The notes beneath the pieces were generated by a model. That model did no database searches. It saw nothing but the letters and a program-made list of their open reading frames with translations, and was not told the DNA's origin. Positions 1-49,062 of a stretch of 49,062 nucleotides of DNA are shown in pieces. Each line of letters opens with the position of its first letter. Within the stretch, counting starts at the first letter, position 1. The stretch is from Rhodococcus yananensis. GTDB lineage: Bacteria > Actinomycetota > Actinomycetes > Mycobacteriales > Mycobacteriaceae. A program made the position numbers and the translations under genes. Where the stretch lies: positions 1 to 49,062 of the forward strand of contig NZ_JAIYEP010000031.1 in the NCBI RefSeq assembly GCF_020515525.1, written 5' to 3'.

Positions 1-265
1 AAAGACTCTCGATCAACACCCCGAAGGGCCGATCAGTCATAGACAAAAGAGCCGAATCACTAGCATAAAAACTCAAACTAGCAAAAACACTGACCATCAC
101 AGACGGAAGAATGTGACAGTCAGCAACAACCACCCACAAAAGTGGGGTGGTCGCACCAAATAATATTGGCACTGACATTCATCGGCACACTGTTGAGTTC
201 TCAAAGAACACGCACACACCATCACGTTCCGAACCGCATGTTCGAACCGCTCCGGGGCAACCGTT
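1..265 (-). promoter_or_regulatory. Leader of a ribosomal RNA operon (16S rRNA lies beyond the left edge)
   Basis: Read on the minus strand, bases 210-191 give TGTTCTTTGAGAACTCAACA, which matches the conserved BoxA-type antitermination segment found upstream of 16S rRNA in mycobacteria and rhodococci. It is followed by a boxB-like hairpin at 151-129 (ACCACCCAC against GTGGGGTGGT, one bulge, A-rich loop) and an AT-richer stretch down to base 1. The composition is clearly less GC-rich than the surrounding coding DNA, which is typical of rrn leaders. The mature 16S sequence itself is not in the window, so its presence is inferred. tyrS directly upstream of an rrn operon fits rhodococcal gene order as I remember it. 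Confidence 0.75.
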
Positions 266-267
266 CC

Positions 268-297
268 AATCTAGCACAGTCGATCTGCGAGGCGCAA
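268..297 (-). promoter_or_regulatory. Candidate downstream rrn promoter
   Basis: On the minus strand there is TTGCGC (297-292), an 18-base spacer and TAGATT (273-268), preceded by TGTGC that could act as an extended -10. It would start transcription about 50-60 bases ahead of the BoxA-like segment. Two tandem rrn promoters would be usual for this group. Confidence 0.45.
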
Positions 298-405
298 AGT
301 CACTCGCGCCACACTCGATTCGACCTTGTTCTCCCGACCTGAACAGTACTGCATCCCCGATTCTCTCGTTTCGGGGTGTCCGTCCCTGTCGCTCGAACGA
401 CGACA

Positions 406-434
406 AAGTTACGCCGCCGCTACCGGGAGGTCAA
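406..434 (-). promoter_or_regulatory. Candidate upstream rrn promoter
   Basis: On the minus strand there is TTGACC (434-429), a 17-base spacer and TAACTT (411-406). This is close to the principal-sigma consensus and sits between the tyrS stop and the rrn leader, pointing at the rrn operon. A second TTGACC lies at 447-442 without a matching -10. Confidence 0.5.
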
Positions 435-527
435 ATCGCCTGGTCAAAGACCCGAACAACGATCCGAGCGGCATCGGACCCGAATGGCCCGACCGCGAAT
501 CCTCCCGGCACCGGCTCCGTGGCCCGG

Positions 528-1805
528 TCAGGTCCGCAGGACACGCACCCCGGCGAAGTTGCGCTTGCCTCGACGCACGACGAGCCACCGCCCATGGAGT
601 AGATCGGCGTCGGCCGGCGTCCACTCCTCGTCACCGATACGCGCGTTGTTGACCGATGCCCCGCCTTCCTTGACCGTGCGGCGGGCCGCTCCCCTGCTCT
701 CGCACAGTCCGGTGGCTACGAGCAGGTCCACGATCGACGACGGCTCACCCGGATGGATATCGACCACCGACGCCTCGGTGACGGCGGCCGCGAGTGTCGC
801 CTCGTCGAGATCCGCCAGTTCGCCCCTGCCGAACAACGCGCGGCTGGCGAGTTCGACGGCGCGGGTGTTCGCCTCACCGTGCACCAGCGTGGTCATCTCG
901 GCGGCGAGGCGTTTCTGCGCTTCCCTCGCGTGCGGACGTTCGGCCGTCGCGGTCTCCAGCGCTGCCAGCTCGTCCCGATCGAGGAAGGTGAACCACCGCA
1001 GGTACTTGATCACGTCGGCGTCCGCGGCGTTGACGAAGTACTGGTACCACGCATACGGGCTGGTCATCTCCGGATCCAGCCACAGGCTTCCACCACCGGT
1101 CGATTTCCCGAACTTCTTGCCGTCGGACGACGTCACGAGCGGAACCGTCAATGCGTGCACGGACGCACCGTCGGTGCGTCGGTTCAGTTCGACGCCGGCG
1201 ATGATGTTCCCCCATTGGTCGGATCCCCCGACCTGGAGCACGCAGCCGTGCCGACGTCGCAGCTCGACGAAGTCGTTGGCCTGCAACAACATGTAGCTGA
1301 ACTCCGTGTACGACATCCCGTCCGCCTCGAGGCGACGCTTGACGGTGTCGCGCGCGAGCATGACGTTGACGGAGAAGTGTTTGCCGATGCCCCGCAGGAA
1401 GTCGATGGCGCTCAGCTGCCCCGTCCAGTCCAGGTTGTTCGCGACGACCGCGCCTGTCGGGGAATCGTCGACATCGACGAAGCGCTCGAGCTGACCGCGG
1501 ATCCGGTCCGCCCAGTCCGCAACGGTGTCGGCCGAGTTCATCGTCCGCTCGCCGACGTCGCGCGGGTCGCCGATCATTCCTGTCGCTCCACCGGCCAGCA
1601 CGATCGGCCGGTGCCCGGCACGTTGGAACCGTTTGAGCGCGAGCAGGGGGACGAGGTGACCGGCATGCAGACTCGGTCCGGTCGGATCGAATCCGGTATA
1701 CAGCGTGACCGGGCCCGCATCGAGCTCTCGTCGCAACGCGTCGAGGTCGGTCGATTGGGCGATGAGCCCACGCCAGGTCAGTTCGTCGAGAATATGCTCA
1801 GTCAC
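528..1805 (-). CDS. tyrS: Tyrosyl-tRNA synthetase
   Basis: This is a class I aminoacyl-tRNA synthetase that charges tRNA-Tyr in the cytoplasm. The GTG start at 1805 gives 425 residues beginning [13 protein letters not shown], which agrees with the actinobacterial N-terminus; a longer frame upstream is not conserved. Visible motifs are HAGH (residues 47-50, the HIGH signature), the GGSDQWGN segment near 193-200 that helps bind tyrosine, and KFGKS (231-235, the KMSKS loop). The last ~70 residues form an S4-type RNA-binding domain. It starts 7 bases after the mpg stop, so the two are probably co-transcribed. The product sits immediately upstream of the rrn promoters. Length and motifs are normal for the family. 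Confidence 0.97.
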
Positions 1806-1812
1806 TCCCCGA

Positions 1813-2433
1813 TCATCCCACCCCACCGGATACCGCCGGTGCCCGCGGGCTCCTCCGGTATGCGGAGACACCGGCCGCGCCGGTGATCCACAGCCGCCAC
1901 GGGCGCTCCGCGGCGACGCTGACGCCGACGCGTGGTCCGCAGCTCACCGGGTCGGTGGTGGCGTCGAGTGTCAGCTCGACATCGGCGCCGGCGGCGAAGA
2001 CGTCCAGGCCGTTGTCGGCGAGTGTGAGACCCAACGCGGCGGCGAGATTGCCTGGTCCGCGCGCCAGGTTCGAGGCCGGTGTCCCCGCGGTTCTCCTGGT
2101 CCGGGCGACGGCGGCTCCGTCGAGGACTTCGGCGCCGCGGAGCAGCACGGCGGCGGCGACCCCGTCGGGACCGACGGAGATGTTCGCGCAGTGGTGGATT
2201 CCGTAGCTGCGGTACACGTACAGATGACCGACCGGCCCGTACATCACGCGATTGCGATCGGTGGGACCCCGATACGAGTGCGCCGCGGGATCGGGCCAGG
2301 GCCCGTCCTCCGGTCCGCCGTACGCCTCGACCTCGGTCACGCGGACCACCACATCGCGCGCCGCGATGCGGGCTCCGAGAAGGGCGTGTGCCGCCTCGAG
2401 GGGAGTGAGAGCGGCCAGGTCTTCCGGCATCAT
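1813..2433 (-). CDS. mpg: 3-methyladenine DNA glycosylase (AAG/Mpg family)
   Basis: This is a base-excision repair glycosylase that removes alkylated purines. The protein has 206 residues from ATG 2433 (the next codon, 2430, is also ATG). The segment [20 protein letters not shown] and the following [15 protein letters not shown] and [16 protein letters not shown] blocks are the diagnostic core of the AAG fold, including the catalytic Glu of EVEAY. A later [12 protein letters not shown] segment is also typical. The start lies 16 bases after the stop of the Trm112-like gene and the stop lies 7 bases before tyrS, so it belongs to one transcription unit. The ribosome-binding site is weak, which fits translational coupling. 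Order matches Rv1688-Rv1689 of M. tuberculosis. Confidence 0.93.
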
Positions 2434-2449
2434 CGGGGACGGGCGCCGC

Positions 2450-2671
2450 TCAGTTCTGTGTCCACCCCGCCGATCCGCGCGCGACGAAGTCCTCGTGCTC
2501 CGCATCCGAGACGTCGCGGGCATCGTCGACGAGCAGCACGGGGATGCCGTTCTCGATGGGGTACGCCCTCCGGAGTCGGGGGTTGTACAGCACCGTGTCG
2601 TCTACGAGCAGCAGCGGCCCCTTGTCCTGCGGGCACGCCAGGATGCTCAACAACGTGGGATCGACGGCCAC
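2450..2671 (-). CDS. Trm112/YcaR-family small protein
   Basis: A 73-residue protein starting at GTG 2671, preceded by GAGAGGAC as ribosome-binding site. The sequence VDPTLLSILACPQDKGPLL, then LYNPRLRRAYPIENGIPVLL, is the standard Trm112p/UPF0434 pattern (LLxILxCPxxKGPL...YPIxxGIPxLL). Family members are small zinc-ribbon-like proteins that in other organisms activate methyltransferases. This copy has only the single Cys of ACPQDKG, so zinc binding is doubtful. It corresponds in position to Rv1684 and sits between the hydrolase/acyl-CoA-synthetase fusion (38 bases upstream) and mpg (16 bases downstream). Its partner protein cannot be read from the sequence. Confidence 0.85.
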   Translation of the reverse strand: MAVDPTLLSILACPQDKGPLLLVDDTVLYNPRLRRAYPIENGIPVLLVDDARDVSDAEHEDFVARGSAGWTQN

Positions 2672-2709
2672 GGATGTCCTCTCGACAGGGGGAAACGAAC
2701 GAGCCCACA

Positions 2710-5700
2710 CTACCGCGCGGCCGGCCCCGCATGGTCCGAGCCCGCCGTCCAGGCTGCTGCGACGGCCTTGGTGAACCGCTTGTAGGTTCCCGTCTCCCGG
2801 TCGGCATACCAGGACCGCGCGCTGGGCTTGGGCAGCCCCCGGGAACGCAACGCGTCCACGATCGGCCGATACGACGGACTCAGCGTGATCTGCGGGACGA
2901 CGTGCACGAGGTCCGGGCGTTCGTCCGCGGGCACCGCATCGAGCGCCGCGGTGATCTCCGCGGCCGTGGGGGCACGGTTTCCTCGCAGGGTCACTGCCGC
3001 CACCGCGATGTCCGTCTCGCCCACCGCGACGCCGTAGGAGACAACGAGGTCGATGCGCGGGAGCATTCCGAGGACGTCGACGACCGGCATCGTGAACACC
3101 GGTCCGTGTTCGGTGACGACGACGGTGCGCTTGTTGTCGAGCAGCCAGTAGTCCCCGTCGGAATCGCGGCGGAAGAGGTTCTCCGTGGGTACCCACACGT
3201 CACCGGGTTCGAAGACGCTGCGCATCACACCCGTCAACGCTTCGGTGGATGCGCTGGGCCTGCCGAGCAACAGTCCGACCTCGTCGTCGGCACAGTCACG
3301 CACGAAACCGCGCTCGTCCTCGAGCAGTCGCCCCGCGGCGGGGTCGTACGCGGCGAGTCGAATGTCGACGCTGCCGGGCAGCGGCCGTCCCTTCGCACCG
3401 ATCTTGGCGCCCGACACGTTCGCGAGGACGACGTCACCCTCGGTCGATGCGTAGAACTCGAGGATCCGGGCCGGGGCGAACTGTTCCATCGTTCGTCGCC
3501 ACAGTCCGGGGGTCATTCCGGACCCGATGAACAGGCGCACGGGGTGGCTGGCGTCGACGTGCAGCGACGGGCTGTCGAGGATCTCCCGCATCATCGACCA
3601 GGTGTAGGTGACCACGGTGACCCCGTAGCGGTGGATCTCGTCGCTGAATCGAGTGGGGTCGAGTTCCCGAGACAGAGCGATCCGTGCACCGCCGGCGAGC
3701 GCGCCACCGAGACTCACCAACAGTCCCGACGAGTGGTGCAGCGGGGCAAGGCAGTACATGGTGTCGCCGCGCCCCAGCGCCGCGGCGGTCGCGGTGCCGA
3801 ACGCGGACAGCGCCCAGCGGTAGTTCGTGATCCGCTTCATCTCGAGGGTGCGTCCGCTTCCGGTGAACAGCACGAAGGCCAGTTCGCGGGCGAGACCCGG
3901 GTCGCGCACGTACCACCCGGGGAGTTGGACGCCGGTGAGGTCGTACCGTTCGAGATCGACGACGTCGGCCTCGGGATCGACGTCCAGATCTCGGACATCG
4001 CCTCCGCCGAGGACGAAGACCGGCAGCCCCGTTGCGGTGGCGGTGTCGAGGTGTTCCGGGTCGGTGATGATCTTCTCGACGTCACCGAGGTGCAGGGTTT
4101 CGGGCAGGTCCGCGCCCGGCGCGAGCAGTACCGACACACCCCCGATGCGGGACACCGCCGCGACCGCCGCCATCGCGCTGGGTCGGGTTCCCATGAGGAT
4201 CCCGACGTGCATGGCGGGCCGGACACCGTTGTCGACGAGGCCGAGCACGACCCGATCGATCCTGTTGTCGACCTGTCGATAGGTGTAGACCCGGTCGTCG
4301 AAGATGAAGACCTCGCGCTGCGCCCCCTTGCGCAGCTGCTCCGACAGGAGTGCACCGACCGAGATTCTGGTCCGCGGCTGGATCTGCCCGAGACGCGCGA
4401 GTCGCGGAAGCGCCCGCGCGGCTTCCTCGGAGATGTCCCGCGCGCCGCGCACGCTTCCCGCCGCGATCTGCGCGAGGCCACGCCCGATGTCGGTGCCGAC
4501 CTCGGCGATGGTGGCCGCAGCGTGCGTCAGTCGGTTCCCGAAACTCACTCCGCTCTCGTCGTCGCGGTGCGGGTCCGGTGGGAGCATGGGGTGGACGCCG
4601 ACGGGGCGGTCGCCGAGGCCTTCGCGCCACTGCACCCACTCCGCGACCGCGGGCCACGTCTGCTCCCCTGCCACCGTGCCCACGACCAACCCGAAATGGC
4701 CTGCTCTGAGGGAGTATTCGTAGGTCTCGGCGCGGGGAGCGGCCCGCCGGATACCGCGGACCGCGAGCGGCTGCCCGATGTCGTCGACCTCGCCGACGAA
4801 CGCGAGGATCGGGCAGGTGATCTCCGCCAGGCTCACCGGGCGGTCGTTGATGACGAACCCTCCGTTGACCATCCGGTTGTGGGCGATGAACTGTCGTAGC
4901 AGTTCGGCGACGGCCGGGCCCGACCACGCGACCCAGCCCTCCGTGTCGAGGAATCGTCGTTGGGGTTCGCGCGGCAGCAATGCCTCTCGGTCGTGGAGTT
5001 GCAGCAGGAAGTCGATGCGGGAGCGGACCGTCTTGACCGGGTCGAGAAACTGGAAGCCGGTCCGGGCCATCCACCCGGAGATCGCGAGTCTGTTGAAGAC
5101 GTGATCGGCCAGGAAGTCCGCGGATCTGGATGCCACGACGTCGGGAATTCCGAACGGAAGCGCCGCGAGGGTGTCGACGGGACTTCCGAAGGTGATGAGG
5201 CTGGCGATATCGCGGCTGCGTCGGTACGCCGCGACCTGGTAGCAGAACATCCCGCCCTGCGAGTACCCCGAGAGGTGGATGTCACGACCGGTGTACTCGT
5301 GGACGAGGTCGATGATCTCGTCGAGCGCGACGATGTGGTCGGTGAGGGTGCGGCCCCACCCGCCCTCTTCGCGATCCGGTGATCCGAAGTCCACGACCCA
5401 CGGGTCGAGGCCCATCGCGTGGAGCATGCCCACCGCACCGGTGTCGCGGGTGACGTCGTAGACGTTCGCCGACATCATCATCGGCGGTACCAGAACGACG
5501 GGTGCACCGACCGCATCGGCGTCGACGTCGGGGAAGTATCTGCGCAGGCGGTACATCGGTGTGCGTTCGACGATCTGGAACGGGGACCGTGTCGATCCGG
5601 TCTCGAGGCCTCCGAACCGGATCACCTCCAGTCCGTTCTGCGCGGTCGCCACCACTCGCCGCAGTGTTCCCATCACCGTCCCACCGCTCAGTGCCACCAG

Positions 5701-5730
5701 CCGCACCCCTCCACGCGTTCCGCTCTCCAT
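2710..5730 (-). CDS. Bifunctional alpha/beta hydrolase (PhaC/lipase-like) and acyl-CoA synthetase fusion, Rv1683-type
   Basis: About 1006 residues in two parts. Residues ~50-380 form an alpha/beta hydrolase of the polyhydroxyalkanoate synthase/depolymerase type: nucleophile elbow GYSQGG (155-160), acid in GEVDD (~313-317) and histidine in AGHFG (~344). Residues ~455-1000 form an AMP-forming adenylation domain: FTGSGRTLEMKR (622-633, a divergent P-loop), FYASTEGD (759-766), GDVWVPTENLFRRD and a terminal TGTYKR that resembles the end motif of the FATP-type long-chain synthetases. The M. tuberculosis counterpart Rv1683 has the same architecture and is linked to triacylglycerol or fatty acid turnover; that role is inferred here. 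The start is uncertain: ATG 5730 is listed, and ATG 5673 is an alternative. The stop lies 38 bases ahead of the Trm112-like gene. Confidence 0.88.
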   Translation of the reverse strand: MESGTRGGVRLVALSGGTVMGTLRRVVATAQNGLEVIRFGGLETGSTRSPFQIVERTPMYRLRRYFPDVDADAVGAPVVLVPPMMMSANVYDVTRDTGAVGMLHAMGLDPWVVDFGSPDREEGGWGRTLTDHIVALDEIIDLVHEYTGRDIHLSGYSQGGMFCYQVAAYRRSRDIASLITFGSPVDTLAALPFGIPDVVASRSADFLADHVFNRLAISGWMARTGFQFLDPVKTVRSRIDFLLQLHDREALLPREPQRRFLDTEGWVAWSGPAVAELLRQFIAHNRMVNGGFVINDRPVSLAEITCPILAFVGEVDDIGQPLAVRGIRRAAPRAETYEYSLRAGHFGLVVGTVAGEQTWPAVAEWVQWREGLGDRPVGVHPMLPPDPHRDDESGVSFGNRLTHAAATIAEVGTDIGRGLAQIAAGSVRGARDISEEAARALPRLARLGQIQPRTRISVGALLSEQLRKGAQREVFIFDDRVYTYRQVDNRIDRVVLGLVDNGVRPAMHVGILMGTRPSAMAAVAAVSRIGGVSVLLAPGADLPETLHLGDVEKIITDPEHLDTATATGLPVFVLGGGDVRDLDVDPEADVVDLERYDLTGVQLPGWYVRDPGLARELAFVLFTGSGRTLEMKRITNYRWALSAFGTATAAALGRGDTMYCLAPLHHSSGLLVSLGGALAGGARIALSRELDPTRFSDEIHRYGVTVVTYTWSMMREILDSPSLHVDASHPVRLFIGSGMTPGLWRRTMEQFAPARILEFYASTEGDVVLANVSGAKIGAKGRPLPGSVDIRLAAYDPAAGRLLEDERGFVRDCADDEVGLLLGRPSASTEALTGVMRSVFEPGDVWVPTENLFRRDSDGDYWLLDNKRTVVVTEHGPVFTMPVVDVLGMLPRIDLVVSYGVAVGETDIAVAAVTLRGNRAPTAAEITAALDAVPADERPDLVHVVPQITLSPSYRPIVDALRSRGLPKPSARSWYADRETGTYKRFTKAVAAAWTAGSDHAGPAAR

Positions 5731-5753
5731 CTGCCTGTCGTTCTACCGACCGG

Positions 5754-5787
5754 GCCGGTTCCCAGACTGCCACATTCGGGAACCGGC
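5754..5787 (-). terminator. Hairpin downstream of argH
   Basis: GCCGGTTCCC (5754-5763) and GGGAACCGGC (5778-5787) are perfect 10-base arms around a 14-base loop, lying between the argH stop and the next gene. There is no T-run, as is common for actinobacterial terminators. It probably ends the arg operon transcript. Confidence 0.55.
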
Positions 5788-5808
5788 TCGGACGTAGTAC
5801 CGGTGAGC

Positions 5809-8453
<2,645 letters not shown>

Positions 8454-8503
8454 TGTGATGATGCTCCTTCGTGCTTGTTCGCAGTGCGTCTGTCTGTGGT
8501 GGG

Positions 8504-9013
8504 TCAGGCGAGTGATTCTATTCTCGCTGCGAGTTCTGCCCCTGTGGTCGGTTCGCGGGCGATGACCGCGATGGTGTCGTCTCCCGCGATGGTGCCGACC
8601 ACCTCCGGTAATGATGCACGATCGAGCGCGCTGGCCAGATAGTGCGCTGCGCCCGGGGGTGTGCGCAGCACGGCGATGTTGCCGCTCGCGTCGGTGGAGA
8701 CGAGCAGTTCGCCGAGCAGTTTGGAGAGCCGGTCGGTACCGCCGGTGATCCCGCGCACGGGGTTGCCGTCCTCGGGAACGACGTACACACCGGCGCCGCC
8801 GTCGGCCGCGCGCAGCTTGACGGCACCGAGTTCTTCGAGGTCCCGGGAGAGGGTGGCGGTGGACACCTCGATGCCGTCGGCGGCGAGCAGCGCGGCGAGT
8901 TCGGTGTGGCTGCGCACCGGGCGGCTGGCGAGCACCGAGACGATGCGCGCCTGCCGTGCGGCCCGGGTGGGGACGCCGGCGCGGTCGTCGGTGTGCCCGG
9001 CCGTGGTGTTCAC
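8504..9013 (-). CDS. argR: Arginine repressor
   Basis: This is the arginine-sensing hexameric regulator of the pathway. The protein has 169 residues from GTG 9013, with GGGAG upstream; the start is 2 bases after the argF stop. The N-terminal winged helix carries [20 protein letters not shown] and [18 protein letters not shown], the classical ArgR DNA-binding segment. The C-terminal domain holds [14 protein letters not shown], with the GD(D)T motif of the arginine-binding and hexamerisation core. Placement inside the operon between argF and argG suggests autoregulation, probably through the palindrome in front of argC. Confidence 0.96.
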
Positions 9014-9015
9014 GG

Positions 9016-11149
<2,134 letters not shown>

Positions 11150-11153
<4 letters not shown>

Positions 11154-12055
11154 GCGTGTCCTTCCTCACCGGGCACGACCATCGTGCCGACGCCTTCCTC
11201 GGTGAACAGTTCGAGCAGTACGGAGTGCGGCTGTCGGCCGTCGATGACGTGGGCGGTGGGTACGCCACCGACCACGGCCCGCAGGCACGCTTCCATCTTC
11301 GGGACCATCCCCGCGTCGAGGGACGGCAGCAGCGCGGTGAGCGCCGCCGTGTCGATCTCGGAGGTGAGCGAGCTGCGATCGGGCCAGTCGGTGTAGAGCC
11401 CTTCGACGTCGGTGAGCACGACGAGTTTCTCGGCGCCCAGGGCCTCGGCGAGCGCCGCCGCCGCGGTGTCGGCGTTGATGTTGTGCACGACCCCGTCCGC
11501 GTCGGGAGCGATCGTCGACACGACCGGGATACGTCCGGCGGCGATGAGGTCGAGGACTGCGGCGGGGTCGACGCTGGTGACGTCGCCGACGAGCCCGATG
11601 TCGGTGTCGGAGCCGTCGACGACGACGGTGCGGCGGGTCGCGGTGAACAGTCCGGCGTCCTCACCGGAGATGCCGACGGCGTACGGGCCGTGACTGTTGA
11701 TCAGACCGACGAGTTCACGTCCGACCTGGCCGAACAGGACCATGCGGACGACGTCCATCACCTCGGGGGTGGTGACGCGGAAGCCTCCGCGGAACTCACC
11801 TTCCATCCCGAGGCGCTTCAGCATCGCATTGATCTGGGGTCCGCCGCCGTGCACGACGACGGGATGGATGCCGACGGTGCGCAGAAACGCCATGTCGGCG
11901 GCGAAGGCCGCTTTGAGGGTGTCGTCGACCATGGCGTTGCCGCCGTATTTGACGACGACGACCTTGTCGCGGAACTTCTGCAGCCACGGCAGCGCCTCTG
12001 CGAGAACGAACGCCTTCTGGTGGGACGTCAGTGCTGCGATCACGTCGTCGGTCAC
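11150..12055 (-). CDS. argB: N-acetylglutamate kinase
   Basis: This amino-acid-kinase-fold enzyme phosphorylates N-acetylglutamate. The GTG start at 12055 ([20 protein letters not shown], 301 residues) has GGGAGGAC just upstream and fits the mycobacterial N-terminus. An ATG at 12082 overlapping the argJ stop is possible but has no ribosome-binding site. [39 protein letters not shown] and [19 protein letters not shown] are the expected nucleotide and substrate blocks. The N-terminal helix and the EGVGTMVVP end are those of the arginine-sensitive hexameric type, which suggests feedback inhibition (inference). Confidence 0.96.
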
Positions 12056-12078
12056 GTGTCCTCCCGATGCCCGGCCGG

Positions 12079-14432
<2,354 letters not shown>

Positions 14433-14470
14433 CTAATTCACCCTGGGGTTCGTTTCCCGCCTCCGGCGGC

Positions 14471-14525
14471 CCGAGCGAATGTATCGCTCGCTCGACTCGA
14501 TCGACTGAGCGATACATTCGCTCGG
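14471..14525. repeat. Dispersed long palindrome, copy 1
   Basis: Perfect 19-base inverted arms, CCGAGCGAATGTATCGCTC at 14471-14489 and its complement at 14507-14525, enclose a 17-base spacer. It lies in the 187-base gap between the 3' end of the Pro-rich gene and argC. A closely related palindrome is at 39920-39971. The rest of the gap (14526-14592) is simple GC-rich sequence with CCGGCCGGC stretches. It may act as a terminator, a REP-like element or a small non-autonomous mobile repeat. Confidence 0.75.
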
Positions 14526-14592
14526 CGGCGGGCGGAGCCCGAGGGCGACGGGCACAGCGGGACCGGCCGGCGGGACCGGCCGGCGGGGCGGG

Positions 14593-15012
14593 TCAGCGAC
14601 CCATCGAACGGCGGATCTCGGCGAGTTTGTCCGCGGCAGCCTTCTTGCGGTCCTCGTACTGCTCCTCGAGGGTCCGGCCCGATTCCGACTCGCGTGCCAG
14701 CTCCTCGGATCCGATGGCCGTTCCCACGCGGCGCTCGATCTTCTCCCGCACCGAATCGAAGGTCGGTACACCCGACGCGGTGTAGCCGGTGACCTCCTCG
14801 ATCGTCGGCGTCACCGGCCCCGGTCCGACACCGGTGATGTCGGGCTCGGGACTCGGTTCGGGAACGATCGGCGGCACATCCGGAATGTCGGGGGCCGGGG
14901 GTACGTCCGGCACCGACGGCGTCTCCGGACCCGCCGGCGTCACGTCGGGGACCGGTTCATCAGGCCGGTCCGGATCCGGCTCCCGGCCCGGGGTCGACTC
15001 GTCCGTGGTCAT
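14593..15012 (-). CDS. Proline-rich hypothetical protein with charged C-terminal helix
   Basis: A 139-residue acidic protein that I do not recognise. Residues 1-70 are very rich in Pro, Asp, Glu and Val (PDVPPAPDIPDVPPIVPEP), so probably disordered. Residues ~80-139 (FDSVREKIERRVGTAIG, then LEEQYEDRKKAAADKLAEI) should form a helix or short coiled coil. There is no signal peptide or membrane segment. The ATG at 15012 lies 6 bases after TAGCCT (15024-15019), suggesting a leaderless mRNA of its own despite the short 39-base gap after pheT. Codon use matches the neighbours, so it is a genuine gene, but no function can be assigned. Confidence 0.75.
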   Translation of the reverse strand: MTTDESTPGREPDPDRPDEPVPDVTPAGPETPSVPDVPPAPDIPDVPPIVPEPSPEPDITGVGPGPVTPTIEEVTGYTASGVPTFDSVREKIERRVGTAIGSEELARESESGRTLEEQYEDRKKAAADKLAEIRRSMGR

Positions 15013-15018
15013 GACCCC

Positions 15019-15024
15019 AGGCTA
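15019..15024 (-). promoter_or_regulatory. -10 element for the Pro-rich gene (leaderless type)
   Basis: TAGCCT on the minus strand is followed by GGGGTC and then the ATG at 15012. The 6-base distance places the transcription start on or next to the A of ATG. No good -35 is visible. Confidence 0.4.
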
Positions 15025-15051
15025 CGTCCCCGCGACCATCCGACGCACCCG

Positions 15052-17538
15052 TCAGCTCCGCAACTCCGCGCCCACCGCTGCTGCCGCAGCCGCCACGGCG
15101 GCATCGCGCGCCTCGCTCGCTTCGTCCTCGGTCAGCGTCCGGTCGTAGGCGCGGAACCGCAGCGCGAACGCCAGGGACTTGCGCCCCTCCCCCACCTGCG
15201 CGCCGGTGAACACGTCGAACAGACGAACGTCCTCGAGCAACTCACCGCCGCCGCCCCGCAACGCGGACTCCACGCTCGCGGCGGGAACGTCGTCGGCGAC
15301 GACCACCGCGACGTCCTGCAACACCGCGGGGAAGGGCGACACCACCGGCGCGGGCAACGATTCGACGATCGGCAACGCATCGAGATCCAGTTCGTACGCG
15401 CAGGTGCGCGGCGGAAGCCCGGCACGTTCGAGGACCGCCGGGTGCAGTTCCCCCGCGTGCCCCACGACGGCACCGTCGACGAGCAGTTCTGCGCAGCGTC
15501 CCGGATGCCACGGCAGGTACTGCGCGGCCCGGCGTTCGAGGGACACCCCGGCCGCACGTGCGACGACATCGGCCGCGGCGAACGCGTCCGCCGCTTCCAC
15601 CGCCCGACCGGCACCCCACGGACCGGACGGCTCACGCAGCCCGGTCAGCACACCACCGATGTGGACGGGCTGCGCCGGGAGGGACGCGTCGAGTCGCGCG
15701 ATCTCGTCGTCCGTGGGACGCCGGTCGACGGGCAGCGCATCGACGCGACCCGTGTCGGGGCCCGGACACACCACCTGCGCGATCGAGAACAGCGACAGAT
15801 CGCGCTGACCACGGGACACATTGCGGGCGAGCACCTCGAGCAGTCCGGGCACGAGGGTGGTCGCCAGTTCGGGACGGTCGGATTCGAGCGGGTTGAGGAC
15901 ACGGGTGGTGCTCCGGCGTGGATCGTCCGCGTCCAGCCCCCACGTGTCGAACACTCCGGCGGGCAGGAACACCGGGGCGAGCACCTCGACGTGTCCATCG
16001 TTCGCGAGCGACCGGCCGACCGCGCGACGTCGTTTCTGGCTCGGGGTCAACCCCCGGCCTGCCGGGGCCGCGGGCAGCACCGACGGGATCAGATCGAGCC
16101 CTTCGAGACGCAGCACCTCCTCGACGAGGTCGGCGGGCTGGGTCAGGTCGGGACGCCAGGTCGGTGGTGTCACCACGAGCTGACCGTGTCCGTCGTCGCC
16201 GACTCCCACCTCGACGGCGCATCCGATCTGGGTGAGGCGGCGGGCGGCGGTACCGTTCGCGTAGGCGACACCGGCCACCCGGTCCGGCAGATCGATGTCC
16301 ATGTGGATCGACGGCATCGAGGTGGGCACCGCGATATCCGTCAGGGTGGGCTCCACTCGGCCCCCGGCGATCGAGGTGAGCAACGCTGCGGCGCGGTCGA
16401 GCGCGGGCAGCGCCACTTCCGGGTCGACGGTGCGTTCGAATCGCTTGCCCGCTTCGCTGGTCAGCTTGTGCCGGCGGTTGCCGCGGAACACCGCAAGCGG
16501 ATCCCAGGTGGCCGCCTCGAGCAGCACGTCGACGGTGTCGTCGCCGACCTCGGTGGTGGCACCGCCCATGATTCCGGCCAGCGAGATCACACCGCTGTCG
16601 TCGGTGATGACGACATCCTCCGGATCGAGGACACGTTCGACACCGTCGAGGGTGGTGAGCTTCTCGCCCGCCTTCGCACGGCGGATCACGAGTTCACCCT
16701 GCAGCGTCGCCGCGTCGAAGGCGTGCAGCGGCTGGCCGAGTTCGAGCATCACGTAGTTGGTGACGTCCACGGCCGGGGAGATCGGGCGGACACCGGCGGT
16801 GAGCAGGCGGCGCTGCAACCACCACGGCGACACGGCCTTCGGGTCGATCCCGGTGACCTTGCGCGCCGCGAACCGGATCGCGCCCGATTCGGGTTCGAGC
16901 CGGATCGGGTACGCCTCACCACCGTCGGACGGCAGCGGTGCGACCAGCGCGGGGTCGGTGAACTCGAGGTCGAATCCGCAGGCGAGTTCGCGGGTGAGGC
17001 CGCGGACGGAGAAGCAGTAGCCGCGATCGGGTGTGATGTTCAGTTCGATCAGGGTGTCGCCGAGACCCAGCAGGTCGTTGGCGTCGTCACCGGGCTGCGC
17101 CGACCCCGGTTCGAGGACCAGGATGCCGGAATGATCGTGGCCGATGCCCAGTTCGGCAACGGAGCAGATCATGCCGTCGGAGATCTTCCCGTAGGTCTTG
17201 CGGGAGGCGATCGCGAACCCACCGGGCAGGACCGCGCCGGGCAGCGCGGCGACGATCAGGTCGCCTTCGGCGAAGTTGCGGGCACCGCACACGATTCCGC
17301 GGGGTTCGGCCTCCCCCACCTCGACCCGGCAGAACCGGATGGGCTTCTTGAAGCCTTCGAGTTCGGTGATCTCTGCAACCCGGCCGACGACCAGGTGTTC
17401 GACGCGGGCCGGGGTCTCGATGTCCTCGACCTCGAGACCGACCCGGACGAATCCCGCGTCGAGTTCCTCCGCGGTCACGTTCCACCCCGGGGTGGAACGC
17501 TGCAGGATCTCCGCCAGCCAGGATTGCGCTACTCGCAC
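15052..17538 (-). CDS. pheT: Phenylalanyl-tRNA synthetase beta subunit
   Basis: An 828-residue large subunit of the alpha2-beta2 enzyme. The N-terminus [12 protein letters not shown] is typical, starting at GTG 17538 with a weak ribosome-binding site. Domains in order: EMAP/OB-type tRNA-binding domain (~40-150, with [16 protein letters not shown] and [12 protein letters not shown]), B3/B4 editing domain (~215-370), B5 domain (~400-475), the catalytic-like core, and a C-terminal ferredoxin-fold anticodon-binding domain (~735-828, ending in [22 protein letters not shown]). It follows pheS after 56 bases on the same strand. Confidence 0.97.
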
Positions 17539-17594
17539 GTGAGCTCAGCTTTCTCGTTCGATGTCGGTCTTCGGCAGGTGTCGGTGTCCGGCGG

Positions 17595-18746
<1,152 letters not shown>

Positions 18747-19559
18747 CTATGCGATGGGGCCGGGTGCCCTGTGCTGCACCCGGGCGCTGGCATACAGGCA
18801 GATCGCGGCGGCGGTCGCGAGGTTCAGCGATTCGGCACGGCCACGGATGGGGATGCGCACCCGATGGTCGGCACGCGCGGCGATCTCCGGGTCGAGTCCG
18901 TGCGCCTCGTTACCGAACAGCCACGCCGTGGGTGCGGCGAGCAGGTCGTCGGCGTCGTCGAGGTCGACGTCCCCGTCGGCGGCGGTCGCGAGGATCTGCA
19001 CGCCGGCGTCCCGGACGGTGTCGAGAACCAGACCCGTGTCACGCTCGCGGGCCAGCGGCAGGTGGAACACGCTGCCGGCCGACGATCGCACACACTTGCC
19101 GTTGTGCGGGTCGACGCTGTCGCCGGCGAGGACGACCGCATCGGCACCGACGGCGTCGGCGACCCGGATGACGGTGCCGGCGTTACCCGGTTCCCCGATC
19201 CCCACGGGGACGGCGAGAAGCCGCGGATTCGCACTCAACGCGACGTCGAGGGTGACGTCCACGGTGTCGCAGACCGCGACGAGCCCCGGCGGGGTGACCG
19301 TGTCGGACAGGCGCGCCGCGGCACGGTCGGTGACCGTCGACACGCGGACACCGAGGTCACGGGCCCGAGCAACGACGTCGCGGTACCGGTCGGCGGCAGC
19401 CGCCGTGACGAACACTTCGTGGACGGTGGCGGAGCCGAGCGCCTCGCCGACGGAGTTCTCTCCCTCGGCAAGGAACCGTCCCGCCTTGCGGCGGTCGGCG
19501 GCGCGGAGCAGTTTGACAGCGGAAACGACCCGCGGTGTGCGCTCGGTGAGCGTGTCCAC
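18747..19559 (-). CDS. SpoU/TrmH-family rRNA 2'-O-methyltransferase (TsnR-type)
   Basis: A 270-residue SPOUT-fold methyltransferase using S-adenosylmethionine. The start is GTG 19559 with AGGA seven bases upstream. Residues ~1-100 form the substrate-binding SpoU_sub_bind domain (VKLLRAADRRKAGRFLAEGENSV). The catalytic knot holds GIGEPGNAGTVIRVADAVGAD, VLAGDSVDPHNGKCVRSSAG, WLFGNEAHGLDPE and RIPIRGRAESLNLATAAAICLY, matching motifs 1-3. In M. tuberculosis the counterpart Rv1644 (tsnR) sits in the same place between rplT and pheS. The exact rRNA target nucleotide is unknown here. Confidence 0.9.
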   Translation of the reverse strand: MDTLTERTPRVVSAVKLLRAADRRKAGRFLAEGENSVGEALGSATVHEVFVTAAAADRYRDVVARARDLGVRVSTVTDRAAARLSDTVTPPGLVAVCDTVDVTLDVALSANPRLLAVPVGIGEPGNAGTVIRVADAVGADAVVLAGDSVDPHNGKCVRSSAGSVFHLPLARERDTGLVLDTVRDAGVQILATAADGDVDLDDADDLLAAPTAWLFGNEAHGLDPEIAARADHRVRIPIRGRAESLNLATAAAICLYASARVQHRAPGPIA

Positions 19560-19597
19560 GGGCCGTTCCTGTGCTGTGTCGTCGTTCAGCGTCGCGC

Positions 19598-19978
19598 TCA
19601 GGCAGCGGGAGCGTTGACGTCGGCCGGCAGCGCGGCCTTGGCCACGGCCACCAGGCCGGCGAACGCCTCGGCGTCGGACACGGCGATCTCCGCGAGGTTC
19701 TTACGGTCCACCTCGACACCGGCGGCCTTCAGGCCCTGGATGAACCGGTTGTAGGTGATGTCGTTGGCGCGGGCCGCGGCGTTGATGCGGCTGATCCACA
19801 GCTTGCGGAAGTCCCCCTTGCGGGCGCGACGGTCGCGGTAGGCGTAGGTCAGCGAGTGAAGCTGCTGCTCCTTGGCCTTGCGGTACAGGCGCGAGCGCTG
19901 CCCGCGGTAGCCCTTGGAGGCCTCGAGAATCGAACGGCGCTTCTTCTGGGCGTTGACGGCCCTCTTCACGCGTGCCAC
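19598..19978 (-). CDS. rplT: 50S ribosomal protein L20
   Basis: A 126-residue assembly protein of the large subunit that binds 23S rRNA. The start is GTG 19978 with AGGAC upstream. [27 protein letters not shown] and the [21 protein letters not shown] segment are diagnostic. It is the third gene of the infC-rpmI-rplT operon. In other bacteria L20 represses this operon; I see no L20-type pseudoknot that I could name here. Confidence 0.98.
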
Positions 19979-20046
19979 TGGTATGTCCTGTCAGGTTCGG
20001 GGGACGAGATGCGTCGTCGTCCCCGGGGTGGATCGGTCGGGAATGC

Positions 20047-20241
20047 TCAGATGTCGAGCAGGCGCTTGATGCGGGGCACGTCGGCGGCGGCGACCTCGGC
20101 CTTGCCGTCGAGGCGACGGGTCACGCGCGAGGACTTGTGCTCGAGCAGGTGGCGGCGACCGGCCTTCTGGCGCAGGATCTTTCCGCTACCGGACACCTTG
20201 AATCGCTTCGCGGTGCCGCTGTGGGTCTTCGACTTGGGCAT
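20047..20241 (-). CDS. rpmI: 50S ribosomal protein L35
   Basis: A 64-residue protein starting at ATG 20241 ([20 protein letters not shown]), preceded by [18 protein letters not shown] and [17 protein letters not shown] are the family signature. The open frame extends 15 codons upstream, but that part is not conserved. It lies between infC and rplT in the standard order. Confidence 0.98.
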
Positions 20242-20306
20242 GGGGTCCTCAGTTCTGTCGTGTGTACATCGGTGCTCCCGCAGCACCGGATGTGCTGCCG
20301 GAGCGG

Positions 20307-20936
<630 letters not shown>

Positions 20937-21230
20937 GGGGCCTCCTAGGTAGAAACTGCGGTGTGGTCGTCGTGACCGCACCGCAACAGGCGGACCCGGA
21001 TCCCCGGACGAAAAAACCCCGCTCCGATGCCGAGGCACCGCGCGGGGTCCGTACCGACCGGTCACGTACACACGGCCGATACCGTGAACACGTCCACCCC
21101 GTCACGGGGCGGACATCACGACGGATGTCGCGATGGACCGGACCACTGGGCCGCGTCGAGACGCCGCCAGAGGTGGGAGTCGGACTCCACTTGCTGCCCG
21201 CGCGGATGTGCGCAGGCGGTCGTGGGATCG
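20937..21230 (-). promoter_or_regulatory. Long structured leader of the infC-rpmI-rplT operon
   Basis: The 374-base gap between infC and the divergent DUF1844-type gene holds no gene. On the minus strand it contains a hairpin at 21114-21092 (GTCC/GGAC outer and CCCC/GGGG inner arms), a short frame GTG...TGA of 11 codons beginning just after it ([11 protein letters not shown]), and then a terminator-like hairpin with a T-run. The AGGAGG of infC follows about 65 bases later. This layout is that of a regulated 5' leader; the signal is unknown. Confidence 0.5.
21011..21048 (-). terminator. Intrinsic terminator / attenuator ahead of infC
   Basis: On the minus strand ACCCCGC (21048-21042) pairs with GCGGGGT (21022-21016) around a 19-base loop and runs straight into TTTTTT (21016-21011). 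This is a classic rho-independent terminator, rare in this GC-rich window. It reads towards infC, and no minus-strand gene precedes it within 374 bases. It therefore most likely attenuates the infC operon. Confidence 0.7.
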
Positions 21231-21236
21231 AGTCTA
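21231..21236 (-). promoter_or_regulatory. Candidate -10 for the infC leader
   Basis: TAGACT on the minus strand is preceded by TTGC (extended -10 like). A weak TTCGAG lies 18 bases upstream. Initiation here would give a leader of nearly 290 bases before the ATC start. Confidence 0.35.
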
Positions 21237-21310
21237 GCAAACCGGCACGTCGACCTCGAATCGTGTGCCCCGTCGCCCGCGGGTTTCCCGGGTGGTGGGA
21301 TGCTGCACTC

Positions 21311-21688
21311 ATGAGCGACAACCCGGACACCCCCGCGGTCGACCGCGACGGTATCGCCGACGGCGACGGCGTGCGCGAACTCGCCGAGATCCCCGCAATC
21401 GAGGTCATCAGCCGCGCCGCGGTGATGCTGATGAGTTCGGCCGCCGAGAAACTCGGACTCGCCGACGAGGATCCCGACGCCGGCACGCACCGCGACCTGG
21501 ACGAGGCTCGGCGGGTGATCACCGCGCTGGCGGGGCTGATCACCTCGTCCCTCGAGTATCTCGGGCCGCACGCCGGCCCACTCCGGGAGGGCCTGCAGGC
21601 CCTGCAACGCGCGTTCCGCGAGGCGTCGGTGGTCCCCGACGAGCCCGGCAAGGGCCCCGGCGAGAAGTACACCGGCCCGGTGTACTGA
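21311..21688 (+). CDS. DUF1844-type protein
   Basis: A 125-residue acidic soluble protein from ATG 21311. The core VISRAAVMLMSSAAEKLGL, LDEARRVITALAGLITSSLEYLG and the following PLREGLQALQRAFREAS helix match the small DUF1844 family found next to infC in many actinobacteria. The pattern is three amphipathic helices, without catalytic motifs or a signal peptide. The tail GKGPGEKYTGPVY is disordered. It is divergent from infC and followed after 47 bases by the Rrf2 regulator. Function is unknown. A purine-rich GGTGGTGGGA lies rather far upstream, so the start is moderately certain. Confidence 0.8.
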   Translation: MSDNPDTPAVDRDGIADGDGVRELAEIPAIEVISRAAVMLMSSAAEKLGLADEDPDAGTHRDLDEARRVITALAGLITSSLEYLGPHAGPLREGLQALQRAFREASVVPDEPGKGPGEKYTGPVY

Positions 21689-21723
21689 CCGCTCCCCTCA
21701 CCCGGCCGGGCTCCACCCGGCGG

Positions 21724-21729
21724 TACGTT
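21724..21729 (+). promoter_or_regulatory. -10 element for the Rrf2 gene (leaderless type)
   Basis: TACGTT is followed by CGATAC and then ATG at 21736. The 6-base spacing predicts transcription starting at the start codon. No Shine-Dalgarno sequence is present. Confidence 0.4.
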
Positions 21730-21735
21730 CGATAC

Positions 21736-22227
21736 ATGCGCGTGCAACTCGGGAAGCGGGGCGACTACGCGGTCCGCGCCGTGGTCGCCCTCGCGCGCCC
21801 CACGACCGCAGCCGACACGGACGGCTCGTCGCGGCGCAAGACCCGCGAGATCGCCACGGAGATGTCGATTCCGCTCAACTACCTACCGCAGATCCTCGCG
21901 CGGCTGGTCGCCACCGGCGTGATCGACTCGATCGCAGGACCGAACGGCGGTTACCGCCTCGCCCGGCCCGCCGAGCGCATCACGCTGCTCGAGGTCGTCG
22001 ACGCGGTCGACTCCGATGACGAACCCCCACGCTGCATCCTCGAGGGCAGGCCCTGCGGGTGGGAGCAGGAATGCGCTCTCCACCGCTACTGGTCGAGTGC
22101 GCAGGGCGCCTTCCGCCGCAGCCTCGAATCGGTCACGTTCGCCGACATCGCGGCGGTCGATGCGATGCTGACCGGGCAGCCCCGCGGGTCCGGTCCCGAT
22201 CAGTCGCGCGTCGCCGACGGCTCGTAG
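21736..22227 (+). CDS. Rrf2-family transcriptional regulator with three clustered cysteines
   Basis: A 163-residue winged-helix regulator. The N-terminal MRVQLGKRGDYAVRAVVALA, then REIATEMSIPLNYLPQIL and ATGVIDSIAGPNGGYRLARP, is the standard Rrf2 DNA-binding domain. Cys100, Cys107 and Cys113 (C-x6-C-x5-C) sit where NsrR/IscR-type members hold an iron-sulfur cluster, so redox, NO or iron sensing is likely (inference). A short low-complexity insert (~22-34) precedes the recognition helix. Its 3' end overlaps the convergent radical SAM gene by 28 bases. The neighbouring porphyrin-type genes are plausible targets. Confidence 0.88.
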   Translation: MRVQLGKRGDYAVRAVVALARPTTAADTDGSSRRKTREIATEMSIPLNYLPQILARLVATGVIDSIAGPNGGYRLARPAERITLLEVVDAVDSDDEPPRCILEGRPCGWEQECALHRYWSSAQGAFRRSLESVTFADIAAVDAMLTGQPRGSGPDQSRVADGS

Positions 22228-23345
22228 ACGCACGCCGGGTCGGCCGCCAACAGGTCGCCGGTCACCGCGTACGCATGCGAACGGGACCCCCCGCACACCT
22301 GCCGGTACTCGCATAGGCCGCACTTCCCGCCGAAACCGTCCGGGTCGCGCAGTGCCCGCATCACCGGCGAGGTGCGGTAGATGTCGTCGAAGTGTTGTTC
22401 GCGGACCGATCCGGCCACGACCGGCAGAAATCCGCTGGGATACACGTCCCCCAGGTGGTCGATGAACGCGAAACCGCGACCGGCGTTGACGTCCATCGGT
22501 GGGCGGGCGGGACGGGTTCGCACCCCGCCGGACGCAGAGGTGGCGACGCGCAGCCGTTCCCCGAGTGGGCCCGGCCGGTGGACCGTGCCCGCCGCCCGCT
22601 GCAGCGCCACCCGCCGAAAGTGCGGTGCCTCGGTGGTCTTGATCGCCACCTGATCGCCGACGTCGTGCAGCCAGTGCAGCACGTCCTCCACACCGGCGGG
22701 ATCCAGCGGACCGAGCCGGGAGCCGCGCCCGGTCGGTACCAGGAAGAACACCGACCAGAGCGACGCACCGAGGTCCACCACGGTCGCGAGGATGTCCGGG
22801 AGTTCGTGCGCGTTGCCCGCGGTGACGGTGGTGTTGATCTGCAGCCGGTAGCCCACATCCTTCACGGTCCGCGCGGCCTGCAACGTGCGGTCGAAGACCC
22901 CGTCGATGCCCCGGAATCCGTCGTGACCGGCCGCGGTCGCCCCGTCGAGGGACAGCGAGACGGCGGTGGCTCCCGCGTCGTGTAGCTCCCGCAGCACCGG
23001 TTCGGTCAACCGCGGTGTCACCGACGGCGACAGGGCGACGTGCAGGCCGATCCCCGTCCCGTATCGCACGAGTTCGGGCAGGTCGGGGCGCTCGAAGGGG
23101 TCGCCGCCGGTGAGCACGACGATGGGCCGTGGTGTACCGAATGCCGCGATCCGATCGAGCAACCGGAAGCCTTCCACCGTCGTCAACTCGAGTGGGTTGC
23201 GCGCGCGGATGGCGTCGGCGCGGCAATGAGCGCATGCGAGGGCACACGCCCGGGTGACCTCCCAGATCACGATGAACGGCCGCTCGTTCGGATCGTGTCG
23301 CATGGTCCGTACGGTGCGCGCGGGACGTGTGGGGATCACGGACAT
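22200..23345 (-). CDS. Radical SAM/SPASM protein (TIGR04053-like)
   Basis: A 381-residue radical SAM enzyme from ATG 23345, with GGGAG seven bases upstream and a 10-base overlap with the preceding HemY-like gene. The 4Fe-4S motif CALACAHC (CxxxCxxC) follows FIVIWEVTRA near residues 25-40. VVLTGGDPFERPDL and SLSLDGATAAGHDGFRG are typical SAM-binding and barrel motifs. The C-terminus has SPASM-type cysteines: CGLCEYRQVCGG, then a later DPACVYEP. The set resembles the AhbD/NirJ/TIGR04053 branch rather than mycofactocin MftC. The substrate is unknown. Coupling to a porphyrinogen oxidase points to tetrapyrrole chemistry (inference). Confidence 0.85.
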   Translation of the reverse strand: MSVIPTRPARTVRTMRHDPNERPFIVIWEVTRACALACAHCRADAIRARNPLELTTVEGFRLLDRIAAFGTPRPIVVLTGGDPFERPDLPELVRYGTGIGLHVALSPSVTPRLTEPVLRELHDAGATAVSLSLDGATAAGHDGFRGIDGVFDRTLQAARTVKDVGYRLQINTTVTAGNAHELPDILATVVDLGASLWSVFFLVPTGRGSRLGPLDPAGVEDVLHWLHDVGDQVAIKTTEAPHFRRVALQRAAGTVHRPGPLGERLRVATSASGGVRTRPARPPMDVNAGRGFAFIDHLGDVYPSGFLPVVAGSVREQHFDDIYRTSPVMRALRDPDGFGGKCGLCEYRQVCGGSRSHAYAVTGDLLAADPACVYEPSATRD

Positions 23346-24787
23346 TCGGAAACTCCCGGTTCGTCGTCGAGGTACCGGTGCGCGGATGCTGCGCCGGAGT
23401 CGAGGTGGGCCGTGACGCGACCCGCCGCCGCCAGGCCCGAACGGATGCACGAGGTCAGGCCGATGCCGCGGTGGCCGGCGCCCGCGAGCACCAGTCCGGG
23501 GTGCTCGGACAGGTGCTGCTCGGCGAGGTCGATGCGGTCGCCGTGTCCGGATTCGAGCTGGGTCGAGGTGTGTGGCCACCGCTGCACGTGGACGGCGGTC
23601 GGTACGGCGTCGAATCCGGTGATGGCGGTGAGGTCCGCCAGCAACCGACCGGTCAGCTCCGTGTCGTCGAGGTCGCCGATCTGCGGTCCGGTGATGCGCC
23701 CGGCGGAGAGCCGGACGTACACGTCGGGTCCGTCGTCGAGGTGTGCCCATTTCGCGCTGAGGAAGGTTGCGGCCTTGAGCAGGTACGGTTCGCGGGAGGA
23801 GACGAGCAGACCGGTTCCCGGCAGGGCGGCGACGCCCGCGGTGCGGGGGAACGCGGCGATCACTGTGTTGACGGAGGCGGCGCGGACTCCGCCGAGTTCG
23901 GTGGCTGCTGCCGCGCTGGTCCGAGCGAGGATTCGGGCTGCGGCACGGGGTCCGACGGCCAGGACGACCGCATCGAAGTCCCGGTCGGCGAAGTCCCGGT
24001 CGTCCCCGCCTGTGTCGTCCCGGTCGATGTCGAGGCGATGGCGCGGACCCACAGGGTGCACCGAACGCACGGAGTGACCGGTGCGGATGTCGAGTCGGGA
24101 GTCTGCGGCGAGCCGGTCGACGAGTTCACCGAGCCCCTTCGGGAAACTCACCGACTCGGGCACCGGGCCACGGCTGCGGCGACCCGGTCGGCGCGCCAGC
24201 AGCAGGGAACGGTGTCGGGCCGCGGTCGCGGCCAGTTCCGGTAACGCCGCGCCGACGCTGATGCGGTGCACGTCACCGCCGTGCAGGCTGCCGAGCAGTG
24301 GGTCGACGAGACGTTCGACGACCTCGTGGCCGAATCGGTGGCCGATCAGGTCGCCGACCGAGACGTCGCCGTCCAGCGGCCCGCGACGAACGAGCGGTTC
24401 CATCGCGGCCCGCAGGACACCGCACGGAGACAGGGTTCGGGCGCCGAGCACCGGCAGCAGCTTCGTCGGCCCACCGGGTCCGACTCCGGCGGGAAGTCGG
24501 CGGAGCCGGCCCGCGGCGTACACCCAGGTGTGCGAGTCGCGGGCGGTGCACAGTCCGGCGGTGAGGTCGGGGTCGTCGTCGAGGCCCGGGATGGTCGCAC
24601 CCATCCGGTGCAATGATTCGGCGCCGACATCGATGGCGTGGCCACCCACCCGGACGGTGCGGACCTGCCCGCCGAGCCGCTCGGAGGATTCGAACACCAC
24701 CGGGTGCAGGCCCGAGCGCGCCAGGGCTCGACCCGCGATCAGTCCGGTGACGCCACCCCCGATCACGGCCACGGTCTGTTTCGGCAT
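23336..24787 (-). CDS. HemY/CgoX-type FAD-dependent porphyrinogen oxidase
   Basis: A 483-residue flavoprotein from ATG 24787, with GGGAG upstream. It has the N-terminal FAD-binding fingerprint VAVIGGGVTGLIAGRAL, VVFESSERLGGQVRT and DVGAESLHRMG, a middle FPKGLGELVDRLAADS block, and the C-terminal LLKAATFLSAKWAH and LAGAGHRGIGLTSCIRSGLAAAGRV. These are those of the protoporphyrinogen/coproporphyrinogen III oxidase family. Actinobacteria normally carry their housekeeping copy with hemE and chdC, so this one may be a second paralogue (to be checked in the genome). It overlaps the radical SAM gene, forming a two-gene operon behind the dyad at 24794-24838. Confidence 0.85.
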   Translation of the reverse strand: MPKQTVAVIGGGVTGLIAGRALARSGLHPVVFESSERLGGQVRTVRVGGHAIDVGAESLHRMGATIPGLDDDPDLTAGLCTARDSHTWVYAAGRLRRLPAGVGPGGPTKLLPVLGARTLSPCGVLRAAMEPLVRRGPLDGDVSVGDLIGHRFGHEVVERLVDPLLGSLHGGDVHRISVGAALPELAATAARHRSLLLARRPGRRSRGPVPESVSFPKGLGELVDRLAADSRLDIRTGHSVRSVHPVGPRHRLDIDRDDTGGDDRDFADRDFDAVVLAVGPRAAARILARTSAAAATELGGVRAASVNTVIAAFPRTAGVAALPGTGLLVSSREPYLLKAATFLSAKWAHLDDGPDVYVRLSAGRITGPQIGDLDDTELTGRLLADLTAITGFDAVPTAVHVQRWPHTSTQLESGHGDRIDLAEQHLSEHPGLVLAGAGHRGIGLTSCIRSGLAAAGRVTAHLDSGAASAHRYLDDEPGVSECP

Positions 24788-24793
24788 CGCTCA

Positions 24794-24838
24794 CTCCCGA
24801 TAGAACTATTAGTTCGATGCTAATAGTTCCGTCGGGAG
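24794..24838 (-). promoter_or_regulatory. Nested 45-bp dyad (operator and/or RBS hairpin) before the HemY-like gene
   Basis: Inner arms GAACTATTAG (24803-24812) and CTAATAGTTC (24820-24829) are a perfect 10-base inverted repeat with a 7-base spacer. Outer arms CTCCCGA (24794-24800) and TCGGGAG (24832-24838) are also perfect. Within the left half GAACTATTAGTTC is itself a 13-base palindrome. The AT-rich core is striking in this GC-rich DNA. The HemY-like ribosome-binding site lies in the outer arm. It is a likely regulator binding site, the Rrf2 protein being the nearest candidate. Confidence 0.65.
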
Positions 24839-24884
24839 GCAGCGCCGTTCCGTGATCGACCCCACCGCGGGAGGTGGCGCCGGG

Positions 24885-27923
<3,039 letters not shown>

Positions 27924-28033
27924 ACCGATTCCTTCCTCATCGACCGAGCCCCCGACGGGCCCTGTGCCATCGTAGGCGCGAGCACCGACAGGTTCCGGTG
28001 CGCCGCTGGTCACCTCCCGTATCCGCGCGGCGG

Positions 28034-28039
28034 TACGGT
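28034..28039 (+). promoter_or_regulatory. -10 element for the MBL-fold gene (leaderless type)
   Basis: TACGGT, a 6-base spacer TCAGAC, then ATG at 28046. There is no Shine-Dalgarno sequence, so a leaderless mRNA is likely. Confidence 0.4.
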
Positions 28040-28045
28040 TCAGAC

Positions 28046-28735
28046 ATGACAGAGCAGCCCGTGATCATCGACGAGTCCTACACCGGCGACGTGACCCCCG
28101 GCGGCCCGGCACACCGCCGCACCGTTCCCGGCGCCACCATCGTCAAGCTGGCGGTGGGCGCGATGAACAACAACGTGTACCTCGTCACCGACGAGGCGAC
28201 CGGCCGATCGGTCCTCATCGATGCCGCGAACGAACCCGACACTCTCGTGTCGTTCCTGCGCGACAACGCACCGGGACTCGACCTGATCGTCACCACCCAC
28301 CAGCACTGGGATCACTGGCAAGGACTCGAACAGGTTGTCGCAGCGACACGGGTGCCCACCGCCGCGCATCCCCTCGACGCGGGGCCGCTGCCCGTCACAC
28401 CCGACCGCTTGCTGAACGAGGGCGACACGGTGCAGATCGGCGAGACCTCCCTCGAGGTGATCCACCTGGCGGGGCACACCCCCGGTTCGGTTGCGCTGGT
28501 GCTCACCGAACGCGGCACCGGCCGACACCACATCTTCACCGGCGACTCGCTGTTCCCGGGGGGCATCGGGCGGACAACGAATCCTGAAGAGTTCACCTCG
28601 CTGCTCGACGACGTCGAGACGAAGCTGTTCGGCCGATTCGGCGACGACACCGTCATCTACCCGGGGCACGGCAAGGACACCACGTTGGGTCTCGAACGCC
28701 CGTTCCTCTCCGAATGGCAGGAGCGCGGCTGGTGA
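28046..28735 (+). CDS. Metallo-beta-lactamase-fold hydrolase (Rv1637c-type)
   Basis: A 229-residue glyoxalase II-like hydrolase. The zinc-binding motif HQHWDH is at residues 85-90, with later ligands in [23 protein letters not shown] and [30 protein letters not shown] is the usual entry strand. The size and divergent position beside uvrA match Rv1637c of M. tuberculosis. The substrate is unknown; thioester or persulfide hydrolysis would be in line with the fold (inference). No signal peptide, so cytoplasmic. Confidence 0.9.
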
Positions 28736-29005
28736 CCGTCGGGTCCCGTATTCGGACGGTGTGATGGCTGAGCGAGCAGGCACCGATCCACCAGGCAAGT
28801 GCGCGTTGGAGTTCACGCACGATGCCGGACCGGGTCGGTCCCGCCCACTCGCTTGTGGGTCGGTTGGATTGCCGGGGCCGCAGAGTTCGGTATTTCATGC
28901 TTTTCCGTCTCGTCCGAATTCGACCGCGAGGGGAATATCCGGCGCCGGGGCGGGTACCCGTGCCAGGGTGGGACACGCCCACCGCACGACAGAAACGGGG
29001 TCGAC
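28736..29005 (+). promoter_or_regulatory. Gene-free stretch with a possible ECF-sigma promoter
   Basis: No convincing gene is seen here; the open frames lack conserved motifs or ribosome-binding sites. GGAAT (28932-28936) and GTA (28954-28956) are separated by 17 bases, similar to SigE/SigH-type stress promoters (GGAA-N17/18-GTT). It would start transcription some 40 bases before the DoxX gene. The match is weak. Confidence 0.25.
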
Positions 29006-29917
29006 ATGATCGTCAGGAGACTCGCCCGACCGATGCTCGCGTCCATCTTCATCGTCGGAGGTATCGACGCGCTGCGGAAGCCCACCGCGAAGGTGGCTGC
29101 AGCACAACCCGGACTCGACCGGATGCTCGACGCCGTCCCCGCGTCGGTGGCCGACCGCCTCCCCTCCGCACCCGAGAACATGGTGCGGATCAACGGGGCG
29201 ATCCAGGTGGGCGCCGGGACGCTGCTCGCCCTCGGAAAGGCCCCGCGGATCGCCGCACTCACGCTGGCCACCAGCGTCGTCCCCACCACCATCACCGGGC
29301 ACGACTTCTGGAACGTCGACGACCCCACCCAACGCGCACAGCAGCGCACCCAGTTCCTCAAGAACATCGGACTGCTCGGCGGACTGCTGCTCGCCGCGGT
29401 CGACACCGAAGGCAAACCTTCACTGGGCTGGCGTGGACGCCAGGCGGCCGAGCACGCCCAGCAGAGCCTCGTCGCCGCACTTCCCCACGTGGGTTCCGAT
29501 CACGGCGACAACCAGCGGGCCGAGGTCCGACACCTCGTGGACGCAGCGACCCGACAGGCACCCGAACTCGCCGAACGCGCCCGCGAACGCGGCACCGAAC
29601 TGCTCGATGCGGCCCGCGAACGCGCCCCGGAACTCGCCGAATCCGCCCGCGAACGCAGCACCGAACTACTCGCCCTCGCCAAGACCCGAGCACCCGAATA
29701 CACCGACGCCGCACGCGCACACGGATCGTCGTGGTGGGACACCGCCCGCGAGCGAGGATCCGAGTGGGCGCACCGCGCCGAGGAGAAGGCCGCCGAGCGA
29801 GCCTTCGACCTGACCGAGAAGGCACGCGACCTGACCGATCGCGCCCACGATCTCGGAGAGAAGGCCCGGGAGGACGCCGGACAGGCGCTGGCACGTCGAC
29901 GGCCGGACACCCGCTGA
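29006..29917 (+). CDS. DoxX-type membrane protein with C-terminal 22-residue amphipathic repeats
   Basis: A 303-residue protein from ATG 29006. Residues 1-135 look like a DoxX-type four-helix membrane domain (RPMLASIFIVGGIDALRKP, INGAIQVGAGTLLALGK, RIAALTLATSVVPTTITGH, FLKNIGLLGGLLLAAVD). Residues 185-294 are five consecutive 22-residue units, each starting like APELAERARERGTELLDAAR, with regular charged/hydrophobic alternation as in apolipoprotein or LEA helices. The repeat region should lie along a membrane or lipid surface, or form a coiled coil. DoxX proteins have been tied to redox and stress tolerance; the role of the tail is unknown. GGGG lies 4 bases before ATG. Confidence 0.8.
   Translation: MIVRRLARPMLASIFIVGGIDALRKPTAKVAAAQPGLDRMLDAVPASVADRLPSAPENMVRINGAIQVGAGTLLALGKAPRIAALTLATSVVPTTITGHDFWNVDDPTQRAQQRTQFLKNIGLLGGLLLAAVDTEGKPSLGWRGRQAAEHAQQSLVAALPHVGSDHGDNQRAEVRHLVDAATRQAPELAERARERGTELLDAARERAPELAESARERSTELLALAKTRAPEYTDAARAHGSSWWDTARERGSEWAHRAEEKAAERAFDLTEKARDLTDRAHDLGEKAREDAGQALARRRPDTR
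29558..29887 (+). repeat. Five 66-bp units encoding 22-residue repeats
   Basis: In-frame units of 66 bases begin at 29558, 29624, 29690, 29756 and 29822. The first two are very similar in DNA (GAACTCGCCGAA and CGCCCGCGAACGC recur in register); the last two are diverged. This indicates tandem duplication followed by drift. Confidence 0.75.
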
Positions 29918-30041
29918 TCGGGTGGCCGCACCCGCGCCCACGACATCCGGATTCTGCACGGACGCTCGCCGCGAACTAGACTTCTCGGACGCTTCGATCG
30001 GCACCGCCCCCATCCGATCGGCACGACCCCGAGGAGTCCAT

Positions 30042-32393
30042 GTGCGCGGCGACGGCGCGTCCCATCCCGACATCGAACAGGAACAGTCCTACCTGTCGAT
30101 GCTGTACACACACCTCGATGAGCTGCGCGACTACGCGCAGACCCGGTTGAGCCGAGTCCTGCTCGAGTCGGGCGGCACCCCGCAGGCGCGCAGTGAGCGC
30201 GAGTCGTTCACCCAGATGTACACCGACGACCTCACCAAGTACGACGCCGCCGAGCACGGGCTGTGCTTCGGGCGAGTCGATGTCCGGGTCGACACGTCCG
30301 ACACCTCCGCCACCTCCGACGGTCGTTCGGGTGGCTCCACCGACGGTGAGACGGGCGGGACCGGAATCGAAGCGCGATACATCGGCCGAATCGGAATCCT
30401 CGACGAGGACAACGACTACGAATCGCTGCTCCTGGACTGGCGTGCGCCGCTGGCCCGTCCGTTCTATCTCGCCACTCCCGCGACTCCCGACGGTGTGACG
30501 ATGCGCCGCCACATCCGCAGCCGCAACAGGACCGTCACCGCGCTCAACGACGAGTACCTCGACCTCGACGCCGCGCGTGAACATGGTGAGGTCGTCGCAG
30601 CCGGCGGGGTCGCCGGCGAGTCCGCGCTGCTCGCCGCACTCAACGCGGCCCGGACCGGGCAGATGCACGACATCGTCGCGACCATCCAGTCCGAGCAGGA
30701 CGCGATCATCCGATCCGAACACAAGAGCGTCCTCGTCGTCCAGGGTGGTCCGGGTACCGGCAAGACCGCGGTCGCGCTGCACCGCGCCGCCTACCTGCTG
30801 TACACCTACCGCAAGCAGCTCGCCAAGAGCGGCGTGCTCATCGTCGGCCCCAACTCGACCTTCCTCGACTACATCGGTCAGGTCCTGCCGTCCCTGGGCG
30901 AGACGGGAGTGCTGCTGTCGACGATCGGGGATCTGTATCCCGGAGTGCGGGCCACGGTCGAGGACTGCGACGCCGCCGGAGCGATCAAGGGTTCGCTCGA
31001 CATGGTCGACGTGCTCAAGAAGGCCGTCCGGGACCGACAGGAGCTACCGTCCACGCCGGTCGAGCTGACCTTCGACACCTACCGGCTGTCCCTCGACCGG
31101 AAGGTCGTCACGCGGGCCCGTGGCCGGGCCAGATCGTCTCGGCGACCGCACAACCTGGCGCGGCCCATCTTCGTATCGGCAGTGATCGAGGCACTCGCCG
31201 ACCAACTCGCCGCCATCATCGGCACCGACCTCGTCCACGGCGGAAACCTCCTCAGCCGGGAGGATCTCGACGACATCCGCTCGGAGATGCGTGAGGACCC
31301 CGACATCGTCGCCGCGATCGACGCATTGTGGCCGGACCTGACACCGCAGCGGGTCCTCGCCGATCTCCTCGGGTCCCGGCGACGCCTCGAATCGGCGGCC
31401 CCGAAGCTCGACGACGAACAGGTCACTGCGCTGCACCGACCCGGACGCCACCTCGGATTCAGCGCTGCGGACGCTCCGCTCCTCGACGAGTTGGCCGAAC
31501 TCCTCGGTGTCGACGACGCCGCCGAACGGGAGCGGGCGGCACGGGCGTGGCGTCGGCAGATCGCTGACGCGCAGGGCGCTCTCGACATCCTCACCGGATC
31601 CGCCCCGCAGGATCTCGAGGACGACCTGGATCCGGAACTGCTGATGGCGTACGACCTGATCGACGCCACGCAACTCGCGGAGCGACAGGACCTGGGCAGG
31701 CACCACACCACAGCCGAACGCGCGGCCGGTGACCGGACATGGACGTACGGGCACGTCATCGTCGACGAGGCCCAGGAGTTGTCGGAGATGGCCTGGCGGA
31801 TGCTCATGCGCCGCATCCCGAACCGGTGGATGACGCTCGTCGGGGACACCGCGCAGACCGGCGATCCGGCAGGGAACACATCGTGGCAGCGGATTCTCGA
31901 ACCGTACGTCAAGAACAGGTGGCGCAAAGCCGAGTTGACGGTCAACTACCGGACCCCGGCAGAGATCATGGAGATCGCCCACTCCGTGCTCGCCGAGATC
32001 GATCCCGACCAGGCGCCGCCACGGTCGGTACGCGAATCGGGTGTCCGGCCGTGGGCACGCCGCGTCACCGACGACCTCGGGAGCGAGGTGCGCCGCGTAC
32101 TGGACACCGAGACGGGTCCGGGGCTGACCGCAGTGCTCGTGCCGCCCCGGCTGCGCACCGAATGGGAAGTGCTGGCCTCGGATTCGGTGAGGGTCGCGAC
32201 GGTCCGCGAGGTCAAGGGACTCGAGTTCGACGCCGTGATCCTCGTCGAACCGTCCGAGATCCTCGCCGAATCCTCGCGGGGGCTCAACGACCTGTACGTC
32301 GCGTTGACCCGCGCGACACAGCGACTCGGGATCCTGCACACGAGTCCGTTGCCGCACGTGCTCGACGGCGTCCGGGACACGGCACCGTGCTGA
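30042..32393 (+). CDS. HelD/HelR-type RNA polymerase-associated helicase-like ATPase
   Basis: A 783-residue superfamily 1 ATPase. The start is GTG 30042, five bases after GAGGAG; the frame is open further upstream without conserved sequence. The N-terminal ~130 residues (EQEQSYLSMLYTHLDELRDY...) form the coiled-coil arm that reaches into RNA polymerase in HelD proteins. Walker A GGPGTGKT is at 235-242, DEAQEL at ~575 and GDTAQTGDPAG follows; the C-terminal VKGLEFDAVILVEP and LYVALTRATQRL complete the helicase core. Class II HelD proteins of actinobacteria (HelR) remove stalled RNA polymerase and can give rifamycin resistance. I could not see a rifamycin-associated promoter element upstream. 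Confidence 0.88.
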   Translation: MRGDGASHPDIEQEQSYLSMLYTHLDELRDYAQTRLSRVLLESGGTPQARSERESFTQMYTDDLTKYDAAEHGLCFGRVDVRVDTSDTSATSDGRSGGSTDGETGGTGIEARYIGRIGILDEDNDYESLLLDWRAPLARPFYLATPATPDGVTMRRHIRSRNRTVTALNDEYLDLDAAREHGEVVAAGGVAGESALLAALNAARTGQMHDIVATIQSEQDAIIRSEHKSVLVVQGGPGTGKTAVALHRAAYLLYTYRKQLAKSGVLIVGPNSTFLDYIGQVLPSLGETGVLLSTIGDLYPGVRATVEDCDAAGAIKGSLDMVDVLKKAVRDRQELPSTPVELTFDTYRLSLDRKVVTRARGRARSSRRPHNLARPIFVSAVIEALADQLAAIIGTDLVHGGNLLSREDLDDIRSEMREDPDIVAAIDALWPDLTPQRVLADLLGSRRRLESAAPKLDDEQVTALHRPGRHLGFSAADAPLLDELAELLGVDDAAERERAARAWRRQIADAQGALDILTGSAPQDLEDDLDPELLMAYDLIDATQLAERQDLGRHHTTAERAAGDRTWTYGHVIVDEAQELSEMAWRMLMRRIPNRWMTLVGDTAQTGDPAGNTSWQRILEPYVKNRWRKAELTVNYRTPAEIMEIAHSVLAEIDPDQAPPRSVRESGVRPWARRVTDDLGSEVRRVLDTETGPGLTAVLVPPRLRTEWEVLASDSVRVATVREVKGLEFDAVILVEPSEILAESSRGLNDLYVALTRATQRLGILHTSPLPHVLDGVRDTAPC

Positions 32394-32809
32394 CCGGGCG
32401 AGTGAGCGCGCGCGGCGCCGTACGCCGGGGTGCCGCCGGACTGTGCATCGGGGCGGTGCTGCTGCTGGCGGCGTGCTCGTCGAGCGACGGCACATCCGAT
32501 TCCGCCGAGGCTGCGGGTGCCGTGTCCCCCACCACCACTCGCGCCGAGACCATGGCGCCGGTACTCGACGATCGGGGTCTCCGATTCAAGGAGGCGCTCA
32601 GCGCCGAAGGTCTTGTCGCGGACGTGCCCGACGAGACGCTGCTGGCGCTGGCGCGGGGCCTGTGCGACCAACTCGCGGCCGGAGTCCCCGAGGAGCGGGT
32701 GCTCGAACTCGCGCGGCCGGTCGCTGCCTACGCCGCGTCGGCGTCGGACACGACAGGCGACGACGCGGCCCACAGCTACGTGAACGCGGCACGCGAACAC
32801 TATTGCTGA
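32387..32809 (+). CDS. DUF732-type lipoprotein
   Basis: A 140-residue exported protein. The signal peptide RGAAGLCIGAVLLLAAC ends in a lipobox (LLAAC), so Cys is lipidated and the protein anchored outside the membrane. After a Ser/Thr/Ala linker, GLRFKEALSAEGLVADVPDE, LLALARGLCDQLAAGVPEE and YVNAAREHYC match the small DUF732 domain with its two conserved cysteines. The GTG at 32387 overlaps the helicase stop by 7 bases; GTG 32402 is an alternative that gives a shorter signal peptide. Function of DUF732 is unknown. It is convergent with the USP gene. Confidence 0.8.
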   Translation: MLTGRVSARGAVRRGAAGLCIGAVLLLAACSSSDGTSDSAEAAGAVSPTTTRAETMAPVLDDRGLRFKEALSAEGLVADVPDETLLALARGLCDQLAAGVPEERVLELARPVAAYAASASDTTGDDAAHSYVNAAREHYC

Positions 32810-32827
32810 CCGCGATGCCGCGGCCCG

Positions 32828-33280
32828 TCAGCGGACGGTGTGCACGACGAGAACGTCGGTCGTGGACTTGCGAGCCACGTCGGAGGGCACCGAACCGAGC
32901 AGTCGTCCGGTGAGGGTGTTCAGGCCGCGGTTCCCGATGACGATCAGATCGGCGTCGACCTCGTCGACGAGGGTGAGCAGCGAGTCCACGGGTGCCCCGA
33001 CGATCGGGCGTTCGACGACGTTCTTCGCCCCGACCGCATTGGCCTTCTCGCGTGCGGTGCGGAGAATCTCGTAGGTCGGCGCCGACCCGGTGACCTGGTA
33101 CGCCTCGTCACCGAGGACGTCGGCCGCGCGGGCGGTGTCCTTGGGATCGGCCGGGTAGTACGCGCACGCGATCACGAGGGTGGCGTCGGCGTCCTGCGCC
33201 AGCGACGCGGCCTTCTCGACGGCTCGGTACGACGATTCGGAGCCGTCGGTTCCCACGACAATGGTCCGGTACGCACTCAT
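32828..33280 (-). CDS. Universal stress protein (Rv1636-type)
   Basis: A 150-residue single-domain UspA protein from ATG 33280, with GGAGG five bases upstream. YRTIVVGTDGSESSYRAVEKA opens the fold, and the nucleotide loop GNRGLNTLTGRLLGSVPSDV is the G-x2-G-x9-G-S/T motif. DVLVVHTVR closes the fold. The corresponding M. tuberculosis protein Rv1636 binds ATP and cAMP. The gene order USP-uvrB is the same. A TAGTGT at 33370-33365 could serve as its -10, leaving a leader of about 80 bases. Confidence 0.93.
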   Translation of the reverse strand: MSAYRTIVVGTDGSESSYRAVEKAASLAQDADATLVIACAYYPADPKDTARAADVLGDEAYQVTGSAPTYEILRTAREKANAVGAKNVVERPIVGAPVDSLLTLVDEVDADLIVIGNRGLNTLTGRLLGSVPSDVARKSTTDVLVVHTVR

Positions 33281-33486
33281 TCAGTCCTCCATCGGCGATG
33301 TCTTCGGCATGCACGGCCGGGCGAGAAGGACGGTCGACCGGCCACCCCACCCGATATCGGTTCGACACTAGCGGTCACACTCGCGTGGGTGGTGCGTTTG
33401 GGTAGGACACCACAGCGCGCCCGGTGAGCGCCGACGATCACCGACGAAGGTTTCTGTTATCTCACGTCACATCAATGTCGCGGATG

Positions 33487-35646
33487 TCACTGCAGGCCTG
33501 CGGCATCCATGCCGCGCAACTCCTTCTTGAGGTCGGAGATCTCGTCGCGCAACCGCGCGGCGAGTTCGAACTGGAGATCACGCGCCGCCTGCATCATCTG
33601 GTCGGTGAGCTGCTGCACGAGATCGGCCAGTTCGGCCCGCGGCATCGACGACGTGTCGCGGCCCTCGACCACACCGGAACTGCCGCCGCGCCCGGCCGCG
33701 CCCTGCGCCCGACGACCGCGGGAAGCATTCCTGCCGGAACCTCCGACCTCGATGCCGTCCGTGTCGTCGGCCTCCTGGTACACCTGGTCGAGGATGTCGG
33801 CGATCTTCTTGCGCAACGGCTGCGGGTCGATGCCGTGCTCGACGTTGTACGCGATCTGCTTCTCTCGACGCCGTTCGGTCTCCTCGATCGCCTGTGCCAT
33901 CGAGTCGGTGATCTTGTCGGCGTACATGTGGACCTCGCCGGAGACGTTGCGCGCCGCGCGACCGATGGTCTGGATGAGCGACCGCGTCGAACGGAGGAAC
34001 CCCTCCTTGTCGGCGTCGAGGATCGCCACGAGCGACACCTCCGGCAGGTCGAGCCCCTCACGCAGCAGATTGATGCCGACGAGCACGTCGTACTCGCCGA
34101 GCCGCAACTGCCGCAGGAGTTCGACCCGGCGCAGCGTGTCGATGTCCGAATGCAGGTAACGCACCCGGATGCCGAGTTCGAGGAGGTAATCGGTCAGATC
34201 CTCGGCCATCTTCTTCGTCAGCGTGGTCACCAGGACGCGCTCGTCGCGGTCGGTGCGTTCCCGGATCTCGTGCACGAGATCGTCGATCTGCCCCTTGGTG
34301 GGTTTGACGACGACCTTCGGGTCGACGAGGCCGGTCGGGCGGATCACCTGTTCGACGACCTCACCGCCCGTCCGTCCCAGTTCGTACGCGCCGGGTGTGG
34401 CGGACAGGTAGACGGTCTGGCCGATCCGGTCGGAGAACTCCTCCCAGGTGAGCGGCCGGTTGTCGACGGCCGACGGCAGCCGGAACCCGAACTCGACGAG
34501 GTTGCGTTTACGAGACATGTCGCCCTCGTACATGGCACCGATCTGCGGCACCGTGACGTGGGATTCGTCGATGACGAGCAGGAAATCCTCGGGGAAGTAG
34601 TCGATCAGGGTGGCCGGCGCCGACCCCGCCGCGCGACCGTCGATGTGCCGCGAGTAGTTCTCGATGCCGGAGCAGAAGCCGACCTGCCTGATCATCTCGA
34701 GGTCGTACTGGGTGCGCATCCGTAGCCGCTGCGCCTCGAGGAGCTTGCCGCGGTTCTCCAGGTCGGCGAGTCGCTCCTCGAGTTCGGCTTCGATGCCCGC
34801 GACGGCGCGTTCCATGCGTTCCGGCCCGGCGACGTAGTGCGTCGCCGGGAAGATCCGCAGCGAGTCGACCTTCCGGATGACGTCCCCGGTGAGCGGATGC
34901 AGATAGTAGAGGGCGTCGATCTCGTCGCCGAAGAACTCGATGCGGACGGCGAGTTCCTCGTAGGCGGGGATGATGTCGACGGTGTCGCCCTTGACCCGGA
35001 AGGAGCCGCGCGTGAAGGCGGTGTCGTTGCGGGTGTACTGGACGTCGACGAGCAGCCGGAGCAGGGCGTCGCGGGGCACTTCCACCCCCACCTCGAGCTG
35101 CACGGACCGGTCGAGATAGGACTGCGGAGTACCCAGACCGTAGATGCACGACACGGACGCGACGACCACCACGTCGCGCCGTGACAACAGTGCCGACGTC
35201 GCCGAGTGGCGGAGCCGCTCCACGTCGTCGTTGATGGAGGAATCCTTCTCGATGTACGTGTCGGTCTGCGCGATGTACGCCTCGGGTTGGTAGTAGTCGT
35301 AGTACGACACGAAGTACTCGACGGCGTTGCCGGGCAGCATCTCACGCAGTTCGTTGGCGAGTTGCGCCGCGAGAGTCTTGTTGGGTGCCATCACCAGGGT
35401 GGGCCGCTGCATCCGTTCGATCAACCACGCCGTGGTCGCCGATTTGCCGGTGCCGGTGGCCCCGAGCAGCACCACGTCCTTCTCCCCCGCCTTCAACCGG
35501 TGCTCGAGCTGGTCGATCGCGGCGGGCTGGTCGCCCGCCGGCTCGTACTCGCTGACGACCTCGAACCGCCCGTCGGTACGTTCGATGTCGCCGACCGGGC
35601 GGAACTCCGAGTGCGCGACGACGGGATGCTCGCTTGCGAAGGCCAT
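33487..35646 (-). CDS. uvrB: Excinuclease ABC subunit B
   Basis: A 719-residue helicase-like subunit of nucleotide excision repair. Walker [10 protein letters not shown] is at residues 62-70. [14 protein letters not shown] with the following [12 protein letters not shown] is the beta-hairpin/damage-verification region. [31 protein letters not shown] and [22 protein letters not shown] are helicase motifs. The C-terminal UVR domain ([21 protein letters not shown]...) contacts UvrA and UvrC. Between ~645 and 670 there is a Gly/Arg/Ser-rich linker. Start ATG 35646 lies 7 bases after TACCCT, implying a leaderless mRNA. Confidence 0.98.
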
Positions 35647-35653
35647 GCACACC

Positions 35654-35659
35654 AGGGTA
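35654..35659 (-). promoter_or_regulatory. -10 element for uvrB (leaderless type)
   Basis: TACCCT on the minus strand, 7 bases (GGTGTGC) before the ATG. There is no Shine-Dalgarno sequence in between. The divergent DUF402-type promoter lies about 60 bases away. Confidence 0.4.
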
Positions 35660-35719
35660 GGCCGTTCCCCCGACACGCCACCTCGATCGGAGGTCGGCCC
35701 GCGAGTGGGCGGAGCGCGG

Positions 35720-35725
35720 TAGGTT
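35720..35725 (+). promoter_or_regulatory. -10 element for the DUF402-type gene (leaderless type)
   Basis: TAGGTT, then GCGATC and ATG at 35732. The 6-base spacing again predicts a leaderless transcript. Confidence 0.4.
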
Positions 35726-35731
35726 GCGATC

Positions 35732-36244
35732 ATGGCGTCCCGGCTGCATCCGATCAAGGTGGAACGCTTCGACGTCACCGCCCGCACCAACACCGACCCC
35801 AAGGGCATCGAACGCCCCGTCGAGCGGTATCGGGTACTGCCCTGTGGCCTGTACATGGGGCGCACGGCCGATCACCGCCAGTTCGACTATCTCGAATCGT
35901 GGTTGCTGCCGTCCGTACGCCTGCGGGTGTCGATCTTCCATTTCCGTCCCGGTTTCGAACGGGATCAGGACCGGTACCTCGACGTCGGCGAGTTCTGGCG
36001 GGACGGCGACGTGTGGCACTCGCGCGACCATTACCTGGACCTCGTGGTGCGCACGGGTCGCGGTACGGAGGTCGAGGACGTCGACGAGTTGTTCGCGGCG
36101 GTCGCCGCGGGCGTGCTCGACACCGACGATGCCGAACGCGCCGTCGCCACCGCGCTCACCGCCGTGGACGGCATCGCCGCACACGGTCACGACGTCGACG
36201 CGTGGCTCGCCTCCCGCGGAATGCCCCTCGAATGGCGTGACTGA
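35732..36244 (+). CDS. DUF402-type protein
   Basis: A 170-residue soluble protein, divergent from uvr[40 protein letters not shown] and [26 protein letters not shown] match the DUF402 (FomD/YgaC-like) beta-barrel, whose characterised members are nucleotide phosphatases or hydrolases. The DLVVR..G...EVEDVDEL block supplies the acidic residues seen in that family. Family substrates differ, so no reaction is assigned. A homologue lies beside uvrB in mycobacteria. The gene is convergent with the FMN reductase. Confidence 0.8.
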
Positions 36245-36280
36245 TGCACCCGCAGGCGGTGGACGTCCTGCCCGTGCAGG

Positions 36281-36934
36281 TCAGTCCAGTTGCGCACGCA
36301 TCAGCGATTCGAAGGTGCTTCCCGCGGTCGACACGCCGTTGCCCGACGACGCCGTGCGGCGCGGCGCGGTCGGCACGAATCCCTCCACGGCGGCGCGGTC
36401 GGTGACGACGGCGGCAGCGAATTCGTCCGCGGCGCGCCGGATCCGGTCGCCGAGTTCGGGCCCGACCGCACCGAAATCCTCGGTCGCCGCGAACACACCG
36501 GTGGGCACCACCGCGGCGCCGAGGAACGCGAACAGCGGTCTCATCGCGTGGTCCAGCACGAGCGAATGCCGTGATGTTCCGGCGGTGGCAGCGACGAGGA
36601 CCGGCATTGCGCGCACTGCGTCGGCGTCGAGGGCGTCGACGAACATCTTGAACAGACCGCTGTAGCTGGCGGTGAACACCGGTGTGACGGCGATCAGTCC
36701 GTCCGCCGTCGATACGCGTTCTCGTGCCTGCACCAGCGCCGGTGTCGGCACGCCCGTCGTCATCGTCATCGCGAGATCGCCGGCGAGGTCGCGGATCTCG
36801 AGCACATCGACGACGATGTCCTCTCCACGCGCGCCCACCGCCGCGCGGGTCGCGTCGGTGAGCCGATCGGCGAGCAGCCTCGTCGACGACGGTTGCGACA
36901 CGCCCGCGGTGACCACGGTGATGCGCCGCGTCAT
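36281..36934 (-). CDS. NAD(P)H-dependent FMN reductase (LLM-partnered, CE1759-type)
   Basis: A 217-residue flavodoxin-fold reductase that would supply reduced FMN. The start ATG 36934 overlaps the monooxygenase stop by 4 bases, with GGAGG seven bases upstream. ITVVTAGVSQPSSTRLLADRL is the phosphate-binding strand-loop, VTPVFTASYSGLFKMFVDAL the flavin ring contact, and ATAGTSRHSLVLDHAMRPLFAFLGA the conserved block of the LLM-partnered subfamily. Its coupling to the luciferase-like gene argues for a two-component monooxygenase. The substrate is unknown. Confidence 0.88.
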   Translation of the reverse strand: MTRRITVVTAGVSQPSSTRLLADRLTDATRAAVGARGEDIVVDVLEIRDLAGDLAMTMTTGVPTPALVQARERVSTADGLIAVTPVFTASYSGLFKMFVDALDADAVRAMPVLVAATAGTSRHSLVLDHAMRPLFAFLGAAVVPTGVFAATEDFGAVGPELGDRIRRAADEFAAAVVTDRAAVEGFVPTAPRRTASSGNGVSTAGSTFESLMRAQLD

Positions 36935-38067
36935 CGTCGTGCCTCCACCGTCTCGTCGAGCTTCGCGGGGGCGACCAGACGGTGTGGAGAATCCGGTCCC
37001 GCGGCCGTCAAGGAGGCGTGTGTCGGCGGATCGGACGGCACGTGGGCGGGCCGTCGCCGCTCGAACTCGGTGCGCAGCACCGGCACCACCTCGCGACCGA
37101 GGATCTCGATCTGCTCGAGAACGACGTCGAGGGGCAGTCCGGCATGGTCCATCAGGAACAGCTGCCGCTGGTAGTCGCCGGCGTAGTCGGCGAATCCCAG
37201 GGTTCGTTCGATCACCTGCTCGGGGGTCCCGACGGTCAACGGCGTCATCGATGAGAACTCCTCGAGGGACGGCCCGTGCCCGTAGACGGGGGCGTTGTCG
37301 AAGTATGGCCGGAACATCTTCTTCGCCTCGCCTTCGGTCTCGGCCATGAAAACCTGACCGCCGAGCCCGACGATCGCCTGATCGGCTGCGCCGTGCCCGT
37401 ACTGTTCGAAACGGGCTCGGTAGAGGCGGATCATCTGCTGGATGTGTTCGCGGTGCCAGAAGATGTTGTTGTGGAAGAAGCCGTCGCCGTAGAACGCGGC
37501 CTGTTCGGCGATCTCGGGCGAGCGGATCGAGCCGTGCCACACGAACGGGGGTGTGTCGTCGAGGGGCATCGGGGTGGAGGTGTAGCCGTGCAGCGGGGTG
37601 CGGAACTTCCCCTCCCAGTCGACGACCTTCTCGCGCCACAGACGACGCAGCAGGTGGTAGTTCTCGATGGCCAGGGGGATGCCCTGGCGGATGTCCTTGC
37701 CGAACCACGGGTAGACGGGTCCGGTGTTGCCCCGTCCCATCATCAGATCGACGCGCCCACCCGAGAGGTGCTGGAGCATCGCGTAGTCCTCGGCGATCTT
37801 CACCGGGTCGTTGGTGGTGATCAGGGTGGTCGCGGTGGACAGCAGCAGGTTCTCGGTGCGCGCCGCGATCCAGCCGAGCATGGTCGTCGGCGACGACGGA
37901 ACGAACGGCGGGTTGTGGTGCTCGCCGGTGGCGAAGACGTCGAGGCCGACCTCCTCCGCCTTCAGCGCGATCTTCGTCATCGCGTCGATGCGTTCGTGTT
38001 CCGTCGGGACACGCCCCGTGAGGGGATCGCGGGTGACGTCGCCGATGGTGAAGACTCCGAATTGCAC
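36931..38067 (-). CDS. Luciferase-like flavin-dependent monooxygenase (LLM class, TIGR03858-like)
   Basis: A 378-residue TIM-barrel flavin monooxygenase. The start is GTG 38067 (VQFGVFTIGDVTRDP), with GGAGG seven bases upstream; a TTG at 38100 extends the frame but precedes the ribosome-binding site. DVFATGEHHNPPFVPSSPT, LSTATTLITTNDPVKIAEDYAMLQ, LSGGRVDLMMGRGNT and LPFDV-like C-terminal helices are characteristic. Reduced flavin would come from the overlapping FMN reductase. The last ~35 residues are a variable Pro/Ala tail. The pair may oxidise a sulfur or aldehyde compound, but nothing in the sequence fixes the substrate. Confidence 0.9.
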   Translation of the reverse strand: MQFGVFTIGDVTRDPLTGRVPTEHERIDAMTKIALKAEEVGLDVFATGEHHNPPFVPSSPTTMLGWIAARTENLLLSTATTLITTNDPVKIAEDYAMLQHLSGGRVDLMMGRGNTGPVYPWFGKDIRQGIPLAIENYHLLRRLWREKVVDWEGKFRTPLHGYTSTPMPLDDTPPFVWHGSIRSPEIAEQAAFYGDGFFHNNIFWHREHIQQMIRLYRARFEQYGHGAADQAIVGLGGQVFMAETEGEAKKMFRPYFDNAPVYGHGPSLEEFSSMTPLTVGTPEQVIERTLGFADYAGDYQRQLFLMDHAGLPLDVVLEQIEILGREVVPVLRTEFERRRPAHVPSDPPTHASLTAAGPDSPHRLVAPAKLDETVEARR

Positions 38068-38080
38068 GACCGTACCTCCG

Positions 38081-38100
38081 TCAAATAATTGATTCGTCAA
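38081..38100. promoter_or_regulatory. Alternating TCAA/TTGA half-site array upstream of the monooxygenase operon
   Basis: TCAAATAATTGATTCGTCAA reads as two overlapping 12-base palindromes, TCAA-ATAA-TTGA and TTGA-TTCG-TCAA, sharing the central TTGA. It is AT-rich and sits directly before the GGAGG of the monooxygenase gene. It is probably a repressor site; no regulator is encoded next to it. Confidence 0.45.
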
Positions 38101-38162
38101 CTATCCCAACGGGAGTGTCGGCGGAAGTATTCCGGTCGGCGGTTCGACTCCGGAGCACAGCG

Positions 38163-39380
38163 CTATCCGCGCCGGTCCGACTCCTCCGACCAGGCCCGCG
38201 CCCGGTGATACGCCCGGTCGAACCACGGCGCCTTCGATTCGCCGTACACGGCGGCCGCAACCGGCGGATCCGATTCGTGGGCAGCGGCATCGGCGGCAGC
38301 CCGCTTGACGGCCGCGAACTCCGCGCGCGCCTGCGGATCCGCACGCAACCAGTCGCGCAGCACCAGCGCGAACGTCTGCCCCGGCCAGCCGTCGACGCGG
38401 ATCGCGATCCCGGCGGGTCGCCCGGGATCGGCGCTGCCGTGCAGCCGCATCGACCACACGGCCGGGTCGGTCTCGCCGCCGGCCCCATACGACGGCTTCG
38501 GCTCCTCGTGCGTGACACCCTCGATACGCGGGAAACCCGCGGCCGCCAGCGGTTCGGCGAGCGCATCCGCATCGTCGATATCACGAACCGTGATCTGGAT
38601 GTCGACCGCGTCCACCGCTTCGAGACCCGGCACGGCGGTGGAACCGACGTGGTCGATCCGCACGGCCCGACCACCGCACGCCAGCGCGAGGCGCGCGATC
38701 AACCGTGCAGCCTGCGCATCCCAGTGCTCCCGCGGCGGAACGAGTACGGGTGCGGCGTCGACGGCCACACGGGTCCGGATGTTGCGTTCGAACGGGACGA
38801 GCCTGTCGTGCCAGAGCGCACGGACCCGGTCGACGATGGCATCCGGCTCCCCGGTGTTGTCGAGCCACACGTCCGCGACCTCGCGTCGCTGCCGCTCGGT
38901 CGCCTGAGCTGCGATGCGCGCCCGGGCATCGTTCTCCGGCATGCCGCGCTGCTCCACGAGGCGGCGCAACCGCTCCTCCTCCCCCGCATGGACCACCGCG
39001 ACGAGATGGAATGCCGGGGCCATACCACCCTCCACGAGCAGCGGAATGTCCTGGACCAGGATCGCGTCGTCGGCGGCGGAGTCGACGAGCTCGGCGGTCC
39101 GTCTACCGACGCGCGGATGCGTGATCGCGTTGAGGACCGCGCGGGCCTCGTCGCTGGCGAATGCCTTGGCGGCGAGCGCCGGCCGATCGAGTGAACCGTC
39201 GCCGCGCAGAATCTCCTCACCGAACGCGTCGACGAGCTCGGCCAATCCCTCCGTGCCCGGCTCGACGATCTCCCTCGCGATCACATCGGCGTCGACGAGC
39301 ACCGCACCGAGCGCGACGAGCTCCTTCGCAACGGTCGATTTTCCCGCGCCGATTCCTCCGGTCAACCCCATTCGCAGCAC
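38163..39380 (-). CDS. coaE: Dephospho-CoA kinase fused to a GrpB/UPF0157 domain
   Basis: A 405-residue fusion. Residues 1-~200 are dephospho-CoA kinase, the last step of CoA synthesis: P-loop GGIGAGKST (8-16), DADVIAREIVEPG, LDRPALAAKAFASDEAR and LVQDIPLLVEGG. Residues ~205-400 are a GrpB-like nucleotidyltransferase-fold domain (VRIDHVGSTAVPGLEAVDAVDIQITV, then AFPRIEGVTHEEPKPSY-like segments). The same fusion is found in M. tuberculosis Rv1631, where the extra domain helps folding. The start is GTG 39380; ATG 39371 is possible. It is divergent from the small gene at 39591. Confidence 0.95.
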   Translation of the reverse strand: MLRMGLTGGIGAGKSTVAKELVALGAVLVDADVIAREIVEPGTEGLAELVDAFGEEILRGDGSLDRPALAAKAFASDEARAVLNAITHPRVGRRTAELVDSAADDAILVQDIPLLVEGGMAPAFHLVAVVHAGEEERLRRLVEQRGMPENDARARIAAQATERQRREVADVWLDNTGEPDAIVDRVRALWHDRLVPFERNIRTRVAVDAAPVLVPPREHWDAQAARLIARLALACGGRAVRIDHVGSTAVPGLEAVDAVDIQITVRDIDDADALAEPLAAAGFPRIEGVTHEEPKPSYGAGGETDPAVWSMRLHGSADPGRPAGIAIRVDGWPGQTFALVLRDWLRADPQARAEFAAVKRAAADAAAHESDPPVAAAVYGESKAPWFDRAYHRARAWSEESDRRG

Positions 39381-39472
39381 ACCGCCCAGTCTTGCACCGA
39401 CCGCCGCGGCGAGGACACCCGACCCGCCGCTGTCACGCGCCGATCACGAGGCGATCACAGACCGGTCGCAGT

Positions 39473-39502
39473 GGTGAGAGGACGCGAAACACCCCTCTCA
39501 CC
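39473..39502. promoter_or_regulatory. Inverted repeat in the coaE/small-gene divergent region
   Basis: GGTGAGAGG (39473-39481) and CCTCTCACC (39494-39502) are perfect 9-base arms around a 12-base spacer. It lies in the 210-base region between divergent coaE and the small ORF, so it is a candidate operator. Confidence 0.4.
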
Positions 39503-39590
39503 TGCGCCAAATGCCGGAGTACAGTCGTGCCGTCGGATATCGTCGAGTATGCGTCCGACCGTTCGATCCACCACCCCGAGAAGGCAGGTC

Positions 39591-39803
39591 ATGCGTTCGT
39601 CCTCTCTTGCACCCGGTCGGCATCGCCTCGGAATGGACCACGGTGTGCACTGCATCCTCATCCCCGAGGTCGCTGCCGCTCTCGCCGACCACCGGCGCAA
39701 CTGGTTCACCACGTTCCTGAGCAACGCGCGGCACAGTCACGCCGCGATGCGCAAGCGTGCGGCCGCGCTGCCGGCGCAGTGGGCCACCCCCGCCGTGGGC
39801 TGA
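39591..39803 (+). CDS. Small basic hypothetical protein
   Basis: A 70-residue protein from ATG 39591, preceded by AAGGCAGGTC. The sequence contains MDHGVHCILIPEVAAALADH and RRNWFTTFLSNARHSHAAMRKRAAAL, rich in His and Arg, with no signal peptide. Third codon positions are mostly G/C across the body, as expected of a real gene here. I do not recognise it. It stands alone between divergent coaE and convergent rpsA. The first ten codons have weaker codon bias, so the start is uncertain. Confidence 0.5.
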   Translation: MRSSSLAPGRHRLGMDHGVHCILIPEVAAALADHRRNWFTTFLSNARHSHAAMRKRAAALPAQWATPAVG

Positions 39804-39919
39804 TCCCCGACGGCACACCGGCACGATCGACGACGCCGGGCGAACGCCCTCCCGCCCACACGAGCCCCTCTCCGCGTCTCCCCCACCCCTCCCCGTCCCC
39901 GTCTGCGTCCCCACAGTCC

Positions 39920-39971
39920 GAGCGAATGGTATTGCTCGCTCGAATCAATCGAGCGAGCGATACATTCGCTC
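39920..39971. repeat. Dispersed long palindrome, copy 2
   Basis: The left arm GAGCGAATGGTATTGCTCGCTCG (39920-39942) pairs with CGAGCGAGCGATACATTCGCTC (39950-39971) around AATCAAT, with one bulged G and one T/G wobble. The arms are nearly the same as those at 14471-14525 but extended inward. It sits in the 260-base convergent gap between the small gene and rpsA; the remainder (39804-39919) is GC-rich with no feature. Confidence 0.72.
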
Positions 39972-40008
39972 ATCCGGGGGGCGGTCGCCCATCGGGTCGG
40001 AACAGAAA

Positions 40009-40049
40009 ACGGGAAGGCCCCCGCACATGAAGTGCGGGGGCCTTCCCGT
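40009..40049 (-). terminator. Rho-independent terminator of rpsA
   Basis: An 18-base perfect stem (ACGGGAAGGCCCCCGCAC at 40009-40026 and its complement at 40032-40049) with a 5-base loop lies 14 bases after the rpsA stop. On the minus strand it is followed by TTTTCTG. It is the clearest intrinsic terminator in the window. Confidence 0.93.
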
Positions 40050-40063
40050 CGTGTACGTGCCTA

Positions 40064-41524
40064 TCAGGCGTTGCCCGACAGCTTCTCGCGCAGTGCAGCG
40101 AGCTGGGCATCGCTGGCGAGCGAACCACCCGCGGACTCGGTGGCCGTGTCGGCACCGGAGTCGGACGAGTAGTTGCTTCCGGAGACACCGGCCGCTGCCT
40201 CGGCGGCTTCGTCCGCAGCCATCTTCTCGATCTGAGCCGTGTGCATCTTGTGGCGACGCTCCGCCTCGGCGTAGCGGGACTCCCACTCCTCACGCTGCTT
40301 CTCGAAGCCCTCGAGCCATTCGTTGGTCTCGGGATCGAAGCCCTCGGGGAAGATGTAGTTGCCCTGCTCGTCGTAGCTGTCGGCCATGCCGTACTTCGAC
40401 GGATCGAACTCGGCGGTGTAGTCCTCGTTGGCCTGCTTCAGCGACAGCGAGATGCGGCGACGCTCGAGGTCGATGTCGATGACCTTGACCATCGCGTCGT
40501 CGCCGACGGACACGACCTGGTCCGGGACCTCCACGTGGCGCTCGGCCAGCTCGGAGATGTGGACCAGACCCTCGATGCCCTCCTCGACGCGCACGAACGC
40601 ACCGAACGGAACGAGCTTGGTGACCTTGCCCGGAACGATCTGACCGATCGCGTGGGTGCGGGCGAACTGACGCCACGGGTCTTCCTGCGTCGCCTTGAGC
40701 GACAGGGAGACGCGCTCGCGGTCCAGGTCGACGTCGAGAACCTCGACGGTGACCTCGTTGCCGACCTCGACGACCTCGGACGGGTGATCGATGTGCTTCC
40801 AGGACAGCTCGGAGACGTGCACGAGGCCGTCGACACCGCCGAGATCGACGAAGGCGCCGAAGTTGACGATGGAGGACACGACGCCCTTGCGGACCTGGCC
40901 CTTCTGGAGCTGGTGCAGGAACTCGCTGCGGACCTCGGACTGGGTCTGCTCGAGCCACGCGCGGCGCGACAGCACCACGTTGTTGCGGTTCTTGTCGAGC
41001 TCGATGATCTTGGCCTCGATCTCCTTGCCGACGTACGGCTGGAGGTCGCGGACACGACGCATCTCGACGAGCGATGCCGGCAGGAAGCCGCGCAGACCGA
41101 TGTCGAGGATCAGGCCGCCCTTGACGACCTCGATGACGGTGCCCTTGACGGCCTCGTCCTTCTCCTTGAGCTCCTCGATCGTGCCCCAGGCGCGCTCGTA
41201 CTGAGCACGCTTCTTGGACAGGATCAGCCGGCCTTCCTTGTCCTCCTTGGTGAGGACCAGAGCCTCGACCTCATCGCCCACCGAGACGACCTCGTTGGGG
41301 TCGACATCGTGCTTGATGGAGAGCTCGCGGGACGGAATGACGCCTTCGGTCTTGTAACCGATGTCGAGCAGCACCTCGTCGCGGTCGACCTTGACGATGG
41401 TGCCTTCCACGATGTCGCCATCGTTGAAGTACTTGATCGTGGCGTCGACGGCGGCGAGGAAATCCTCGGCGGAGCCGATGTCGTTGACGGCTACCTGCGG
41501 CGAGGTGACGGTGGTGGAGGCCAT
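40064..41524 (-). CDS. rpsA: 30S ribosomal protein S1
   Basis: A 486-residue RNA-binding protein that helps the 30S subunit engage mRNA. The start is ATG 41524. It contains four S1/OB repeats at about 36-105, 123-188, 209-277 and 294-363, each with a GxV..v...GafVdlg-type pattern (for example GVVSSIVNFGAFVDLGGVDG). The C-terminal ~120 residues are acidic and Ser/Ala-rich, as in mycobacteria. In M. tuberculosis the homologue Rv1630 has been discussed as a target of pyrazinoic acid. It is followed by a strong terminator. Confidence 0.98.
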   Translation of the reverse strand: MASTTVTSPQVAVNDIGSAEDFLAAVDATIKYFNDGDIVEGTIVKVDRDEVLLDIGYKTEGVIPSRELSIKHDVDPNEVVSVGDEVEALVLTKEDKEGRLILSKKRAQYERAWGTIEELKEKDEAVKGTVIEVVKGGLILDIGLRGFLPASLVEMRRVRDLQPYVGKEIEAKIIELDKNRNNVVLSRRAWLEQTQSEVRSEFLHQLQKGQVRKGVVSSIVNFGAFVDLGGVDGLVHVSELSWKHIDHPSEVVEVGNEVTVEVLDVDLDRERVSLSLKATQEDPWRQFARTHAIGQIVPGKVTKLVPFGAFVRVEEGIEGLVHISELAERHVEVPDQVVSVGDDAMVKVIDIDLERRRISLSLKQANEDYTAEFDPSKYGMADSYDEQGNYIFPEGFDPETNEWLEGFEKQREEWESRYAEAERRHKMHTAQIEKMAADEAAEAAAGVSGSNYSSDSGADTATESAGGSLASDAQLAALREKLSGNA

Positions 41525-41845
41525 ATGTTGAATTGCTCCGGACGGGTTGTGGGTCGGTTGGTGAACTTCGGTCGGACACACGATCCACGTCGCACACCAC
41601 GGCGTGACCGGGAACGATCACGACGATCGGGCGAGACGAGGTTCGCGACGGGTGCCGCCGGACGACCATGGGAGCCGAGCAACGGACACTCGCGGTCAAT
41701 AGGCTACGCGCCTTTGTGGTAGCTGGGCAAACCACCCTCGCGCGGCGTGCACCGGGCACGACCGCCGAGCGATTTCGTCCCCGCCGAACCTCCGCGCCCA
41801 CGGCCCGGACGCCCGCACCGTCACCCACGTCCTAGGCTGGTGTCC
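41525..41845 (-). promoter_or_regulatory. rpsA promoter and 5' leader
   Basis: The 321-base divergent gap holds no gene. On the minus strand TTGCCC (41730-41725), an 18-base spacer and TAGCCT (41706-41701) form a good promoter for rpsA, giving a leader of about 170 bases. A plus-strand TAGGCT at 41833 serves the methyltransferase. GGAG lies 13 bases from the rpsA ATG. A long leader suggests autoregulation by S1 (inference). Confidence 0.5.
41833..41838 (+). promoter_or_regulatory. -10 element for the methyltransferase gene (leaderless type)
   Basis: TAGGCT, GGTGTCC (7 bases) and ATG at 41846. It has no ribosome-binding site, so a leaderless mRNA is likely. Confidence 0.4.
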
Positions 41846-42709
41846 ATGTCCGACTCGCCGCTACCCCCCGACGACCGCCACGCGACGGCGAACTCGCTGC
41901 TCGGTACGGCGAAGGTGGGGCGGATGCGGCTCGACTCGGAGGACTCCGAGCGGGCCAGCCGACACTGGTGGGATGCGGACGCCGGCGACTACCACCTCAC
42001 GCACGGCGAGTTCCTCGGCGCCGACTCGACGGACGGCGAGTTCGTGTGGTGCCCGGAAGGACTGCACGAAGGTGACGTTCGCCTGCTCGGCGACGTGACG
42101 GGGCGCGACGTCCTCGAACTCGGGTGCGGTTCGGCGCCGTGCGCGCGCTGGCTCGCCGGCCGGGGCGCGCGGGCGGTCGGCCTCGACCTGTCCGCCGGGA
42201 TGCTCGCGCGCGGTACGGATGCGATGAACCGCGGCGGGCCGCGGGTTCCGCTGGTGCAGGCCGGTGCCGAGAACCTACCGTTCGCCGACGCGAGTTTCGA
42301 CGTCGTGTGTTCGGCGTTCGGGGCGATCCCGTTCGTCGCCGATTCGGCGCGGGTCATGCGCGAGGCCGCGCGGGTGCTGCGACCAGGCGGCCGGTTCGTG
42401 TTCTCCGTCAACCACCCGATGCGGTGGATCTTCCCGGACGATCCCGGCGAACGCGGGCTCATCGCGATGTTCCCCTACTTCGATCGCACACCGTACGTGG
42501 AGGTGGACGACGGCGGCGTCGCCACCTATGTGGAACATCACCGGACGGTCGGCGACCGGGTGCGAGAACTCGTCACCGCCGGTTTCGAGGTGTACGACAT
42601 CGTCGAACCCGAGTGGCCCGAGCACCTCGACCGGGAGTGGGGGCAGTGGAGCCCGCTGCGCGGAGAGATCTTTCCGGGCACCGCGATCTTCTGTGCCCGC
42701 AAACCCTGA
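41846..42709 (+). CDS. Class I SAM-dependent methyltransferase
   Basis: A 287-residue soluble enzyme. Motif I VLELGCGSAPCARWLAGRG is at ~89-107, followed by AVGLDLSAGMLARG, ENLPFADASFDVVCSAFGAIPFV and REAARVLRPGGRFVFSVNHPMRW, the standard UbiE/COQ5-type Rossmann fold. The long N-terminal part (SEDSERASRHWWDADAGDYH) and HxRT-like tail are common in actinobacterial methyltransferases found beside rpsA. Substrate is unknown. The 125 bases downstream to the ABC ATPase show nothing notable. Confidence 0.85.
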   Translation: MSDSPLPPDDRHATANSLLGTAKVGRMRLDSEDSERASRHWWDADAGDYHLTHGEFLGADSTDGEFVWCPEGLHEGDVRLLGDVTGRDVLELGCGSAPCARWLAGRGARAVGLDLSAGMLARGTDAMNRGGPRVPLVQAGAENLPFADASFDVVCSAFGAIPFVADSARVMREAARVLRPGGRFVFSVNHPMRWIFPDDPGERGLIAMFPYFDRTPYVEVDDGGVATYVEHHRTVGDRVRELVTAGFEVYDIVEPEWPEHLDREWGQWSPLRGEIFPGTAIFCARKP

Positions 42710-42834
42710 CCGGAGGATCGACGACCCCGCTACCGATCCGGCCGTTCACGACGACCGCACCCGTGGCGAACGACCGACACGGTGGCGAACCACGTCGGAA
42801 CGCAGTGTTTCGGCCCGCCCACCCGGGAAAAGTT

Positions 42835-43623
42835 TCAGCTCGGCACCCGGGAGAGGAATTCGCGGGTGCGCTCGTGCTGCGGATTACCGAGGACGTCCCG
42901 CGGCGTCCCCGCCTCCACCACCACCCCGCCGTCCATGAACACGAGTTGGTCGGCGACCTCGCGGGCGAAGCCCATCTCGTGCGTCACCACGACCATCGTC
43001 ATCCCACCGGCGGCGAGATCACGCATGACCTCGAGAACCTCCCCCACGAGTTCGGGGTCGAGCGCCGACGTCGGCTCGTCGAACAGCATCAGTTTCGGAT
43101 CCATCGCCAGCGCCCGCGCGATCGCGACCCGCTGCTGCTGACCACCGGAGAGCTGAGCGGGGTAGGCATCGGCCTTGTTGCCCAGACCCACCCGGTCGAG
43201 GAGTTCGCGGGCACGATCGACCGCGACGGCGCGCTTGACCTTCTTCACCAGGACCGGGGCCTCGACGACGTTCTCCAGAACGGTGCGGTGCGGGAACAGG
43301 TTGAAGTGCTGGAACACCATCCCGATGTCGCGGCGCTGCTTCGCCGCCTGCCGCGGATGCAACTCGTGGAGTCTGCCGCCGCGTTCGGCGTAGCCGACGA
43401 GGGTGTCGTCGACGTAGAGCCGTCCCGCATCGACACGTTCGAGGTGGTTGATGCAGCGCAGGAACGTCGACTTGCCCGAACCGGACGGGCCGATCAGGCA
43501 CGTGACCTCACCGCGCTGCACCTCGAGGGAGATGCCCTTGAGCACCTTGACGGCTCCGTAGTGCTTGCACACACGGTCGGCGCGGACCATCGGGGTATCG
43601 GCCGACGTCTCCGATCCGGTCAC
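42835..43623 (-). CDS. Polar amino-acid ABC transporter ATPase (GlnQ-type)
   Basis: A 262-residue ATPase of a polar amino-acid importer. The start is GTG 43623, overlapping the permease stop by 4 bases. Walker A is GPSGSGKST (45-53); [33 protein letters not shown] covers the signature and Walker B (shown in parts), and [12 protein letters not shown] contains the switch histidine. [16 protein letters not shown] is the typical Q-loop region. Its partners are the two genes upstream, so the unit is SBP-permease-ATPase. Confidence 0.95.
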
Positions 43624-44597
43624 TTCCGTTCACCTCCGGGGATCGTCGGGTTCGCGTCCGGCTGGATCACCACGGGCTTGCCCTCCGCGTCGGCGATGGC
43701 CTGCAGCTGACGCGCGGTGAGTTGCCGGCTCATCCCCTTCGAATAGTGCCGTTCGACGAAGTACTGGCCGATCATCAGCACACTGGTGATCGCCAGATAC
43801 CAGGTGGCGGCGACGAGGAACAGCGGAATCGGCTGGAAGTTCGCACCGGCGATGTCCCGGGCCCGCGCATACAGTTCGAGGGTGTACGGGACCGCCGCGA
43901 CCAGCGAGGTCGTCTTGAGCATGCTGATCAGCTCGTTGCCGGTCGGTGGGATGATCACCCGCATCGCCTGCGGCAACACCGTGCGCCGGATGGTCTGCGA
44001 CCACGACATGCCCAGCGCCGTCGACGCCTCGAGTTGGCCTTCGGGCACGGACCCGATTCCGGCGCGCACGATCTCGGCCATGTACGCGGCCTCGTTGAGG
44101 GCCAGACCGAGGACGGCGAACAGGAACGCCGCGTTGAGCGATTGCAGGTCGATGTGGAAGAACTGGTGTACGAACGGGATTCCGATGTCGAGCTGTTTGT
44201 AGATCGACGGGAACAGACCCCACAGCACCAGCTGCACGTACACGGGGGTACCGCGGAAAACCCACAGGTACAGCCACGCCACCGATTTGAGGACGGGGTT
44301 CGGCGACAGCCGCATCACCGCGAGGATCACACCGAGCACCACCGCGAGCGCCATCGCCAGCGCCGTCAGCTGCACGGTCTTCCACGCGGCTTCGGTGATG
44401 CGCCGGTCGAACAGATACTGCCCGTACACGTCCCACCGGTACGCCTCGTTGGTGGCCGCGCCCCACAGGAGCAACGCCAGTGCGATCACGACGAGTGCAC
44501 CGGCGATCCAGCGACCGGGCCGGCGCAACGGCACCGCGCGGATCGGTTCCGGCTCGGTGTCCGGTACGGCGGGGTCCGGCCGGGTGTCCTGACTCAT
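43620..44597 (-). CDS. Polar amino-acid ABC transporter permease
   Basis: A 325-residue integral membrane protein from ATG 44597. An N-terminal Pro/Glu-rich cytoplasmic stretch precedes the first membrane helix ([19 protein letters not shown]). The His/Glu/Arg permease core has [39 protein letters not shown] and [23 protein letters not shown], then [24 protein letters not shown], the EAA loop that docks the ATPase. The C-terminal tail ([15 protein letters not shown]...) is cytoplasmic. Only one permease gene is present, implying a homodimer. Confidence 0.94.
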
Positions 44598-44610
44598 CGG
44601 TTCACTTCCC

Positions 44611-45537
44611 TCAACTCGTCGCCGCGTTGATCTGCGACGTGGTGATCGAACCCTCGTCGAGGCCCCAGCGGTCGACGATTCGGGCGTAGAGGCCCGTGTC
44701 GATCAGGTGCTGCACGGCCTGCTGCACGACGGGTCCGAGCGGTGCCCCCTTCGCCACGACGAACCCGTAGGGTGCCGCGTCGAACACCTCTCCCGCCGGC
44801 TCCAGGCGTCCCTCGCTGCGTTCGATGACGTAGGCGGTCACCGGAGAGTCTGCCGACAGTGCGTCGACCCGCCCGAGGATCAATGCGTTGGCCGCCTCGT
44901 CCTGACTGTCGTACTTGACCTTGTCGATCGGCGGGCGCCCGGCGTCGATGCAGGCCCGGCTCTTCGCGGGGACCTCCTCGATGTCCTCGATCGTGGTGGT
45001 CTGCACGGCGACGCGTAGCCCGCACGCATCGTTCGGGTCGATCGGTTCGCCGACGCGTTGCGCCCACTGGATGCCGGCACTGAAGTAGGTCACGAAGTCC
45101 ACCGACTGCTCGCGTTCGAGCGTGTCGGTGAACGAGGACGAGCCCAGGTCGAGGGTCCCGGCCTGGACGGCGGGGATGATGCGGTCGAAATCGGCTTCCT
45201 CGAACACGGCGTCGACGCCGAGGACGTCACCGACGGCCTCGACGAGTTCCACGGCGAACCCGACGATCGCACCGTCGTCGGCCTTGAACTCGTTCGGCGC
45301 GTACGGCACGTTCGATCCGACGCGGAGACGCCCCGACTCCGCGATCGCGGGCGGTAGTTGCTCCGCGATCGCGTCGACCCGCTCCGCACGTACTCGATCA
45401 CCGGGCGGCACCGTCGATTCGGTGTTGACGACGCATCCGGTCAGGGAGCCGAGGGTCAGGAGCGTCGCGAGGACCACACCGACGGCTGTGAGCACCCGGT
45501 GTGGCCGCGACGCTCGGGTTCCTACTGGCCTCTCCAC
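44611..45537 (-). CDS. Amino-acid ABC transporter substrate-binding lipoprotein
   Basis: A 308-residue family 3 solute-binding protein. The signal peptide (VLTAVGVVLATLLTLGSLTGC) ends in a lipobox with Cys35, so it is lipid-anchored outside the membrane. LRVGSNVPYAPNEFKADDG, GFAVELVEAVGDVLGV, FEEADFDRIIPAVQAGTLDLGSSS and RIVDRWGLDEG are typical of the family. Start GTG 45537 lies 6 bases after TACTGT (45549-45544), without a ribosome-binding site. The ligand is probably an amino acid but cannot be specified. The operon runs to the ATPase. Confidence 0.92.
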   Translation of the reverse strand: MERPVGTRASRPHRVLTAVGVVLATLLTLGSLTGCVVNTESTVPPGDRVRAERVDAIAEQLPPAIAESGRLRVGSNVPYAPNEFKADDGAIVGFAVELVEAVGDVLGVDAVFEEADFDRIIPAVQAGTLDLGSSSFTDTLEREQSVDFVTYFSAGIQWAQRVGEPIDPNDACGLRVAVQTTTIEDIEEVPAKSRACIDAGRPPIDKVKYDSQDEAANALILGRVDALSADSPVTAYVIERSEGRLEPAGEVFDAAPYGFVVAKGAPLGPVVQQAVQHLIDTGLYARIVDRWGLDEGSITTSQINAATS

Positions 45538-45543
45538 AGTCGA

Positions 45544-45549
45544 ACAGTA
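45544..45549 (-). promoter_or_regulatory. -10 element for the ABC transporter operon (leaderless type)
   Basis: TACTGT on the minus strand, then a 6-base spacer before GTG 45537. A CGGACA lies 18 bases upstream and resembles a -35 (TTGACA, 4 of 6). Confidence 0.45.
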
Positions 45550-45604
45550 GACCGCACACCCCGGCGGTGTCCGAAATTCGCGGGCCGGAGGGCGGCGGGA
45601 CCTG

Positions 45605-46711
45605 CTACGACGCGATCGCCTCGATCACGGCGTCGGTGAACGCGGTCGTCGACGCCGTACCACCGAGGTCGGCGGTGGCGAGCCCACCGCCCACGCATCG
45701 ATCGACGGCCGACTCGACGGCGCGGGCGGCGTCGGCCAGGTAGCTGGGACCCGACACGGCGAGGCGCTCGAGGAGCATCGCCGCGGACAGGAACAGCGCG
45801 GTCGGATTGGCGACATCACGGCCGGCGATGTCGGGGGCCGCGCCGTGCGCGGCCTGCGCCATCGCCTTCCGGGCGGACGCGTTGATCGACGGTGCGGTAC
45901 CGAGCGAACCGGCCAGTTCTCCGGTGAGATCGGACAGGATGTCGCCGAAGAGGTTCTCGGTGACGAGCACGTCGAACCGGGCGCCGTCCCGCACGAGCAG
46001 CGCGGCAGCCGCGTCGACGTGCAGTTCGTCGATCGTCACGCTCGGGTACATGGCTCCGACCTCGCGACACACGTCACGGAACAACCCGGTGGTGAGAGTG
46101 AGCACGTTCGCCTTGTGCACGACGGTGACGTGTTTGCGTCGACGCGCGGCGAGGTCGAAAGCGGTGTGGGCGATCCGTTCACAGGCGGCGCGAGTGATCA
46201 CACCGACAGCGAGCGCCACGTCGGGGGTGGGCATGAACTCACCGCTGCCGACCGCCATGTTGCGGTCCGCGTAGAGACCTTCGGTGTTCTCCCGGACGAT
46301 CACGAGATCCATCCCGGGGCAGGTGGCGCGGACGCCGGGGAGGGTGCGGGCGGGCCGGATGTTGGCGTAGAGGTCGAATCGCTTCCGGATCGCTCCACCG
46401 GGCGCGGTGCCGCCGCGGTACCGGTCCGGGTAGGAGGCGTTGTCGTGCGGGCCGAGAATCCAGCCGTCCAGGTCACCGAGGGCATCGAGGGTGCGTTCGG
46501 GCAGGGGCGCACCGTCGGTGACGATCGCCTCGGCACCGAACGGCAGCGTCACCCACTCGATGTCGGGGCCACCGGCGACCGCGACCGCTGCGTCGACGAC
46601 GCGGCGCGTCGCGGGCACGATCTCCCGTCCGATACCGTCGCCGACGAGCAGACCCAGCCGGTGGTGCGCGAGCGGTGCGGACGGTTCGGTCGTTGCGGTC
46701 GCATCGGTCAT
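45605..46711 (-). CDS. Isocitrate/isopropylmalate dehydrogenase-family enzyme
   Basis: A 368-residue NAD(P)-dependent beta-decarboxylating dehydrogenase. The ATG at 46711 has AGGA seven bases upstream; a GTG at 46729 is less likely. GLLVGDGIGREIVPAT, then LYANIRPARTLPGV, VIVRENTEGLYADRN, VVHKANVLTLTTGLFRDVCRE, VTENLFGDILSDLTGELAGSLG and the HGAAPDIAGRDVANPTALFLSAAMLLE segment define the family and metal/cofactor sites. It differs from the usual LeuB and Icd, and tartrate, isopropylmalate or homoisocitrate type substrates are all possible. It is 67 bases upstream of the ABC operon. Not enough to assign leuB. Confidence 0.85.
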   Translation of the reverse strand: MTDATATTEPSAPLAHHRLGLLVGDGIGREIVPATRRVVDAAVAVAGGPDIEWVTLPFGAEAIVTDGAPLPERTLDALGDLDGWILGPHDNASYPDRYRGGTAPGGAIRKRFDLYANIRPARTLPGVRATCPGMDLVIVRENTEGLYADRNMAVGSGEFMPTPDVALAVGVITRAACERIAHTAFDLAARRRKHVTVVHKANVLTLTTGLFRDVCREVGAMYPSVTIDELHVDAAAALLVRDGARFDVLVTENLFGDILSDLTGELAGSLGTAPSINASARKAMAQAAHGAAPDIAGRDVANPTALFLSAAMLLERLAVSGPSYLADAARAVESAVDRCVGGGLATADLGGTASTTAFTDAVIEAIAS

Positions 46712-46730
46712 GGGACCATCCTGGTTCACC

Positions 46731-47273
46731 GTGGTGCAGTCCGTGGAAGTGGTCCTCGACGACGAACTCGACTCGGCGGTGCGCGCGCAATGGGCGCGCC
46801 TGCACGAGGCGGGTCTGGACAGTCAGGGTCGCATTCGCGCCGAAACCAATCGTCCGCACGTGACGTTGTTCGTCGCGCAGGCGGTTCCGCCCGAACTCGA
46901 CGAGACGATCCGCGCCGCGGTCGGGTCCCTTCCCGTCCCGATCCGCCTCGGCGGCATCGTGGTGTTCGGTTCCCGCCGCGTGACGCTGGCGCGGGCGGTG
47001 GTGCCGTCGGCGGACCTGCTCGCGGTGCACGCGCGGGTCTACGACGCGCTGCGCGGATGTCCGGGTGTCCCGGAGCACATCCGCCCCGGCGACTGGACAC
47101 CGCACGTGACACTCGCCCGGCGGGTGCCGGCGCACGACCTCGGCCGCGCGGTGGTCACCGCGGGGACACGGCACGCGGGCGAGTCGGGTTCGGTGACGGC
47201 GGTCCGACGCTGGGACGGCACCGCGAAGCGGGAGTGGTTCATCGCCGGCACGCCCGGTCCGGCCCGTGCCTGA
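46731..47273 (+). CDS. 2H-phosphoesterase / 2'-5' RNA ligase-like protein
   Basis: A 180-residue protein with two HxT motifs, PHVTLF (His43, Thr45) and PHVTLA (His125, Thr127), about 80 residues apart, as in the 2H phosphoesterase superfamily (LigT/ThpR). SVEVVLDDELDSAVRAQWARL opens the fold. The start GTG 46731 fits the family, but the frame is open to ATG 46710. That ATG would share bases with the divergent dehydrogenase start. Members act on 2',3'-cyclic phosphate or cyclic-nucleotide substrates; the real substrate is unknown. Confidence 0.8.
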   Translation: MVQSVEVVLDDELDSAVRAQWARLHEAGLDSQGRIRAETNRPHVTLFVAQAVPPELDETIRAAVGSLPVPIRLGGIVVFGSRRVTLARAVVPSADLLAVHARVYDALRGCPGVPEHIRPGDWTPHVTLARRVPAHDLGRAVVTAGTRHAGESGSVTAVRRWDGTAKREWFIAGTPGPARA

Positions 47274-47279
47274 CGGCGG

Positions 47280-47393
47280 TCAGAAACGGAAGTCGCCGAA
47301 CTGGGTGCTGTCGGTGTGCGTGTCGGGGGTGAGTCCGGCGAGGGACAGCGCCACCAGGGCGAGCAGCACGGCGAGGACGGTCAACGCGATCAT
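47280..47393 (-). CDS. Small single-span membrane protein
   Basis: A 37-residue protein from ATG 47393. Residues 1-20 (MIALTVLAVLLALVALSLAG) form one membrane helix; the remainder (LTPDTHTDSTQFGDFRF) is a short polar tail ending in Phe. Codon use is normal for the window. It is convergent with the 2H-phosphoesterase gene and divergent from the GlxA-type regulator, with the 37-bp dyad between the two. A GCTGGACAC lies before ATG. Function unknown; it may be the regulator's target. Confidence 0.6.
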   Translation of the reverse strand: MIALTVLAVLLALVALSLAGLTPDTHTDSTQFGDFRF

Positions 47394-47428
47394 GTGTCCA
47401 GCGTCGTCCTCGATCCCCCGACCCGACA

Positions 47429-47465
47429 GTGGCAGAAATGACAGAAGGTATGTCTTTTCCGCCAC
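47429..47465. promoter_or_regulatory. 37-bp imperfect dyad upstream of the GlxA-type gene
   Basis: GTGGCAGAAATGACA (47429-47443) is mirrored by TGTCTTTTCCGCCAC (47451-47465) with 13 of 15 bases pairing around GAAGGTA. It lies in the 93-base divergent gap, 21 bases before the regulator's GTG. It probably is an operator for one or both genes. Confidence 0.55.
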
Positions 47466-47486
47466 AACGCGAGCACACTGGAGGAG

Positions 47487-48479
47487 GTGATCGAGAAGGT
47501 CGTCGTCCCGCTGCTCCCCCACGTCGAAGCGTTCGAACTCGGTATCGCCTGCGAGGTCTTCGGAACCGACCGTGCCGACGACGGCCTGCCCGTCCACGAC
47601 TTCACGTTGATCGCCGGGTGCGAGGACCCGATCGTCACCCGCCACGGCTTCTCGATCGGGGTGCCGCACGACCTCGACCGACTCGACGACGCCGATCTGA
47701 TCGTCGTACCACCGGGCGGTACCGGGCTCGGCTCCGACGGCGACGACGTCGTCGACCCCGACCGGCTCACACCGCTGTTCGCGAAGCTGCGGGCGGCGGT
47801 GGATCGGGGCACACTCGTCGCGAGCCTGTGCACGGGTGCGTTCACACTCGCGGCGGCGGGTCTGCTCGACGACCGTCGCTGCACCACCCACTGGAGATAC
47901 ACCGACGTACTCGCCGAGCGATTCCCCGCCGCCCGCGTCGACCCCGGTGTCCTCTACGTCGACGACCGACCGGTGCTCACGAGCGCGGGCAGCGCCGCCA
48001 GCATCGACCTGTGCCTGCACATCGTGCGTTCCACCGCGGGAACACGGGTCGCGAACACCATCGCCCGGCGCATGGTGGTCCCGCCGCACCGCGACGGCGG
48101 CCAGGCCCAGTACGTCGAGATGCCGCTGCCCGAATGCAGCGCCGACGCGCTGGCACCGCTCATCGACTGGATCGCCGAGAACATCCACCTCGAGCTGACC
48201 GTGCCGGTACTCGCGGCGCACGTGCACATGTCCGAGCGGACGTTCGCGCGCCGGTTCACCGCCGAGACCGGCACGACGCCGGCCCGCTGGATCCGTGACC
48301 AGCGGGTCCTCGCGGCGCAGCAGTTGCTCGAGAGCACCGACCTGCCCGTCGACGTCGTCGCCGACCGTGTGGGGTTCGGTACGGCGGCGGTGCTGCGCCG
48401 GCACTTCCTGAGGCTGCGGCGCACCACGCCGCAGGACTATCGACGCACGTTCCGGGCGGCGGAAGCCACCCCGCTGTAG
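47487..48479 (+). CDS. GlxA-type AraC-family regulator with DJ-1/PfpI domain
   Basis: A 330-residue regulator. Residues 1-170 are a DJ-1/PfpI (glutamine-amidotransferase-like) sensor domain with the nucleophile-elbow cysteine Cys115 in SLCTGAFTLAAAGLLDDRR. Residues ~215-325 are an AraC-type helix-turn-helix pair (LAAHVHMSERTFARRFTAE, DVVADRVGFGTAAVLRRHF). Start GTG 47487 has GGAGG only 2 bases before it. In related GlxA regulators the ligand is an osmolyte or amino-acid derivative; here it is unknown. The operator-like dyad lies just upstream. Confidence 0.88.
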   Translation: MIEKVVVPLLPHVEAFELGIACEVFGTDRADDGLPVHDFTLIAGCEDPIVTRHGFSIGVPHDLDRLDDADLIVVPPGGTGLGSDGDDVVDPDRLTPLFAKLRAAVDRGTLVASLCTGAFTLAAAGLLDDRRCTTHWRYTDVLAERFPAARVDPGVLYVDDRPVLTSAGSAASIDLCLHIVRSTAGTRVANTIARRMVVPPHRDGGQAQYVEMPLPECSADALAPLIDWIAENIHLELTVPVLAAHVHMSERTFARRFTAETGTTPARWIRDQRVLAAQQLLESTDLPVDVVADRVGFGTAAVLRRHFLRLRRTTPQDYRRTFRAAEATPL

Positions 48480-48559
48480 GGCCGGTCGCGTAGCGTGGCG
48501 GAAGAAAACCCGGCGGCCCGATGTTGTATCCGTCGACACGCCCGACCGAAAGGACCACC

Positions 48560-48928
48560 GTGGCAACCCAGACCCTGAATCAGGCCAACTTCGACGAGGT
48601 CGTCACCGGTAACGACATCGTCCTCGTCGACTTCTGGGCCGACTGGTGCGGACCCTGCAAGCAGTTCGCCCCCACCTTCGAATCGTCGTCGCAGAAGCAT
48701 CCGGACGTGGTGCACGCGAAGGTCGACACCGAGGCGGAGCAGGCGATCGCTGCAGCCGCGAACATCCGCTCGATTCCCACGATCATGGCGTTCCGCGAGG
48801 GCATCCTCGTCTACAACCAGGCCGGGGCGCTGCCGCCCGCAGCCCTCGAGGACCTCGTGACGCAGGTCAAGGCCCTCGACATGGACGACGTGCGCAAACA
48901 GATCGAGGCGCAGCAGTCCCAGGGTTAG
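48560..48928 (+). CDS. Thioredoxin
   Basis: A 122-residue cytoplasmic thioredoxin from GTG 48560, with AAAGGA five bases upstream. The redox motif WCGPC is at residues 29-33, in IVLVDFWADWCGPCKQFAPT. KVDTEAEQAIAAAANIRSIP with the cis-Pro follows, then FREGILVYNQAGALPPAALEDLV. About 15 extra residues (DMDDVRKQIEAQQSQG) extend the C-terminus beyond classical thioredoxin. It stands alone 80 bases after the GlxA-type regulator. Confidence 0.95.
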   Translation: MATQTLNQANFDEVVTGNDIVLVDFWADWCGPCKQFAPTFESSSQKHPDVVHAKVDTEAEQAIAAAANIRSIPTIMAFREGILVYNQAGALPPAALEDLVTQVKALDMDDVRKQIEAQQSQG

Positions 48929-48956
48929 ACGAACACCCAGGGGTGGACGACACCCG

Positions 48957-49062
48957 CGCCGCGACTGGGCGCGTCGGGTTCTGGCCGCCGCCGAGAACGA
49001 GCGGGGGGTCTTCGACTTCGAGGGCGCGATGGTGGACGGCCCGATCCTCGAGCACGCCGAAC
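48957..49062 (+). pseudogene. Possible C-terminal fragment of a CitE/HpcH-type aldolase (runs off the window)
   Basis: Frame from 48957 reads RRDWARRVLAAAENERGVFD, then FEGAMVDGPILEHAE. This resembles the C-terminal end of HpcH/HpaI aldolase or citrate lyase beta (WARRVL..A....GVF..dG.MVD.Pil.hAe). No start codon or upstream domain precedes it: the thioredoxin stop is only 28 bases away. It may be a 5'-truncated gene remnant. The 3' end is outside the window, so this is a tentative call from motif memory. Confidence 0.4.

Follow-up and report, generated by a model that had tools for sequence, protein, structure and literature searches.

A HemY-type oxidase and an AhbD-related radical SAM enzyme beside an Rrf2 regulator in Rhodococcus yananensis: a candidate low-oxygen ending for heme b synthesis

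The locus and its distribution

In the 49,062-nucleotide stretch of Rhodococcus yananensis DNA analysed here (the window), the interval between uvrA and a DUF1844 gene holds three genes and no further one. The gene hemY2 (23336..24787, minus strand; ATG at 24787, TGA at 23338-23336) encodes a HemY/CgoX-type flavoprotein oxidase of 483 amino acids, and its reading frame overlaps by 10 bases that of a radical SAM/SPASM enzyme of family TIGR04053 (22200..23345, minus strand; ATG at 23345, TGA at 22202-22200; 381 amino acids), an AhbD-like protein with AuxII cysteines only. Convergent with the latter, and overlapping it tail to tail by 28 bases, is the gene for an Rrf2-family regulator (21736..22227, plus strand; ATG at 21736, TAG ending at 22227; 163 amino acids). 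The coordinates confirm the 10-base overlap and convergent regulator described in the initial annotation, and its proposals of a tetrapyrrole module, a HemY-type oxidase, an AhbD-related radical SAM enzyme and an Rrf2 protein were borne out. The GC content of the three genes (0.70-0.72) is not deviant relative to the flanking uvrA (0.66) and DUF1844 (0.73) genes, and no foreign base composition of the island was seen.

The regulator scored 107.6 bits against TIGR00738 (Rrf2 superfamily; cut-off 73.3) and 110.7 against PF02082 (cut-off 30), and fell below the IscR, NsrR and RirA equivalog cut-offs (74.5, 38.3 and 51.2 bits; cut-offs 207.55, 182 and 193, respectively). Its C-x6-C-x5-C motif, already recognized at annotation, comprises Cys100, Cys107 and Cys113, and judging from the sequence these three cysteines probably carry an Fe-S cluster. 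An AT-rich perfect inverted repeat (24803..24829, no strand assigned; 10-bp arms, 7-bp spacer), a candidate operator, lies 15 bases ahead of the ATG of hemY2. When the 97-base gap was shuffled 20,000 times, perfect 10-bp arms with a spacer of at most 10 arose in 21 cases, and a genome-wide search for the 9-bp-arm pattern that allowed up to 3 mismatches matched this site alone (control, 0). At 11 other loci that have HemY upstream the repeat was not found, the best matches having 6-11 mismatches of 18 (lowest at locus L089, with 6), and a conserved operator across relatives was rejected on this basis.

The description of the genes as an inserted island holds within the genus, where TIGR04053 exceeded its cut-off in only 1 of 18 genomes. 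A check of the corresponding site in congeners, covering uvrA and the Rrf2 gene, found uvrA within approximately 1.5 kb of the DUF1844 gene in 13 of 17 (at about 1.1 kb in one of them, L220) and not within that distance in the other 4, and an Rrf2 gene at that site in none of the 17; Rrf2 matches in these genomes were distant (best, 40% identity). Carriers of TIGR04053 numbered 7 of 199 genomes in the order, and all 7 have narG over cut-off vs 57 of the 192 other genomes (p = 2.8e-4). With R. yananensis, narG lies on contig C3, away from the pair, and no nitrate-respiration cluster, nor any nar or nor gene, was noted adjoining the pair in the window.

The two enzymes and their families

The radical SAM enzyme scored 507.6 bits against TIGR04053 (equivalog cut-off 395), with the AhbD profile TIGR04545 next best at 319.9 (cut-off 500), in keeping with the placement first suggested for it. 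It has the radical SAM motif CX3CX2C (C34, C38, C41) and the AuxII motif CX2CX5CX20-38C (C342, C345, C351, C372), whose four cysteines are kept in all 87 aligned TIGR04053 rows; one entry of these is doubled, since G126 and G231 are apparently one genome with identical radical SAM proteins (L045/L105). The AuxI columns, matched to Methanosarcina barkeri numbering by a constant offset, hold cysteine in every one of the 28 archaeal AhbD rows, whereas the window enzyme has E239, V286, S304 and S354 in place of the four cysteines. Glu/Ser/Ser at AuxI cysteine positions of methanogen AhbD was found in 78 of the 87 rows (the window and 77 others), and replacement of three AuxI cysteines by these residues is given as the signature of AuxI-less AhbDs in excerpts of Fix et al. 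(2023, PMC10452713). Like AhbD of M. barkeri and Desulfovibrio, the window enzyme thus combines CX3CX2C with the AuxII cysteines, its mean identity to the 28 archaeal rows being 41%, and from its sequence it may catalyze the same reaction, coproheme to heme b; it differs in its score below the AhbD cut-off and in the AuxI cysteines. In a tree of 120 rows, a single branch parts the TIGR04053 from the AhbD rows.

Structural matches ranked by Z were headed by SuiB (26.2; rmsd 3.2, 308 aligned), tied with SkfB (25.4), and Foldseek placed PqqE first; SuiB also heads the matches of a published AhbD model (PMC10452713, excerpts). The listed matches by sequence or fold include no AhbD structure, which excludes nothing. 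The open-licence papers searched do not name the TIGR04053 family, and no assay of any of its members was seen in them.

According to the same excerpts (PMC10452713), heme synthase activity of AuxII-only AhbDs is untested, loss of AuxII is tolerated by M. barkeri AhbD, and its C324A variant, perturbed in AuxI, forms almost no heme and stalls at a monovinyl intermediate. This stalling lends some weight to the notion that HemY2 and the radical SAM enzyme make or degrade a specialised tetrapyrrole (a porphyrin metabolite, monovinyl heme or heme salvage) and not the heme b of the cell, as do the patchy occurrence of the island and the presence of HemY1 and ChdC elsewhere in the genome. We nevertheless regard it as improbable: no further gene lies between uvrA and DUF1844, the informative neighbours in relatives are respiratory nitrate/NO and late heme genes, and the defect of a Haloferax relative is eased by plain protoheme (PMC5746218, excerpts).

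HemY2 scored 166 bits against TIGR00562 (protoporphyrinogen oxidase; cut-off 97.85) and has the PPO fold by structure comparison. It is the second HemY copy of the genome, as had been surmised: a profile search found hemE, hemY1 and chdC as neighbours on contig C13 (405, 629.7 and, with HemQ_actino, 357.9 bits), so HemY2 is not the sole copy, and the genome holds the hemE, hemY/cgoX and chdC of the coproporphyrin-dependent (CPD) pathway. HemY2 resembles CgoX/HemY coproporphyrinogen III oxidases in fold, in passing TIGR00562 and in the linkage of HemY with ferrochelatase and hemE in relatives of the pair, but the NF008841 cut-off (517) is reached by HemY1 only (629.7 vs 219), and HemY2 falls in a clade of its own (12 rows, support 100), separate from HemY1. 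In this tree, a short search with SH-aLRT support only, the clade shares a side of a 99-supported branch with Firmicute CgoX. From pathway context, the substrate of HemY2 would be coproporphyrinogen rather than protoporphyrinogen.

HemY enzymes use oxygen in vitro (PMC6620371), and the HemY partners of the radical SAM enzyme in Streptomyces lie on the ordinary actinobacterial side of the tree. Both observations would suit a pair that serves heme synthesis with HemY2 as a dosage copy, co-induced with the decarboxylase and of no special oxygen independence. The separate clade of HemY2 on the Firmicute side argues against this, as does the report that an S. aureus cgoX mutant could be complemented under anaerobic conditions with Firmicute cgoX genes but not with that of S. 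coelicolor (PMC6620371, excerpts), and the dosage reading is held to be possible but the weaker one. An oxygen-independent coproporphyrinogen III oxidase, CgoN (YtpQ), is known from Bacillaceae (PMC10965808), its S. aureus homolog apparently being the DUF1444 protein NWMN_1636. CgoN performs without oxygen the step proposed for HemY2; going by its description, it is a different protein.

Gene neighbourhoods in relatives

The following locus counts rest on 80 named TIGR04053 loci, the best 80 of at least 557. HemY adjoins TIGR04053 in 24 of these best 80, in both gene orders, against approximately 0.5 expected from a simple estimate with equal window sizes; the co-occurrence of the two genes beyond R. 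yananensis was thereby established. Of the 24 pairs, 23 are on the same strand with at most 125 bases between matched sequences and 1 is divergent, and the paired HemYs belong to at least three lineages in the tree. An adjacent HemY was lacking in 56 of the best 80, and none of the 6 loci from the order of the window had one. Strict conservation of the three-gene set, for which the initial annotation had proposed a check, was rejected: an Rrf2 match occurred in 2 of the best 80, convergent with and adjoining the pair at L089, and more distant, upstream of the radical SAM gene, at L095, each with three cysteines spaced as in the window protein.

Ferrochelatase joins the pair in two of the best 80 loci, in the orders hemY-rSAM-hemH (L077) and hemE-hemH-rSAM-hemY (L114); in the L114 genome, the HemY of the pair is the only one over cut-off (from a 37-entry set that includes the G126/G231 doubling). 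Among the same best 80, eight Streptomyces loci have the order narGHJI-rSAM-hemY, nitrate/NO genes are nearby in 34, and in 32 a HemY next to TIGR04053 and a nitrate/NO gene within the stretch are both lacking. The TIGR04053 gene of Deinococcus ficus lies near siroheme and sulfite-assimilation genes. In the genomes of 48 of the 80 loci, ChdC and siroheme decarboxylase (PF17805) were searched for. ChdC was present in 47 of 49 genomes examined and missing in two metagenome bins (G244 and G262); hence, it is not always a partner.

A further possibility is a heme d1-type (NirJ-like) or other modified-heme (d1, d) enzyme serving denitrification or a bd-oxidase cofactor. The TIGR04053 gene of Thermus thermophilus TF24 is flanked by nirS and a cytochrome c gene, that of L043 has cydAB and cydC directly upstream, and C-x2-C-x5-C-x20-C also fits the NirJ motif (PMC10548856, excerpts). 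However, the window enzyme scored far lower with NirJ (TIGR04051; 164.8 bits, cut-off 515.45) and NirJ2 (211.5, below its own cut-off) than with AhbD. Siroheme decarboxylase, expected for d1, gave 0 matches in the R. yananensis genome and was absent from 49 of 55 genomes, this one included (one entry too many through the G126/G231 doubling), with positive controls in Methanosarcina, Haloferax, Sulfolobus and Deinobacterium; and an annotated Halobellus carrier has copper NirK, which requires no d1. A d1- or d-type role is accordingly judged unlikely.

With Haloferax sulfurifontis, no AhbD match exceeded the cut-off, the best being, by coordinates, the TIGR04053 locus L152, where nirK and norB matches adjoin the gene. 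Excerpts of PMC5746218 report the H. volcanii ahbD, HVO_2144, in a setting matching L152 and like that of other Haloferax TIGR04053 loci (halocyanin, NorB-like oxidase, nirK). Its deletion strongly slowed anaerobic growth only; heme restored growth on DMSO, and rescued denitrifying growth in part and only with DMSO added (PMC5746218, excerpts). The Haloferax 'ahbD' required for anaerobic growth is thus probably a TIGR04053 member. As proposed for the R. yananensis pair, it is the anaerobic partner of a ChdC, but its coproheme is thought to derive from siroheme (PMC5746218, excerpts), whereas in the window host, which has no siroheme decarboxylase, coproheme would come by the CPD route through HemY and ferrochelatase.

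A proposed low-oxygen ending of the CPD pathway

Taken together, we consider it probable, with real reservations, that hemY2 and the radical SAM gene duplicate the final steps of CPD heme b synthesis for conditional use at low oxygen. HemY2 would convert coproporphyrinogen III to coproporphyrin III independently of oxygen, the housekeeping ferrochelatase presumed in this genome would add iron, and the radical SAM enzyme would decarboxylate two coproheme propionates to vinyls, giving heme b by a route that, unlike ChdC, needs no hydrogen peroxide. Rrf2 may sense oxygen, NO or iron and control the pair from the inverted repeat. Reviews state that either ChdC or AhbD can finish the CPD pathway (PMC7242693, PMC12670364), and ahbD is noted to colocalise with hemY/hemH/hemQ sets (PMC10548856, excerpts, citing Dailey et al. 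2015).

This reading is supported by AhbD being the nearest characterised profile, the 41% mean identity to archaeal AhbD rows, the tree of 120 rows, the retained AuxII cysteines with the Glu/Ser/Ser signature, the absence of PF17805 from this and most other genomes searched, the recurrent pairing with several HemY lineages and the hemH/hemE operons, the narGHJI context and narG enrichment in carriers of the order, and the Haloferax phenotype and L152 context; a conditional partner also fits with ChdC in nearly all genomes examined. It is weakened by the missed AhbD cut-off and HemY oxygen use in vitro, by TIGR04053 lacking the AuxI cysteines when M. barkeri C324A stalls at the second decarboxylation, by the 56 of the best 80 loci and the six of the order without adjacent HemY, by the 32 of the best 80 that show neither neighbour, by the want of nar or nor genes beside the window pair and the differing D. 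ficus and L043 contexts, and by the unshared repeat and the two genomes without ChdC. The stalled variant, together with the partial heme rescue of denitrifying growth, lowers our confidence in the CPD duplicate and raises the metabolite alternative. The initial annotation had seen in the locus an alternative porphyrin or heme-modifying branch with no described counterpart; the genes fit instead a CPD ending with an AhbD-type enzyme replacing ChdC, and the unknown branch was rejected as the best reading in view of the Haloferax deletion, the late-heme operons and the missing siroheme decarboxylase.

A bolder and more speculative proposal is that a dedicated, electron-acceptor-coupled CgoX (the HemY2 clade), an AuxII-only radical SAM decarboxylase and a new Rrf2 sensor form an actinobacterial oxygen-free coproporphyrin/heme route, and that an unrelated nitronate-monooxygenase-like flavoprotein, the neighbour at L122 and L147 and in the HemY slot of other lineages, is a second, new oxygen-independent coproporphyrinogen oxidase. 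No report tying a separate HemY clade, or a local Rrf2, to a TIGR04053 enzyme in Actinobacteria was found among open-licence papers. The pair touches on three gaps: anaerobic coproporphyrin formation and its acceptor in Actinobacteria (PMC6620371, excerpts), the oxygen-independent enzyme for the ChdC step in Gram-positive bacteria (PMC10965808), and the heme synthase activity of AuxII-only AhbDs and their substitute for AuxI (PMC10452713, excerpts). Its compact layout, an operon of two genes with its own regulator alongside, makes it an easy test object for all three.

The window module and its second HemY

Downstream of uvrA, which is encoded on the minus strand and ends at 24885, the window carries hemY2, the gene of a HemY-type oxidase (24787-23336, minus strand; 483 aa), followed by the gene of a radical SAM/SPASM protein, rSAM (23345-22200, minus strand; 381 aa). 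Their products scored 166 bits with the protoporphyrinogen oxidase family TIGR00562 (NCBIfam cut-off, 97.85) and 507.6 bits with TIGR04053 (NCBIfam cut-off, 395), respectively. As the initial annotation had claimed, the two genes overlap by 10 bases and are convergent with a plus-strand Rrf2-family gene (21736-22227; Rrf2 superfamily, 107.6 bits; NCBIfam cut-off, 73.3), which overlaps rSAM tail to tail by 28 bases and encodes a C-x6-C-x5-C motif (cysteines 100, 107, and 113). A perfect GC-rich inverted repeat with 10-bp arms and a 1-bp spacer (21666-21686) lies where the DUF1844 gene ends, approximately 50 bases before the Rrf2 gene starts, and is a candidate terminator or operator.

The proposal that HemY2 represents a second oxidase was borne out by a search of the organism's own genome, which found another hemY on contig C13 adjoining hemE (405 bits) and chdC (HemQ_actino, 357.9 bits). 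This HemY1 scored 629.7 bits with NF008841, over the cut-off of 517, and HemY2 scored 219; judged by these sequence scores, HemY2 is a divergent second HemY copy.

The module is a gained island. One of the 18 genomes in the genus had a TIGR04053 match over cut-off, as did 7 of 199 across the order, and nothing above 40% identity to the Rrf2 protein was found among the other 17 congeners. Within the stretches fetched around the DUF1844 gene (PF08899) of these 17, uvrA lay alongside in 13 (approximately 1.1 kb away in one, L220) and was not found in four, and none had an Rrf2 gene beside the DUF1844 gene.

Recurrence and lineages of the HemY-rSAM pair

A scan of named genomes provided 80 TIGR04053 loci (the best 80 of 557), around which HemY was sought by tblastn with HemY1 and HemY2 as queries. 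The expected co-occurrence in other genomes was recovered: HemY adjoins rSAM in 24 of these best 80, compared with a chance expectation of approximately 0.5 such cases by a simple estimate (two HemY genes per 5-Mb genome). HemY was upstream in 13, downstream in 10, and divergent in one (L125; matches 577 bases apart), and in the other 23 the matched stretches were on the same strand and at most 125 bases apart. For 11 upstream cases, the junction ranged from an overlap of approximately 19 bases to a gap of 10 bases, start sites being approximate; two of the 24 loci (L085, L087) have incomplete or split reading frames. Two further Cryobacterium loci among the best 80 have HemY approximately 4.6 kb from rSAM. 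No adjacent HemY was found in the six loci of the window's own order; one genome of this order (G178) carries a second HemY, an rSAM gene, and narG on a single contig within approximately 32 kb.

Conservation of the three-gene set across actinobacteria was not upheld, an Rrf2 match being found in just 2 of the best 80 loci: a convergent homolog with 55% identity in L089 (Acidimicrobiia), and one upstream of rSAM in L095, both with C-x6-C-x5-C spacing. One candidate Rrf2 site is the perfect AT-rich inverted repeat at 24803-24829, located 15 bases before the hemY2 start codon. With up to three mismatches allowed, the 9-bp-arm core of this repeat has a single occurrence in the genome, and shuffling the gap 20,000 times produced such a repeat in 21 cases. 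Best matches in 11 other loci had 6-11 mismatches of 18; that of L089, with its close Rrf2, had six, equal to the minimum among 200 shuffles (mean 9.0).

In a HemY tree of 50 rows (short search, SH-aLRT support only, one long row, L134), HemY2 fell in a 12-row clade with support of 100, comprising 11 rSAM-upstream neighbors, the window's included, and an unlinked HemY from Propioniferax, which also carries TIGR04053. A 99-supported branch placed this clade on the same side as two Firmicute CgoX rows. The downstream partners of Streptomyces formed their own clade within the canonical actinobacterial side, the Cryobacterium HemY was separate, and the L114/L125/L134 group was separate again. Because supported branches force at least three changes for the downstream label and at least two for the upstream label, the pairing, on this tree, arose more than once.

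Eleven of the best 80 loci encode a nitronate-monooxygenase-like protein (approximately 460-540 aa) next to TIGR04053 or in its vicinity: directly upstream of rSAM in L103 (6541-7926), L122 (6598-8007), L124 (4845-6254), L126 (6569-7963), L128 (1927-3327), and L139 (6622-7992), downstream in L138 (4908-6329) and L147 (2683-4068), and at greater distance in L077, L089, and L144. The window has no such gene. Since all eight directly adjoining cases lack an adjacent HemY, this protein may fill the HemY slot. PF03060 was matched over cut-off but partially in all three tested, and no NCBIfam match at 1e-10 was found in the two tested.

Neighboring heme and respiratory genes

Late heme genes accompany the pair in L077 (hemY-rSAM-hemH; ferrochelatase 442.6 bits, cut-off 408) and L114, which has the order cytochrome c, COX1-family (NorB-like) oxidase, hemE (404.3 bits), hemH (TIGR00109, 159.5 bits; cut-off 124.6), rSAM, and hemY. 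The only HemY over cut-off in the latter genome is the rSAM-adjacent one, and ChdC-family matches are also present. Among the best 80 loci searched by tblastn, nar genes occurred in 19, nar or nor in 29, and nar, nor, nirK-like, or nnrS-like genes in 34; 32 lacked all of these genes as well as an adjacent HemY, and 10 of those 32 loci are shorter than 12 kb. Eight Streptomyces loci have the order narGHJI-rSAM-hemY. TIGR04053 genes also lie beside nirK on an annotated Halobellus plasmid and beside halocyanin and cbb3-type oxidase genes on a Haloferax larsenii plasmid. On Thermus thermophilus pTF24b (L186 6303-9562), the order is nirS-TIGR04053-cytochrome c, and TIGR04053 may contribute there to heme b supply or to heme d1. 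Across the order, narG was over cut-off in 64 of 199 genomes: all seven TIGR04053 carriers, the organism's own genome included, versus 57 of 192 others (Fisher p = 2.8e-4, related genomes not being independent). At one locus of the same order (L043 1028-8283), TIGR04053 comes after cydA, cydB, and a cydC gene, which links it to cytochrome bd.

A contrary case is Deinococcus ficus, where the TIGR04053 gene is near siroheme and sulfite-assimilation genes. On its plasmid pDFI2 (L285 5536-9161), TIGR04053 is directly 3' of uvrA, like the window pair, and the stretch has no annotated HemY; the shared order is probably coincidence.

Proposed function

HemY2 would oxidize coproporphyrinogen III, ferrochelatase would then insert iron, and rSAM would abstract hydrogen at the propionate beta-position, with decarboxylation yielding vinyls; such abstraction is inferred for AhbD in one study (PMC11306076). 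ChdC depends on H2O2 (PMC10965808), and radical decarboxylation, unlike ChdC, would not require it. HemY uses oxygen in vitro (PMC6620371). According to that source, S. aureus CgoX is required and sufficient anaerobically too, and S. coelicolor cgoX gave no anaerobic complementation; these findings make a HemY2 specialized for oxygen-independent use plausible.

AhbD as a possible last enzyme of the coproporphyrin-dependent pathway (PMC7242693; PMC12670364) and the possible location of ahbD with hemY and hemH (PMC10548856) already appear in reviews. As far as the open-licence literature was searched, four features are new: the separate HemY clade, the repeated pairing of this clade in Actinobacteria with an AhbD relative of the AuxII-only type, operons of the order nar-rSAM-hemY, and a local Rrf2.

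In H. volcanii, as described in PMC5746218, a strain deleted for ahbD (HVO_2144), which is located near nirK and norB, grows much more slowly, but only under anaerobic conditions; protoheme rescued DMSO-respiring growth and, with DMSO added, partly denitrifying growth, and deletion of PitA, the ChdC protein, impaired aerobic growth. The best AhbD-profile match of H. sulfurifontis (332.8 bits, under cut-off) coincides with TIGR04053 locus L152, which has nirK and norB matches alongside, and by analogy we strongly infer that HVO_2144 is a TIGR04053 member.

PF17805, used to represent the domain of siroheme decarboxylase (positive controls: Methanosarcina, Haloferax, Sulfolobus, and Deinobacterium), was unmatched in 49 of 55 genomes, the organism's own included, and present in five haloarchaea and Tepidibacillus, the only one of 37 genomes to lack a HemY match. 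It was also unmatched in the haloarchaeon G247, so the two-route picture of the coproheme source is incomplete. ChdC was found in 47 of the 49 genomes analyzed, all but G244 and G262, which fits a role for TIGR04053 rSAM as an additional enzyme under different conditions, not as a general substitute for ChdC.
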